Source: Candidatus Izemoplasma sp.
GTDB taxonomy: Bacteria; Bacillota_I; Bacilli_A; Izemoplasmatales; Izemoplasmataceae
Assembly: GCA_029939945.1 (NCBI GenBank)
Contig: JAOZRX010000002.1
Coordinates: 1-64,000, forward strand
Direction of reading: 5' to 3'
DNA: 64,000 bases
Shown in pieces: positions 1-64,000 of the stretch. The position numbers and the translations under genes were made by a program. The notes under the pieces were generated by a model. It was not told the DNA's origin. It did not search any database and saw only the letters and a list, made by a program, of their open reading frames with translations. How positions within the stretch are numbered: position 1 is the stretch's first letter; the number at the start of each line of letters is the position of its first letter.

Positions 1-846
1 GAAGATGGTGTAGTTATTAAGTTCTTAACATCACCAGTTGAATTTGATGGAAAAACTTTAACTTGTGTAAAAAATGAACTAGTTAATAATAAGGCAAAAT
101 CAACAGAAGTTACATTTACAATGGAATGTGATTCTATCATTAACGCTATTGGAACTAAAGTAGATACAACTGCTTATGTAAGAAATAATATTGTACTAAA
201 TGATTGGGGTTATCCAATTGTCAATGATAAAAATGAAACTTCAGTAGAAAATGTATATGTTGCAGGGGATGGTAAGGCAGGAGCTAAAACAATTGTTAAA
301 GCTGTTGCAGATGCTAAATTAGTTACAATTGATGTCTTAGATAAATTGGAACTAAGCAATGATTTTGTTAGAGCAATCGTCCTTGAAAAACAGGATAAAT
401 TATATGATAAAAAAGGTACTTTGGAAGAAAGATTGGAAGCAAAACTTGATGGATTACGTTGTTTAATATGTGATCAAGTTTGTGATATATGTACAGATGT
501 TTGCCCAAACAGAGCTAATATAAGCGTTAATATTGCGTCTGAATTATTCGACCAAAAACAACAGATTATTCATGTTGATGGTATGTGTAATGAATGTGGT
601 AACTGTGCTACTTTTTGTCCACATAATGGTCGACCTTATAAGGATAAAATCACATTATTTTGGACTGAACATGATTTTGTTGATTCAACAAACGTTGGAT
701 TCCTTCCCTTAAGTGAAAACCAATTTAAGGTTCGCGATGAAATAGGGAAAGTATTTAATTATACAATTGGGGACAATACAGTCTCAAAAGAAATTGCAAC
801 AATTATTGATGCCGTTGTCAATCAATATTCATATTTGATGATGTAG
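1..846 (+). CDS. ygfK: YgfK-like putative selenate reductase / oxidoreductase Fe-S subunit, C-terminal part (5' end outside window)
   Basis: Frame 1 is open from base 1 (EDGVVIKFLTSPVEF...) into the listed ORF. Rossmann-type 'INAIGT...NVYVAGDGKAGAKTIVKAVADAK' and ferredoxin motifs CLICDQVCDICTDVCPNRAN and CNECGNCATFCPHNGRPYKDKITLFW; lies directly upstream of xdh genes. Confidence 0.8.
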   Translation, partial: EDGVVIKFLTSPVEFDGKTLTCVKNELVNNKAKSTEVTFTMECDSIINAIGTKVDTTAYVRNNIVLNDWGYPIVNDKNETSVENVYVAGDGKAGAKTIVKAVADAKLVTIDVLDKLELSNDFVRAIVLEKQDKLYDKKGTLEERLEAKLDGLRCLICDQVCDICTDVCPNRANISVNIASELFDQKQQIIHVDGMCNECGNCATFCPHNGRPYKDKITLFWTEHDFVDSTNVGFLPLSENQFKVRDEIGKVFNYTIGDNTVSKEIATIIDAVVNQYSYLMM

Positions 847-918
847 GTGTATATAAAGAAATAAGATGTAAGTTTCACTGAAACTGTTAGTATTATGATT
901 TATAAGGAGGTAGAATTT

Positions 919-3009
919 ATGAAAGATATTAGTAAATCTGTTAGAAAAGTTGACAGTTTAATCAAAATGTCTGGTGAAGCAAAATACGTTAGTGATATTA
1001 AAATTGACGGAATGCTTTATGCTAAAACGGTTAGATCAAGTAAGTCTAAGGCAATCATTAAAAAAATAACTTTACCTGTTATTCCAGAGGGATACCATAT
1101 TATTGATCATACAGATATCCCAGGAAAAAACTTTGTAAAAATTATTTTTGAAGATATGCCTGTGTTTGCAGAAAAAACTGTAAGTTATTACGGTGAACCT
1201 ATTATGTTAGTTATAGGAGAAGATAAAAACATAATTACTGATATAATTTCAAATATTGAAATAGAGTATGAAGAAGTTACTCCATTATTTGAAAATACAA
1301 ATAGTGCAATTAATTACCATTTCACAAAAGGTGATTCAAACAAAGCATTTAAAAATGCTAAAAAGATTATTAAGGATGACTATGATACAGGATACCAAGA
1401 GCAATTATATATTGAACCTCAAGGTATGATTGGATATATTGAAGGAGAAAAAGTGACTTTAATTGGTTCAATCCAATGTCCTTATTACGTTAAAAATGCA
1501 GTAATCTCTATTCTTGAAGCAGAAGAAGATCAAGTAAGAGTTAAACAAGCAGTTGTTGGTGGAGCATTTGGTGGAAAAGAAGAATTCCCATCACTTATGG
1601 CATGTCAATTAGCAGTTGCTTTAAGAAAGATTAAGAAACCAATCAAGCTGATATATGAAAGAGAAGAAGATATGGAAGTTACTACAAAAAGACATCCTGC
1701 TTGGATTCATATGGAAGCTGCAATTAATGATAAAAATGAGATTGATGGTTTAACTGCAAAAGTTGCAATTGACGGTGGAGCTTATATTGGTCTTAGTGGT
1801 GTAGTTTTGTCACGTGCATTAATTGCATCGACTGGTGCTTATACAATTGATAATATTGAAGTTGGTGGAGATGTATTTCTAACAAATACTGTACCAAATG
1901 GAGCTTTTAGAGGTTTTGGTGCACCACAAATGTTATTTGCTGTTGAGATGTTTATCCAACATATAGCTTTGGAATTAGAGTTAGATCCTTTAGAATTAAG
2001 ACTCAAGTATTTAGCTAAACAAGGTGATGCAACTTCAACTAGAGGTAAATTTAGAGATCCTATTATAATGAATGACATGATTAATAAAGGTATGGAAATG
2101 TCAGATTATAAGAATAAAGTAAAAAAATATACTGAACAAGGTATTTATAAAGGAATTGGTATGAGCTGGTTCTTACATGGTTGTGGATTTACTGGCAGTG
2201 GAGAAGCAAACCATATTAAAGCACTTGTTAAACTTCAAAAAGATATCGATGATAAAGTAACAATCTTAATTGCTGCTGTAGATATGGGACAAGGAGTTCA
2301 AACAACAATGAAAAAGATTGTTGCTCAAATATTAGATATTCCATTAGATCAAGTTATCTACAATAAACCAGATACTGATTTAGTACCTGATAGTGGACCA
2401 ACAGTTGCCTCAAGAACAATTATGGTAGTTGGTGGATTAGTAGCTAGAGCTACTAAACAACTTAAAGAAAAATGGGTTGATGGTGAAGCTATTATTGTAT
2501 CTGAAAGATATAAACAACCAGAATATATTAAATGGGATGAAGATAATTTTATAGGTGATGCATACCCAGCATATTCTTGGGGAGTAAATATTGTTGAAGT
2601 AGAAGTTTCTCCAATAACTTATCAAGTATCATTAGTTGGTATTTGGAGTGTATATGATGTTGGAAAAGCAATAGATGAAAGAATAATTATGGGACAGGCT
2701 GATGGTGGAATCCTGCAAGGTGTAGGATATGGATATCTTGAAGTTATGAAAAATGTTAATGGTAAAATTCAACATAAAAATGTAACTGATTATATTATCC
2801 CAACTACTGGAGATACTGCTCCAATGGAAACTTTCTTAATGGATAATCCTTACCCATTAGGACCATATGGTGCTAAGGGTGCAGGTGAACTTACATTAGT
2901 AGGTGGAGCGCCAGCTGTTGCACTAGCTATTGAAAATGCAATTAATAAAAAAGTAAAAAGTATACCAGTTACACCTGAGTATATAATGGAGTTGATGAAA
3001 AATGGCTAA
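919..3009 (+). CDS. xdhA: Xanthine dehydrogenase, molybdenum-binding subunit
   Basis: GGAFGGKEEFPSLMACQLA, NGAFRGFGAPQMLFAVE, GPYGAKGAGELTLVGGAPAVALAIENA motifs. ORF track starts at 895, but AAGGAGG at 904-910 places the start at ATG 919. Confidence 0.92.
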   Translation: MKDISKSVRKVDSLIKMSGEAKYVSDIKIDGMLYAKTVRSSKSKAIIKKITLPVIPEGYHIIDHTDIPGKNFVKIIFEDMPVFAEKTVSYYGEPIMLVIGEDKNIITDIISNIEIEYEEVTPLFENTNSAINYHFTKGDSNKAFKNAKKIIKDDYDTGYQEQLYIEPQGMIGYIEGEKVTLIGSIQCPYYVKNAVISILEAEEDQVRVKQAVVGGAFGGKEEFPSLMACQLAVALRKIKKPIKLIYEREEDMEVTTKRHPAWIHMEAAINDKNEIDGLTAKVAIDGGAYIGLSGVVLSRALIASTGAYTIDNIEVGGDVFLTNTVPNGAFRGFGAPQMLFAVEMFIQHIALELELDPLELRLKYLAKQGDATSTRGKFRDPIIMNDMINKGMEMSDYKNKVKKYTEQGIYKGIGMSWFLHGCGFTGSGEANHIKALVKLQKDIDDKVTILIAAVDMGQGVQTTMKKIVAQILDIPLDQVIYNKPDTDLVPDSGPTVASRTIMVVGGLVARATKQLKEKWVDGEAIIVSERYKQPEYIKWDEDNFIGDAYPAYSWGVNIVEVEVSPITYQVSLVGIWSVYDVGKAIDERIIMGQADGGILQGVGYGYLEVMKNVNGKIQHKNVTDYIIPTTGDTAPMETFLMDNPYPLGPYGAKGAGELTLVGGAPAVALAIENAINKKVKSIPVTPEYIMELMKNG

Positions 3010-3475
3010 AATAAAATTTACTTTAAATAATAAAGTTGTTGAAATAGAAGAAAGCCCAACTGCAAGACTATTAGACATTTTACGAGATAAATACGATTTC
3101 GTTGGTGTTAAAGAAGGTTGCGGTGAAGGTGAATGTGGTGCTTGTGCTGTTTTGATTAATGACAAAATAGTGAATTCTTGTATCGTTCCTTTAGGAACTG
3201 TAGAGGGAAAAAGCATAGTCACAATTGAAGGGTTTAGTAAAACAAAAAGACATGAAGTTTTAAGAGAATCTTTCGAAGAAGAAGGGGCTGTCCAATGTGG
3301 GTTCTGTACTCCTGGGATGCTAATCGCTTCTGAATCATTATTAAATACAAATCCTCATCCAACTGACGAAGAAATCAAAATTGGATTGTCAGGAAATCTT
3401 TGTAGATGTACTGGGTACAATATGATTATTAAAGCAGTTAAGAGTGCATCGAAAAAAGGAGATGGACTCTGGTGA
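3002..3475 (+). CDS. xdhC: Xanthine dehydrogenase, [2Fe-2S] subunit
   Basis: GCGEGECGACAVLIND and QCGFCTPGML...LCRCTGYNMI motifs; overlaps xdhA end by 8 nt. Confidence 0.95.
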   Translation: MAKIKFTLNNKVVEIEESPTARLLDILRDKYDFVGVKEGCGEGECGACAVLINDKIVNSCIVPLGTVEGKSIVTIEGFSKTKRHEVLRESFEEEGAVQCGFCTPGMLIASESLLNTNPHPTDEEIKIGLSGNLCRCTGYNMIIKAVKSASKKGDGLW

Positions 3476-4308
3476 AAAATTTAATTCCTAAAACTTATGC
3501 TGAAGCTTTAGAAATGCTTAATAATGATAATTTAAGAATATTAGCAGGCGGAACAGATTTAATGATTCAAAATAGAAGCTGGAGTAATATGTTACCAGAT
3601 TTTAAAACGGGAACAATACTTATTTTCAACTTGGAAGAATTAAAATATATGGTTCAAGAGGAACACTTTCTTCATATTGGTTCTGGAATGACATTAGAAG
3701 ATATTAAAGATAATGAACTAACACCTAAGTTACTAGTTGATGCACTTAAAATTATGGCATCACCTGCTATTAGAAATATGGCAACTATTGGTGGTAATAT
3801 TGGTAATGCATCACCTGCAGGTGATTCTTTACCTGTCTTATATGTACTTAATGCATTAGTCGTTTTAGAAAGTGTTGAAGCAATGAGAGATGTTCCAATT
3901 CATGATTTTATTATTGGACCAGGTAAAAAGACTATTAAACAAAATGAAATTATTAAGGAAATAAAAATTCCAACAAATAATTTAACAATAGTAAAATTTG
4001 ACAAAATTGGTGGTAGAAAGGCAGATGCAATTTCAAAAATTTCTTTTGCTGGAGCAGCACATGTTAAAAACAATATTATTCAAGATTTTAGAGTTGCATT
4101 TGGTGCAGTAGGGCCAACTGTAGTTAGAAAATATGATCTTGAATCTCACTTGGTTGGATTGACGCTAGATGATGTTTCTTTAAACATTAAGGAAATATTA
4201 AGCGAATATGGAAAATACATTAGACCAATTGATGATCAAAGATCTAATAAAGAATATCGCAAAGAAGTAGCATTAAATTTACTTGAAAGTTTTATTCTAA
4301 GTCTATAA
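3472..4308 (+). CDS. xdhB: Xanthine dehydrogenase, FAD-binding subunit
   Basis: GGTDLMIQNR, ASPAIRNMATIGGNIGNASPAGDSLP motifs; GTG start overlapping upstream TGA (GTGA). Confidence 0.93.
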   Translation: MKNLIPKTYAEALEMLNNDNLRILAGGTDLMIQNRSWSNMLPDFKTGTILIFNLEELKYMVQEEHFLHIGSGMTLEDIKDNELTPKLLVDALKIMASPAIRNMATIGGNIGNASPAGDSLPVLYVLNALVVLESVEAMRDVPIHDFIIGPGKKTIKQNEIIKEIKIPTNNLTIVKFDKIGGRKADAISKISFAGAAHVKNNIIQDFRVAFGAVGPTVVRKYDLESHLVGLTLDDVSLNIKEILSEYGKYIRPIDDQRSNKEYRKEVALNLLESFILSL

Positions 4309-4333
4309 ATATTAGAGATTGAGAGGTGAGACT

Positions 4334-6046
4334 ATGAATACAATTAAACTTGTTGAAGTTGCAAGAGGAGATGTTCCTGCAGATTTAGTTCTAAGAAACT
4401 GTAGAATTATCAATGTTTTCACAGGCAAAATTGAACAAGGTGATATTGCAATTACAGATGAAGTAATTGTTGGTATTGGAAATTATGAAGGAACTAAGGA
4501 AATCGATATGAAAAATCGATTTGTATCTCCTGGTTTTATTGATGGACATGTTCACATTGAATCTTCAATGTTAACTCCTCCTCAATTTGCAAAAATTATT
4601 GTTCCAAAGGGAACAACTAGCATCATTGCTGACCCACATGAAATTGCCAATGTAAGCGGCGTAGATGGAATAAAGTATATGATTTTTTCAAGTATATTTG
4701 GACCGTTAAATGTCAATATTATGGTACCATCGTGTGTTCCAGCTACTTCGTTTGAAACAAGTGGTGCAATAATATCTTCAAGTGATATCGACAAATGCAA
4801 AAATAATAAGGGTGTTCTTGGACTTGGAGAAGTTATGAATTATCCTGGAGTTATTTTTGGAGACGAAGAAGTACACAAAAAAATAGAAGTTATGACTGGG
4901 TATGTTAAAGATGGTCATGCACCAAGTGTGACTGGGAAACAGTTAAATGCTTATAAACTAACAGGAATTAAAACTGATCATGAATGTACTACTGTTGAAG
5001 AACTTAATGAAAAAGTAGCAAGAGGAATGTATATTCATCTACGTGAAGGTTCTGCGACTAGAAATGTTAAAGTTCTTTCAAAAGGAATAACAAAAGAAAA
5101 TAGTAGAAGATTGATTTTTTGTACTGATGATAAGCATTCTGAAGATATTAGAATTGAAGGTCATATTAATTACAATATTAGATTAGCTATTGCAAATGGA
5201 GTTGATCCAATAACGGCTATTCAAATGGCTACTATTAATACAGCAGATTGTTACAAACTAGACCATATAGGAGCAATAGCTCCAGGTTATTTTGCTGATT
5301 TAGTTGTATTTGATTCGTTAACTGAGATTAATATCGACGAAGTTTATATTAAAGGTGAGTTAGTTGCTAAAAACGATAAAGCATTATTCGATGCAGTTCT
5401 TTATACAAATGGGTCTGTAACTGATACAGTTAATATATTGGATAGTGATAATGTTTCCTTAGATATAAAATTACAAAGTGACAAAGTTAAGGTAATTAAG
5501 CTAATTGAAAACAATGTGACAACAACAAAAGTAATAAGAGAAGTTAAAACTAAAAACGGTATTTTCCAATTTGATAAAGGGAAAGATATATTAAAACTCG
5601 CAGTTGTTGAAAGACATCATCAAACTGGTAATGTGGGACTAGGCTTTTTAGAAGGATATGGTCTCAAAAATGGAGCAGTTGCAATGACAATTTCTCATGA
5701 TTCACACAATTTAATCATTGTGGGTGATAATGATAAAGATATGCTAATTGCAATGAAAGAAATCGAGAAGATTAAGGGTGGAATAACATTAGTTAATAAT
5801 GGTAAAGTAATAGACAGTATTAGGCTAGAAGTAGCCGGATTAATGACTAATACTGATGTTAAAGTAATTGAAGCAAAACTTAAAACTATGGAAGTAGCTG
5901 CACGTAAAATGGGTGTAAATAACAAAGTTGATGATCCATTCCTAAGTTTAGCTTTCATGAGTTTACCTGTTATTCCAGAATTAAAATTAACTGATAAGGG
6001 ATTATTTGATGTTAATGAATTTAAACTAGTTTCTCTTGAAGAATAA
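4334..6046 (+). CDS. ade: Adenine deaminase
   Basis: GFIDGHVHIESSMLTPPQFA, FCTDDKHSEDI, VVERHHQTGNVGLGFLEGYGL; GAGAGGTGAG SD before ATG 4334 (ORF track start 4319 is an upstream alternative start). Confidence 0.95.
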   Translation: MNTIKLVEVARGDVPADLVLRNCRIINVFTGKIEQGDIAITDEVIVGIGNYEGTKEIDMKNRFVSPGFIDGHVHIESSMLTPPQFAKIIVPKGTTSIIADPHEIANVSGVDGIKYMIFSSIFGPLNVNIMVPSCVPATSFETSGAIISSSDIDKCKNNKGVLGLGEVMNYPGVIFGDEEVHKKIEVMTGYVKDGHAPSVTGKQLNAYKLTGIKTDHECTTVEELNEKVARGMYIHLREGSATRNVKVLSKGITKENSRRLIFCTDDKHSEDIRIEGHINYNIRLAIANGVDPITAIQMATINTADCYKLDHIGAIAPGYFADLVVFDSLTEINIDEVYIKGELVAKNDKALFDAVLYTNGSVTDTVNILDSDNVSLDIKLQSDKVKVIKLIENNVTTTKVIREVKTKNGIFQFDKGKDILKLAVVERHHQTGNVGLGFLEGYGLKNGAVAMTISHDSHNLIIVGDNDKDMLIAMKEIEKIKGGITLVNNGKVIDSIRLEVAGLMTNTDVKVIEAKLKTMEVAARKMGVNNKVDDPFLSLAFMSLPVIPELKLTDKGLFDVNEFKLVSLEE

Positions 6047-6078
6047 ATATAATTTGATCGATGAAAAGGTGATGCAGA

Positions 6079-7308
6079 ATGAAATATGTTAAAAATTTTG
6101 AGTGTACAGTATGTCATAAAATATATGATAAAAACGAATTAATATACACTTGTAAAGAATGTGGCGAAAAAGGTATCTTAGATATCAATTATGATTATGA
6201 TGAAATAAAAAAAATAGTAAACAAAGCATATTTTAAAAACAACACTGATTTTACAATGTGGCGTTATAAAGATTTAATGAGTATTAAAGATACTGATTTT
6301 AGCAAATCATTGAAAGTCGGATGGACACCACTTTATGAATCAAATATATTAAAAGAAGAACTGGGATTAAAAGCATTATATATAAAAGATGAAGGATTAA
6401 ATCCTACAGCTTCATTAAAAGATCGTGCTTCGGCAGTAGCTGTAGTTAAAGCAATGGAAGAAAATGCAGAAGTAATTTCATGTAGTTCTACTGGAAATGC
6501 TGCATCTAGTTTAGCGGGTAATGCTGCTAGAATGGGTTTGAAAACTGTAATTTTTGTTCCAAAAAGGGCACCACAGGGTAAGTTAGCACAATTACTAGTT
6601 TATGGTGCTAAGGTAATAAGTGTGGATGGAGATTACAAAGACACATTTAAGTTATCAAAAGATGCAATAAATCATTTTGGATGGTATAATCGTAATGCTG
6701 CAATAAATCCTCATTTAGTTGAAGGTAAAAAAACAGTTGCTTTAGAAATAGCTGAACAGCTAGATTTTAATATAACTGATTGGGTAAGTGTCTCAGTTGG
6801 TGATGGTTGTACGATAGGTGGAGTATATAAAGGTTTCTTTGATTTGTTCAGTATAGGACTGATTGATAAGATACCTAAAATACTTGGAGTTCAAAGTGAT
6901 GGTTGTAGTCCGTTTTATACAGCATTCGCTGAGGGTTGTCCTTTAGTAGAGGCTGATGAAAATACGATTGCTGATAGTATTGCTGTTGGGATTCCAAGGA
7001 ATCCTGTAAAAGCACAAAATGCTGTTAGTAAATCTGGGGGAACATGGATTACTGTAAGTGATAAAGAAATTTTAAAAGCAATGAAAAATCTTGGATCAAA
7101 AGAAGGGATATTCGGTGAACCTGCAGGAGTTGCTGGGTTCGCAGGCGTGATAAATGCATTACAGCAAGGTATAATTAAAAATACCGACAGTGTAACTGTA
7201 ATTGTTACAGGTAACGGGTTAAAAGATACTGTCAATGCTTTAAAAGCAGTTGGGAAACCTATCATACTAAAACCTGATTTACACGAATTAATTAAGTATC
7301 TAAAATAA
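6079..7308 (+). CDS. Threonine synthase-like PLP-dependent enzyme with N-terminal CxxC...CxxC zinc ribbon
   Basis: CTVCHKIYDKNELIYTCKECG ribbon; NPTASLKDRASAVAV PLP-lysine motif; SSTGNAASSLAGNAARMGL; VSVGDGCTIGGVYKGF. Confidence 0.85.
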   Translation: MKYVKNFECTVCHKIYDKNELIYTCKECGEKGILDINYDYDEIKKIVNKAYFKNNTDFTMWRYKDLMSIKDTDFSKSLKVGWTPLYESNILKEELGLKALYIKDEGLNPTASLKDRASAVAVVKAMEENAEVISCSSTGNAASSLAGNAARMGLKTVIFVPKRAPQGKLAQLLVYGAKVISVDGDYKDTFKLSKDAINHFGWYNRNAAINPHLVEGKKTVALEIAEQLDFNITDWVSVSVGDGCTIGGVYKGFFDLFSIGLIDKIPKILGVQSDGCSPFYTAFAEGCPLVEADENTIADSIAVGIPRNPVKAQNAVSKSGGTWITVSDKEILKAMKNLGSKEGIFGEPAGVAGFAGVINALQQGIIKNTDSVTVIVTGNGLKDTVNALKAVGKPIILKPDLHELIKYLK

Positions 7309-7328
7309 AATAAGAAGTGAAAGAATGA

Positions 7329-7454
7329 GCTGAACGTGGGAACGAAGTAGAAGACAGTGTAATTGATGGAGTTCACTCTATCGTTTATCAAGAAGCAGAA
7401 AATAGATTACATACTGCAAAAGCAGTAATGGCAATGACAATTGGAGATAAATAA
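7329..7454 (+). pseudogene. C-terminal relic of an ornithine/aspartate-type carbamoyltransferase (41 codons plus stop)
   Basis: Frame reads AERGNEVEDSVIDGVHSIVYQEAENRLHTAKAVMAMTIGDK*, matching the conserved OTC tail (HCLPAxRGxEVTDEVIDGxxSVVFDEAENRxHTxKAVM). In-frame TGA at 7326-7328 and TAA at 7311-7313 close the frame upstream. Confidence 0.8.
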
Positions 7455-7494
7455 TATTTTATAAGATTTGAAAAATAAATAGTGAGGTGATTTA

Positions 7495-7959
7495 ATGAAC
7501 AAGTTTATGAAAGTAGCTATTGACGAGGCATTCAAAGGAATGCGAGCAGATGATGGAGGGCCTTTTGGAGCTGTTGTTGTTAAAGACGGAGAAATAATTG
7601 CTGTTGGTCACAATCACGTTGTTGAGTCAAATGATCCAACTGCACATGCTGAAATAGTTGCAATAAGAAAAGCAACAAAATTACTAGGTAGATTTGACTT
7701 ATCAGATTGTGAAATCTATTCATCTTGTGAACCTTGTCCAATGTGTTTTGCTGCAATTCACTGGGCAAAAATGAAAACATTATATGTAGGAGCGAGTCGT
7801 TATGATGCTGCTGATATTGGTTTTGATGATCAGTATATTTATGATGTAATACAAGGAAAAGCTACAAAAGAACAAGTCGGTATAGTTCACATTGATCATG
7901 ATGAGTGTTTAGCTCCTTTTAAAGAGTGGAGTAAGAAAAACGACAAAGTAGAATACTAG
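7495..7959 (+). CDS. guaD: Guanine deaminase (cytidine/deoxycytidylate deaminase fold)
   Basis: TAHAEIVAIRKA and SSCEPCPMCFAAIHWAK zinc motifs; GuaD-like C-terminus; AGTGAGGTG SD. Confidence 0.88.
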   Translation: MNKFMKVAIDEAFKGMRADDGGPFGAVVVKDGEIIAVGHNHVVESNDPTAHAEIVAIRKATKLLGRFDLSDCEIYSSCEPCPMCFAAIHWAKMKTLYVGASRYDAADIGFDDQYIYDVIQGKATKEQVGIVHIDHDECLAPFKEWSKKNDKVEY

Positions 7960-7981
7960 AAAAAACTTATAAAAGAGAAAG

Positions 7982-8013
7982 TGTGGGTATTAAATTACCC
8001 ACATCTCTTTTTA
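7982..8013 (+). terminator. Perfect 8-bp stem-loop plus T-rich tract between guaD and the permease
   Basis: TGTGGGTA-TTAAAT-TACCCACA followed by TCTCTTTTTATA. Confidence 0.65.
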
Positions 8014-8034
8014 TATTTATTGGGAGGATATATT

Positions 8035-9315
8035 ATGAACAACGATTTAGTATTAGATGTTCACGAGAAACCAAAGAGTTATATAGCTTGGCTATTTATG
8101 AGTCTTCAACATGTGTTTGCAATGTTTGGAGCAACTGTACTTGTACCTATTTTAACAGGATTACCTGTTGGTGTAACATTAGTTGCAAGTGGTGTTGGTA
8201 CATTAATTTATATCGCATTTACAAAAGCAAAAGCTCCAGTTTTTTTAGGAAGTAGTTTTGCTTTTATCATTGCAATTCAAAATGCTACAGTAACTAATCC
8301 TGATGGATCACTAGATTTTAGTGCTGCTTATTTTGGGTTAATGACAGTTGGTATTATTTATGTTGTTGTAGGAATCATAATTCATTATGTAGGAAGTGGA
8401 TGGCTCAAGAAACTATTACCTCCAATTGTAATTGGTCCGATGATTATGATAATTGGTCTAGTTCTTGCACCAATTGCAATACAAAGTGCTGGACTGGTCG
8501 CAGGATCTAATTTTGAAACACCTTTAATTGCCTTAATTACCTTTTCAACCGTAGTTATAATTAGTATTTATGCTAAAGGACTTTTAAAGATTATTCCATT
8601 TTTAATCGCTATAATCGTTGGATATACTACAGCAGTTATTTTTGGTGTAGTTAATTTTTCAGAAGTATTTGAAGGAGTTAAGGCAATTTCAGTTCCGGAC
8701 TTTACTTTTATTGGAACATATAAAATAAACTTTACAGCAGTAGCAGTTTTTGCACCAATTGCTTTTGTAACTATTGCTGAACATATTGGAAATCATACTG
8801 TTCTTGGTGAAGTTATTGGAAGAGACTTAATCAAAGACCCAGGACTAGATAAAACTTTATGGGGAGATGGTGTAGCAACATTCGTAAGTGCTGCTATTGG
8901 TGGACCTGCAAATACTACATATGGTGAAAATACAGGAGTAGTAGCAATGACTAAAAACGCAAGTGTCTGGGTTACAGGACTTGCTGCAATATTCGCAATC
9001 ACTTTAGGATTCTTTGGATATATTCAAGCATTTATATTGAGTATACCTTCTGGAGTTCTTGGAGGAATGACAATTGTATTATACGGATTAATTGCTGGTA
9101 ATGGTGTTAAAGTATTAGTAAAAGAAAAAGTAGATTTCTCAAATATGAAAAATCTAATTATAGCTGGAGCAATGTTAGTAATTGGTCTTGGTGGAGCAAC
9201 TATTCAGATTAATGATGCAGTTGGGTTATCGGGTATGAGTTTAGCTGCTTTGGTTGGTATCTTGCTTAACTTATTACTTAATCCAGAAAAAGATTCCAAA
9301 AATAAAAACGATTAA
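8035..9315 (+). CDS. NCS2-family uracil/xanthine permease
   Basis: UraA/PbuX-like 'LQHVFAMFGATVLVPILTGLPVGVTL', 'GGPANTTYGENTGVVAMTKNAS'; GGGAGG SD before ATG 8035. Confidence 0.9.
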   Translation: MNNDLVLDVHEKPKSYIAWLFMSLQHVFAMFGATVLVPILTGLPVGVTLVASGVGTLIYIAFTKAKAPVFLGSSFAFIIAIQNATVTNPDGSLDFSAAYFGLMTVGIIYVVVGIIIHYVGSGWLKKLLPPIVIGPMIMIIGLVLAPIAIQSAGLVAGSNFETPLIALITFSTVVIISIYAKGLLKIIPFLIAIIVGYTTAVIFGVVNFSEVFEGVKAISVPDFTFIGTYKINFTAVAVFAPIAFVTIAEHIGNHTVLGEVIGRDLIKDPGLDKTLWGDGVATFVSAAIGGPANTTYGENTGVVAMTKNASVWVTGLAAIFAITLGFFGYIQAFILSIPSGVLGGMTIVLYGLIAGNGVKVLVKEKVDFSNMKNLIIAGAMLVIGLGGATIQINDAVGLSGMSLAALVGILLNLLLNPEKDSKNKND

Positions 9316-9334
9316 TTAAATTAATCGTTTTTTT
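9304..9334. terminator. Bidirectional terminator between convergent genes
   Basis: AAAAACGATTAA-TTAAA-TTAATCGTTTTT. Confidence 0.75.
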
Positions 9335-9338
9335 AATA

Positions 9339-10976
9339 TCATTCTACGAAGCAACTTCCACCAATAAATTCTCTTAGTAAAGAATTACATGGTACATACG
9401 AATCATCAATATCTACAAAGTATTTTAAAAACTTAATTAATCTATTCGCAGTAACATAGTATTCATTGTCATATGGTATTTCCTGTAATGTCGGTAGAGC
9501 ATATTTTTTCATAACACATAATTCATATTGTAATCCTGAATTATAAATATAATCAGCGTTTTCTTGGTTAGGGTAAATCCATTTAAATTCACCACGTCTT
9601 ACAGAACTCCACATACTTAATGTTCTTATAGCAGGAGCATTTCTAAATTTTTTATCACGAACAATTCTTCTAAGTAATCTTAAATTAGTAATACTTATTG
9701 GATTGTGATTATCTAAGTTCATCTGTAATTGAGGACTTATATAGATTTTAAATACTTGTTTTTTAGGAATCATTTCTGATAACTTATCATTTAAGGCATG
9801 AATACCTTCAATAATAATAGGGTTATCTTCAGAAACTTTTAATTTTGTATAACCATTTCTTCGTTTAGTTGTAAAATCAAAAATTGGTATTTTTACTTCT
9901 TCACCAGCAATTAAATCTAACATATTTTGATTAAATAACTTAATATCTAACGTATTTATATGTTCCAAATCAATTTCTCCGTATTTATTCTCAGGAATAT
10001 CTTCTCTATTTAAATAGTAATTATCTAATGAGATAGTGATTGGTTTTAATCCTCTAGTCATAAGTTCAATTCTCAATCTATTAGAGAAAGTAGTTTTACC
10101 ACTAGAACTAGGACCTGCTATTGCAATTAATCTTATGTTATGAATATCTTTTTTTATTTTGTCTCCAAGTTCAGTAAGCATAGCATTGTGCTGAGCTTCA
10201 CACATATGAACAAATTCAACAATACTATTTTTTTCAACATGTCTGTTTAAATCAGCAATTGTGCTTGCTTCAACAACATCAGCCCAAATTGAAGCTCTTC
10301 TTAATGTTTGAACATATTTTTCTGCATCTCTAAAGATAGGTATTTTACCATTCTTTTCCGCTCTAGGATATTGAATTAAGAATCCTATTTCATAAGGTCT
10401 AAATAAGTATTTACTTAAATAACCAGTTGAAGGAACCATATAACCATACATATAGTTCATGTACCCATCACATACATAAAAATGTACTTTGTTATCAGGA
10501 CGATATTCAATAATGTCGATTCTATCTTGATAATCATTTTCCATATAGAATTCAATTGCTTCTTCAGTACTCATTGTAATTCTTTCAAAAGGAACGTCTA
10601 ACTCAATTAACCGATCCATTTCAGTTTTGATATTATTTAATATTTTATCGATATTTGGAGAATCATCATTAACTATATAGCAAAAAATCGATCTAGATAA
10701 ACTATATTTAAACTTGATTTTATATTTAGGATAAACATTATTAAATGCCATAGCTATAAGATATCTTAAACTTTGCTCATAAACATGAACAGATTCAGAA
10801 TTATTCATAGATAAAAATTCTACATCAGCATCATATTCGAATTTATACGATAACTCACGCATACGGTGGTTAACTCTTGCTACAATGAAATCCTTATTTT
10901 TCGCTTCAGGGAGTTCATTTAGTCTTATTTCATTTTCAAATTGATAATCAGTACTTCCCACTTTGATTGTAAACAT
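9339..10976 (-). CDS. Nucleoside kinase of the uridine kinase / phosphoribulokinase family with ThrRS-like N-terminal region
   Basis: Walker A AIAGPSSSGKTTFSNRL, SLDNYYLNRED, EGIHALNDKL. Confidence 0.85.
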   Translation of the reverse strand: MFTIKVGSTDYQFENEIRLNELPEAKNKDFIVARVNHRMRELSYKFEYDADVEFLSMNNSESVHVYEQSLRYLIAMAFNNVYPKYKIKFKYSLSRSIFCYIVNDDSPNIDKILNNIKTEMDRLIELDVPFERITMSTEEAIEFYMENDYQDRIDIIEYRPDNKVHFYVCDGYMNYMYGYMVPSTGYLSKYLFRPYEIGFLIQYPRAEKNGKIPIFRDAEKYVQTLRRASIWADVVEASTIADLNRHVEKNSIVEFVHMCEAQHNAMLTELGDKIKKDIHNIRLIAIAGPSSSGKTTFSNRLRIELMTRGLKPITISLDNYYLNREDIPENKYGEIDLEHINTLDIKLFNQNMLDLIAGEEVKIPIFDFTTKRRNGYTKLKVSEDNPIIIEGIHALNDKLSEMIPKKQVFKIYISPQLQMNLDNHNPISITNLRLLRRIVRDKKFRNAPAIRTLSMWSSVRRGEFKWIYPNQENADYIYNSGLQYELCVMKKYALPTLQEIPYDNEYYVTANRLIKFLKYFVDIDDSYVPCNSLLREFIGGSCFVE

Positions 10977-11058
10977 AATATCACCTCTAAATTTTGGGAG
11001 TGTAGTTCTATTTTACCAAAAAACAGAGTAAATTAAAACAAATATATAAAAATATATT

Positions 11059-11100
11059 ATGTAAAAAACATTTGACATAATGTAAAAAATATTTTACACT
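11059..11100 (+). promoter_or_regulatory. Promoter (TTGACA 11072-11077, TACACT ~11095-11100) with candidate operator TGTAAAA-aata-TTTTACA (11081-11098) and a related half-copy at 11059-11071
   Basis: Perfect 7-bp inverted arms between the -35 and -10 of an operon ending in an XRE regulator; second ATGTAAAAAA tract 21 bp upstream. Confidence 0.6.
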
Positions 11101-11117
11101 GTAATTGAGGTGGTATC

Positions 11118-11543
11118 ATGAATGTAAATTATAAAAGGTCATCAATAACATGTATTGTATTTGGAATATTATTTTTTTACTTAATTATTCATTTTGCTGT
11201 AATTGGTCCTCTAGAATTTCAATCAGAGAGAATTCACAAGGTTATAGCTGCTGCTGTAATAATTGTTGCAATGTCTTCATTTGCGATTATGCTGTTACTT
11301 ACAAATAAAAAGGACAAAGTATTTGATGAAAGAGATTCACTGATTCAAAAACAATCTTCAATGGTAGGATTAATGCTAACAGGAATATTTGTTTTCTTAT
11401 TTTCGATAATTCTATTTATTAGTTATGAAGATAGAGGAGTTTTAGAAGTATCATGGGTTTGGTTGATTGCATATACTACATTTTCTTTTAGCTATTTTAT
11501 TACTAGTTTAATATCTGTATATCTTTACATAAGAGATGACTAA
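11118..11543 (+). CDS. Four-TM membrane protein paired with XRE regulator (DUF2178-like)
   Basis: Four hydrophobic segments and a 'DERDSLIQKQ' segment; 8-nt overlap with HTH gene. Confidence 0.65.
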   Translation: MNVNYKRSSITCIVFGILFFYLIIHFAVIGPLEFQSERIHKVIAAAVIIVAMSSFAIMLLLTNKKDKVFDERDSLIQKQSSMVGLMLTGIFVFLFSIILFISYEDRGVLEVSWVWLIAYTTFSFSYFITSLISVYLYIRDD

Positions 11544-11748
11544 ACTACCAAGCAATTTAACCAATAGTATTAAACTCCTTCGTACTAAATTAGACTTAAC
11601 ACAAGACGATTTGGCCAAAAAAACAAATTGTTCTAGACAGACGATTAACGCAATTGAAAAGAATAAGTATTCTCCAAGTTTGCTTTTAGCTTTTAAGATT
11701 GCTTACATACTTGAAACTAATATTGATGAAGTATTTGGAATTGAATAG
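11536..11748 (+). CDS. XRE-family HTH transcriptional regulator
   Basis: LRTKLDLTQDDLAKKTNCSRQTINAIEKNKYSPSLLLAFKIAYIL. Confidence 0.93.
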   Translation: MTKLPSNLTNSIKLLRTKLDLTQDDLAKKTNCSRQTINAIEKNKYSPSLLLAFKIAYILETNIDEVFGIE

Positions 11749-11751
11749 TAT

Positions 11752-11776
11752 AAAGGCTAGTATGACTAGCTTTTTT
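11752..11776 (+). terminator. Terminator after HTH gene
   Basis: GCTAGT-ATG-ACTAGC followed by TTTTTT. Confidence 0.7.
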
Positions 11777-11777
11777 A

Positions 11778-11805
11778 TTGACAATTTTTTTAAAGGTTTT
11801 ATAAT
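11778..11805 (+). promoter_or_regulatory. Consensus sigma-A promoter TTGACA-16-TATAAT
   Basis: TTGACA 11778-11783, TATAAT 11800-11805; immediately followed by a (GA)n leader. Confidence 0.8.
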
Positions 11806-11833
11806 GAAATTGTAGGTGAGAGAGAGAGAGAAA

Positions 11834-12235
11834 ATGAAAAAAGAGATTTTTATTGAAAAATTCATCGATGAAGATGAAAGACCGAGAGGTCAAAGAGAAT
11901 TTTATCGTGGACGTGGTGCAGGAATTAATCGTCACGATAAAGGTAGAGGATTCCACATTAATGGTGGAAGAAGAGATGGATATGGTCCACATTTAGAAGA
12001 AGGATGTAATGTAACAAAAAAGTACCCAAGCCATAATTATTACCGAAAGAGTTATGAAATAAAAGAATTTGAAAGTAAAACAAAAATGTTTACATCAAAA
12101 GAAGAATTAGTGAAATTCGTTAATAAAATTGGCGCAAAAGGACAAAAAGCAGATGTTTTCAAAATTGAAGATGATTTATATAAAGTGGTATATACTGAGC
12201 AAATAGAAGTGAAAGAAGAAAAAGAAGTACTATAA
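11834..12235 (+). CDS. Small Arg/Gly-rich protein of unknown function (paralog of 43941..44219)
   Basis: N-terminal EIFIEKFIDEDE, RG-rich linker (RPRGQREFYRGRGAGINRHDKGRG), C-terminal FTSKEELVKFVN...KADVFKIEDDLYKVVY shared with paralog; GA-repeat SD; start refined from 11816 to ATG 11834. Confidence 0.75.
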   Translation: MKKEIFIEKFIDEDERPRGQREFYRGRGAGINRHDKGRGFHINGGRRDGYGPHLEEGCNVTKKYPSHNYYRKSYEIKEFESKTKMFTSKEELVKFVNKIGAKGQKADVFKIEDDLYKVVYTEQIEVKEEKEVL

Positions 12236-12255
12236 ATTGAACAAACACCTACATT

Positions 12256-12285
12256 AAAGGAGCTAATAAATTAGCTCCTTTTTTA
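12256..12285 (+). terminator. Terminator
   Basis: AAAGGAGCTAA-TAAA-TTAGCTCCTTTTTT. Confidence 0.8.
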
Positions 12286-12374
12286 GTGGTTATTCCCGAA
12301 TATATTTTGCAACTTTATCAGGTAGAATAATTAAGTGCCATTCTAGTAAAATTGATGGAATTTACAAATAGTTT

Positions 12375-13937
12375 TTAGTAAATAATTTTAATGTTGTTAT
12401 TCTCTTTAATAATAACTTCTTTTTTCTCATAGATATAATTAATCAGTAGTTCAATAACATCTACTTGAATGTCTTTAACTGTTTTACATTTTTGGAAGAA
12501 TAAATAGTCTCCACCACCAGCTGCACGGTAATTATTCATCACTATACTGTAGTTTCTATTTAAATCTAATGGTGCACCATTAAATGTTACATCTTTGATT
12601 CTATTCGAATGTGGTTTTCTTATATCAATTGTATAATTGATATTATCATACATATCATAAGCATATAATTGAAGTTTTGGAGTACTAAATTTAGGGCTAA
12701 TAACAGCTCTTGCATCATTCAATTCAAAGAATTCAGCTGTCTTCTCTAATGCTTTTAGAAGTATTTCTCCGGGAACTGATTTAACAACTAGACTATTAGG
12801 AAAAACATACGTTCCTATTACGTCTCTAATTGTAATATCTTTTCTAAAACCGGATACATCATTACCTAAAGAACAAGACGATATATCAGCTTTTGAATAT
12901 TCAAGTTGCACTTGATTAATAAATGAAATTAAAGGGTGTTTATTAAGTCTTGCTTCTAATTGATTATAAATTATTAAATCAGATTTAGTTTTTCCAATTG
13001 GAGTATCTAAAAATAACTGTGTTTCTTTTTCGGACTCAATGATTAAATCAAGTAACAATTGATCTGCGACTACACCAGTAGTTTCAATAATATCAACATT
13101 TAAGACTTCATATTCCCATGAGTTATTTATATATTTGAACTCAATATCAACTAGTCCGAGTCCAGTACCATTAAACGATGGTTGAGTATAGTATGTATTA
13201 AATAGTTTACCAGCAAGAGTACGGTGTTGATGTCCAGTAAGCAATAAGTCGATTCCTGGTATCTCTTTTATAATCTTATATCCTTGATTTTCACCTGTAT
13301 CTTCAACAGAAAACTCATGAGTTTCTAAATCTCTTTCAAATCCTCCATGATAACTTACTACTATAAAATCTGGATTCTCATTTTTCTTAACATAGCTAAC
13401 TGTTTTTTTGATTGTTTCACATGCATCTTTAAACGTAATATTTTCTATATGAGAAGGCTGCTCCCAGTTAGGAACATAATGTGTTGTTGCTCCAATAAAA
13501 GCAATAGAGGGACCATTCTTGTATTCAATAATCTCATATTCTTTCCCGTAGTAAGGTGAATTAGTAGATTTATCAATTATATTTGAATTTATTATTTTAG
13601 CATCCAAAAAATTTAGATAGTTCTCTAAATATTCTTTTCCATAATTAAACTCATGATTACCAATTGTGATAAAATCATAATTTAAGTAATTATATACTTT
13701 CGATAAAGGATTTTGAATTCCAATATTTTCTTTAGCATGATGATATGTTAAAGGGCTACCTTGAATGGTATCCCCAGAATCAATTACGATTGTATTTTTT
13801 ACTCGATATTCTTTTAACAAAGTTGATATTTGAGCAAGCCCGATATCCATTTTTTCATTAGTTGAATAACTTCGCGGATAGACATATCCATGTGTATCAG
13901 ATGTTTGTAATAAACGAAAGCTAAATGTTTTCAGCAT
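12375..13937 (-). CDS. 5'-nucleotidase / 2',3'-cyclic phosphodiesterase family metallophosphoesterase (no obvious signal peptide)
   Basis: LLQTSDTHGYVYP, IDSGDTIQGSP, TIGNHEFNYG, DLLLTGHQHRTL, NNYRAAGGGDY. Confidence 0.88.
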   Translation of the reverse strand: MLKTFSFRLLQTSDTHGYVYPRSYSTNEKMDIGLAQISTLLKEYRVKNTIVIDSGDTIQGSPLTYHHAKENIGIQNPLSKVYNYLNYDFITIGNHEFNYGKEYLENYLNFLDAKIINSNIIDKSTNSPYYGKEYEIIEYKNGPSIAFIGATTHYVPNWEQPSHIENITFKDACETIKKTVSYVKKNENPDFIVVSYHGGFERDLETHEFSVEDTGENQGYKIIKEIPGIDLLLTGHQHRTLAGKLFNTYYTQPSFNGTGLGLVDIEFKYINNSWEYEVLNVDIIETTGVVADQLLLDLIIESEKETQLFLDTPIGKTKSDLIIYNQLEARLNKHPLISFINQVQLEYSKADISSCSLGNDVSGFRKDITIRDVIGTYVFPNSLVVKSVPGEILLKALEKTAEFFELNDARAVISPKFSTPKLQLYAYDMYDNINYTIDIRKPHSNRIKDVTFNGAPLDLNRNYSIVMNNYRAAGGGDYLFFQKCKTVKDIQVDVIELLINYIYEKKEVIIKENNNIKIIY

Positions 13938-13986
13938 AATGTCACCTCTTTATATATTATATTGCTTTACCAGAAGGATATCAAAT

Positions 13987-14013
13987 AAAAAAAGCTTTTT
14001 ATCAAAGCTTTTT
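13987..14013. terminator. Terminator for minus-strand SDR gene
   Basis: AAAAAGCTTT...AAAGCTTTTT stem. Confidence 0.6.
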
Positions 14014-14935
14014 AAATATCGATATCTTGTTTTGTCAATGAAACTGAATATTCCCAAAGAGTATCTTGTAATTCTATTGAATGTGCTCGTTTTGTTGACT
14101 TAACAACAACTGGGTTTCCTTTTATATCAAAGAAACCATCTGGTCCATAATATTCTCCACTTTTTACAAGAGGATCAATGCAGGCTCTAATCCCAGGGAG
14201 TGCACCTTGAGGAGTAGCTTGATTAAATAATTCGATTATCCAAGTAACAGGTCTTGTTCTTAAAGATTTTAAGTGTCTACCAAGATTTGTTCTAGTAATT
14301 CCAGGGTGAGCTGCGAGTACTTTTATTTTTGAGTTTTTCTCTTCTAATCTTGTTTTTAATCCATAAGTAAATAATAAATTAGCAAGTTTTGATTGGGCAT
14401 AAGCATATGTCTTATTATATTTTTTATTCTCACCATATAGGAAACTATCAGGTTTTAATTTACCAAATCGATGAGCAATACTTGCGATATTAACAATTCT
14501 TGAATCTAGAGTATTATTTAATTTTTTCAATAAGTTCATTGTTAAATAAAAGTGTCCAAAATGATTAACCCCAATTTGTTTTTCAAATCCATCTTTGGTT
14601 GGTCCATAAGGAACAATCATAATTCCAGCATTGTTTAATAATACATCAACTTTATTATATTTTTCATTAATCTCATCTGTGAATTTCTTTATTGAACTAA
14701 AGTCCATTAAATCTAGGATGATAATATCAATATCAGCATCCTTAAATTCTTGCAGGATTTTACCTTTTGCTTCATTTGCTCTTTCTAAACTGCGACAGCC
14801 CATAATGACTTTAGCATTAGCCATCGCAAAAGCTTTTGTAGCTTCATAGCCAATACCGCTATTGGCTCCAGTGACAACAATTGTTTTACTTTTTAGATTA
14901 GGTAAATTCTTTAGTGTCCATATCTCTTTTTTCAT
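14012..14935 (-). CDS. Short-chain dehydrogenase/reductase
   Basis: VTGANSGIGYEATKAFA, LNNAGIM, YAQSKLANLLF motifs. Confidence 0.88.
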   Translation of the reverse strand: MKKEIWTLKNLPNLKSKTIVVTGANSGIGYEATKAFAMANAKVIMGCRSLERANEAKGKILQEFKDADIDIIILDLMDFSSIKKFTDEINEKYNKVDVLLNNAGIMIVPYGPTKDGFEKQIGVNHFGHFYLTMNLLKKLNNTLDSRIVNIASIAHRFGKLKPDSFLYGENKKYNKTYAYAQSKLANLLFTYGLKTRLEEKNSKIKVLAAHPGITRTNLGRHLKSLRTRPVTWIIELFNQATPQGALPGIRACIDPLVKSGEYYGPDGFFDIKGNPVVVKSTKRAHSIELQDTLWEYSVSLTKQDIDI

Positions 14936-14939
14936 ATCT

Positions 14940-15437
14940 TCACTCCTTTATTTTCTTAGGTTTACATGTTGTGTGCTCAATTGAATACATAATCCATACA
15001 AATCCAAGTATTACTAATCCTAATGCTGCCAATTTCCAAAGTAAATTACCATCAGGTAAAATAACAGGTGAAAAAGCAATTCCGACTGCGCTAAAGAATG
15101 CAACAACGCATCCCGTGCAACCAAACGTAAGTAATCCAAAGATGAAAGTAAAGAACGGAATAGCATTTGATCCTTTTGGTTCAATCTTTGTTAAATTATA
15201 ATTGATAATACTAAAAGTTACCATAATTGAGGATAAAGCTGCAATAATTATATTAATAAATATATGAGTAAAAACTATTAGAATCCCAAAATTATCTATC
15301 ATAATTTTATAATTAGTGTTTCCTTCAAAATCTAAGAAAGTATAGAGTCCTAAGAAAAAAATAAATATTACAATAATTAAGAGGATGTTTTTTCTTTTGA
15401 GTGCCTCTTTTTTGACTGCTAGTAACATATAAATCAC
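14940..15437 (-). CDS. Hypothetical membrane protein
   Basis: Several TM segments, including GLLTFGCTGCVVAFFSAVGIAFSPVILP; 4-nt spacing to SDR gene. Confidence 0.6.
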   Translation of the reverse strand: MIYMLLAVKKEALKRKNILLIIVIFIFFLGLYTFLDFEGNTNYKIMIDNFGILIVFTHIFINIIIAALSSIMVTFSIINYNLTKIEPKGSNAIPFFTFIFGLLTFGCTGCVVAFFSAVGIAFSPVILPDGNLLWKLAALGLVILGFVWIMYSIEHTTCKPKKIKE

Positions 15438-15527
15438 CTCTTAATAATAATACCATTTAATGTGTTGTTTTAAAATTAAAAGGCAATATTTATACAGTAG
15501 TGTTAGTTAGATTAGAATTGCAAAATT

Positions 15528-15562
15528 CAACTACAAGTTGCTTTATATCTATTTATTATAAA
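15528..15562 (+). promoter_or_regulatory. Inverted repeat CAACT-ACA-AGTTG followed 16 nt later by TATAAA
   Basis: Same element and geometry as 36691-36724, upstream of the paralogous ABC cassette. Confidence 0.5.
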
Positions 15563-15688
15563 TAAGGAATGTGATAAAATGGAATACAGTTGAGAATATT
15601 AGTGATTTAATAAAAATTTAATAATATATATATATTGAGATAATATGTAGTTGATATAATAAAATTAACAAAGAGCGGGGTGTGAAAA

Positions 15689-17932
15689 ATGATTAGACTA
15701 GAAAATATATCAAAATATTACTATTCAGGAAATAATGTAGTTCTTGCGTTAAGAAAAATTGATATCGAATTTAGAAAAGGGGAATTTATCGCAATTACTG
15801 GGAAAAGCGGTAGCGGTAAATCAACATTACTGAATGTTTTAAGTGGTCTAGATACTTATGAAGATGGAAAGATGTTTGTTAATGGTGTTGATGTCTCACA
15901 TTACACTGTTAAAGAACTTGAAGTATATCGGAAACAGTATATTGGGTTTGTTTTTCAAGACTACAATATTATTGATAGTTATACTGTTTATCAAAATATA
16001 GAATTAGCATTAATAATTCAGGGATACGATAAGTCAAAAAGAAGAGCAAGAGTACTTGAATTGATTGAGCAAGTTGGATTAAGTCATGTGAAAAATCAAA
16101 AAGCAAGTAAATGTTCAGGTGGTGAAAAACAACGTACTGTAATAGCGAGAGCTCTCGCAAAAGACTGTAGTGTTATTGTTTGTGATGAACCAACGGGTAA
16201 TCTAGATGTAGAATCAAGTAAAAGGATTTTGGAATTACTTCATAATATTAGTTCTGATAAATTAGTAATAGTCGTCACACATAATTATGAGGAACTAAAA
16301 GAATTTGCGACAAGAAAATTAAGACTTCATGATGGAGATATAATTGAAGATAAAATTGAGAAGAAAAATGTCAAACTTGAAGATACTTTCAAAGAATTAA
16401 CACCTTATAAAACAAACCTAACAGATATTTTAAAAATAGCTTTTATAAATATTAAATCAATGCCAAAGAAAGCATTCTTTAGTGGATTAATCATCTCACT
16501 TATGCTTCTTTCATTCGTATTTGCTTTCGGACTTAATTTAAAAGAAAAAAATACATCATTAATAGATAAAACTCCATATTTTGAAAATGCGAATCAAAGT
16601 AGATTGATTGTTACTAAAAGAGATGATTCTGTATTTACATCAGAAGAACTAGATTCATTTGAGAACATCAAATATGTTAGAGGTGTAGTTAACTATGATT
16701 TAGTATTTGATTCAACATATATTAATGCAACATATAATAATGAATATGGATTAAATGAGTTTTTTGAATATAAAATTCTTCCCTCACTTAGCTTAAATAA
16801 TTTTGATTTATTGCGTGGAAGATTGCCAGAAAGTAAACTAGAAGTAGTAATTGGTGAAAATGATCTTTATGATATTGATGATTATATTTCAGTATCTAAT
16901 GAGTTTATTATTAATAAGATTGAGGCAACAGTAACAGACCAATTCACATATAAGATTGTTGGAGTAATTAAGCAAGATTTAAGTATAGAAGAAGCGAAAA
17001 ATGAACTATATTTAACAATAGAAGCCTTAGATGAAATGCGTTATTCTGCATTTGCTGAGAATTCTCAAAAATTGCTTGTGATTGATGATAAAGCTATGTA
17101 TGCAATTGTTGAAGATATAAGAATCGATAATTCTTTAGAAGATTTTGAGGTACTTGGATATGATATGATGCTTTTTGATATGTGCAGAGATTTTGGATAC
17201 AGAAAAGAAGTAATTGATGATTTTGATGCAGGGTTATGTCCTAAAGAGTGGTTTCTTCCCAATCATGATTTTGGGATTAATGTATTCACGAGGTATGAAT
17301 CGTTAAATGATCCGTATGATATAGTATTGGAAACTATTGCGCTTTACCCTCATATATATGGGCAAGGAGTATATGTAAATGAGTATACATACAATCAGTT
17401 ATTTGATGATGAAATTTATCAACCTAGTTTGATTGTTTATGATATGTTTGAGGCTAAACAAGTTAAAGAAGAACTAGAAGAAATGGGATATAATGTTTTT
17501 TATCCTACTGGTGTAATTGATGAAGATGATGCTTTAGAAATAATTATCAGAAATTTACAGTTATCTTTAACTTTGGGCTTAACTGTGCTAGTCGTATATT
17601 TTGTAGGATACTTTGTTATGAGAAACGTAGTAGTGAGTAAAAGAAAAGATTATTTGATTTATAGAAGCGTAGGTGCTTCTAAAAAAACAATTAGTAATGT
17701 ATTGGTAATTGAAATGTTTTACTTAACTGTAATATCATTCATAGTTGTGATGAGTATACTGGTAATAAACGAGAATATTAATAGTGTAATTCCAAGATTA
17801 CTAAGGTACTTCAGTGTTTATAATTACTTTGTTATCCTACTTTTAATTAACTTACTTATGTTGCTAATGTCTAAAAACTTTAACGCAAAAATCTTCAATA
17901 AATCAGTGATTAGTTCACTGAAGGCAGAGTAG
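15689..17932 (+). CDS. ABC transporter, fused ATPase + FtsX/MacB-type permease (cassette 1, protein A)
   Basis: GKSGSGKSTLLNVLSGLD Walker A, CSGGEKQRTVIARALA signature, DEPTGNLD Walker B, followed by TM permease with large extracellular loop. Confidence 0.9.
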   Translation: MIRLENISKYYYSGNNVVLALRKIDIEFRKGEFIAITGKSGSGKSTLLNVLSGLDTYEDGKMFVNGVDVSHYTVKELEVYRKQYIGFVFQDYNIIDSYTVYQNIELALIIQGYDKSKRRARVLELIEQVGLSHVKNQKASKCSGGEKQRTVIARALAKDCSVIVCDEPTGNLDVESSKRILELLHNISSDKLVIVVTHNYEELKEFATRKLRLHDGDIIEDKIEKKNVKLEDTFKELTPYKTNLTDILKIAFINIKSMPKKAFFSGLIISLMLLSFVFAFGLNLKEKNTSLIDKTPYFENANQSRLIVTKRDDSVFTSEELDSFENIKYVRGVVNYDLVFDSTYINATYNNEYGLNEFFEYKILPSLSLNNFDLLRGRLPESKLEVVIGENDLYDIDDYISVSNEFIINKIEATVTDQFTYKIVGVIKQDLSIEEAKNELYLTIEALDEMRYSAFAENSQKLLVIDDKAMYAIVEDIRIDNSLEDFEVLGYDMMLFDMCRDFGYRKEVIDDFDAGLCPKEWFLPNHDFGINVFTRYESLNDPYDIVLETIALYPHIYGQGVYVNEYTYNQLFDDEIYQPSLIVYDMFEAKQVKEELEEMGYNVFYPTGVIDEDDALEIIIRNLQLSLTLGLTVLVVYFVGYFVMRNVVVSKRKDYLIYRSVGASKKTISNVLVIEMFYLTVISFIVVMSILVINENINSVIPRLLRYFSVYNYFVILLLINLLMLLMSKNFNAKIFNKSVISSLKAE

Positions 17933-17940
17933 GTGAAGAC

Positions 17941-20388
17941 ATGATAAAACTAGAAAAAGTAAATAAATATTTTAATAAAGGTAGAGGTAATGAAAATCAT
18001 GTTATTAAAGATATTAATCTTGAATTTCCTGAAACTGGATTAGTTGTAATTTTAGGGTCTTCAGGTAGTGGAAAGACTACACTATTGAATGTCATTAGTG
18101 GAATGGATAATTTTAGTAGTGGGAAAATCACAATTGAAGATAAAAAAATAGAAAAATACGATTCAAAAAAATGGGATGAAGTAAGGAATGATTACATTGG
18201 TTACATCTTCCAAAATTATAACTTATTAAAAGAATTAACAGTACAAGAAAATATTGAATTAGTATTAAAAATTAATGGATTAGAAGATCAAGAAGAGATT
18301 GATAGAAGAGTTGATTTTTTACTTGAAGCAGTTGGAATGATTAACTACAATAACAGAAGAGCAGATCAGTTAAGTGGAGGACAACAACAACGTATTGCCT
18401 TTGTAAGAGCTCTAGTAAAGAATCCTCATGTAATAATTGCTGATGAACCAACTGGGAATCTTGACAGCAAAACTTCAATAGAAATCATGAATATTATCAA
18501 AAATATTTCCAAAGAAAAATTAGTTATTATGGTAACTCATGAACAAGACCTTGCGGAGTTTTATGCTGATAGAATTATTGAGTTATCGAATGGAAATATT
18601 ATTAGTGATGTAAAGAATGAATATTTAGGGGATTTATCTATTATTCAGGAACAAGTTATATTTCTTAAAGACTTAAATCTAAAAACAATAGATAATGATG
18701 ATGTTAATTTGCTAGTTTATTCTGATGAAACAGGTAAAAAATTAGATAAAGTTGGAGTGCAGTTAATAAAAAGAAATGATACACTTTATGTCAAAGTAGA
18801 TTCAAGAAACTATAAGAGAATTAAATATTTAGATACAGATACAGAAATTGAACTAGTTGATTCTCATGCAAAAAACATAGAAGTTGATAAAACAGATTTT
18901 AAATTTAAACAAGAGATAGTGGAGCAGTCAAATAAGAAAAAAGGCGGAGTTATTACTTTTAAAGATTCATTTAGATATGCACTTCGTAAAATGAGTAGTA
19001 TTAATAATGGTGGGAAAATGCTTTACTTTGTACTGGCACTTGTTGGAGCAGTTTTAAGCGTTAGTATTGGTCTGGTTGGGCATTTAATGGATGTTGATGA
19101 GTCACAATTTGTTGATAAGTCTAGAAATTATATTAGGATTTATACTGAAAATATTGATTTGGATGAAGCTCTTGCTTTTGAAGATTATGATTTTATTCGT
19201 GAAGTAACATTTATTGATGAATTGATTGAATTCTCAGTAGAAACAGAATTATTTTATGAAATTAATGGATCAGTTGAAGTTGAAGCTCATCCAAGTGATA
19301 TATCACTACTAAAAAGAGATAGTATTATATATGGTATTTATCCTGAAGATGAGTACGGAATCGTGATTGATTATACTTTGGCTGATAATTTATTATCAGA
19401 CTACGCAGACAGAGGAATTGAGACTTATAAAGATATTTTAGATTGTTCATTTAAAATTCAAGCAAGTGGAGTAGATTTTGATGTCTCTGATGAGTCAAGT
19501 ATTAATATTCCAATAGTTGGAATAAGTAATGATAATTCACCGACAGTTTGGATGGAACCTGAGTTAATATATTCATTTGTTATGTCTTCGTTAATTGATT
19601 ATAATGTTCTAGGAGATGGATTTTGGCTCTCATCAGGTACAATGCCAACATCTTCAAGACATGTGTTAATAAATGTAGAGAGTAGATTAATAAGAGAAGC
19701 TGGAGTTCCAAGTAATATAGGTATTGATTCAGGTAGGTACGAAGTTAAAGGAACGTATACTTATGTTGATAATAATAAGTCTTATGATAGTAGTTTGCTA
19801 TATGTTTCAGAGTTAAAATTTATGGAACAAGAGTATTATAATTATAATCAATCCTCATTTGTTAATTTTCAATTTTTAGCATATGCTGATGATCCACAAT
19901 TCGCAATAGATGAACTAGCTAAATTAGATATTAGAGCAAAAAGTGATTATTTAGATGATTATGATCAATATGTTGACTTCGAATTTGAACAAAACTCTGC
20001 TTTCTATATCTTTTCAATAGTTGGAATAGTTGCTTCTTCAATTAGTATATATTTCATTATGAGAAGTAGTTTAATTTCAAGAATTTATGAAATTAGTGTT
20101 TATAGATCCTTAGGAGCTACAAAAAACAATATTCGTAAAATGTTTATTGTTGAGATAATTCTAACTACTACAATAAGTAGTTTAGTTGGATATATAGCAA
20201 TGATTATCCTATTATTACAAGCTCAACATCAAGTTATTCAACACGTTGAAATAGTAAGATATTCAGTAGATGTTACTCTATATGGAATACTAGCATTATA
20301 TTTAGTTAATATGTTTTTTGGGTTACTTCCTATTAACTTGTTGATAAGAAAAACACCTGCTGATATACTTTCAAAATACGATTTATAA
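17941..20388 (+). CDS. ABC transporter, fused ATPase + FtsX/MacB-type permease (cassette 1, protein B)
   Basis: GSSGSGKTTLLNVISGMD, LSGGQQQRIAFVRALVK, DEPTGNLDSKT, C-terminal permease TMs. Confidence 0.9.
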   Translation: MIKLEKVNKYFNKGRGNENHVIKDINLEFPETGLVVILGSSGSGKTTLLNVISGMDNFSSGKITIEDKKIEKYDSKKWDEVRNDYIGYIFQNYNLLKELTVQENIELVLKINGLEDQEEIDRRVDFLLEAVGMINYNNRRADQLSGGQQQRIAFVRALVKNPHVIIADEPTGNLDSKTSIEIMNIIKNISKEKLVIMVTHEQDLAEFYADRIIELSNGNIISDVKNEYLGDLSIIQEQVIFLKDLNLKTIDNDDVNLLVYSDETGKKLDKVGVQLIKRNDTLYVKVDSRNYKRIKYLDTDTEIELVDSHAKNIEVDKTDFKFKQEIVEQSNKKKGGVITFKDSFRYALRKMSSINNGGKMLYFVLALVGAVLSVSIGLVGHLMDVDESQFVDKSRNYIRIYTENIDLDEALAFEDYDFIREVTFIDELIEFSVETELFYEINGSVEVEAHPSDISLLKRDSIIYGIYPEDEYGIVIDYTLADNLLSDYADRGIETYKDILDCSFKIQASGVDFDVSDESSINIPIVGISNDNSPTVWMEPELIYSFVMSSLIDYNVLGDGFWLSSGTMPTSSRHVLINVESRLIREAGVPSNIGIDSGRYEVKGTYTYVDNNKSYDSSLLYVSELKFMEQEYYNYNQSSFVNFQFLAYADDPQFAIDELAKLDIRAKSDYLDDYDQYVDFEFEQNSAFYIFSIVGIVASSISIYFIMRSSLISRIYEISVYRSLGATKNNIRKMFIVEIILTTTISSLVGYIAMIILLLQAQHQVIQHVEIVRYSVDVTLYGILALYLVNMFFGLLPINLLIRKTPADILSKYDL

Positions 20389-20397
20389 AAAGAAGAT

Positions 20398-20424
20398 AAC
20401 CCATTAAATTCTAATGGGTTTTTT
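20398..20424 (+). terminator. Terminator after ABC cassette 1
   Basis: AACCCATTA-AATTC-TAATGGGTT + TTTT. Confidence 0.8.
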
Positions 20425-20481
20425 CTTGTATATTTACATTAATATGTTAAAATAAATTTTGTATTTAGAAAGGTTAATTTG

Positions 20482-21150
20482 GTGAGTTATATGGAATTAC
20501 TAAAAGAAGATTTAAAAAGAATTCCTTTACTATTTCTTGGATTTGCATTTTTATCCTTTGGAATAGTATTAACAAAAAGAGCAAATCTTGGGATGAACGC
20601 ATGGGGAATATTCCATCAAGGATTATCTGTAAAATTGAATTTATCATTTGGTCTTGTTACTTTTTTAATCGGTCTAGTTATTTTGGGATTCAGTATGTTG
20701 ATTTTAAAATCAAGAGTAGGAATTGGTACAGTTTTAAATATAGCCGTAGTAGGATTAATGATTGATTTGTCTGATTATTTATATACATATATTCCTGATA
20801 CTACAACAAAGAAGATAATTGTAATGCTATTTGGATTAGTAATTATGACTTTTGGAAGAAGTTTATATATAAGTACAAGACTTGGTCCTGGGCCACGTGA
20901 CGGCCTATTTGTTGGATTAAGTAGAATTACAAAGATTGATGTTAAGTATATTAAGCCAACAATTGAGATGACTGTATTATTACTAGGATTCTTACTTGGT
21001 GGGTTAGTAGGATATGGAACAGTATTTTTGATTATTACTTCAGGATACATGGTTCAGTTTTTCTTTAAAGTATTACATTTTGATCCAAAAACTGAAGTTC
21101 AAAGAGGATTTAGTGATTATATTTTCAGCATTAAAAAAGGCACAAATTAA
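20482..21150 (+). CDS. YczE/YitT-like integral membrane protein
   Basis: 'FGIVLTKRANLGMNAWGIFHQGLS', 'GRSLYISTRLGPGPRDGLFVGLS' typical of YczE-like proteins; AAAGG SD before GTG 20482 (or ATG 20491). Confidence 0.8.
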   Translation: MSYMELLKEDLKRIPLLFLGFAFLSFGIVLTKRANLGMNAWGIFHQGLSVKLNLSFGLVTFLIGLVILGFSMLILKSRVGIGTVLNIAVVGLMIDLSDYLYTYIPDTTTKKIIVMLFGLVIMTFGRSLYISTRLGPGPRDGLFVGLSRITKIDVKYIKPTIEMTVLLLGFLLGGLVGYGTVFLIITSGYMVQFFFKVLHFDPKTEVQRGFSDYIFSIKKGTN

Positions 21151-21162
21151 TGTGCCTTTTTA
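21134..21162. terminator. Bidirectional terminator
   Basis: AAAAAGGCACA-AATTAA-TGTGCCTTTTT. Confidence 0.8.
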
Positions 21163-21167
21163 AATAT

Positions 21168-24100
21168 CTAACCTTCAGGATTAATAATCTCCATATAGAA
21201 GAATCCATCATCATTCATATAAACATATAATTCTTGAGTAAATACAACAGTCTCCATTGTAAGAGGATTCGTTTGCTCTAAAGTAATGATAAAGTAATTA
21301 TCTTCAACCATTTCAAAATCAAGAAGAACAGTAGTTAAGCCAATATTGAAAGCATCGACTCTAAATTCTACACAATTGAAATTAGGATCAAATTCATTAA
21401 AGTACATTTCACAAATTTCTTGATCTGTAACAATTGGATTTTGGAAATCTGCAAGGAAATTAAGATAGAATTCTTGAGCTTCCTCTGGAGTAATTACTTC
21501 TTTGTAATCCATATGAACAAATTCAATATAGTGGTTTCCATCAGTTAATAGATAAACTCTAAATGGACCATCTTGTGTAAATGTTTCAGTTCCTATTGTC
21601 ATATCAAAGTATACTTTATAATATTCAACACCTTCCTCATCAACTGCAAGTTCAAGGTGATTAAATACTGCATATCCAAATCCAATTAAGAATTCAGTTC
21701 GTCCTTCTACACATTCATTTCCGCCAATAGCTCCACCAAAGTATAAAATGCATAGCTCATCAGGTGAAACAGTAGGGTCAGAATAGTCAAGTGCAAATTG
21801 AGTTAATACAGCGATTGTATCTGCTTCATCAAGTAACACTGCATCTATTGGTAAAGAGATACTTGTATTTACGATAATAACTTCAATTTTTACCATATCA
21901 GGATCATCAAAGTTAGGAATAATTTCAAAACGGAAATTAATAGCTCCACCATCAAGGAAGAAGTAAGTAACTTGACCTTGATAATGAATCATACCCGCTT
22001 CATCGAAGTACCAGTAAAATTCTGGATAATCAGCGAACTCAAATCCTCGTGTTAACAATTCATCTCTTAAAGTAACACATTCAGGATAATCTGCAAAGTA
22101 AGATGTACAGAAAGCTGTAGAATCAATGAATGGATCCATAAATGTTTCGACATAATTATAAAATTCTGCTTCTAATTCAGTAAATAGTGGATCAAAATAA
22201 TCATTGCGTTCCCACATTCCTATTTTAATCATGTCATCTTCCATCCAAAACTGAACATTAAATTCACGGTTGTGAACTTCATTAGTTATCGCATCAATAT
22301 ACTTAAATGATACTACCCACATAAAGTCAAATTCATCAAAGTATAAGTTATCAAGAACAACTTCAAATTCACGGTTAAGTAATTCTTCTCGCATATTGAT
22401 ACACATATCATTGTCTACTCCATCATATACATTACAAAAATCATCTGATGGAATCTCAGGGTCTTGTAAATCTTGAACATATAATTCAAAGAAGTCCCAA
22501 GCATCGGCATAATTAATCATTTCAGGATTATAGTGTTCAAATTCTAGTAAAATATTATCATCTTCAAATACTAATACTCTAAAGTTATCAACAATTTCTT
22601 CAGTATCTCCCATTCTAGTAATAATAATAGTAGCAGTAATCCAATCCACTCCATCACCATCATATAAGTCTTCGATACTTATTATTTCAACTTCAGTAAT
22701 ACTTATTAAGTCTAAAGCTCGTTGATCAATAAATTCTTGATCCATGTAACCTTGGAAGTAAGTATCAATAATATATTGCGTATCAACAGTTGAATCTAAG
22801 TAGTCTTCTAGATACATTTCGTAAACTTCAGTTGCATCAAGGTAACTTAGATAGAAAAATTCAGGTCCGTAATTCCAAACATTAACCATAATATTTCCAA
22901 AGTCATCATAGAAGAATGATAAGTCTAATGAAATATTTACAGCAGTTGCCCCATCATATGCTTCATAAGCATATTGGAAGAAGAATTCATTATCATAAGT
23001 ATGATAGAAGGCAGTCATATAAACGTATCCATCATCAGCAAATACTGATTCTCTCATATTTCCACAATCCAACATAATTTGTTCGTATTTAAGACAGAAT
23101 TCAGTAGTAGGGATTGATGTATCAAAGAATTCTGTAAACATTTGATTTATATACCATAATGCTTCATCTTCAGGGAAATTAAATTGGTAAGTGTCAGATC
23201 CAAATGATATTTTTATTTCATTATATTCACCATAGAAGAATTTAACTTGAACATATTCATCATATAGTGGCATATTGTCAATATCATAGAAATAGAATGT
23301 AACATAATATTCATCACCAAATGGTTCTAGTGCATATGATTGCATATAAATACCTTGACTCATTTCATCGTCACGTTTAGTTATACAGTAAGGATATTCA
23401 TCAGAACCAAAGTATTCACTACAAACAGTGTAACTATCTAAAGAAGTGTCGTTATATTTTGCTACAAATAAATCCATGTAGGCTAATGCTTCTTCGTAAT
23501 TAAGGCTTACATGATTATGATGATCGTCTTCTTTTTGTTCGATTAAATATAAACCATTATCTAGTAAAATAACTCTCATCCAAACAACTATTTCAAATGG
23601 TTCTCCACCTTCATAAGCCATCAGAACAACTTCTAAGAATTCTTGTCCATCAGCGTTATAAGGGTCTGTGAATGATATCACATCATAAGTAAATCCCATA
23701 TCTAATGCATTATTTCTTCCTGCTTCCCATTCACCATCAAGTCGGTTATCAAAATACCAAGTATTGATTTGTTGGAAAGTTATTTCTTCACTGGTATAAT
23801 CAAATACGTATTGTGCAATAATAGAAGTAGCTAAATCGAAATTCAAGTAATTACTTACAGGAGCGTAATAGAAATGCATTTTCAATTCACCAAACTCATC
23901 ATATTCAAATTCTAGATAAACAATATCAGTCCAACTAGTATCATCGTAGTGATTTATAAAAGTAACATGAGCTTCGAATACACCGTCTTGAGGCATTAGA
24001 GCTTCTAAATAAACTTCAAGATGTTCTAATGGCATCGTTGATCTGTTGAATATACAGTTTTCTGAATCTAACCATGGGAAGTACTCTGTACAAAATTCAA

Positions 24101-27100
24101 CATTAGTAATTTCAGTATTCACATAATCTTCTAAAATCATTTGGAAGTATTCATAAGCAATATCATATGGGAATCCTTTGTTTTCACTGTGGAAATCAAC
24201 TTTTAGCAATTCTTCAACTTCATCATACCAGAAGTAGGCATTAACTGTTTCATGCCATAAGTTATTTTCCAAATCATAATATTCAAATTCAATACGATAA
24301 TGGTCGAATTCAGTCGCAAACATGTACAATCTAATATGAACATTATCTAAAATTTCTTGATTACGTTTTTCAACACATCCATTTGCAAAATCTCCACCAA
24401 AGTAAAGTCCGCAAACATCTTCAGATAGTTGAGTGAAATCATTGTAATCAACAAGTAATTGTTCTATTAAAGCAAATGCTTCATCATAAGGATATAAATT
24501 GAAATGAGGGTATAACTCAATTCTTAGCATGTCATCATTATTAAAATATACAAAGACATCAAAATTTTGATAGATTACATCACTCATACTATCAATATAT
24601 TCAAATTCTATTACAAAATGATTATCTTCCATATATAAGTTAAATGCCTCTAAAAGAATACCATCATTTATTTCTTTATCACGTTGAGCAATACATTGGT
24701 CGAACGCATATCCTTCAAATAACTGAGAACATACATCCATACTAGGTATAGTATAATCCATATATTGGGCAACATATTCTTCTATTGCTAAATATAATTC
24801 ATCGTAATCTATTGGACTAAAGTCATCTTTATGGAATTCAGCTTTCAATTCACCAAATTCATCATAATAGAAGGTTACATACAAGTAATCGTAAGTAGTA
24901 TCAGTACCATTATATATTTCAAACTCTACTTCGAAGAAGTCATCCTTTTGCCAAATATTGAAGTTTACAATAGTCTCACCATTTTCTAAATCGGCTTGTC
25001 TATTTTCCATGCATCCTTCAGCAAAATCAGGACTGAAATAAAGATTACAAACATACTCATCTGTTAAGTCAAGATCTTGATAGTCTCTAATTAGGTTTTC
25101 CATAAATGCCCAAATTTCATTAAAATCAATATAGTTTTCAGGATCATCTATGATATCAAAGTAATATCTTCCATCTCCTATGTCTATAATTCTAATATAG
25201 GCAGTCATAGTTTCCTCATCTTCACCATCAATTATTTCGAAAGTAACAACTAAAAAGTCAAATGGTTCTTCAATAGGATCTAATACAGATACTAGAGTAA
25301 ATACATCGATTTCATCGATCATTTTTTGTCTGTCATCGAAGAACATTAAATCCATTGAATTATCGAAGTATTTTAAGTTTATTTCTTCATCAGTAACATC
25401 AGTACTTAAATAGTCATTGAAGAACATCTCAACAATACCAAATGCTTCAGCAGCATTTAACCATTGAGGTTGATCTTCAAATATAATCTCGACATAATAT
25501 CGATCATGATCAATTTGTTTAATTCTCATTTGAACTATAAATGTCTCAATATCACCATCATATAATCTTTGTAAAGTAACATTTAAGAAATCAAATGGTT
25601 CTTCTGTAGGATCTTCAACTGAAATAACAGACATAATAGCTTCTTCATCAAAATTCTTTTGTCTATCTTCAAAGAAGAATTCATCCATCGTATTATCAAA
25701 GAATCTTTCATTAATTGCTTCATCTAAAACTGATTCATCGTTATATGCAATAAAGAATTGATCAAGTAATGGGAATGCATCCGTAGCATTAAGCCATTCT
25801 TCATAATTAGTAAATAAAATATCAAAATAATATCTGTCTTCATCAACTTGCATAAGTCTCATTTGAACAACAGTAGTCTCAGTATCTTCACCTTTTGTTC
25901 TTACTATAGTAACATTCAAATACTCAAAAGGTTCTTCAGTAGGATCTTCAACTAATGTAACTTCAAGTATTGGTAAATCTAAAAGATCTTCATCTCTATC
26001 AGCGAAGAATTCTAAATCCATCTTATTGTCAAAATATTTCTCATTAAATTGTTCATTAGTAATAGTGTCATTAAGGTAATCAGCTAAGAATAATTGGATA
26101 ACTACTAATGCTTCTTCACCTTCTAACCAATCACCATAGTCATTAAATAATATATCAAAATAGTAACTATCTTCATCTAATTGAAGAATACTCATTTGAA
26201 CAATAATTGTTTCAGAATATTCACCCTTAGTTCTTACTAAGGTAGCAGATAACAGTTCAAGTGGCGCTTCAATAGGGTCTTCAACTAAAGTAACAATAAA
26301 TTCAGGTAAATCTATAAGGTCGCCATCTCTATCATTAAAGAACTCTTCATCCATCATATTATTAAAATATAATTGATTAAATTGTTCATTAGTAATAGTA
26401 TCATCAAGATAATCATCTAGGAATCCTTGGATAACATCAAGTGCATCAGCAGAAGTTAAATATCCATATTCAATAGGATCATCATCATGAATGAATTCCA
26501 TTACAATATTACCCTCAGAGTCATAAGAGAAGGTAACTTCTTCAAATTCAGTTTCAGGAGTAGTGATTTCATCATCAGACATCGACAATTCAACTTCAAA
26601 AACTCCATCTCCTTCATCTGTCATTCCATCAAAACCAACGTCTATTCCTAAAGCAAGAGATTCATCTCTTTCCGTGGCACAACCCTCTTGTTCAGGGAAA
26701 TACTCAGCACAAACATCAGTAGATAAAAGTGTATCATCTAAGTAATCATCAATAAAGCTTTGGAAATAAGCATATGCATCATCATATGAAACTTCCAAAT
26801 CAGTAGGATCAATAGTAATTATTTCATAGCTCCATAAGTTTATATACATTAGGCCTTCAACATTTACTAGACCAATTGTATAAATTACTTGTGAGAATCT
26901 ATCACTTGATTCTACAGTAACTTCAAAAATATCATCAGTAGATAGTGTAACTTTTTTTGTAACATCTACAGGAGTATAGTCAGCATAATCAGCATGTACT
27001 AAATCTGTTCTTGAAGCACGACAAGAGTCAAGTAATTCAGTGTTAGTAACTGAGAAGTAATCATCGCAAAAAGTCTCATTCTCTGTGTTGTTAAAATCAT

Positions 27101-27299
27101 CAAGAATTCTATTGAAAACATTTAAAACAACATCGTCTTCTAAGTCTCCAACAAGGTCTCCTTGACATATTTCTGAAGTAGGGTTTTCACGACAGAACTC
27201 CTCTGAAATCTCATCAATCTGTGTCGGTGAAATCAAATCACAGCCTGAAAGACCAATAGTAACAAGAACTATCGTCATAACTAAAAATAGTTTTTTCAT
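21168..27299 (-). CDS. Giant (2043 aa) acidic repeat lipoprotein of unknown function
   Basis: N-terminal MKKLFLVMTIVLVTIGLSGC lipobox; about 18 degenerate ~105-115-aa repeats; AGGAGG SD upstream. Confidence 0.85.
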   Translation of the reverse strand: MKKLFLVMTIVLVTIGLSGCDLISPTQIDEISEEFCRENPTSEICQGDLVGDLEDDVVLNVFNRILDDFNNTENETFCDDYFSVTNTELLDSCRASRTDLVHADYADYTPVDVTKKVTLSTDDIFEVTVESSDRFSQVIYTIGLVNVEGLMYINLWSYEIITIDPTDLEVSYDDAYAYFQSFIDDYLDDTLLSTDVCAEYFPEQEGCATERDESLALGIDVGFDGMTDEGDGVFEVELSMSDDEITTPETEFEEVTFSYDSEGNIVMEFIHDDDPIEYGYLTSADALDVIQGFLDDYLDDTITNEQFNQLYFNNMMDEEFFNDRDGDLIDLPEFIVTLVEDPIEAPLELLSATLVRTKGEYSETIIVQMSILQLDEDSYYFDILFNDYGDWLEGEEALVVIQLFLADYLNDTITNEQFNEKYFDNKMDLEFFADRDEDLLDLPILEVTLVEDPTEEPFEYLNVTIVRTKGEDTETTVVQMRLMQVDEDRYYFDILFTNYEEWLNATDAFPLLDQFFIAYNDESVLDEAINERFFDNTMDEFFFEDRQKNFDEEAIMSVISVEDPTEEPFDFLNVTLQRLYDGDIETFIVQMRIKQIDHDRYYVEIIFEDQPQWLNAAEAFGIVEMFFNDYLSTDVTDEEINLKYFDNSMDLMFFDDRQKMIDEIDVFTLVSVLDPIEEPFDFLVVTFEIIDGEDEETMTAYIRIIDIGDGRYYFDIIDDPENYIDFNEIWAFMENLIRDYQDLDLTDEYVCNLYFSPDFAEGCMENRQADLENGETIVNFNIWQKDDFFEVEFEIYNGTDTTYDYLYVTFYYDEFGELKAEFHKDDFSPIDYDELYLAIEEYVAQYMDYTIPSMDVCSQLFEGYAFDQCIAQRDKEINDGILLEAFNLYMEDNHFVIEFEYIDSMSDVIYQNFDVFVYFNNDDMLRIELYPHFNLYPYDEAFALIEQLLVDYNDFTQLSEDVCGLYFGGDFANGCVEKRNQEILDNVHIRLYMFATEFDHYRIEFEYYDLENNLWHETVNAYFWYDEVEELLKVDFHSENKGFPYDIAYEYFQMILEDYVNTEITNVEFCTEYFPWLDSENCIFNRSTMPLEHLEVYLEALMPQDGVFEAHVTFINHYDDTSWTDIVYLEFEYDEFGELKMHFYYAPVSNYLNFDLATSIIAQYVFDYTSEEITFQQINTWYFDNRLDGEWEAGRNNALDMGFTYDVISFTDPYNADGQEFLEVVLMAYEGGEPFEIVVWMRVILLDNGLYLIEQKEDDHHNHVSLNYEEALAYMDLFVAKYNDTSLDSYTVCSEYFGSDEYPYCITKRDDEMSQGIYMQSYALEPFGDEYYVTFYFYDIDNMPLYDEYVQVKFFYGEYNEIKISFGSDTYQFNFPEDEALWYINQMFTEFFDTSIPTTEFCLKYEQIMLDCGNMRESVFADDGYVYMTAFYHTYDNEFFFQYAYEAYDGATAVNISLDLSFFYDDFGNIMVNVWNYGPEFFYLSYLDATEVYEMYLEDYLDSTVDTQYIIDTYFQGYMDQEFIDQRALDLISITEVEIISIEDLYDGDGVDWITATIIITRMGDTEEIVDNFRVLVFEDDNILLEFEHYNPEMINYADAWDFFELYVQDLQDPEIPSDDFCNVYDGVDNDMCINMREELLNREFEVVLDNLYFDEFDFMWVVSFKYIDAITNEVHNREFNVQFWMEDDMIKIGMWERNDYFDPLFTELEAEFYNYVETFMDPFIDSTAFCTSYFADYPECVTLRDELLTRGFEFADYPEFYWYFDEAGMIHYQGQVTYFFLDGGAINFRFEIIPNFDDPDMVKIEVIIVNTSISLPIDAVLLDEADTIAVLTQFALDYSDPTVSPDELCILYFGGAIGGNECVEGRTEFLIGFGYAVFNHLELAVDEEGVEYYKVYFDMTIGTETFTQDGPFRVYLLTDGNHYIEFVHMDYKEVITPEEAQEFYLNFLADFQNPIVTDQEICEMYFNEFDPNFNCVEFRVDAFNIGLTTVLLDFEMVEDNYFIITLEQTNPLTMETVVFTQELYVYMNDDGFFYMEIINPEG
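21180..27130 (-). repeat. About 18 tandem protein repeats of ~110 aa, in Cys-pair (type A) and Cys-less (type B) subtypes
   Basis: Recurring helix '...A...I..F..DY.D..I....FC..YF.....C...R...L' followed by beta-rich '...FEVEFEY.......V.F.YD..G...IEF'; repeats 3-6 (about 25130-26467) are the most similar to each other. Confidence 0.75.
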
Positions 27300-27431
27300 T
27301 TATTATCCTCCTTATTTTTTTATACAACTTTATTATATAGAATATATGTGAATATTTTATGAATTTATATATAAAAACATTTATATTGTCATAATTATAA
27401 AAAAAGATACCTGGTTTAGGCATCTTATATA

Positions 27432-27935
27432 TTACTCGTATTCGTTCATTAGTTTTAAATAGTAATCCTTATTGCTTTTGACAGCTATAATTTCTTCTTT
27501 GCTTAGTTCTCTAATAATTTTCATTGGATTTCCTACAACTAATGTATTTTTTGGGACTTTTTTATTTGGAGGAACAACACAACCGGCCCCAACTAGACTA
27601 TTTTCACCAACAAATGCTCCATCAAGTATAATGCTTCCCATACCAATAAGACAGTTATCAGAAACAGTAGCAGCATGAATTATTGCAGCATGTCCAACTG
27701 TTACATTTTTACCGATATGTGTTGGGAGACCTAGATTTGTATGAATAACACAATTATCCTGAATATTTGTATTTTCTAGGATTGTTACTGGAGCCATATC
27801 ACCTCTTATAGTAACGTTATACCAAACACTAACATTATCAGAAATAGTAACATCACCTGCAATAATTGCATTTTGAAATATTTTTGCTCTTTTAGAAATA
27901 CTTGGAGTAATTCCATTATGTTCGACTATAAACAT
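27432..27935 (-). CDS. Gamma-carbonic anhydrase / hexapeptide-repeat family protein (YrdA-like)
   Basis: NVSVWYNVTIRGDMAPVTILENTNIQDNCVIHTNLG...VTVGHAAIIHAATVSDNCLIGMGS left-handed beta-helix motifs. Confidence 0.88.
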   Translation of the reverse strand: MFIVEHNGITPSISKRAKIFQNAIIAGDVTISDNVSVWYNVTIRGDMAPVTILENTNIQDNCVIHTNLGLPTHIGKNVTVGHAAIIHAATVSDNCLIGMGSIILDGAFVGENSLVGAGCVVPPNKKVPKNTLVVGNPMKIIRELSKEEIIAVKSNKDYYLKLMNEYE

Positions 27936-28118
27936 ATTATCACCTCATCTTATTCTAACACAGTAATGATTACAAATGATAAATTAAAGATATTTATTAC
28001 TTCATTGTACTGCTTAAAAAATATATTTGAGGATAATATGACATACACAAAGAAAATTTTGGAGTATCGGACGACGTCTCTAATAAGACGTAAATATATA
28101 ATACTGTGTATATAAAGA

Positions 28119-28144
28119 AAACTGAAACAATTAAGTTTCAGTTT
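28119..28144 (-). terminator. Terminator of minus-strand aminotransferase
   Basis: AAACTGAAAC...GTTTCAGTTT stem overlapping the gene end. Confidence 0.6.
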
Positions 28145-29330
28145 AACTATTATATTTTTCTAATCCTTTTCTAAGTAAGTACATTGCTCTTTCCATATCC
28201 TTTGTGTTAAGAACGTAAGCAATTCTAACCTCATCAATTCCTAATCCTTTTGTTGAATAGAATCCTTCTGCAGGAGCCATCATTATTGATTCTCCATCCT
28301 CTTCAAATTCTTCAAGCATCCAAATAATGAATTCTTCTGCATTTTTAACAGGTAGTTTTGCAACTACATAGAATGCTCCAGTAGGTTTTTCGCATACTAC
28401 ACCTGGTATTTTTACTAATGTTTTATATACTATATCTCTACGAGCTTGATACTCTATTTTAATTGATTCAGTATAAGTATCTGTTAATTTATATAATTCT
28501 GCTGCACCAATTTGTTCTAAGGTTGCCACACACAGTCTTGCTTGACATAATTTTAAGATATTTTTCATAAGTTCTGAATTTTTAGAAGCAATAGCGCCAA
28601 TTCTAGCTCCACAAGCACTATATCTTTTTGAAACACTTTCAATTATTATAACTCTATCACTAACTTCTTTTAATGAACCCATTGATATACCTTTAAGACC
28701 ATCAAACGCGAATCCACGATAAACTTCATCACTTATTATATATAAATCATGTTCAATTGCAATTTCAGCAATCATTTTTAATTCGTCTAATCGAAATATT
28801 GTTCCAGTGGGATTTCCTGGATTTGAAAATAAAATTGCTTTAGTTTTAGGAGTAATAAGTTTTACTATATCATCTTTAGAAGGTAAATGAAATCCATCTT
28901 CCGCTTTTGTTGTTATTGGCTTAATTGACACATTAACTCCACCTGTAAAACCACTGTAATTCGTATAGAAAGGTTCAGGAACTAATATTTCGTCACCAGG
29001 ATCACATATGGCAATAGTAGAGAAAGTTAAAGCTTCGGATCCGCCATTAGTAATTAGTATTTCATTTTCATTGAAATGAATGTCGTCTCTTACAAAGTAT
29101 TCTCTAATTGCATTAATTAATGTTGGCTCCCCTTGTGAAAATGAATATTTAATAACTCTAGAATCATAATTGTTAATAGCATTCATAAACTCTTTAGGAG
29201 TTTCAATATCTGGTTGTCCTATGTTTAGATGATAAATTTTCTTACCTTCTTTTTTAACTCTAGTAGCAATTGGAACCAATTTTCTAACAGGTGATTCTTG
29301 CATTGATTGAATTCTATTTGACAGTTTCAT
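28143..29330 (-). CDS. PLP-dependent aminotransferase class I (aspartate aminotransferase-like)
   Basis: LNIGQPDIETPKEF, NPGNPTGTIFRLDEL, ISDEVYRGFAF, ESVSKRYSACGARIGAI. Confidence 0.9.
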   Translation of the reverse strand: MKLSNRIQSMQESPVRKLVPIATRVKKEGKKIYHLNIGQPDIETPKEFMNAINNYDSRVIKYSFSQGEPTLINAIREYFVRDDIHFNENEILITNGGSEALTFSTIAICDPGDEILVPEPFYTNYSGFTGGVNVSIKPITTKAEDGFHLPSKDDIVKLITPKTKAILFSNPGNPTGTIFRLDELKMIAEIAIEHDLYIISDEVYRGFAFDGLKGISMGSLKEVSDRVIIIESVSKRYSACGARIGAIASKNSELMKNILKLCQARLCVATLEQIGAAELYKLTDTYTESIKIEYQARRDIVYKTLVKIPGVVCEKPTGAFYVVAKLPVKNAEEFIIWMLEEFEEDGESIMMAPAEGFYSTKGLGIDEVRIAYVLNTKDMERAMYLLRKGLEKYNS

Positions 29331-29570
29331 TGAGATACCTCCTTCTTCATCGAAAAATCAATTATATTGTAACACCTGACAAGAAGTTAATCAATGATAA
29401 AATGAGATTAATTGTACAACTTTTTGATTGATAAAATAATATATATGATTACAAAAAAATACAATGAAAAAGTTTTCATAAAAAAACTTAGATATGAAAT
29501 ATAATATTCATTTATAAATGGCTTTAAATAGCCGTTTATATTTTATATAAAAAAAAGATTTTTTTTTTTT

Positions 29571-29608
29571 TGAAAACGCTTGTTTTAATATTGCTTTCTT
29601 GTTAAAAT
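29571..29608 (+). promoter_or_regulatory. cre-like site TGAAAACGCTTGTT (29571-29584) overlapping -35 TTGTTT (29580-29585); -10 TAAAAT (29603-29608)
   Basis: 13/14 match to the CcpA cre consensus TGWAARCGYTWNCW; 17-nt promoter spacer. Confidence 0.5.
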
Positions 29609-29654
29609 GCTTATGTATATTACGAGAAATCTTTTATAAGAAAGGAAATATTTT

Positions 29655-30725
29655 ATGAACTTAAAATTGTTTATTCCAGGTCCAGTGAATGTTGAACCTG
29701 ATGTACTAGAAAAATTAGCAACTACTCAAATTGCACATCGAAGTAAAATTGCTTCAGATTTGCAAGAAAGAATTTCAAAAAACTTACAAGAGTTGATGTT
29801 CACTAAAAATACAATAATCTTATCAACTTCTTCTGGAAGTGGGATAATGGAAATGGCAATAAAATCTTGTACTAAAAAAAGAGCTGCAGTATTTAGTGTA
29901 GGTGCTTTTGGAGATAGATGGTACAAGATGGCTACTACAAATAATATACCAGCAGACCATTTCAAATCTGAACCAGGATTACCAACTACTCCAGAAATGG
30001 TAGAAGAAGCACTAAAAACGGGATTGTATGACGTTGTAACAGTAACTCATAATGAAACTTCTGCAGGAATAATGAATCCAGTTTATGAAATTGGCCAAAT
30101 TGTTGCAAAATATCCTGATGTAATCTATCTAGTAGATGCAGTTAGTTCTTTAGGTGGAGCAAAGATCGAAGTTGATAAATCAAATATTGATATTTGTTTA
30201 TCTTCAACACAAAAATGTTTAGGTGTTCCTCCTGGATTAAGTGCTGCTTCAGTTTCAGAAAAAGCAATTGAAAGAGCTAAAACAGTTGAGAATAGAGGAT
30301 TCTATCTTGATTTGATTAATGTAGTAAACAGAGTTAAAAAGGATTATCAATATCCAACTACACCAGCTACTCCTCATATGTGGGCTCTAGATTATAAACT
30401 AGATAAAATATTAAATGTTGAAGGATTACAAAATCGTTTTGATAGACACGCTAAACTAGCAAGAATAGTTCAAGAGTGGGCCTTAAAATATTTTGATTTA
30501 TTTGCTGAAGATGGATATCGTTCAAATACAGTTACTACAATTTTGAATACTCGTGGTAATAGTGTTGGTGACCTGAATAAAGAACTTGGTAAAAGAGGAT
30601 ACATGATTAGCAACGGATATGGTAGTTTAAAAGAAAAGGCATTTAGAATTGCGCATATGGCTGATCGAAAAGAAGAAGATTTACTTGCTTTATTAAAAGA
30701 AATCGAAAATATTTGGAATCTATAG
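29655..30725 (+). CDS. serC: Class V aminotransferase, phosphoserine aminotransferase-type
   Basis: FIPGPVNVEPDVL, STSSGSGIMEMAI, VDAVSSLGGAKIEVD, SSTQKCLGVPPGLS; followed by serA. Confidence 0.82.
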   Translation: MNLKLFIPGPVNVEPDVLEKLATTQIAHRSKIASDLQERISKNLQELMFTKNTIILSTSSGSGIMEMAIKSCTKKRAAVFSVGAFGDRWYKMATTNNIPADHFKSEPGLPTTPEMVEEALKTGLYDVVTVTHNETSAGIMNPVYEIGQIVAKYPDVIYLVDAVSSLGGAKIEVDKSNIDICLSSTQKCLGVPPGLSAASVSEKAIERAKTVENRGFYLDLINVVNRVKKDYQYPTTPATPHMWALDYKLDKILNVEGLQNRFDRHAKLARIVQEWALKYFDLFAEDGYRSNTVTTILNTRGNSVGDLNKELGKRGYMISNGYGSLKEKAFRIAHMADRKEEDLLALLKEIENIWNL

Positions 30726-30733
30726 GTGATAAT

Positions 30734-31645
30734 ATGTATAAAATACTAGCAAATGACGGTATTGATAAATCAGCAGCAGAAAAACTAATATCTCTAGGAT
30801 TTGAAGTAGATACATTTCATTATGATGGAGAAGAACTAAACCAAAAAATAAAAGAGATTGATTGTATAATTATTCGTTCTGCAACAAAAATTAGAGAACC
30901 ATTAATTGATGAAGCATTAATTGGTGGAAGACTAAAACTAATCATTAGAGCAGGAGTCGGAATTGATAATATTGATCATGCTTATTCGATGGAAAAAGGA
31001 ATTATTGTTAGAAATACTCCTAAATCTTCAAGTGATGCAGTAGCTGAACTTGCGATTGGACATATGTTTGCATTAGCTAGACATATATTTATATCTAACG
31101 TTACAATGAGAAACGGTCAATGGAATAAGAAGGCATATTCAGGGATTGAACTTTCAGGTAAAACTTTAGGATTAGTAGGCTTTGGTAGAATTGCAAAAAG
31201 TGTTGCTAAAAAAGCTAATGCCCTTGGAATGAAAATTATATATAATGATTTATACGGTGAAAATAAAGATTTTCCAGAATTTAAATATGTTTCAAAAAAT
31301 GATTTACTAATTGAATCAGATTTTATTTCTTTACACATACCTTTCAATAAAGAAATTGGTCCTTTCTTAGGGAAAGATGAATTTAACAAAATGAAAAAGG
31401 GAATGTATATTATTCAAGCTTCACGTGGTGGAGTTGTCAACGAAGAAGAACTTCTTATAGCGTTAGATAGTGGAATAGTTAAAATGGCAGCATTAGATGT
31501 ATACGAAAATGAGCCAACAAAAAATGAGAAAATTTATACACATAAATCTATTTCTCTAACTCCACATATCGGGGCTTCAACAAAAGAAGCTCAAGCCAGA
31601 ATTGGACTTGAGACAATAGATGTAATTTTAGAATACTTTTCTTAG
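30734..31645 (+). CDS. serA: D-3-phosphoglycerate dehydrogenase (short form, no ACT domain)
   Basis: GLVGFGRIAKSVAKKANALGM, QASRGGVVNEEEL, ALDVYENEPT, LTPHIGASTKEAQARIG; start refined to ATG 30734 after AGGTG. Confidence 0.88.
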   Translation: MYKILANDGIDKSAAEKLISLGFEVDTFHYDGEELNQKIKEIDCIIIRSATKIREPLIDEALIGGRLKLIIRAGVGIDNIDHAYSMEKGIIVRNTPKSSSDAVAELAIGHMFALARHIFISNVTMRNGQWNKKAYSGIELSGKTLGLVGFGRIAKSVAKKANALGMKIIYNDLYGENKDFPEFKYVSKNDLLIESDFISLHIPFNKEIGPFLGKDEFNKMKKGMYIIQASRGGVVNEEELLIALDSGIVKMAALDVYENEPTKNEKIYTHKSISLTPHIGASTKEAQARIGLETIDVILEYFS

Positions 31646-31657
31646 GAGGATACAAAA

Positions 31658-34285
31658 ATGGCTATAGTTAGACCGTTTAAAGCGGTAAGACCAAGACAAG
31701 ACTTGGTTGAAAAAGTAATATCATTACCATACGATGTAATGAATCGTAAAGAAGCAAAAGCAATGGCAAAAGGGAATCCATACAGCTTCTTACATATTTC
31801 TAGATCAGAGATTGATTTCCCACCTTCAACTGATCCTTATGATTCAAAGGTGTACAAAAAAGCAAGAAAAAACCTTGATATTTTTCAAGATGATGGGATT
31901 TTAATTCAAGATGATAAACCAATGATTTATATATATCGTCAATCAATGAATGGATTTGAGCAAACAGGATTTGTTGTAAGTACTTGTATTGATGATTATG
32001 TAAATAATGTTATCAAAAAACACGAATTAACTTTACTAAGCAAAGAAAAAGATAGAACTGACCATTTTGATGCTTGTTGTGCAAATACTTCTCCAATTAT
32101 GTTGACATATCGTGGTAACAAAAGATTAGGTGAAATATTAGATAACTGGACAACTAGTAAAGAATCAGATGTTGATATAGTTACAGAGGACGAAGTTTCT
32201 CATACTGTATGGTCAATAGATGATGATACTTTAATTCAAGAAATTACTGAACTATTTGCTGGTATAGATAGTTTATACATAGCTGATGGACATCATCGTA
32301 CTGCAAGTGCGGTTAGAGTTGGACTAAGACGTCGCCAACAAAACTTAAACTATACAGGTGAAGAAGAATTTAATTTCTTTATGAGTGTTTTAATTCCTGA
32401 AGATGATCTTAATATTCTTGACTACAACCGAGTAGCTCACGATATTAATGAATTAACTCCAGATGAATTAATTAATGAATTAGGAGAGTTTTTCAAAATA
32501 GAAGAACAAAAAGCTGCATTTAAACCAATTAAGCAAAAAACATTTGGAATGTATCTTGATAAAAAGTGGTACAAATTAACAGAGAAAAAAAGTATTATTG
32601 ATAAAGACGATTTATTATCAAATATAGATACATACATTTTAGAGAAAGTTGTTTTCAATAAAATATTAGGAATAAGTAATGTTAGACAATCTTCTAGAAT
32701 TAGCTTTATTGGTGGTATTAGAGGATTAAAAGGTATAACAAAGAAAGCAGATTATTACAATGGAGTTGGATTCTCTGTATTCCCTCCAACAATGTCAGAA
32801 ATTATGAATATTTCAGATTCTGGAATTATAATGCCGGTAAAAACTACATGGTTTGAACCAAAACTTAGAAGTGGGCTATTTGTTCATAAGTTTGATAGTT
32901 TAACTCCACCTGCAATTGAAGATGAAATCAGTTCAGAAACAACAGATTATATTTCTGGTGTTCTTAAGAAAATAAATGAAAAAGATGGAAATCAAAAAGA
33001 ATTTGTTCAAGCTGCTACAGAAGTTCTTAATTCTTTAGCTCCTGTATTAGAACAACATCCTGAATACCTTGAAAATAATATTTTAGAAAGAATTGTTGAA
33101 CCTGAAAGAGCTATAGTATTTAGAGTTCCTTGGGTTGATGATGAAGGAAATGTTCAAGTAAACCGTGGATTTAGAGTTCAGTTTAATGGCGCTATTGGAC
33201 CATATAAAGGCGGACTGAGATTTCATCCATCTGTTTATCTTGGATTAATCAAATTCCTAGGATTTGAACAAATACTTAAGAATAGTTTAACAGGACTTCC
33301 TATTGGTGGAGGGAAAGGTGGAAGTGACTTTAATCCTCTACAAAAATCAGATGAAGAAATTAGACGTTTTTGTATTAGCTTTATGACTGAATTATACCGT
33401 CATATTGGACCTAATATTGATGTTCCTGCGGGAGATATCGGTGTTGGTGGAAGAGAAATTGGATATTTATTCGGACAATACAGAAGAATTAGAGGAGCAT
33501 TTGAAAATGGTGTTCTTACTGGAAAAGGATTAACTTATGGTGGATCACTAATTAGACCAGAAGCGACAGGATTTGGAGCTACATATTTTGCATTACAAAT
33601 GTTAAGACATGATAAAACAGATTTCAAAAACAAAACAGTTGCTATTTCTGGATTTGGGAATGTTGCATGGGGAGTTTGTAAAAAAGTAAAAGACTTAGGC
33701 GGAAAAGTAGTGACTTTATCTGGACCAGAAGGGTATATTTATGATCCTGAAGGTGTAATTACAAAAGAAAAAATTGATTTTATGCTTGAAATGAGAGCTA
33801 ACACAAATGGTGTTATAAAAGATTACGCTGACCGCTTTGATGTTGAGTTTATCCCTGGTAAGAAACCTTGGGAAAGACAAGCCGATATTATAATGCCATG
33901 TGCAACACAAAATGAGATTTTAGAAAAAGATGCTAAACAAATCATTAAAAATGGAGTGAAATATTTAATAGAGGGTGCAAATATGCCTACTACTAATGAA
34001 GCAGTAGTATTACTTCAAAAAGCAGGAGTTATAATCGGTCCTGGTAAAGCTGCTAATGCTGGTGGTGTTGCTACGAGCGCACTAGAAATGTCACAAAATA
34101 GTATGAGATTACGTTGGACTTCAGAAGAAGTAGACTTAAAATTACGTGAAATTATGAAAAACATTTATAATAGCTGTGTAAGAGCAAGTAGTCGTTATGG
34201 ATTTGGATACGACTTAATAGCTGGAGCTAATATTGCTGGATTTGTAAAAGTTGCAGATGCTATGGTTGCCCAAGGAAAATATTAA
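31658..34285 (+). CDS. gdhA: Fusion protein: N-terminal DUF1015 domain (~420 aa) + C-terminal glutamate dehydrogenase (~450 aa)
   Basis: N-term: RPFKAVRPRQDLVEKVISLPYDVMNRKEAKAMAKGNPYSFLHISRSEIDFP and LYIADGHHRTASAVR (DUF1015). C-term: GAIGPYKGGLRFHPSVYLGLIKFLGFEQILKNSLTGLPIGGGKGGSDFNP, PAGDIGVGGREIGYLFGQY (GdhA). One uninterrupted frame. Confidence 0.9.
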   Translation: MAIVRPFKAVRPRQDLVEKVISLPYDVMNRKEAKAMAKGNPYSFLHISRSEIDFPPSTDPYDSKVYKKARKNLDIFQDDGILIQDDKPMIYIYRQSMNGFEQTGFVVSTCIDDYVNNVIKKHELTLLSKEKDRTDHFDACCANTSPIMLTYRGNKRLGEILDNWTTSKESDVDIVTEDEVSHTVWSIDDDTLIQEITELFAGIDSLYIADGHHRTASAVRVGLRRRQQNLNYTGEEEFNFFMSVLIPEDDLNILDYNRVAHDINELTPDELINELGEFFKIEEQKAAFKPIKQKTFGMYLDKKWYKLTEKKSIIDKDDLLSNIDTYILEKVVFNKILGISNVRQSSRISFIGGIRGLKGITKKADYYNGVGFSVFPPTMSEIMNISDSGIIMPVKTTWFEPKLRSGLFVHKFDSLTPPAIEDEISSETTDYISGVLKKINEKDGNQKEFVQAATEVLNSLAPVLEQHPEYLENNILERIVEPERAIVFRVPWVDDEGNVQVNRGFRVQFNGAIGPYKGGLRFHPSVYLGLIKFLGFEQILKNSLTGLPIGGGKGGSDFNPLQKSDEEIRRFCISFMTELYRHIGPNIDVPAGDIGVGGREIGYLFGQYRRIRGAFENGVLTGKGLTYGGSLIRPEATGFGATYFALQMLRHDKTDFKNKTVAISGFGNVAWGVCKKVKDLGGKVVTLSGPEGYIYDPEGVITKEKIDFMLEMRANTNGVIKDYADRFDVEFIPGKKPWERQADIIMPCATQNEILEKDAKQIIKNGVKYLIEGANMPTTNEAVVLLQKAGVIIGPGKAANAGGVATSALEMSQNSMRLRWTSEEVDLKLREIMKNIYNSCVRASSRYGFGYDLIAGANIAGFVKVADAMVAQGKY

Positions 34286-34299
34286 GAAGGAGTGATTTG

Positions 34300-35289
34300 A
34301 TGGGTTATGCGTTAAAGGAAACAGAATACAGATATCGTGCTTACACTAAAAATGGAGTTTGGCAAGTAGGTAAATTAACTACTGATAAATACATCTCTAT
34401 TCACGAAGGATCAAATGTTTTCCATTACGGACAGGCTTTGTTTGAAGGCTTAAAAGCTTATAAAACAAAAGCTGGTAAAATTCAATTATTTAGACCAGAT
34501 TTAAATTTTATTAGAATTAATGAAGGATTAAGAAGATTGGTTGCCCCAGAATTACCTGAAGATTTATTCTTTGCTGCAATTATTGAAGTTGTAAAAGCTA
34601 ATCAAGATGATATTCCAGAATATGGAAATGGACAATCATTATATATTAGACCATTTGTTATCGGACAAGGAATGAACTTAGGAGTTAAACCTTCAGATGA
34701 ATACTTATTTAGTGTATTTTGTGCACCTGTAGGTACGTATTTTGCTGGTGGACTTCAAGCACTTGATTTTGTAACAACAGATTATGATAGAGCATCAGCA
34801 AATGGAACTGGACAAGTAAAAGTAGCAGGTAATTATGCTGCTAGTTTATATCCAAGAAGTATTGCAAAAAGTGCTGGTTACGCAGGAGTTATCTACTTAG
34901 ATCCACTTACTCACTCGAAAATTGATGAAGTAGGTGCAGCTAACTTCTTCGGAATAACTCATGATAACGTACTTGTAACACCTCAATCTTCATCTATCTT
35001 ACCTAGTATTACAAAAAGATCGATATTATATATTGCTGAACACATGCTAGGAATGAAAGTAGAAGAAAGAGATTGTTTTATTGATAATATTAGTGAATTT
35101 AAAGAAGGTGGAGCTTGTGGTACTGCCGCAATAATTACACCACTTAAATCAGTAACACATAAGGGTAAAGTAACTCAATTTGGAGATGGAAAAGTTGGTT
35201 CAACTATTAAGAAAATTTATGATATTTTAGTAGGTATATACTATGGAGATATCGAAGCACCTGAGGGTTGGATTAGAGAAATTAAATAA
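34300..35289 (+). CDS. ilvE: Branched-chain amino acid aminotransferase
   Basis: FHYGQALFEGLKAYKTKAGKIQLFRPDLN, YLDPLTHSKIDEVGAANFFGI, ERDCFIDNISEFKEGGACGTAAIITP. Confidence 0.92.
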   Translation: MGYALKETEYRYRAYTKNGVWQVGKLTTDKYISIHEGSNVFHYGQALFEGLKAYKTKAGKIQLFRPDLNFIRINEGLRRLVAPELPEDLFFAAIIEVVKANQDDIPEYGNGQSLYIRPFVIGQGMNLGVKPSDEYLFSVFCAPVGTYFAGGLQALDFVTTDYDRASANGTGQVKVAGNYAASLYPRSIAKSAGYAGVIYLDPLTHSKIDEVGAANFFGITHDNVLVTPQSSSILPSITKRSILYIAEHMLGMKVEERDCFIDNISEFKEGGACGTAAIITPLKSVTHKGKVTQFGDGKVGSTIKKIYDILVGIYYGDIEAPEGWIREIK

Positions 35290-35293
35290 ATAA

Positions 35294-35328
35294 AAAAGGA
35301 TTTATCAGAAAATTGATAAATCCTTTTA
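35294..35328. terminator. Bidirectional terminator (14-bp stem)
   Basis: AAAAGGATTTATCA-GAAAAT-TGATAAATCCTTTT. Confidence 0.85.
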
Positions 35329-35330
35329 AT

Positions 35331-36557
35331 TTAGATAATATTTTTTATTCTTGCTGCAAGACCTTTTAACTTTCTTTTAGGAACACTACATATTGCAACT
35401 CTAAGCCCTCCATCAACTTCGACAGTGAAGATATTGTTATCTTGAAGTTTCTTATTCAATACTTCTTTTTCCAATTCGTCTACTTTAATAGTTACAAAGA
35501 ATCCTTCAGTATGAGGATAGATGCTAAGTCCTACTTCTTTTGCTTCATTTACAAATATACTTGCTCTATCGTTCAATAAATCAATATAAAATTGTTTTTC
35601 AATCATATATTTTTCTCTTAATTTATCATCATTAATAATCGTACTGAATAATTTCATCACACTGTTATTGACTGTCGACCAAATACTTCTAGCACTATAA
35701 ATAGCTGCGTTTTTAAAGTTTTCAAGTTGCTCATTGTTTTTTGTAATTACAACTTGTGCTCCAACCCTTGCTCCATAAGCAGTTAGTGTTTTTGAACAAG
35801 AAAAAGCGATTACTATCATTACGTTTTCAGCTAAATCATTATATTTTTTGAAATGTTTTTTCCAGCCATTTACCTCATGATTATAATCAACATACGCAAT
35901 ATCATGTAAAATCACTACTGGACCTTTTTTTGATAATTCATTAATGAAAGCTAAGATATTATCCCACTCATCACTCTTCAATGTATAGCCTGAAGGATTA
36001 TGACATGGATCATTAATAATTGCTAATACTTTTCCTTGCTTCTTCATTACTTCAGTAAGAGTTTTTTTGAAATCTCTAATATCAAATACATTACCTGAAA
36101 ACATATTGTAATCAGTTAGAGTAATATTAGCTTCAGATGCCATTGTTTTATATGGACCCCATCCTAAGTTAGGTTTAATAACAGTTTCTAAGGGATTTAA
36201 TACATTTTTCATAGTACTACTTACAGCTCCAGCTCCACCTGGAGTTGCGATGATTTCACATTTTATCTCAACATCTAAATCACCAAAAAGCCAATCATAA
36301 ATAGCCTGATTAAAATCTGGATTTCCTTGGATGCTTGAAGCGTATTTTGCTTTTTGAATTTTATCTATTGATTCGTAAGGTTCCCATACGCTATCTAATG
36401 CAACAAAAGTACCATCTTCATCAAAAAGAGTTCCTAAGGTAGCATCAACAACCTTATCACCATAAATCGCTTTTGCTTCATTCGCAGCAACAGCCGCTTT
36501 GAAGACTTTATCAACCATTTTTTTTCCATCACTTAATTCATTTAGAAAAGCATTCAT
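35331..36557 (-). CDS. PLP-dependent aminotransferase class I/II (aromatic/aspartate-type)
   Basis: ATPGGAGAVSSTMKN, INDPCHNPSGYTLKSDEW, FSCSKTLTAYGARVGAQV. Confidence 0.85.
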   Translation of the reverse strand: MNAFLNELSDGKKMVDKVFKAAVAANEAKAIYGDKVVDATLGTLFDEDGTFVALDSVWEPYESIDKIQKAKYASSIQGNPDFNQAIYDWLFGDLDVEIKCEIIATPGGAGAVSSTMKNVLNPLETVIKPNLGWGPYKTMASEANITLTDYNMFSGNVFDIRDFKKTLTEVMKKQGKVLAIINDPCHNPSGYTLKSDEWDNILAFINELSKKGPVVILHDIAYVDYNHEVNGWKKHFKKYNDLAENVMIVIAFSCSKTLTAYGARVGAQVVITKNNEQLENFKNAAIYSARSIWSTVNNSVMKLFSTIINDDKLREKYMIEKQFYIDLLNDRASIFVNEAKEVGLSIYPHTEGFFVTIKVDELEKEVLNKKLQDNNIFTVEVDGGLRVAICSVPKRKLKGLAARIKNII

Positions 36558-36690
36558 GTGTTCACCTCAACTAATATTTTTTATACATAAATTAACGTAC
36601 ATATTATAACATTCTTAGCGAAAAAAAACACTATAAAGTGTTAAATTTCAATATGTTTATTAGATATTATTATACCTTTTTATTTGAACT

Positions 36691-36724
36691 CAACTATGAG
36701 TTGTTTGAACAACTAATATATAAT
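36691..36724 (+). promoter_or_regulatory. Inverted repeat CAACT-ATG-AGTTG followed 15 nt later by TATAAT
   Basis: Shared with 15528-15562, upstream of the paralogous cassette. Confidence 0.55.
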
Positions 36725-36758
36725 GGTAAAATAAAGATATCATACGAGGAGGATACTT

Positions 36759-38975
36759 ATGTTAAAACTTGTCAACGTCTCAAAGTATTATTATTCTAAT
36801 GAAAAAATTGCTTTAGGACTTAGAAAAGTTGATTTAGAATTTCGCATTGGTGAATTTGTTGCGATTACTGGTGAAAGCGGAAGTGGTAAATCAACTCTTT
36901 TGAATGTGATAAGTGGATTAGATACTTATGAACTTGGAGAAATGTATATAAATGGGGACGAAATCTCTCATTACACAGTAAAAGAATTAGAGGATTACCG
37001 AAGACAATATATTGGCTTCGTATTTCAAAATTATAATATCGTTGATAGTTATACTGTTCTTCAAAATGTAGAAATGGCATTAATTGTTCAAGGGTATGAT
37101 AAGAAAAAAAGAAGAGCAAGAGCAACGGAATTAATTGATAAAGTTGGATTAAAAAATAGAATCAATCACAAAGCTAGTAAATTATCAGGTGGAGAAAAAC
37201 AAAGAACCGTAATAGCTAGGGCTTTAGCTAAAGACTGTAAGATTATTGTTTGTGATGAACCAACTGGGAATTTAGATTCTGAATCTTCTAAAATGGTATT
37301 CAAATTATTGAGTGAAATATCAAAAGATAAATTAGTAATCGTAGTAACACATAATTTTACTGCTATTAAGGATTACGCAAATAGAATGATTAGATTGTTT
37401 GATGGAGAGATAGTAGAGGATAAGAAATATAAAAAAACTAAAATATATGAGGAAATAGAAATCTCTAAAAAGAGTTTCTATGGCAGTTATTGGGATATAT
37501 TTAAGATATCGATAAACAATATTTTTTCAGTTCCAAAGAAAACATTATTTACAGTATTAGTAACTTTATTTATAATCTCTGTTTTTGTTTTTGCTTATGG
37601 TAGTAATTTAAAACAAAAAAACACTTCAGGAGTTTTTGAAACAACATATTTTGATAATTCTGGACCTGCTAGGCTAATTCTTACAAAATATGATCGAACA
37701 GAATTTACACTTTCAGAATTAGAAGATTTGAAAAGTATTGAATTTGTTCGTGAAGTAATTAACTATGATGTTGTACTTGACACTTTACTAACGAGTAAAT
37801 ATTCTAATCCTAATTATAACTATGATGAGTTTATTGAATATAAAGTACTTGCTGCAGCTTCTCTAGATTTATTTGATTTAAAAGCAGGAAGATTACCTAA
37901 GAATGATTTAGAAGTTGTTATAGCAGAAAATGAGCAATATGATTTAGGAGGATTTATCTCGCTTTCTAACTCGATTCATGTTAGTCAACGATCAGGAGAA
38001 ACTACTGAGGATTATACATTTAAAATTGTTGGTACGATCGATAGTAATAACTCTATATTTGATGGTACTGAGGATTTATATTTTACTAGTGGGGCAATCG
38101 ACAAATTTAGATTTGATGCTTTATTTCCTTATAATCAAATGTTTATAGATGTTGATAATTTACATATCTTTAGTGTTTATCAAGACGTTAGGATTGATAA
38201 TGATCTTGAAGATTTTCAATTACTAGGATACGACGCAATGTTTTATGATATGTGTCGGAAATATAATATTGAAGTCTGTGTAATTGATGATTTCCTCTTA
38301 GAACACGATTTTTCGGTAGTATCATTATCTAGATTTGAGAATAGTATGGAAAATGTAAATGTTAACTTTATTAGTGTTCCATACGTTGAAGCAGCATATG
38401 GACAAGCTATCTATATGAATGAATTGACTTTTCAAACATTTTTAGAAGAAGCTATTTATCAGCCTAGTGTGGTTGTTTACGATATGTACGAAGCAAAGTT
38501 TGTAAAAGAAGAACTTGAAGACCTTGGATATAATGTTTTTTATCCTAATGGAGTAGTTACAATCGAAGAAGGATTACTGATTGTATTAAAAGATGTTCAA
38601 TTATTCTTAACATTAACTTTTACTATGGGAGTAGTATACTTTGTTGGGTATTTTATTATGAGAAACGTAATGATTAGCAAGAAAAAGGATTATTTAATTT
38701 ATCGTAGTGTCGGAGCTTCAAAAAAAGTCATTAATGCAATTTCAATTACTGAGATAATGATTATCACTATATTCTCATTTATGTTTTTGATGTCTATATT
38801 AATGATTAATGAAAATTATAAAACACCTTTACCAAGGTTATTAAGATATTTTGAACCACTAAACTATATTATTCTATTAGTAACAATATTTGTTTTAATG
38901 TTGTTGCTTGGAAGAAGATTTAATAAAATGATCTTCAATAAAAGTGTTATTACGTCACTAAGAGATATGACGTGA
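36759..38975 (+). CDS. ABC transporter, fused ATPase + FtsX/MacB-type permease (cassette 2, protein A)
   Basis: GESGSGKSTLLNVISGLDTYELGEM, LSGGEKQRTVIARALAKDC, DEPTGNLDSESS; collinear with 15689..17932. Confidence 0.9.
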   Translation: MLKLVNVSKYYYSNEKIALGLRKVDLEFRIGEFVAITGESGSGKSTLLNVISGLDTYELGEMYINGDEISHYTVKELEDYRRQYIGFVFQNYNIVDSYTVLQNVEMALIVQGYDKKKRRARATELIDKVGLKNRINHKASKLSGGEKQRTVIARALAKDCKIIVCDEPTGNLDSESSKMVFKLLSEISKDKLVIVVTHNFTAIKDYANRMIRLFDGEIVEDKKYKKTKIYEEIEISKKSFYGSYWDIFKISINNIFSVPKKTLFTVLVTLFIISVFVFAYGSNLKQKNTSGVFETTYFDNSGPARLILTKYDRTEFTLSELEDLKSIEFVREVINYDVVLDTLLTSKYSNPNYNYDEFIEYKVLAAASLDLFDLKAGRLPKNDLEVVIAENEQYDLGGFISLSNSIHVSQRSGETTEDYTFKIVGTIDSNNSIFDGTEDLYFTSGAIDKFRFDALFPYNQMFIDVDNLHIFSVYQDVRIDNDLEDFQLLGYDAMFYDMCRKYNIEVCVIDDFLLEHDFSVVSLSRFENSMENVNVNFISVPYVEAAYGQAIYMNELTFQTFLEEAIYQPSVVVYDMYEAKFVKEELEDLGYNVFYPNGVVTIEEGLLIVLKDVQLFLTLTFTMGVVYFVGYFIMRNVMISKKKDYLIYRSVGASKKVINAISITEIMIITIFSFMFLMSILMINENYKTPLPRLLRYFEPLNYIILLVTIFVLMLLLGRRFNKMIFNKSVITSLRDMT

Positions 38976-38979
38976 TATT

Positions 38980-41433
38980 ATGATAAAACTAGAAAAGATA
39001 AATAAGTACTTTAATAAAGGTAAAGGTAATGAATTACATGTTTTAAAAGATATTAATCTTACGCTACCTGATAAGGGATTAGTAGTTATTTTGGGTGTTT
39101 CGGGGAGTGGAAAAACAACACTACTAAATATCGTTGGTGGACTTGATAAACCAACTTCTGGAATTGTGAAGTTTAATAATCATATATTTGATAAGTACTA
39201 TTCACTAAAATGGGATAAAATAAGAAATCAAGAAATTGGATATATTTTTCAAAATTATAGTCTTCTTCATGAATTAACAGTATTTGATAATATTGAAATG
39301 GTTTTAAAAATGAAAGGTATTAGTGAAGAAGAAGAGATTCATAAAAGAGTTGACTATATAACTGAAAAATTAGGAATGTTAAATTATCTAGATAGAAACT
39401 CTAATGCATTATCAGGTGGGCAACAACAACGTGTTGCGATAGCTAGAGCTTTAGTTAAGAATCCTAAGTTAGTTATTGCTGATGAACCAACAGGGAATTT
39501 AGATAGTAAAACGACTATTGAAATTATTAATATAATTAAGACTATTTCTGAAGAGAAACTAGTTATTTTAGTTACTCATGAAACTGAGATTGCAGAGTTT
39601 TATGCAGATAGAATAATAAAAATACATGATGGAAGAATTGTAAAAGATTATGATAATAAAGTTAAGGGTAATTTAGAAGTAAGACAAGAGCATCTTGTAT
39701 ACCTAAAGGATTTAAAGAAACAACAAGGTTCATTTGGAAATGTTGATTTTACTTCTTATAGCGATGATTTTTCTGAGAAGAAAGACAATATTGGAATTGA
39801 TTTAATCCAAAGAAATCAAACACTGTATTTAAAAGTAAAAAGCGATGAGCATAAACGAATTAAGTACTTAGATAGGCATAGTGAAATAAAACTTTTAGAT
39901 GAACATTACACTCCACAAGAAAATTTAGACGAAAACACTGGGTTTAACTTTGATAAAATTATTAGTGAAGATAAAAACAAAAAAATAAAAAGTGTCATCT
40001 CAATTAAAGATAGTATAAGATACTCAATAAGAAAAATAGATAATTTAACGTATGGTGGTAAAATGCTGTATGTTGTTTTAGGTATGATTGGAGCTTTAAT
40101 AGCTATTTCAATTGGACTAATTGGACAAATATTTAGTGTAAGTGATGATGAATTCATACTAACAAATAGAAACTATATAAACGTTGTAGTTGATGACTTA
40201 ATGTATGACGGAGTAATGGAGTTTGAAGATTTAGAATATATTGAAAATCTCAATCTAATTAACGAACAAATAGAGTTTTTGATTGAGACAGAACCTTATT
40301 ATGAAGTTAAAAGTCCAATTCTTCTAGATGCACACCCAAGTGATATTTCAATCTTAAAAATAGAGGATATTGAGTATGGAAGGTTACCAGAAAATAATCT
40401 TGAAGTAGTTGTAGATAAAATGGTAGCTGATAGAATCATAAGATTACATAAAGAAAGAGGAATTGAATCATATGAAGATATAATAAATCAGACTATAAAA
40501 ATTCAAGCTACAGGTCTTTCAAGTGATTACTCTAAAGATACTATGCTTCATTACGATATTGTTGGAGTGAGTAATGATGAATCTCCTACAATCTGGTTAT
40601 CAGAAGAACTAATGTTTTCAATAGCATTAAATTCAGTGATTGATTATACTATTTTAGGTGATGGATTTGAACTCGTTACTGGAGTTATGCCTAGTGCTGA
40701 TTATCAAATATTACTTCATGAAAATAGTAAAGTAATTAGAAATGGTAATGTACCAAGCTTTATTGGAATTGAGTCAGGTCAATATGAGGTTGTAGGAACA
40801 TATCGATATATAGATAATGGTTTATATACTGATATTAATGGATTACTTGTAAGTAATTTAGAAATTATGAAAACAGCCTATTTTTATCAGAATAATTTTG
40901 AATTTACTGGAACAAATTTTTTAGCTTATGTTGAAAATACAGATATTGCAATTGAAGAATTATCATTAATTGAAATATATGCTACAAGTAATTATGAAGA
41001 AGATTTAGAAGATTTTAAAGATCATGAGTTTGTTAATTCTATTGGATTACTAATCTTTGCAATAGTTGGGATTATATCCTCAGGAATAAGCATTCTCTTT
41101 GTAATGAGATCAAGCTTATCTTCAAGGTTATATGAGATAAGCGTTTTAAGAGCACTCGGTGCTGCTAAAAGAGATATAAGAAAAATGTTTATTGTTGAAA
41201 TTGTGATTATATCAACAATAAGTTCCTTAATTGGTTATATTATTATGGTTGCTATATTGATGAAATCACAAGATCTTGTTGACGAATATGTTGAGATTCT
41301 TTACTACTCACCAGTATCACTGATTTTAGGAGTTATATCTTTATATTTAATTAATGTGCTCTTTGGACTATTGCCTGTAAACATATTGTTGTTTAAAACA
41401 CCTGCCAAAATATTATCTCAATATGATATTTAA
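38980..41433 (+). CDS. ABC transporter, fused ATPase + FtsX/MacB-type permease (cassette 2, protein B)
   Basis: GVSGSGKTTLLNIVGGLD, LSGGQQQRVAIARALVKNP, DEPTGNLDSKTT; collinear with 17941..20388. Confidence 0.9.
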   Translation: MIKLEKINKYFNKGKGNELHVLKDINLTLPDKGLVVILGVSGSGKTTLLNIVGGLDKPTSGIVKFNNHIFDKYYSLKWDKIRNQEIGYIFQNYSLLHELTVFDNIEMVLKMKGISEEEEIHKRVDYITEKLGMLNYLDRNSNALSGGQQQRVAIARALVKNPKLVIADEPTGNLDSKTTIEIINIIKTISEEKLVILVTHETEIAEFYADRIIKIHDGRIVKDYDNKVKGNLEVRQEHLVYLKDLKKQQGSFGNVDFTSYSDDFSEKKDNIGIDLIQRNQTLYLKVKSDEHKRIKYLDRHSEIKLLDEHYTPQENLDENTGFNFDKIISEDKNKKIKSVISIKDSIRYSIRKIDNLTYGGKMLYVVLGMIGALIAISIGLIGQIFSVSDDEFILTNRNYINVVVDDLMYDGVMEFEDLEYIENLNLINEQIEFLIETEPYYEVKSPILLDAHPSDISILKIEDIEYGRLPENNLEVVVDKMVADRIIRLHKERGIESYEDIINQTIKIQATGLSSDYSKDTMLHYDIVGVSNDESPTIWLSEELMFSIALNSVIDYTILGDGFELVTGVMPSADYQILLHENSKVIRNGNVPSFIGIESGQYEVVGTYRYIDNGLYTDINGLLVSNLEIMKTAYFYQNNFEFTGTNFLAYVENTDIAIEELSLIEIYATSNYEEDLEDFKDHEFVNSIGLLIFAIVGIISSGISILFVMRSSLSSRLYEISVLRALGAAKRDIRKMFIVEIVIISTISSLIGYIIMVAILMKSQDLVDEYVEILYYSPVSLILGVISLYLINVLFGLLPVNILLFKTPAKILSQYDI

Positions 41434-41503
41434 AAATATTATTAATTAAATTATTTAAAAAAGTCAGTCATTTGTGCTAAAATAATTCTATAGGAGTGAT
41501 AAA

Positions 41504-42511
41504 ATGATTGAAAATCTAAAAGTCTTTATGCAAAAGAAATTTAATTACAAATTGACTGAATACAAAGTATGTTTATCTGAAGTAGAAGTAAGTAAATTTA
41601 AATTATTACCTGTTTATATTTTTATTATTGTATTAATAGGTTATCTTGTTCAACTTTTAGGATTAATTGAGATTGGATATGGAGAGATTATTCTAGTAGT
41701 AGCAGCTGTACTTTTAGGTATATGGCAAGGTTCAATCATGAAGAAAAATCAGCCAGAGTCTTTGGTTGTTACACCATTATATTTAATTAAGTGTTTCGGA
41801 AAGAAAACATTTGTTGTTGTTAAATATGATGATATTAAGAAATTTAGAGTAAACGATAAAGAAGGATTAATTATTTCAGATAGAAGAAGTGAAATTTCAA
41901 TATCTCCTGTTTGTTATCGGAATGATTTAGAACCTATTGTTGAAATATTAGAAGCAAAAGGGAAAACGTTTGACAAATCTAGAGATTATATGAAGAGACC
42001 AGTTGATATAAGAATTGTTAAGAATAAGATAATTATTAAAGATATTGAACAAGAAGAATCAACTACTGAAAAAATAGTAGGTCAATATTATGAAGAATTT
42101 AAGATGCTAACTCCTGGATTCATTGAAGATATCATCTTCATGAATAGCGTAGTAGAAGAAGCGTTTGAAAATGATAATAATTTAGTATTATTACTTGACA
42201 AAATCGAAGTAAAAGAAGGACATCCTGAAAATATTGGGTTTGATTCAATCATTGCAAGTGATTGTGTAGCCATTTTTGAAAATATTACTATCAAAAATGT
42301 TACAATAAAAAATGCAAGAGATAGAAACGCGGTAGAAGAAGTATTACCAAATGAGCTAGTTTCAATTTATGGAAATATTGAAAAAGGAGTAATTGCAGAT
42401 TGGAAATATCGTAAGAAAGGTATTGATCTACACTTTGCTGCTGGAATGAATATTATAAAAGCTTCTTTTAATTATAAAGAAGTAATAGTTGGCTGGAAAA
42501 GTTTTAAATAG
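41504..42511 (+). CDS. Hypothetical membrane-anchored protein (two N-terminal TM segments, soluble C-terminal region)
   Basis: Long ORF with SD (TAGGAGTG) and terminator; no recognisable family. Confidence 0.65.
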   Translation: MIENLKVFMQKKFNYKLTEYKVCLSEVEVSKFKLLPVYIFIIVLIGYLVQLLGLIEIGYGEIILVVAAVLLGIWQGSIMKKNQPESLVVTPLYLIKCFGKKTFVVVKYDDIKKFRVNDKEGLIISDRRSEISISPVCYRNDLEPIVEILEAKGKTFDKSRDYMKRPVDIRIVKNKIIIKDIEQEESTTEKIVGQYYEEFKMLTPGFIEDIIFMNSVVEEAFENDNNLVLLLDKIEVKEGHPENIGFDSIIASDCVAIFENITIKNVTIKNARDRNAVEEVLPNELVSIYGNIEKGVIADWKYRKKGIDLHFAAGMNIIKASFNYKEVIVGWKSFK

Positions 42512-42515
42512 AACA

Positions 42516-42546
42516 TAAAAACACTTCGATTGAAGTGTTTTTTTAT
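42516..42546 (+). terminator. Terminator
   Basis: AAAACACTTC-GATT-GAAGTGTTTTTTT. Confidence 0.85.
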
Positions 42547-42632
42547 GCTGCAAATTATATGAATTCACTAAATGAAATATTGACTAAATATCTTAACAAA
42601 GTATAATAAAACATATGAAGAAGGTGAATTTT

Positions 42633-43868
42633 ATGGAGGCTTTAGAACATAAAAAGCAGATACTAAAATTTGAACTATACGGGTTTTTAAAGAATCTAAG
42701 ATTTTTCGAGCCTTTTTTATGGGTTTATTTAATAGCAACTGGAGTAAGTTTTACTCAAATAGGAATATTGATTGCAGTCAGAGAAATTATTATCTATATT
42801 TTTGAAATACCTTCTGGAGTATTGGCGGATAGATATGGGAAAAAGACAGAACTAATTTTTTGTTTTGTATTCTATATTATTTCATTTGTAATCTTTTTTA
42901 TTGGGAATGATTTTTACATATTTGTAATAGCAATGGCTTTATATGGGCTTGGTGAGGCATTTAGATCAGGCACTCATAAAGCAATGATAATGAGTTATTT
43001 GGATATTAATGATATTAAAGAATCAAAAAGTAAAATATATGGAAGAACAAGATCATTTTCACTTTTTGGATCAACAGTGTCCAGTCTAGCAGCAATTATA
43101 TTCGTTTTTATATTCCCAGATTTATCCTGGCTTTTTATAATCGCTATAATACCTTATGTCTTAGATTTATTATTAATTATTTCATATCCTAATTATCTAA
43201 ATGAGAAACAAGATGATACATTTACAATGAAAGGATTCTTAATTGAAAATATAAATTCAATAAAGTATGTTTTTAAAGATAAGAAAGTTCTTAAGTTATT
43301 AATTGGATCTGCTTCATATAATGCAGGATTTAAAAGTATAAAAGATTATATTCAACCGATAATTATTTCAATTACCTTAAGTGTTATTCTTTTTAGTAAT
43401 ATGACTGCTGAGGACAACACTGTAATCTACATCGGAGTAATTTATGCTATATTATATCTATCAAGTGCTTTTGCTAGTATGAATGCATATAAACTTAGCA
43501 ATTATTTCTCGAGTGATATTGTAACAGGAATAATGTGGTTGTTATCAGGGATTTCTTTTGTTATTTTAAGTTTCTACATTGAAAAAGTAATAGTCCTAGC
43601 TATCGTGTTCTTAGGTGTTTACATTTTTCTAAATATTAGAAAGCCGTTAATTATTGAAAAAATAGGAAATACTACAGCGAGTAATAAAAGGGCTTCAGTA
43701 TTATCGATAGAATCACAATTTACTTCAATATTAATTGCCATCTTTGCTCCAATATTAGGCCTTATCGCAGATAGTTATTCAATTAGTCTAATGTTGTTTA
43801 TTGTTGGGTTAGTAATGATTACAATATATGCACTACGAGTTCTTGATAGTAAAGTCAGTATCATTTGA
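42633..43868 (+). CDS. Major facilitator superfamily transporter
   Basis: FEIPSGVLADRYGKKTELI loop 2-3 MFS motif, ~12 TM; AAGGTG SD before ATG 42633 (ORF track start 42615 lies at the predicted transcription start). Confidence 0.85.
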   Translation: MEALEHKKQILKFELYGFLKNLRFFEPFLWVYLIATGVSFTQIGILIAVREIIIYIFEIPSGVLADRYGKKTELIFCFVFYIISFVIFFIGNDFYIFVIAMALYGLGEAFRSGTHKAMIMSYLDINDIKESKSKIYGRTRSFSLFGSTVSSLAAIIFVFIFPDLSWLFIIAIIPYVLDLLLIISYPNYLNEKQDDTFTMKGFLIENINSIKYVFKDKKVLKLLIGSASYNAGFKSIKDYIQPIIISITLSVILFSNMTAEDNTVIYIGVIYAILYLSSAFASMNAYKLSNYFSSDIVTGIMWLLSGISFVILSFYIEKVIVLAIVFLGVYIFLNIRKPLIIEKIGNTTASNKRASVLSIESQFTSILIAIFAPILGLIADSYSISLMLFIVGLVMITIYALRVLDSKVSII

Positions 43869-43881
43869 TAATCGAGAATTT

Positions 43882-43910
43882 TTGACAAATTTCAACGAAT
43901 AAATTATAAT
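43882..43910 (+). promoter_or_regulatory. Perfect consensus sigma-A promoter TTGACA-17-TATAAT
   Basis: TTGACA 43882-43887, TATAAT 43905-43910, then GA-repeat leader. Confidence 0.85.
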
Positions 43911-43940
43911 TGAGTGAGAGAAGAGAGAGAGGAAATAAAA

Positions 43941-44219
43941 ATGGTAAAGAAAATAATAATTGATGAAGAAATAAACGTTCGAGAAGGACAATCAACAAGA
44001 AGCAGAGGACATAGAAACTTTGATGAAGGATTTTCAAGGCATCATAGTGAAAATTATAGAAAAGGAACACGAAGTTACGGACCTAAAATAGTTGAAACAA
44101 GACTTTTTGTGAGTAAGGATGAATTAGTAAAATATGTTAATGAAAAGGGAAAAAGTGATGCATTAATTGATATTTACAAGATTGAAGATGAACTATACAA
44201 ACTAGTAATTAAGAAATAA
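43941..44219 (+). CDS. Small basic/Gly-containing protein of unknown function (paralog of 11834..12235)
   Basis: MVKKIIIDEEINVREGQSTRSRGH...LFVSKDELVKYVNEKGKSDALIDIYKIEDELYKLVIKK; start refined from GTG 43914 to ATG 43941. Confidence 0.75.
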   Translation: MVKKIIIDEEINVREGQSTRSRGHRNFDEGFSRHHSENYRKGTRSYGPKIVETRLFVSKDELVKYVNEKGKSDALIDIYKIEDELYKLVIKK

Positions 44220-44224
44220 CAAGC

Positions 44225-44261
44225 AATTAAAAAGCAGTTCACAATGAACTGCTTTTTAATT
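44225..44261. terminator. Bidirectional terminator, perfect 17-bp stem
   Basis: AATTAAAAAGCAGTTCA-CAA-TGAACTGCTTTTTAATT. Confidence 0.9.
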
Positions 44262-45891
44262 ACGCTATTAGTTTTTTTATTATGTCTTGAATACTTTTAA
44301 TAGCTTCAAATGGTAAAGAATTTTTATCGTCTAATTGTTCTAAATAGTCTATTCTAGATCTCAATCTATCAATTAATAATTCTTTGTATGTTTTATTTGA
44401 GAAATCAGGGTTATACCCATCGATTTCAACATAACTTAATTCTTCAATATTATGAAGTGGTTTTAAAATCAGATTATTAGAAACAATTTGTTCTATTAAA
44501 CTTAATGTAATTTCTTTAGTAATATTTTTGTTTTGGAAGTACCCAGTATTTATTACATAACAGTCAACATTTTTTTTCTCAAAAAGATTCTTGAAATTCT
44601 GGTAGTCATAATTGAGCGGATACAATCTAAATGGATTTGCATAAGGCTCAATAATTAATTGGTCACTAACAGCTCCATGTTCCGCACTTGATCTTTTAGT
44701 AGCAAGAGTTGCACCCAAAGTGCTTCCTAATATGCTTGAATGAACTTTGAGAATTGGAGGAAGAGTATCATCTTTCATAATCCAAAATATGGCATCAACT
44801 TTATTGTCGAATTTAAATGCTCTGTGAGGAGTCCAGTATTGTGATTTTATACATCTTCCATTACCATTTCTTATATCCTCAGTTACAGGGACAACATTAT
44901 CAAATTCATCAATTGTAACAGCAACATTTTGCATTGTAAGTAAAAATTTATTATCTTCACTATTTGTTGGATAGTCTTGTACTTTATCAAAATATGATGG
45001 TTCTAAAGAAATACTTGAACCATTTATATTAGAAATGATAAATGCATCATCATGTAATACTGTAACATCAAACTTTCCGTTGTGTTTCGAATGAGTAATA
45101 GTACTTTTACCGCTTCCACTAAGGCCAAATACTCCAGCAATGAATGTTTTGCCGTCAGCTAAATTAAATCTTTTTTGACCTCCATGACATGCAGTGTAAT
45201 TATTTCTTGATGCAACTGTCCAAGCCATTGTTAGTGTAGCCTTTTTATGTTCTCCAAAATATCTTAAACCAAGAAGCGCACCACAATTATTTGTTGGATC
45301 AAAAATAGATATACCTTCATTAAAATTTTCAATAAATTCATCTGGATCTGAATATAGGAAAAGATCTCCTTCGTTTATCTCAATAGAATTTTCATACATT
45401 TTATCCATTTTGAAGTTCTTACTTTGATAATTTAAGAGCCATGAATATAAAGTATTTTCATATCCCTCAGGAATTAACAAGTGAGCTTTCACCATGAAAT
45501 CTTCATGTAACCCAACATAAGCCACTGCATGATACATAACTTTTTTTCTTGAGTTAAATATCGAATCTCTCAATATATTTGCATACTGGTCAGTATTGGA
45601 TTTACTAATTAATCTTCTTGCTTTTGCTTGTCTTCCAGTAATAGTTCCATCATTAAATATTAGTACTTTTGCATCATTTGGTAATTCTAATTCTTCTGTA
45701 TTATGTACATCTAAATCAGTTACAATTGTTCCCTTAGAATTTTTTGCTAGTTCATAGGCATGAGATAAAGATGTAACTTTTATAACATTATTTCTGTAGA
45801 AAGCTGTTTCAATTGTTGAACGAATTCTACTATATAGGTTTGGAGTAGAAGTACCAATTTTAGTTCTATTTAATTTGCTTTTAGTTGACAT
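44260..45891 (-). CDS. pckA: Phosphoenolpyruvate carboxykinase (ATP-type)
   Basis: GVFGLSGSGKSTITH P-loop, VTVLHDDAFII, KVHSSILGSTLGATLATKRSSAEHG. Confidence 0.82.
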   Translation of the reverse strand: MSTKSKLNRTKIGTSTPNLYSRIRSTIETAFYRNNVIKVTSLSHAYELAKNSKGTIVTDLDVHNTEELELPNDAKVLIFNDGTITGRQAKARRLISKSNTDQYANILRDSIFNSRKKVMYHAVAYVGLHEDFMVKAHLLIPEGYENTLYSWLLNYQSKNFKMDKMYENSIEINEGDLFLYSDPDEFIENFNEGISIFDPTNNCGALLGLRYFGEHKKATLTMAWTVASRNNYTACHGGQKRFNLADGKTFIAGVFGLSGSGKSTITHSKHNGKFDVTVLHDDAFIISNINGSSISLEPSYFDKVQDYPTNSEDNKFLLTMQNVAVTIDEFDNVVPVTEDIRNGNGRCIKSQYWTPHRAFKFDNKVDAIFWIMKDDTLPPILKVHSSILGSTLGATLATKRSSAEHGAVSDQLIIEPYANPFRLYPLNYDYQNFKNLFEKKNVDCYVINTGYFQNKNITKEITLSLIEQIVSNNLILKPLHNIEELSYVEIDGYNPDFSNKTYKELLIDRLRSRIDYLEQLDDKNSLPFEAIKSIQDIIKKLIA

Positions 45892-45914
45892 AGCCTCTCA
45901 CCTCTTTAATAAAT

Positions 45915-46817
45915 TTAGTTTCTTGCAACTAGAGCTGCTAATGCGATTGAATTATATTTGCTTATTGTAGAATCTGCTCTACTAGTTAATACAATTGGCT
46001 TTTTAGCACCAGCAATCACACTTGCTCCCTTGGCATTCGCTAAGAAAAGCATTGTTTTATAAAAGATATTTCCTGATTCAATTCTAGGCATTATTAGTAT
46101 ATCAATATCACCAGCAATTGGATCTTTTATCCCTTTTTGAATTGCTGCTTCTTTACTAATTGCGTTATCGAGTGCAAAAGGACCTCCAACAATACAATCT
46201 TTAATAATTCCATCTTTATTCATTTTAATTAATTCAGCAGCGTCTAATGTAGCTTCCATTTGAGGATTTACTTTTTCAACTGCCCCAATAATTCCTACTT
46301 TTGGATTAATAAGATTGATTGCCCTAGCTATATTTACACTATTTTCAATAATTTGTCTTTTTTCATCAAGAGTTGGAGCGATATTCATCGCACCATCACT
46401 CATAAAAATTAATTTATTATGAGTTGATACTTCAAGGACACTAACATGTGATATTCTATTTTTTGTTCTTAAACCAAATTCTTTATTTAAAGCAGCTTTT
46501 AAGATTATACTTGTATCTACTAAGCCTTTCATTAGAAAATATCCTTTATTTTCACTAACTAATTTAACAGATTTCAAACAAGCTTTTGTTTTATCAACTT
46601 CATCTATAAACTGATAATTGTTAATTTCAATATCCAAAGATTTTAATACTGTTTTAATTTCAGTTTCGTCTCCAACCAATACTCCATTTATTATGTTGTT
46701 TACACGTGCTAATTCAACAGCTTCTAATACATGCTCATCAGCTGCACAAGCAACAACCATGGTACTAGTAGAGATTTCTTTTGCTTTAAGTATTAATTCT
46801 TCCATTGTTTTTATCAT
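45915..46817 (-). CDS. ptb: Phosphate butyryltransferase
   Basis: FMSDGAMNIAPTLDEKRQIIENSVNIA, KVGIIGAVEKVNPQMEATLDAAEL, VGGPFALDNAISKEAA. Confidence 0.9.
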   Translation of the reverse strand: MIKTMEELILKAKEISTSTMVVACAADEHVLEAVELARVNNIINGVLVGDETEIKTVLKSLDIEINNYQFIDEVDKTKACLKSVKLVSENKGYFLMKGLVDTSIILKAALNKEFGLRTKNRISHVSVLEVSTHNKLIFMSDGAMNIAPTLDEKRQIIENSVNIARAINLINPKVGIIGAVEKVNPQMEATLDAAELIKMNKDGIIKDCIVGGPFALDNAISKEAAIQKGIKDPIAGDIDILIMPRIESGNIFYKTMLFLANAKGASVIAGAKKPIVLTSRADSTISKYNSIALAALVARN

Positions 46818-46826
46818 AGTATCCTC

Positions 46827-47897
46827 CTATGTATATATTTTATGAGTTTCTTGTCCTTTTAAAACCCTAAGTGTACCAAGTGCTAGTGATTCCATTTCGT
46901 CTTCACCTGGAAATACGATAAGTTTACTTATAAAAGAAACTCTTTCTTCTATGAGTTTAACTAAGTGTTTATTAAATGCTAATCCACCTGTTAAAACAAT
47001 TGCATCAACATCTCCTTTTAAAACAGTAGAACATGCTCCGATTTCTTTAGCTATTTGATAGCACATTACCTCAAGAATGAATAATGCTTCTTTGTCACCA
47101 TTTTCAATTCTTTTTTCTAATTCGAAACCATCATTTGTTCCTAAATATGCAACCATTCCACCATTCCCATAGTTTTTACGTTTAATTTCTTTTAGGGAAT
47201 ATTTTCCACTAAAGGCCATTTTATATAATGGTCCCATTGGAACAGTACCACTACGTTCAGGAGACATTGGTCCATCACCATCTAAAGCATTATTTACATC
47301 AATTACTTTACCAAATTTATGAGCTCCAACACTTATTCCGCCACCTAAGTGTGCAACAATAAGGTTAAGTTCATTATAGTCTTTATTAAGCTGTTTTGCT
47401 GTTTTTAAAGCTACAGCTTTTTGATTTAGAGCATGGAATAAACTTTGTCTTTTAATCTCTGGCATTCCAGTATATCTAGCAATCTCTTCCATTTCATCCA
47501 CAGCTACTGGGTCAACAATATATGAAGGTTTATTTATTGAATCACCTAGATTTTTAGCAAGTACACAACCAAGATTTGAAGCGTGTTCACCACGGGGTGC
47601 TTTCTTAATGTAATTAATCATTGCATTATTTATTAAATAGGTCCCTCCTTCTATTGGTTTTAACATTCCGCCTCGACCAACAATCGCATCAAAAGTAGTT
47701 AGCTCAGTTTTTTGCTCTTTTAAAGCCTTAAGAATTGAAGCTTCTCTAAACGAATATTGCTCAATAATCGTTCCAAAAGAATTAATAAGTTCTGTATCGT
47801 GTTTTATGCTAATTTTAAATAATAATTCTTCTTCTTTATATGCAGCAATTTTTGTAGATGTTGATCCTGGATTTATCGCTAGTATTTTATATTCCAT
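46827..47897 (-). CDS. buk: Butyrate kinase
   Basis: LAINPGSTSTKIAAY, GRGGMLKPIEGGTY, VAHLGGGISVGAHKFGKVIDVNNALDGDGPMSPERSGTVP. Confidence 0.93.
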   Translation of the reverse strand: MEYKILAINPGSTSTKIAAYKEEELLFKISIKHDTELINSFGTIIEQYSFREASILKALKEQKTELTTFDAIVGRGGMLKPIEGGTYLINNAMINYIKKAPRGEHASNLGCVLAKNLGDSINKPSYIVDPVAVDEMEEIARYTGMPEIKRQSLFHALNQKAVALKTAKQLNKDYNELNLIVAHLGGGISVGAHKFGKVIDVNNALDGDGPMSPERSGTVPMGPLYKMAFSGKYSLKEIKRKNYGNGGMVAYLGTNDGFELEKRIENGDKEALFILEVMCYQIAKEIGACSTVLKGDVDAIVLTGGLAFNKHLVKLIEERVSFISKLIVFPGEDEMESLALGTLRVLKGQETHKIYT

Positions 47898-47944
47898 AGA
47901 AAGACTCCTTAGTAGTATATTTGATTTTAAAAAATCACGACTAC

Positions 47945-47973
47945 ATTATAACATGATAGCGTTTACACCACAA
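47945..47973 (-). promoter_or_regulatory. Minus-strand promoter TTGTGG-17-TATAAT with cre-like site TGTAAACGCTATCA (47954-47967) in the spacer
   Basis: 14/14 match to TGWAARCGYTWNCW; 57 nt upstream of buk. Confidence 0.65.
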
Positions 47974-48191
47974 TACTATTATTAATATTTTTACAATTGC
48001 TCATATTAGCGCTATTTTAAGGGAATTTCGAGAAGAATATATACTTGATAAAATCAATAAGAATTTACTCAAAAAGCTCATATATGGTCTATGGCTCATA
48101 TATGACCTTTTCATATATATTTTATTTATTTAATATATATATACAAGTATATAAAATAATTGCGCGAGTAATTTGAAAGAGGGGAACAAAA

Positions 48192-48758
48192 ATGATGTAT
48201 ATTGGCATAGGAGTTGCAGGATTTATTTTACTGCTTTTATTTGATGTTTGTTCATTATGTAAAAAAAGTGTGATTAAGTACTTTTTTGGACTAAGTGGAT
48301 TTTCATTAATAGCTGGAAGCAGTATTTTTCTTATACAATTGGAAAGTTATGCATCTTTTTCTTATTCAGTTAGGATTATTGCACTAGTAATTGCTATTAT
48401 CTCTCTTCTTTTACTAGTTTATTCTGTATTCATCGAAGTAGGTAGAAAAACCTACGAATACGAGAATAAAAATACTTTAATAACTACTGGTACTTATGCT
48501 TTGTCAAGACATCCAGGAGTTTTATGGTTTTTGTTCCTTTATCTTTTTGCTGCAATATACTTTCAAAATCACTTAGTGCTATATGCGGGATTGATTTGGA
48601 CAGTAATGAATATTTTATATGTTGCTATTCAAGAACGTTTTATTTTTACAAAGTTATTTGACGATTACAGTAATTATATTTTAACAACACCAATGATTCT
48701 TCCTAGTAATTCAAGCTTGGGAAGATGTATTACTACACTTAACTGGAGGAAAAGATGA
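48192..48758 (+). CDS. Isoprenylcysteine carboxyl methyltransferase / phospholipid methyltransferase-like membrane protein
   Basis: LITTGTYALSRHPGVLWFLFLYL...VAIQERFIFTKLFDDYSNY (ICMT/PEMT C-terminal motif). Confidence 0.75.
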   Translation: MMYIGIGVAGFILLLLFDVCSLCKKSVIKYFFGLSGFSLIAGSSIFLIQLESYASFSYSVRIIALVIAIISLLLLVYSVFIEVGRKTYEYENKNTLITTGTYALSRHPGVLWFLFLYLFAAIYFQNHLVLYAGLIWTVMNILYVAIQERFIFTKLFDDYSNYILTTPMILPSNSSLGRCITTLNWRKR

Positions 48759-50335
48759 AGAACTTACGAGAAATGTTGCGAGACGAGGATTTTGATGGAA
48801 TTTGGAAGGCTTATTTAGGGTTTTTGGATTTAACAATTGATGAATTTATGGAAATTCAAGAACAATTACTACTAGAACAAATTGACTTATTAAATCAATG
48901 TAAGCTAGGTGAAAAACTTTTAGGGTATAAAGATATCCATAACATGGATGACTTTAGAAAATATGTTCCCTTAACAACCTATGATGATTATGCGGATACA
49001 CTTCTAAATAAAAGAAGTGAGGATTTACCAAGTGAACCATTACATTGGGTTCAAACAACTTGGAAAGGTGGTAAAAAACCGATTAAATTGGCTCCGTATT
49101 CAAGTACAATGGTTGAGGAACATACTAAGATGTTTTTGTCTAGTTTAATATTATCTACTAGTAAAAAAAGAGGACACTTCACATTAAAAAACTATGATCG
49201 ATTTTTATATGGTATGGCACCGCTCCCTTATTTAACGGGATTTGCTCCATACATCTTAAAAAATGAAATTGATTTTAAATATTTACCATCTACAGAGCAA
49301 GCAGAAAAGCTTGGATTTAAAGAAAGAAATATGGTAGGATTTGACTTAGCTGTTAAAAAAGGAGCCGATTTATTTTTTGGATTATCAAGTGTTTTAGTAA
49401 AGATAGGTGAAGCTTTTGAGAGTGGTTCAAATAGTGGAAAAAGTATCTATCCCTCAAATGGGAAACAAGCTATCAAAATGGTGAAGGCTTGGTACAAAAA
49501 GAAAATAAAAAAAGAAAGATTATTACCAAAAGATTTATTTGAATTTAAAGGTATTGTATGTGGAGGAACCGACTCAGATACTTATAAATCGCAAATAGAA
49601 TATTATTTTGGTACTACTCCATTAGAAATATTTGGTGGAACAGAATCAGCAGCAGTAGCTACTGAAACTTGGAGTAGAAATGGTTTGACTTTCTTTCCAG
49701 ATGTTAATTTCTTGGAATTTATTCCTGAAATAGAAATGAAAAAAGAAGAAGACCAAGAAGGATATATGCCTAGAACTGTTTTGTTTAATGAAATTCAACC
49801 TGGGGAAACATATGAACTTGTTATTACAAAACTAAGAGGTGGTGCATTTGTTAGATATCGTATTGGTGATGTCATTAAATGTGTTGGTCTAGAAAATGTT
49901 GAAGATGAAATAAAACTACCTCAAGTAAAATATATAGATCGAGTAAGCAATATTATTGATTTATCTGGATTTACTAGAATAACGAAACAAATTATTGGTG
50001 ACTCAATTAAATTATCTAATTTAGAAATTAATAATTGGACTGCCTGCAAAGAATATGGACAATCAAGACCATACATTAATATATATGTTGAGAATAACTT
50101 GGAAGAGGATGAGGATGTAATAAGAACAAAACTGAATAATCAAATGAAATTGATGGATTCAGATTATAATGATGTTCATGCTTTACTAGGACATGATCCA
50201 TTGAAGATAACTATTTTAAATTTTGGGGCATTTGAGGAATATTCAAATCAGTTTAAAACAAGTATCTCAAAGATTAATCCTTCGAGTGAAGAATTAACAA
50301 AATTAATTATGTGTAGTGAGGGAATGAATATTTAA
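48755..50335 (+). CDS. GH3 auxin-responsive-promoter family protein (acyl-adenylate/amido synthetase fold)
   Basis: YVPLTTYDDYADTLLNKRSEDLPSEPLHWVQTTWKGGKKP, FGGTESAAVATETW, PGETYELVITKLRGGAFVRYRIGDVIKC. Confidence 0.82.
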   Translation: MKNLREMLRDEDFDGIWKAYLGFLDLTIDEFMEIQEQLLLEQIDLLNQCKLGEKLLGYKDIHNMDDFRKYVPLTTYDDYADTLLNKRSEDLPSEPLHWVQTTWKGGKKPIKLAPYSSTMVEEHTKMFLSSLILSTSKKRGHFTLKNYDRFLYGMAPLPYLTGFAPYILKNEIDFKYLPSTEQAEKLGFKERNMVGFDLAVKKGADLFFGLSSVLVKIGEAFESGSNSGKSIYPSNGKQAIKMVKAWYKKKIKKERLLPKDLFEFKGIVCGGTDSDTYKSQIEYYFGTTPLEIFGGTESAAVATETWSRNGLTFFPDVNFLEFIPEIEMKKEEDQEGYMPRTVLFNEIQPGETYELVITKLRGGAFVRYRIGDVIKCVGLENVEDEIKLPQVKYIDRVSNIIDLSGFTRITKQIIGDSIKLSNLEINNWTACKEYGQSRPYINIYVENNLEEDEDVIRTKLNNQMKLMDSDYNDVHALLGHDPLKITILNFGAFEEYSNQFKTSISKINPSSEELTKLIMCSEGMNI

Positions 50336-50348
50336 ATGGAGTGATACA

Positions 50349-52859
50349 ATGATTACTTTGACAGAGATAACTATAATTCCGTTAATTTCATTAGTTCTTT
50401 ATACCTTTATTCTGGTTATTATCTTAACTTCGAATAAGACAAAATTATCTAATGCCTTTAGTTTCTATATAATCGCAATGATTATATGGTCTTTAGGCTC
50501 GTTTTTAATGAAAACTGATATGCCACCTAGTTCACTTTTTTGGGATAAATTCTTATTAATCGGATTTGTTAGTGTACCGGTATTATTACTTCGTTTTAGT
50601 TATGTTTTTTCAGAGTATTACGAAGGAAAAAAGGTTTTACTTATTGGATACTTTTTGGCTGTAGGACTAATGGTGTTATCAATATTAGGCTATGTTATTA
50701 AATCAGCCTCATATAGCGATGGAGTATTTACATATGAAATCGGATTTGGAGCATATATTGTTGCTGTTGTAGGACTTGTATATTCTGCATTAGCACTTGG
50801 TAATATGGTTGTAAGAGTAAAAAGAAATGAAGTCAATCTTAAGAAGGTTAGATTAGTTATCATTGGATTAGCTCTTGTAATAATTGGTGCAGCGTTAAAC
50901 CTAAATACTAAATTAGGAGAATATGGTATTGATATATTATTTAATGCAACTAATGCAGTATTAATAACTTATGCAATATATCGAAATAAGTTTTTAGAGA
51001 TTAACTTAGTTGTTAAAAAAGGATTATCGTTTTCTTTTTATAACATAATTTTATTTGGTGTTTATGCATCATTAATTATCTTTTCCTATAATACTTTGAA
51101 ATCATGGGGAGTAACTGATGTATATATGTCAATTTTATTTATGTCACCAGTCTTTTTAATTCTTGAACCAATAAGAAGAATACTTCAAAAATGGAATGAT
51201 CATATCTTTTTCCATGCAACAACAGATAGACAAATTATATTGATGGAATTCAGCAATTTGATTTCTTCAGCAATAAGTCTGGATTTAATAACAGATTCAT
51301 TAATAAAAGCAATAACTACAGGGATTGACTCGAGAGAAGTAAGTATAATGTTAAAAAATTCTAATAAGTATATTTTGAGTAACACTACAATTGTTGGTGC
51401 TAATTATAAGAAACTCTTCATTAAATATTCTCATCCAATTGTGTCATGGTTTAAAAAAGGGAATAATTTATTATTAAGTTCACAAATAAATAATCATGTT
51501 ACTTTTAAAGGGTTATGGGATATTGAAAAAGAAGCAATTAAAGCGTTAAATACTGAAATTATAGCACCTATCAGATATTTAGATGATTTAATTGGTATGG
51601 TAATAATATCTGGTAGAAATGATGAAACGCCATATAATGAAGACGAAACAGACTTCTTACAAACAATTATTAATAATGCAGCAGCAATTATTGAAAACGC
51701 TAAAACAATTGAAAATATTAAGAAACAATCAATTACCGATGAACTAACAAAATTATATAATCACCGTTATTTTCATGATACAGTAGGTAAATGGATTTCT
51801 AATCGAAAATATGAAATATTTAGTGTTGCTATGATTGATATTGATCAATTCAAAATATATAATGATCTTTATGGTCATATGGCAGGAGATAGAGCCTTAA
51901 AAAGAATTGCTGAACTATTGAGTAATAATACATATAAAGATGATTTGCTTGTTAGATATGGTGGAGAGGAATTTGTTATCTTCATGCCGAATCTTGAGAG
52001 TAGAGATGCATTAAAAGCAATTGAGAGAATAAGAAGAGCAGTTGAGGATGAATTTTTACTATCAAATGAAATTAAAGAGTTCTTAACAGTTACAATTGGG
52101 GCTTCATCTTATCCTCAAGATGGTACTAGTTTAGAAGAAATAATCGTTAAATCAGAAGAAGCGATGTTTTACGGCAAGCAAAGTGGTAGGAATAAAGCGG
52201 TATTATTTAAGCCTGATGCGTCATCTAAGGAAATAAACGATAAAGTTCAAGAACAAATTAAAAACGCTCACCTGTCAAGCATTTATGCTCTTGCAGCTAC
52301 AATTGATGCGAAGGATCATTATACTTATGGACATTCTAATAATGTAGCTGAACTTTCAGCTGCGTTAGCTGAAGCTGCAGATTTTTCAGCTGAAGAAATT
52401 GAAATAGTTAGAAGTGCTGGTCTTCTTCACGATATTGGAAAAGTTGGAATACCAGAAAGTATTTTATCTAAACCAGGATACCTTACAGATAAAGAGATGG
52501 AGATTATGCAATCTCATGTAGTTCAATCAATTAGTATAATTAAACATATTCCTAATTTACTCGATACAGTACCTGTAATTATTAGTCATCATGAAAGATA
52601 TGATGGACAAGGGTATCCTAGAGGAATTAAAGGAAAAAATATACCGATATTAGGAAGAGTAATTTGTATTGCTGATGCATTTGATGCAATGACTACTGAT
52701 CGTCCTTATCGAAGAGGATTATCATTAGAACAAGCAGAGTATGAGCTTATAAAAAATGCAGGAAAACAATTTGATCCTAAATTAGTTACTCTATTTTTAG
52801 AATTAATTAAGAAAAATGGATTAGAGAAGCTAAGCTTAGAAAATAGAACAACAGTTTAA
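50349..52859 (+). CDS. Membrane c-di-GMP enzyme: N-terminal multi-TM sensor + GAF-like + GGDEF + HD-GYP
   Basis: ITDELTKLYNHRYFHD...LLVRYGGEEFVIFMPN (GGDEF) and LLHDIGKVGIPESILSKPGYL...ISHHERYDGQGYPRGIKGKNIPILGRVICIADAFDAMTTDRPYR (HD-GYP). Confidence 0.93.
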   Translation: MITLTEITIIPLISLVLYTFILVIILTSNKTKLSNAFSFYIIAMIIWSLGSFLMKTDMPPSSLFWDKFLLIGFVSVPVLLLRFSYVFSEYYEGKKVLLIGYFLAVGLMVLSILGYVIKSASYSDGVFTYEIGFGAYIVAVVGLVYSALALGNMVVRVKRNEVNLKKVRLVIIGLALVIIGAALNLNTKLGEYGIDILFNATNAVLITYAIYRNKFLEINLVVKKGLSFSFYNIILFGVYASLIIFSYNTLKSWGVTDVYMSILFMSPVFLILEPIRRILQKWNDHIFFHATTDRQIILMEFSNLISSAISLDLITDSLIKAITTGIDSREVSIMLKNSNKYILSNTTIVGANYKKLFIKYSHPIVSWFKKGNNLLLSSQINNHVTFKGLWDIEKEAIKALNTEIIAPIRYLDDLIGMVIISGRNDETPYNEDETDFLQTIINNAAAIIENAKTIENIKKQSITDELTKLYNHRYFHDTVGKWISNRKYEIFSVAMIDIDQFKIYNDLYGHMAGDRALKRIAELLSNNTYKDDLLVRYGGEEFVIFMPNLESRDALKAIERIRRAVEDEFLLSNEIKEFLTVTIGASSYPQDGTSLEEIIVKSEEAMFYGKQSGRNKAVLFKPDASSKEINDKVQEQIKNAHLSSIYALAATIDAKDHYTYGHSNNVAELSAALAEAADFSAEEIEIVRSAGLLHDIGKVGIPESILSKPGYLTDKEMEIMQSHVVQSISIIKHIPNLLDTVPVIISHHERYDGQGYPRGIKGKNIPILGRVICIADAFDAMTTDRPYRRGLSLEQAEYELIKNAGKQFDPKLVTLFLELIKKNGLEKLSLENRTTV

Positions 52860-52863
52860 AAGT

Positions 52864-52897
52864 AAAGAGTGAACTCATAAATTTGAGTCACTCTTTT
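52864..52897 (+). terminator. Terminator with one bulge
   Basis: AAAGAGTGA(A)CTCA...TGAGTCACTCTTTT. Confidence 0.65.
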
Positions 52898-52964
52898 ATA
52901 TATTTTCGATAATTTAAAAAGAAAAACAAATGTCTCAGAAGTATTATTGTTTTGAGGTGATAAA

Positions 52965-54815
52965 ATGAAAAAGAAAGTATTTTTAGCAATATTGGTAGTA
53001 ATGCTATCGAATTTACTTGAAGTAAGAGCCACAGAAAATTCTGCATTTCTTCCGGGCGGGAAGAATTATTTAGAAGAAGCAAATATGATATTTGGAGATA
53101 ATATGTTTAATTCAGATGATGATATTTTAGTTAAACCAAGCACAGAGTATACTTTTAGTATGCCAGGAGAAGGATTAGTGGGAGAAGATATTTATATTGA
53201 GTTAATTGGTAATACTACTTATATCGCAGGAGAACCAGTTGATGTTCCTGCTTGCTCTTTTGAAGGAGATTATATAGTTTGTACATTTACATCTACAAGT
53301 GATGAAACTAGTATTCAATTACTTGTTGCTGGTAATATGATGAATATGTATTATGACTATTATCAGTTTAATGATTTTCAGTTAGAAGAAGGAGCAATTA
53401 GAACGAGTTATGAAGAATATATTGCTCCAGAAGGTGATACAACAGACCCTGAATTTTCTGGATCTGGGGCATATATTAAAAGTTATCAAACTAATGAGTT
53501 AATAACAACTATTATAAACAATCATATCTATGCTATTGATGATATAGATGGTGACATAAGTAATAGTATTATAATAGTTAGTGATGATTATACATCTAAC
53601 GAACAAATTGTTGGTGAATATGATGTTACATTAAGTGTTACAGATGCTAGTAACAATACAGCTTTATTTACTTTAACAGTCATGGTAAAAGATGAAATAG
53701 ATCCAGTTATTACAGGTCCTTCAGGGATTAATGTTAGTGTAGATAGTGTTACAGATATTGAAACACAAATTGAAAACTATTTCATTATTACTGATGGTTA
53801 TGATGACGATCCAACATTCAATGTAACAACTGATGATTATTCTTTAAATAGTAATGTACTTGGTCAATATAGTGTTACATTTATGGCAGTAGATGATTCG
53901 TTAAATAGCGTAAATAAAACATTTATAGTCTATGTTGAAGATTCTACTTCACCAGTAATGACTAGTGCAAATGTAATTGATTCTTATCTATCAAATCCAC
54001 TAAGTTATGATGATGTAATAGATCTTTTAGAATTTAGTGATAACTATGACGATTTAAGTTCAGTTATACCTACAGTTACAACAGATGGTTTTAGTGGGAA
54101 CGAGAATACTCCTGGAACATATTCATTGAGTTTTGATGTTGAAGATAATTCAGAAAATAGTATTTCTGAGACAATAACAATAAATGTAGTTGATGATGTT
54201 GAACCTGTGATAAGTGGAATAAGTAGTTATACTGGATCGTATTCAGAACAATTAACAGTAGAAGATTTCTTAGCAATGCTTAGTGTGAGTGATAATGTTG
54301 ATGATGTATTATTATCTGATATCTATATAGTGAGCGATGACTATTCCTTAAGAGTTAATAGTGTTGGAAACTATGTAGTTGTCTTTGGAGTTGTTGATAC
54401 AAATAATAATGAAACGACACATCAAATTGAAATAAATCTATTTGATGATGTAGCTCCTGTAATATATGTCGATGACTTTATCATTACCGTAGATTTAAGT
54501 GTTACATTTACAGAGTCGGATGCATTAAAACTATTACTTAATTCGAAAGAATTAGAAGACAAAGAATATTTAGTTACTAAGTTAGTTGATGAATATACAG
54601 GAAATGAACAAATACCAGGATCATATATTTATAAATTATTATTTACAGATGAAGATGGAGCAGAATATGAAAAAGAATTTATCGTAAAAGTTGCTGCTGC
54701 TAACTCATATGATATAGAAGATTCATTACTACCAAGAAATATTATTGTTTATTCTTCAATTGGAGTCTTTTCTATATATATAGTAGTAAAAAAGAAGAAA
54801 AAAGTTATTGAATAA
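52965..54815 (+). CDS. Secreted, C-terminally membrane-anchored surface protein with about 5 Ig-like (DUF5011/HYR-type) repeats
   Basis: Signal peptide MKKKVFLAILVVMLSNLLEVRA; repeats '(D/S/E/A)P(V/E)I..' ... 'SDDYS.N....G.Y.VTF.V.D...N'; C-term IIVYSSIGVFSIYIVVKKKKK. Confidence 0.8.
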   Translation: MKKKVFLAILVVMLSNLLEVRATENSAFLPGGKNYLEEANMIFGDNMFNSDDDILVKPSTEYTFSMPGEGLVGEDIYIELIGNTTYIAGEPVDVPACSFEGDYIVCTFTSTSDETSIQLLVAGNMMNMYYDYYQFNDFQLEEGAIRTSYEEYIAPEGDTTDPEFSGSGAYIKSYQTNELITTIINNHIYAIDDIDGDISNSIIIVSDDYTSNEQIVGEYDVTLSVTDASNNTALFTLTVMVKDEIDPVITGPSGINVSVDSVTDIETQIENYFIITDGYDDDPTFNVTTDDYSLNSNVLGQYSVTFMAVDDSLNSVNKTFIVYVEDSTSPVMTSANVIDSYLSNPLSYDDVIDLLEFSDNYDDLSSVIPTVTTDGFSGNENTPGTYSLSFDVEDNSENSISETITINVVDDVEPVISGISSYTGSYSEQLTVEDFLAMLSVSDNVDDVLLSDIYIVSDDYSLRVNSVGNYVVVFGVVDTNNNETTHQIEINLFDDVAPVIYVDDFIITVDLSVTFTESDALKLLLNSKELEDKEYLVTKLVDEYTGNEQIPGSYIYKLLFTDEDGAEYEKEFIVKVAAANSYDIEDSLLPRNIIVYSSIGVFSIYIVVKKKKKVIE

Positions 54816-54908
54816 ATTACATCACCAATATAATTGCATTTCAAGTGATATTAAAATTGAATTGTATTATCATGATAAAGGGTAATTTATTAGAAAAAAG
54901 GTGATAGT

Positions 54909-56108
54909 ATGAAACATATAAAATTAAAAGAAAATATATATTGGATTGGGTCAATTGACCACGAATTAAGAGAATTTGATGTTGTCTTAAATGCAAAATA
55001 CGGAACTACTTATAACTCTTACTTAGTATTTGGTAGTGAGAAGACAGCAATTATTGATACAGTAAAAAGAACTAAAATTGATGATTATCTTGAGAAACTA
55101 ACTGAGTTAGTTGATATTAAAGATGTTGATTATTTAATAGTTAATCATGCTGAACCGGATCATTCAGGAAGTATTTCAAGATTATTAGAGGTTAATCCAA
55201 ATTTAATAATTGTCGGTTCAAATAGAGCAATTCATAACGTGAAAGACGTAACGAATATGGAATTTACTAGTATTAGTGCAAAAGATGGAAGTACACTTAG
55301 CTTAGGAGATAAAAACTTCACTTTCTATAATGCAATAATGCTTCATTGGCCAGATACGATATATAGTTATCTTGAAGAAGATAAAATGTTATTTACTTGT
55401 GACTCTTTTGGAGCACATTATGCTTTAGATATTCCTTTGCAAAGTAAAATAGAAAATGAAGAAGAATATATGGAAGCATTTAACTATTATTTTGATAAGA
55501 TTTTTTCACCATTTAAAACATTTTATTTGAATGCGATTGCTAAAATTGAACATTTAGAGATTGAGATGGTATGTGGTGGACATGGTCCTATTTTAGATGA
55601 AGATCCATGGAAGGTAATTAATTATACAAAAGAACTCGCTCAAAAAACTCATAAAAATGAAAAACCACTTATTGTAATTCCTTATGTAACTAGTTATGGA
55701 GCGACTGAACTACTTGCAAAAGAGATCCAAGAAGAATTGTCACATGAAGATTTTATTATCGAGATATATAATATGACTTACTCAAAGATGGAAGAAGTAT
55801 TAGAAAGATTAAAAATAGCTGATGGTATTTTGTTTGGTAGTCCAACAATATTGGGAGATGCATTATTACCAATATGGGATTTACTAATTAGATTAAATCC
55901 ATTTGAACATGGAATTAAAAAGGGTAGTGTTTTTGGAAGTTATGGTTGGAGTGGTGAAGGAATAGCACATGTTGATGCTAGACTTAAGCAATTAAAAATG
56001 AAAACTATTCCACCATTAAAAATAAAATTTATGCCTAGTGAAGAAGAACTAAATGAGTTAACTGATTATGTCCATAACTTCATTAGATTAATACTTAAAA
56101 AAAGCTGA
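54909..56108 (+). CDS. fprA: Flavodiiron protein (FprA-type A flavoprotein)
   Basis: NHAEPDHSGSI, MLHWPDTIYSYLEEDKMLFTCDSFGAHYA, VCGGHGPIL; C-terminal flavodoxin domain with FGSYGWSGEG. Confidence 0.93.
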   Translation: MKHIKLKENIYWIGSIDHELREFDVVLNAKYGTTYNSYLVFGSEKTAIIDTVKRTKIDDYLEKLTELVDIKDVDYLIVNHAEPDHSGSISRLLEVNPNLIIVGSNRAIHNVKDVTNMEFTSISAKDGSTLSLGDKNFTFYNAIMLHWPDTIYSYLEEDKMLFTCDSFGAHYALDIPLQSKIENEEEYMEAFNYYFDKIFSPFKTFYLNAIAKIEHLEIEMVCGGHGPILDEDPWKVINYTKELAQKTHKNEKPLIVIPYVTSYGATELLAKEIQEELSHEDFIIEIYNMTYSKMEEVLERLKIADGILFGSPTILGDALLPIWDLLIRLNPFEHGIKKGSVFGSYGWSGEGIAHVDARLKQLKMKTIPPLKIKFMPSEEELNELTDYVHNFIRLILKKS

Positions 56109-56124
56109 AATCTCAGCTTTTTTT
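56097..56124 (+). terminator. Terminator
   Basis: AAAAAAGCTGA-AATC-TCAGCTTTTTTT. Confidence 0.85.
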
Positions 56125-56125
56125 G

Positions 56126-56171
56126 TTGACTAAAATTCAATAAAAATATATAATGATTAGGTGAGACCTAA
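56126..56171 (+). promoter_or_regulatory. Promoter TTGACT-17-TATAAT with operator TTAGGT-GAG-ACCTAA (56157-56171) at the start site
   Basis: Perfect 6-bp inverted arms immediately 3' of the -10, upstream of a MarR gene. Confidence 0.7.
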
Positions 56172-56194
56172 CTAATTATATAGAGGTGAACTAG

Positions 56195-56620
56195 ATGGAA
56201 GAAGAAAATATTAGAATATCCTTAAACAAATTTCTAAAAATGTACTTTGATTCTTGTAAAGAAGTATACAATGAGATCAATTTTAGCAGGATTACTGGTA
56301 AACAATTTAAGTATTTAAAAGAGATTCATTCAAAAGGAGAAGCAACGCTAACCGAACTTGCTACAACGTTTAATGTGTCTAAACCTACTATGAATGAATT
56401 CATAAATAAGTTTTTGGAATCTAAAATTGTAAAGAAGAGAAAATGTGTTGAAGATAAAAGAGTTAGTTACATATCTTTGACCGATATTGGAGTAACTTTG
56501 GCAACTACAAATATATTAGAAAGTAAAAGAGCGACTGAGAAGATTATGAACAAACTAAATGAAGAAGAATCAAAAGCACTAATGCAGTTATTTAATAAAT
56601 TTGGAGTTGATGAACAATGA
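56195..56620 (+). CDS. MarR-family transcriptional regulator
   Basis: wHTH 'ATLTELATTFNVSKPTMNEFINKFLESKIVKKRKCVEDKRVSYISLTDIG'. Confidence 0.88.
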   Translation: MEEENIRISLNKFLKMYFDSCKEVYNEINFSRITGKQFKYLKEIHSKGEATLTELATTFNVSKPTMNEFINKFLESKIVKKRKCVEDKRVSYISLTDIGVTLATTNILESKRATEKIMNKLNEEESKALMQLFNKFGVDEQ

Positions 56621-58380
56621 TATTTGGGAAGACAGTTAATAAGTATTACTTAAAATATTTTCACTTATTTCTTATGGGATTTATTGCTTTAATCTTTGTG
56701 GATTATTTTCAACTAGAAATTCCAGAATTAACTGGTAATTTTATAGACGGATTAGTAAATGGAGAACTAGATAAAGCAGGTATTTGGGACTTTGTTGAAA
56801 TAATTGCTGGGTATGTAGCAATTATATTAGTTGGTCGATTTGCTTGGAGATTATTCATTTTTGGTGCATCTAGAAGAGTAGATTATGGACTAAGAAATGA
56901 AATGTTTTTACATGCTGAAAAATTATCAAATAGTTTTTATGCGAAAAATAAAATTGGTGGGTTAATGGCTTATTTTACAAATGATTTAGAAGCTGTTAGA
57001 AGAGCAGTAGGTCCGGGAATGATAATGTTTGTAGATGCAGTATTCCTTGGTGGACTTGCCTTTTACCATATGTTTAATCTAGATGTTAGATTAACACTAT
57101 ATTCTGGTATACCTTTGATTTTTATTGCTCTATTAGGAGCTTATATAGGAAATAAAATGCGAAAGAAATTTAAAGAAGCTCAAAAAGCTTTTGAAGATTT
57201 AAGTGATTTCACAAATGAAAATTTATCTGGAATTAGCGTTGTTAAAGCTTTCGTTAGAGAAAAAACAGAAATTAATGAATTTTTAAAAGTCAATAAAATT
57301 GCAAAAACTAAAAATGTTGAATACGTTAAAATGCAAACAATATTACAAGTAATAATTAGAATGATTATAAGTATTATTTTCTTAGTAATATTATCATATG
57401 GTGGATATTTAGTTAAATCTACTGCTGGAACAGCAAACGAATTCAGCATTGGTAACTTAACAGAGTTCTTGATGCTTTTTAGTGCTCTAATATGGCCAAT
57501 GATGGCGTTAGCAATGATTATAAATGTTAGAAGTAGAGGTAAAGCCTCTCTTGAAAGAATAGAACATATACTTAATGAAGAAATTGATGTATTTGATGAT
57601 GATGTTGTTGATGTAGATGAAATTGAAGGGAATATTAAATTTGATAATTTATCATTTAAATATCCTGATGGAACTGAAAATGCACTTCATAATATTAGTT
57701 TCGAAATAAAGGCAGGAGAAACTATTGGAATATTAGGAAGAACAGGTAGTGGTAAAACTAGTATAGTTGATCTGTTGTTGAGAATATACAATGTTGAAAA
57801 GAATCAATTATTTATTGATGGAATAGACATTATGAATTTACCACTTAAAACAGTAAGAGAAAACATTGGTTATGTTCCTCAAGATGGCTTCTTGTTTTCA
57901 GATTCAATTGAAAACAATATATCTTTAGGTCTTCAAAAGAGAGTTGATGTATTTCAAAAAATACAAGCAGCAGCAAAACTAAGCGATGTGCATGATAATA
58001 TAATTGATTTTGAAGAAGGATATGAAACAGTTATTGGAGAAAGAGGAGTAACCTTAAGTGGAGGCCAAAGACAGCGAGTTAGTATTGCTAGAGCTCTTAT
58101 AAAAGATCCGTCAATACTAATAATGGATGATAGTATTTCAGCTGTTGACACAAAAACTGAAGAAACAATACTAAATAATTTAAGAGCTGTTAGAAATGGG
58201 AAAACAACTTTAATTATTGCTCATAGAATAAGTACGATTAAAGATGCAGATAAAATTATTATTGTCAACGAAGGAAAAGTGATTGATACAGGAACACATC
58301 AGGAATTAATGAACAGATGCAACTTCTATAAAGACATGGTGGAACGTCAAAGACTCGAAGAAGAAGTGGAGGTGGCATAA
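56617..58380 (+). CDS. ABC exporter half-transporter (TMD-NBD), subunit 1
   Basis: GILGRTGSGKTSIVDLLLRIY, LSGGQRQRVSIARALIKDPSILIMDDSISAVDTKTE. Confidence 0.92.
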   Translation: MIFGKTVNKYYLKYFHLFLMGFIALIFVDYFQLEIPELTGNFIDGLVNGELDKAGIWDFVEIIAGYVAIILVGRFAWRLFIFGASRRVDYGLRNEMFLHAEKLSNSFYAKNKIGGLMAYFTNDLEAVRRAVGPGMIMFVDAVFLGGLAFYHMFNLDVRLTLYSGIPLIFIALLGAYIGNKMRKKFKEAQKAFEDLSDFTNENLSGISVVKAFVREKTEINEFLKVNKIAKTKNVEYVKMQTILQVIIRMIISIIFLVILSYGGYLVKSTAGTANEFSIGNLTEFLMLFSALIWPMMALAMIINVRSRGKASLERIEHILNEEIDVFDDDVVDVDEIEGNIKFDNLSFKYPDGTENALHNISFEIKAGETIGILGRTGSGKTSIVDLLLRIYNVEKNQLFIDGIDIMNLPLKTVRENIGYVPQDGFLFSDSIENNISLGLQKRVDVFQKIQAAAKLSDVHDNIIDFEEGYETVIGERGVTLSGGQRQRVSIARALIKDPSILIMDDSISAVDTKTEETILNNLRAVRNGKTTLIIAHRISTIKDADKIIIVNEGKVIDTGTHQELMNRCNFYKDMVERQRLEEEVEVA

Positions 58381-60155
58381 TGAAGAATATTGATGAAGAA
58401 AAAAGACAATATACGATGAAAGATGGAGACATAATTAAACGATTACTTGCTTATGCTAAACCATATATTCTTCAATTTATAATAATTTCAATATTAATGA
58501 CAGTCAGTGTTGTATTAGGGTTACTTGGACCTTATTTAATTGGGCGAAGCATGGATATTATTAATCAATCCGATATTGACCTACACGACTTAAATTTAAC
58601 ACTTAGTTTCTTTGGATTATCTATTGTACTTAGCAGTGTGTTTAATTATGCACAAACAATTATGCTTCAAAGAACTGGTCAAAGTATTATTTACAATATT
58701 AGAGAAGAAATTTTTACTCATCTTGAGTATCATGATATTAATTATTTACATAATACTCCAATTGGTGCTCTAGTAACAAGAGTAACAAACGATACTAATA
58801 CATTAAATGAGATGTATACTAGCGTAATTGTAAGTGTATTCAAGAATATCTTGATGATATTCGGAATTATCATAGCAATGTTTTTATTGAATGTTCAATT
58901 AACATTATTTGTATTAACAGTGATACCGTTTATTATTTTATTTTCCTTTATTTTTAGAAGGTTCTCAAGAAAAGCATACCGTCAAGTAAGGGCTAACCTT
59001 TCAAAAGTGAATGCTTTCTTAGCAGAACATTTATCTGGAATGAAAATAATTCAAATATTTAATCAAGAAGATTTGAAATTTAAAGAATTCGATCGAAGAA
59101 ATACTCGATTAAAGAAATCTTATTATAAGCAAATACTTATATTTGGGATATACCGTCCGACAATGTACTTCCTTTATATGGCAGCAACAGTTATTGTATA
59201 CTTTAATGGGGGATTAAGTGTGATTGAGGGAGTAATGACTATTGGTATATTAATTAGTTTCCAACATTATCTTGGTAGATTTTTCGAACCAATTCAGCAA
59301 CTTGCAGAACAATTCAATATTTTACAATCAGCTTTTGCTTCAAGTGAAAGAATATTTGGGATTCTAGACAGTAATCCAGAAATAAATGATATTGAAGATG
59401 CTGTTGAATTTTCAGATATGAAGGGAGAAATAGAATTTAGAAATGTTTGGTTTGCATATATTGAAAACCAATGGATTCTAAAAGATGTTTCCTTTAAGGT
59501 TGCAGCTAAAGAAAGTGTTGCTTTCGTGGGAGCTACAGGAGCTGGAAAAACAACTATATTGGCCTTAATTACAAGAAATTACGATATTCAAAAGGGTCAA
59601 ATATTGATTGATGGAGTAGATATTAGAAATATCAAAAAACAGAGTTTAAGACAATATATCGGTCAAATGTTACAAGATGTATTTATGTTTAGTGGTACAA
59701 TTGAATCGAATATTAAACTTAGAAATGATGATATAAGTGACGAAAAGATGATCCAAGCTTGTAAGTATGTTAATGCAAATCATTTTATCGAAAAATTGGA
59801 GAATCAGTATAATGAAAGAGTAAGAGAAAGAGGAAATAACTTTTCAACTGGGCAAAGACAATTACTTTCTTTTGCAAGAACAATAGTTCATGACCCTAAA
59901 GTTATGATTTTAGATGAAGCTACTAGTAATATCGATACTGAAACTGAGCAATTAATCCAAGAATCCCTTACAAAAATGATGAGCATTGGTACGATGTTGA
60001 TTGTTGCACATCGTTTATCAACAATTCAACATGTTGATAAAATAATTGTATTAAGCAAAGGTGAAATTATTGAACAAGGATCTCATCAAGAATTACTGAA
60101 AAACAAAAAGCACTATTATAGTTTGTATCGATTACAATATCAAAATAAAGACTAA
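58380..60155 (+). CDS. ABC exporter half-transporter (TMD-NBD), subunit 2
   Basis: GATGAGKTTILALITRNY, FSTGQRQLLSFARTIVHDPKVMILDEATSNIDTETE; overlaps upstream gene by 1 nt. Confidence 0.92.
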   Translation: MKNIDEEKRQYTMKDGDIIKRLLAYAKPYILQFIIISILMTVSVVLGLLGPYLIGRSMDIINQSDIDLHDLNLTLSFFGLSIVLSSVFNYAQTIMLQRTGQSIIYNIREEIFTHLEYHDINYLHNTPIGALVTRVTNDTNTLNEMYTSVIVSVFKNILMIFGIIIAMFLLNVQLTLFVLTVIPFIILFSFIFRRFSRKAYRQVRANLSKVNAFLAEHLSGMKIIQIFNQEDLKFKEFDRRNTRLKKSYYKQILIFGIYRPTMYFLYMAATVIVYFNGGLSVIEGVMTIGILISFQHYLGRFFEPIQQLAEQFNILQSAFASSERIFGILDSNPEINDIEDAVEFSDMKGEIEFRNVWFAYIENQWILKDVSFKVAAKESVAFVGATGAGKTTILALITRNYDIQKGQILIDGVDIRNIKKQSLRQYIGQMLQDVFMFSGTIESNIKLRNDDISDEKMIQACKYVNANHFIEKLENQYNERVRERGNNFSTGQRQLLSFARTIVHDPKVMILDEATSNIDTETEQLIQESLTKMMSIGTMLIVAHRLSTIQHVDKIIVLSKGEIIEQGSHQELLKNKKHYYSLYRLQYQNKD

Positions 60156-60181
60156 ATTGTATAAACATCTGAGGTGATAAA

Positions 60182-60607
60182 GTGAAAGAAGATAAAAACT
60201 TGCCTGTTCAATTTAATGAACGAATACATGCATCTAGTATTGATTATGGTGTTGTCTTTTTAAGTGTGATAATAGTTATATTTATGCAATTTGATCCAAT
60301 ATATAAATACCTAATAATACTTTTGGTATGGTATTTAATGAATGTTTTTCCTTCATTTTTTAAAAAAGGAATAACCTTAGGTAAAATTAATTCAGGTACG
60401 ATAGTAGTAGATGAAAATAATAATAGTGTTACCTTAAGTACAATACATTTAAGATCGTTTTTCATCTTAATTTGTGGGTTTATTACTGTTGGATTCTATT
60501 TCATAATTGCTTTCATTTTACTGAATAAAAGGAATGATAAAAGAAGTATTCATGATTTAATATTTAAAACAAAAGTTGTATATAAAAATTCTCGAATTAG
60601 TGGTTAA
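60182..60607 (+). CDS. RDD-family membrane protein
   Basis: RIHASSIDYGVVFLSVIIV ... KKGITLGKI ... KRNDKRSIHDLIFKTKVVY. Confidence 0.75.
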   Translation: MKEDKNLPVQFNERIHASSIDYGVVFLSVIIVIFMQFDPIYKYLIILLVWYLMNVFPSFFKKGITLGKINSGTIVVDENNNSVTLSTIHLRSFFILICGFITVGFYFIIAFILLNKRNDKRSIHDLIFKTKVVYKNSRISG

Positions 60608-60637
60608 TAATTAATTCTTTGTAAAGAGGTGAATAGA

Positions 60638-61873
60638 ATGAATTTCGAAGCGTTTGATTGTGTCGTTATTGGCTCTGGTCCAGCCGGACTTATGGCTGCT
60701 AATATATTGGAAAAAAACAATTTAAACTATTTATTATTAGATAAAAATAACTTCGCAGGAAGAAAACTATTAATTACTGGTGGAAAAAGATGTAATGTAA
60801 CAAATATCTATAATCCAAAAGAATTTATTGACGAACTTAAATTTAAACATAGAAGATTCCTCTACAGTACGTTAAGCAAATATGGAACACAGGAAATATT
60901 GGAGTTTTTCAATGAAAACAATGTTGAATTAGCATTAGAAAAGAAATATCAATACTTTCCTAAAAGCTCTAAAAGTAGCGATATTTTGAATGCTTTACTT
61001 GAAAATATTGACCAAAGAAAAATATTACTAAATACTACTGTCACGGATATAACAAAAGAAAACAATAGTTTTATTATCGAGACAAATCAAAAAGACTACA
61101 TTACAAGAAATGTGATTTTAGCAACCGGATCAAAAAGTTATCCTAAAACGGGTAGTACTGGAGATGGAATTATATTTTCTAAAAATCTCGGGCATTCATT
61201 TACACCGTTTTATCCAGCTGAAACGCACGTTTATAGTGAACAAGTAAAAAAAGACAAAGAATTTCTTCAAGGAATTTCTCTTTTAGACTGTGAAGTAACA
61301 ATAAAAGGTGAAAAGAAAGCTTATAGTGGTGGAGTAATATTTACTCACTTTGGATTAAGCGGGCCTCTAATTCAAAACATATCTGAATTAATATATTTTA
61401 ATTTACAAAATAATGAAACTGAGTTGTTAATAAGATTAACCACAAAGAATATTACTGAAATTTTGGAGTATTTTGAAGCAAAAGAGAATCAAAAAGCAAG
61501 AGTTATCAGAATAGTTGAAAAGTTAACAATAAAAAGATTAGCTAGATTCATTCTTAAAATATCAAATATAGATGAAACAAAACTAGTTGCGAATATATCA
61601 AAGAAAGAGAAACAAACTCTCATTGAAAATTTATTAAGATTTACTGTAAAAATAGATCGAGTAGAAAATATTAGTAATTCATTTGTTAATGGTGGAGGAA
61701 TCAAGACTTCTGAAGTTAATCCAAAAACTATGGAATCTAAATTAGTTGATGGATTATTCTTTGCAGGAGAATTACTAGATATTCACGGACCAATTGGTGG
61801 ATTCAATATTACAATGGCCTTATCAACAGGTTATACTGCAGCAAGTAGCATAAGGAGGAAAGATAATGCCTGA
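60638..61873 (+). CDS. NAD(P)/FAD-dependent oxidoreductase (HI0933/YhiN/BaiN family)
   Basis: CVVIGSGPAGLMAANILE, GRKLLITGGKRCNVTN, HFGLSGPLI, LFFAGELLDIHGPIGGFNITMALSTGYTA. Confidence 0.93.
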   Translation: MNFEAFDCVVIGSGPAGLMAANILEKNNLNYLLLDKNNFAGRKLLITGGKRCNVTNIYNPKEFIDELKFKHRRFLYSTLSKYGTQEILEFFNENNVELALEKKYQYFPKSSKSSDILNALLENIDQRKILLNTTVTDITKENNSFIIETNQKDYITRNVILATGSKSYPKTGSTGDGIIFSKNLGHSFTPFYPAETHVYSEQVKKDKEFLQGISLLDCEVTIKGEKKAYSGGVIFTHFGLSGPLIQNISELIYFNLQNNETELLIRLTTKNITEILEYFEAKENQKARVIRIVEKLTIKRLARFILKISNIDETKLVANISKKEKQTLIENLLRFTVKIDRVENISNSFVNGGGIKTSEVNPKTMESKLVDGLFFAGELLDIHGPIGGFNITMALSTGYTAASSIRRKDNA

Positions 61874-62660
61874 ACTTCCTGAAATATACAATATTAGTGA
61901 ACAACTAAATAAAGAAATCGTTGGACTAGTAATTACTAATTCTACAATTTTTCAAGAAAAATCAATAAATATAAAAACAAAAGATTTTAATAATTCTATA
62001 ATAAATCAAGAGATATTTAATGTTACTTCTAGAGGTAAATGGGTTTTCATAACTTTCAAATCTTTAGACAAATTGTTTATAAATTTAGGAATGGGTGGAG
62101 ATTTACTATATACAACAGAAATTCCAAAGAAAAAACACCAAGCAATCATCAATTTTGATAATGGATATTTGCTTTCGTTTAGATTTTGGTGGTTTGGGTA
62201 TATTCACTTTGTTAAAAAGGGTGAAACTCATCACATGACAAACAAACTCGGTATAGACATATTTAGAGATAATATAACTAAAAAAGAGTTTCTAACACTA
62301 GTAAAAGCTAGAAGGGGTTCATTAAAATCATTTTTGTTAAATCAAAAAAACATTGCTGGAATAGGTAATTACTATATCCATGATTTATTATTTAAATCTA
62401 AGATTAACCCATTAAAGAAAATTCCTGAAGTCTCAACTAGAAAACTAGGAATGCTTTACAATGTAATTCTGAGTGAGTTTGAGGACTCTATTTCTAAAAG
62501 AGGAGCTCATTATGAACTAGATATTTATAATCAAAAAGGGTTATTCCAAGCTAATAATGTAGCATATAAAGAAGGAGAACTTTGTTTGTGTGGAACTAAA
62601 ATAAAAAAAGTGAAGACAGGATCAACTTCTTCATATTACTGTCCTAGATGTCAAAAATAG
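61866..62660 (+). CDS. mutM: Fpg/Nei-family DNA glycosylase (formamidopyrimidine-DNA glycosylase-like)
   Basis: N-terminal MPELPE catalytic motif; NQKNIAGIGNYYIHDLLFKSKINPLK; C-terminal zinc finger CLCG...YYCPRCQK. Confidence 0.88.
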   Translation: MPELPEIYNISEQLNKEIVGLVITNSTIFQEKSINIKTKDFNNSIINQEIFNVTSRGKWVFITFKSLDKLFINLGMGGDLLYTTEIPKKKHQAIINFDNGYLLSFRFWWFGYIHFVKKGETHHMTNKLGIDIFRDNITKKEFLTLVKARRGSLKSFLLNQKNIAGIGNYYIHDLLFKSKINPLKKIPEVSTRKLGMLYNVILSEFEDSISKRGAHYELDIYNQKGLFQANNVAYKEGELCLCGTKIKKVKTGSTSSYYCPRCQK

Positions 62661-62715
62661 TGTATTTAAATCTTTATTAAAAATATAGAATGATATAATT
62701 ATATGAGGTGAAAAA

Positions 62716-63540
62716 ATGAAAACAGTAAAATTAAATAATAATCTAGAAATGCCTATTGTTGGATTAGGAACATGGTTGAGTAAACCAAAAGATGTTTATA
62801 ATGCAGTATTAATAGCATTAAAGAATGGATATAGACATATAGATACTGCAATGATCTATAATAATGAGGAATTTATTGGTAAGGCAATAAAAGATTCAGG
62901 AGTTAAAAGAGAAGATATTTTTATAACAACAAAACTATGGAATACAGATCAAGGTTACGAGAAGACACTTAAAGCATTTGATGTATCACTTAAAAAACTT
63001 GGCCTTGAATATATTGATTTATATTTAATTCACTGGTTCAAAGGATATGATAAAGCAGTTGAAAGCTATAAAGCAATGGAAGAAATATACAAAAATGGAA
63101 AAGCAAAAGCAATTGGAGTAAGCAATTATAATATTCATCATTTAATGAATATACTAAATAATTGTGAAATAACTCCAATGGTTAATCAAGTAGAAACACA
63201 CGTTACACTGCAAAATCATTTTCTTCATCAATTTTGCAAGGACAACAATATTCAACTAGAAGCATATGCTCCATTAATGAGCTTTAGAATTCCACAATTA
63301 TTAGAAAATAAAGTTATGATTGAAGTTGCAAAAAAATATGATAGAACCGTTCCTCAAATAGCGATAAGATGGCTTATTGAAAGAGGCATAGTTGTTATAC
63401 CAAAGTCAGTAACTGAGTCGAGAATTATCGCAAATTACAATGTATTTGATTTTAGTCTTGATGAAGATGATATGCAAGCAATAAGAAAGGTTAATACAGG
63501 AAGAAAAATCTTCACTGAATATGACAATGTTGATTACTAA
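62716..63540 (+). CDS. Aldo/keto reductase
   Basis: MPIVGLGTWLSKPKDV, GYRHIDTAMIYNNEEFIGKAI, YIDLYLIHWF, IGVSNYNIHHL, VIPKSV. Confidence 0.93.
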   Translation: MKTVKLNNNLEMPIVGLGTWLSKPKDVYNAVLIALKNGYRHIDTAMIYNNEEFIGKAIKDSGVKREDIFITTKLWNTDQGYEKTLKAFDVSLKKLGLEYIDLYLIHWFKGYDKAVESYKAMEEIYKNGKAKAIGVSNYNIHHLMNILNNCEITPMVNQVETHVTLQNHFLHQFCKDNNIQLEAYAPLMSFRIPQLLENKVMIEVAKKYDRTVPQIAIRWLIERGIVVIPKSVTESRIIANYNVFDFSLDEDDMQAIRKVNTGRKIFTEYDNVDY

Positions 63541-63559
63541 CAGTTAGAATAATGATAAT

Positions 63560-63590
63560 AAAAAAAGGTTATGAATTCATAACCTTTTTA
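63560..63590. terminator. Bidirectional terminator
   Basis: AAAAAAGGTTATGA-ATTCATAACCTTTTT palindrome. Confidence 0.75.
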
Positions 63591-64000
63591 ATAGCCAATA
63601 TAATTTAAATTATCTCTTAATATCTTAGCTGACATTTTGAGTTTTTCTTTTTCTTCATTATTTAGTTCTAACCAGACAACATGATGAACTCCATCTCTGT
63701 TTAATACAGCAGGTAGTCCAATATAAACATCATCAATACATTCATACTTCCCACCATTCAAAACTGAAATAGGCATAATTCTATTTTCATTATTGAAGAT
63801 AGCAGAAGTAATTCTAACTAGTGCCATTCCAACGCCATAATAAGTAGCTTTCTTTCTCTTAATTATCTCATAAGCTGCATCTCTAACTTTGATATAGATA
63901 TTATCTAGATCTTCAAAATTAATTTCATCCATTGTATTAATAACATCTTTCATTGGTTTTGCTCCTACATTTGAATTAGACCAACAAACAAACTCACTAT
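63588..64000 (-). CDS. ldh: L-lactate dehydrogenase, C-terminal part (5' end outside window)
   Basis: The minus frame continues past the listed ATG to the window edge and reads SEFVCWSNSNVGAKPMKDVINTMDEINFEDLDNIYIKVRDAAYEIIKRKKATYYGVGMALVRI. Confidence 0.88.
   Translation of the reverse strand, partial: SEFVCWSNSNVGAKPMKDVINTMDEINFEDLDNIYIKVRDAAYEIIKRKKATYYGVGMALVRITSAIFNNENRIMPISVLNGGKYECIDDVYIGLPAVLNRDGVHHVVWLELNNEEKEKLKMSAKILRDNLNYIGY

Follow-up and report, generated by a model that had tools for sequence, protein, structure and literature searches.

A 2043-aa lipoprotein encoded within a 64,000-nt stretch of Candidatus Izemoplasma sp. DNA (contig JAOZRX010000002.1; hereafter the window) carries 18 acidic repeat units, each predicted to adopt an NTF2-like fold, behind a lipid anchor, and we consider it on balance probable that this string of beads forms a long stalk or an adhesin-like coat on a wall-less cell. 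The protein belongs to what is apparently an undescribed family of surface stalks, found only in Izemoplasmatales among the genomes searched, and no description of long tandem arrays of NTF2-like domains was found in the open literature searched. With it, the known building blocks of bacterial surface stalks would gain a new type. The gene and its parts are located as follows, all units having been delimited by a parse anchored on the Cys and YFDNxMD motifs and checked by leave-one-out profiles.

21168 to 27299, minus strand: repeat lipoprotein gene (2043 aa, ATG start, stop codon included)
27240 to 27299, minus strand: lipoprotein signal peptide and lipobox LSGC with the lipidated Cys20 (read from the sequence; conserved in homologues)
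27165 to 27194, minus strand: membrane-proximal Cys36-Cys45 pair (CRENPTSEIC), invariant in homologues
26790 to 27146, minus strand: unit 1 (Cys78/Cys93), of all units the most alike between the two congeners
26457 to 26789, minus strand: unit 2, two Cys
25128 to 26456, minus strand: units 3-6, no Cys, a locally expanded block (also from the congener comparison)
23844 to 25127, minus strand: units 7-10, two Cys each
24171 to 24494, minus strand: unit 9, modelled as a single unit
23502 to 23843, minus strand: unit 11, no Cys, within the three-unit model
22848 to 23501, minus strand: units 12-13, two Cys each
22515 to 22847, minus strand: unit 14, no Cys
21171 to 22514, minus strand: units 15-18, two Cys each

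The units are 106-119 aa long. A BLOSUM autocorrelation of the protein peaks at a lag of 111 (z = 9.2) with harmonics at 222 and 333, and each unit was recovered by a profile of the other 17, with E-values from 5.6e-7 (unit 1) to 1.7e-32 (unit 4) and scores of 16 to 99 bits, the best of 50 shuffles of their own reaching at most about 10. An earlier note on this DNA had described a lipobox followed by about 18 units of ~110 aa, and 18 is exactly the number computed here; to that description we add the minus strand, the Cys36-Cys45 pair by the anchor and a net charge of about -366 summed across the 18 units. Searches of the genome, the assembly of which is about 85% complete, found no second copy.

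The N-terminus is that of a bacterial lipoprotein, with a signal peptide ending in the lipobox LSGC (residues 17-20), which is kept in 12 homologues. Residues C36, P40 and C45 are likewise invariant in 12 homologues, most of which have the motif CRENPxxxxC. A 225-aa lipoprotein in another genome (L033, on contig C81 of G004) has a similar leader (SGCEEASELDLTQIENIVEEYCV) and is apparently a short relative of the leader region. An AAGGAGG ribosome site of its own precedes the gene, a hairpin and T run lie directly past the stop codon, and a further terminator-like hairpin lies upstream, so that the gene appears from these signals to be monocistronic. Its surroundings are the following.

27404 to 27426, minus strand: terminator-like hairpin, 3' of the gamma-carbonic-anhydrase-like gene and upstream of the lipoprotein gene
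27432 to 27935, minus strand: gamma-carbonic-anhydrase-like hexapeptide protein, one border of the slot
20479 to 21150, plus strand: YczE/YitT-like membrane protein, the other border of the slot

The lipoprotein gene lies between the YczE-like and gamma-carbonic-anhydrase-like genes both here and in a congener (G001). In G003 and G004 the two border genes enclose nothing and are separated by about 46 and 38 bp, and G005 and G007 likewise have no lipoprotein gene at the slot. The gene is thus an accessory one that occupies a fixed slot in this genus. The gamma-carbonic-anhydrase-like neighbour was considered as a functional partner and rejected, as it is present in 30 of 31 genomes and stays where the lipoprotein is absent.

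To obtain a structural view of a unit, an AlphaFold2 model was made of unit 9 from a 68-row alignment of the units of the window and of four fetched loci. The model has a mean pLDDT of 95.1 and consists of three helices (H3-17, H24-31 and H34-49) followed by four strands (alpha3-beta4). These helices pack on a curved antiparallel sheet to form a cone, as in the NTF2-like superfamily, and Foldseek matched the unit to ketosteroid isomerase, NTF2-like, SnoaL, ARC6/PARC6, VirB8 and designed NTF2 proteins with probabilities near 1, E-values of about 5e-3 at best and TM-scores mostly of 0.4-0.6. The alpha-then-beta, NTF2-like architecture suggested earlier is therefore borne out by the model, though, because the E-values are weak, the unit would be NTF2-like at the level of the fold and not by family membership. 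The SnoaL and ketosteroid-isomerase-like proteins (3hx8, 3er7) and the intermembrane domains of ARC6/PARC6 (5u9o) share the order of helices then curved sheet (Foldseek probability about 1.0, TM about 0.5-0.6), whereas the units here are short and four-stranded, bear a Cys pair that spans helices 2 and 3, and are repeated up to about 20 times. In sequence, the units matched none of the known NTF2-like families of Pfam or PDB. More generally, neither Pfam nor NCBIfam gave a model above cut-off, the PDB sequences gave no match, and PHROGs gave marginal matches only, without function; the protein thus has no full-length match above cut-off to a characterised family in these four collections, in keeping with the earlier note, which had assigned none. 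A viral structure library gave chance-level matches only.

Units 10-12, of which the middle one lacks Cys (C0) while its neighbours have two (C2), were modelled together from an alignment of non-overlapping windows, overlapping ones having aligned badly. Helices and strands follow in identical order in the C2 and C0 units (pLDDT 88), which agrees with the earlier expectation that both subtypes would have the same predicted fold. The pTM of 0.66 means that the arrangement between units, and hence a rod shape, is not established by this model. Its best matches are proteins with tandem NTF2 domains, namely iota-carbonic anhydrase (7c5y, E 8e-6), TcpC (3ub1) and then OrfG, with TM-scores of only about 0.2 across the three units. 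TcpC, OrfG and related VirB8-like conjugation proteins of Gram-positive bacteria are membrane-attached and, like the lipoprotein, have NTF2-like domains in tandem. They have two such domains, however, while the lipoprotein has a lipid anchor and many, and no conjugation genes were found among the neighbours examined.

The match to iota-carbonic anhydrase (COG4337; 7c5x/7c5y) raises the question of whether each unit might act as an enzyme or as a cup that binds a small molecule, as that protein too has several NTF2-like domains per chain, up to five, with an HHSS-type motif (PMC8425729), and a gamma-carbonic-anhydrase-like gene adjoins that of the lipoprotein. We regard this as very unlikely. 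The HHSS-type motif characteristic of iota-carbonic anhydrases is absent from the units (a pattern scan for HHxSS-type motifs gave 0 of 214), no conserved position is a His (there being about 1.45 His per unit), the three-unit TM-scores are low, and the adjoining gene is near-universal and persists without the lipoprotein. Moreover, the most conserved residues of the unit, the Cys pair, Y31, F32, R44, D16 and D19, sit in its helical part and not in the sheet, where no catalytic-looking set was seen among the conserved positions. Since these residues look structural, a scaffold, stalk or adhesin is favoured over an enzyme.

Cysteines are distributed among the units in an all-or-none fashion, as the earlier note had claimed. 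Twelve units (1, 2, 7-10, 12, 13 and 15-18) have a pair, six (3-6, 11 and 14) have no Cys and none has a single one. The rule extends to the family: in about 20 homologues, 157 units have two Cys, 83 none, one has three and none has one, where independent presence at each position would be estimated to leave roughly 4 in 10 units with a single Cys. The same is seen at the two positions themselves in the 68-row alignment (both Cys in 53 rows, neither in 15, one alone in 0), and in each of the 19 distinct homologues whose lipobox was recognised, the Cys after the lipidated one are even in number. An even count, with Cys present or absent in pairs, is the pattern of a disulfide-containing protein. 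The exception with three Cys is the third unit of L063 (a 383-aa frame in G069), the only homologue in a sister family, and its total after the lipidated Cys still looks even. A second type of homologue (L025, L026 and L029, about 1100-1290 aa) keeps the pair in unit 1 and lacks Cys in nearly all internal units.

On a tree of units built with the Cys masked, Cys state is clustered, with 28 changes compared with a mean of 58 for shuffled labels. With branches below 90 support collapsed at least 7 changes remain, and 2 at 95. It therefore seems that both Cys of a pair were acquired or lost jointly on more than one occasion, the exact number being soft on a poorly resolved tree. Of the two subtypes put forward in the earlier note, both the C2 and the C0 form exist, but they do not derive from a single old split.

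The single-unit model places Cys28 on helix 2 and Cys40 on helix 3; a two-residue turn separates these adjacent helices, so that the two residues are plausibly close in space. Could they instead form metal or redox-active sites? Such sites would fit the strict anaerobiosis of the cultured relative zrk13 (PMC8397711) and the failure to find a recognised exported oxidase. A metal site nonetheless seems less likely because each unit offers only two Cys, with no third conserved ligand, and in C0 units both are replaced together by non-Cys residues, in pairs such as N/F, when a metal site should have left its other conserved ligands behind. Overall we judge metal or redox sites quite unlikely, and infer structural disulfides.

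As to how such disulfides would be made, Pfam searches found no DsbB among 90 Izemoplasmatales genomes; VKOR, searched for in the present genome alone (about 85% complete), was not found either. Matches to Thioredoxin_4 and DSBA were considered as exported oxidases, but those that were read look cytosolic and FrnE-like, with a CxxC within about 25 aa of the start of the frame and no signal peptide. A 165-aa membrane protein encoded in the window (14940-15437, minus strand), in whose aligned copies CT[GSP]C is invariant and a C-terminal Cys present, and which has no Pfam match, was likewise considered as a dedicated thiol oxidase; occurring in 67 of the 90 genomes, it has no special link to the lipoprotein. 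Small-molecule oxidants or unrecognised enzymes might oxidise the unit Cys. In obligate anaerobes, Cys tends to be kept out of exported proteins (PMC12453122), and the family raises the question of how strict anaerobes lacking a recognised exported Dsb or VKOR cope with as many as 38 paired Cys in an exported protein.

In whole-genome searches homologues were found in 14 of the 90 Izemoplasmatales genomes, nearly all of one family, and in none of those from outside the order among 396 sampled from the phylum; no relative was found in viral contigs. An initial search of genome contigs using the entire protein had given no match. Those homologue records that have names belong to Mycoplasmatota, Tenericutes or Candidatus Izimaplasma MAGs. 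Two members, of 2101 and 1198 aa, are present in G028, taken as the cultured Xianfuyuplasma coldseepsis zrk13, and it is because of this cultured relative that the family is testable, with localisation, redox state and structure directly measurable. In one homologue (L057) six units are preceded by three Bact_surface_Ig-like domains (PF16403, E 1.6e-18). The Ig fold is unrelated to that of the units, yet the presence of these surface stalk domains on the same polypeptide supports an extracellular stalk role. L057 and another homologue, L056 (G017), are on short contigs.

Apparently complete members have about 7 to 20 units, and the orthologue in the congener G001 has 15. Units 1, 2 and 7-18 pair with it one to one and in order, each scoring higher against its positional orthologue than against any paralogue, while units 3-6 all match the single unit 3 of G001 best. 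The difference of 18 and 15 would thus reflect one local change, an expansion of units 3-6 as the earlier note had proposed, or a contraction in G001. A variable decoy or shield against phages or predators, in which length variation is itself the function, might be read from the range in unit number, this local expansion and the presence or absence at one slot. The one-to-one orthology of most units, however, points to slow turnover apart from units 3-6, and even units 3 and 4, 65% identical in protein, have only 74% DNA identity, unlike a fast tandem repeat, which makes a decoy highly improbable.

The same positional conservation bears on the acidity of the chain. With its large negative charge, and on cells of a family lacking a wall (PMC8397711), the protein might serve as a charged, hydrated layer that binds Ca2+, Mg2+ or other cations and has no specific partner. 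That individual units are conserved in position points to something beyond bulk charge, and the Ca2+ binding supposed in the earlier note finds no support in motifs, since an EF-hand pattern occurs in 1 of 214 units compared with 1.15 in shuffles. Such a coat seems unlikely.

We return to the stalk. The lipoprotein would be exported, lipidated at Cys20 and held by this anchor in the cell's single membrane, with no distinct wall around it; cells of zrk13 have been described as lacking such a wall (PMC8397711). From there 18 compact beads, each of three helices and then a four-stranded sheet, would project outwards, presumably for tens of nanometres if the chain is extended, judging by bead size. 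In 12 of them a disulfide would probably staple helix 2 to helix 3, and in the other 6 non-Cys residues would take its place. The strongly acidic, positionally ordered array may hold binding faces away from the membrane. Computation shows the repeats, the Cys rule, the lipobox, the family, the slot and the predicted fold, from which surface exposure, disulfides and the stalk or adhesin role are inferred. In favour of this role we count the lipobox and conserved N-terminus, the 18 units, the single-unit model with its pLDDT of 95, the like secondary structure of C2 and C0 units, the co-occurrence and even number of Cys, the positional orthology, the Ig-like domains of L057, the fixed slot, the helical location of the most conserved residues and the wall-less cells of the cultured relative; against it count the pTM of the three-unit model, the anaerobic relative and the lack of a recognised DsbB or VKOR. 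A more specific form, in which disulfide-stapled minimal NTF2-like beads, up to about 20, make up the surface stalk of wall-less anaerobic Izemoplasmatales and are folded oxidatively outside the known Dsb and VKOR systems, is a tentative proposal that we hold to be rather doubtful.

Elsewhere in the window, the plus strand carries large, similarly sized ORFs in two tandem pairs, at 15689-20388 (747/815 aa) and 36759-41433 (738/817 aa). The ORFs of the first pair look like fusions of an ABC transporter ATPase with a permease; this pair is found at the same locus in L101 and is absent from the slot in L097 and L098. This large ABC transporter gene pair is a separate presence/absence feature of the lipoprotein locus, shared by the window and L101.
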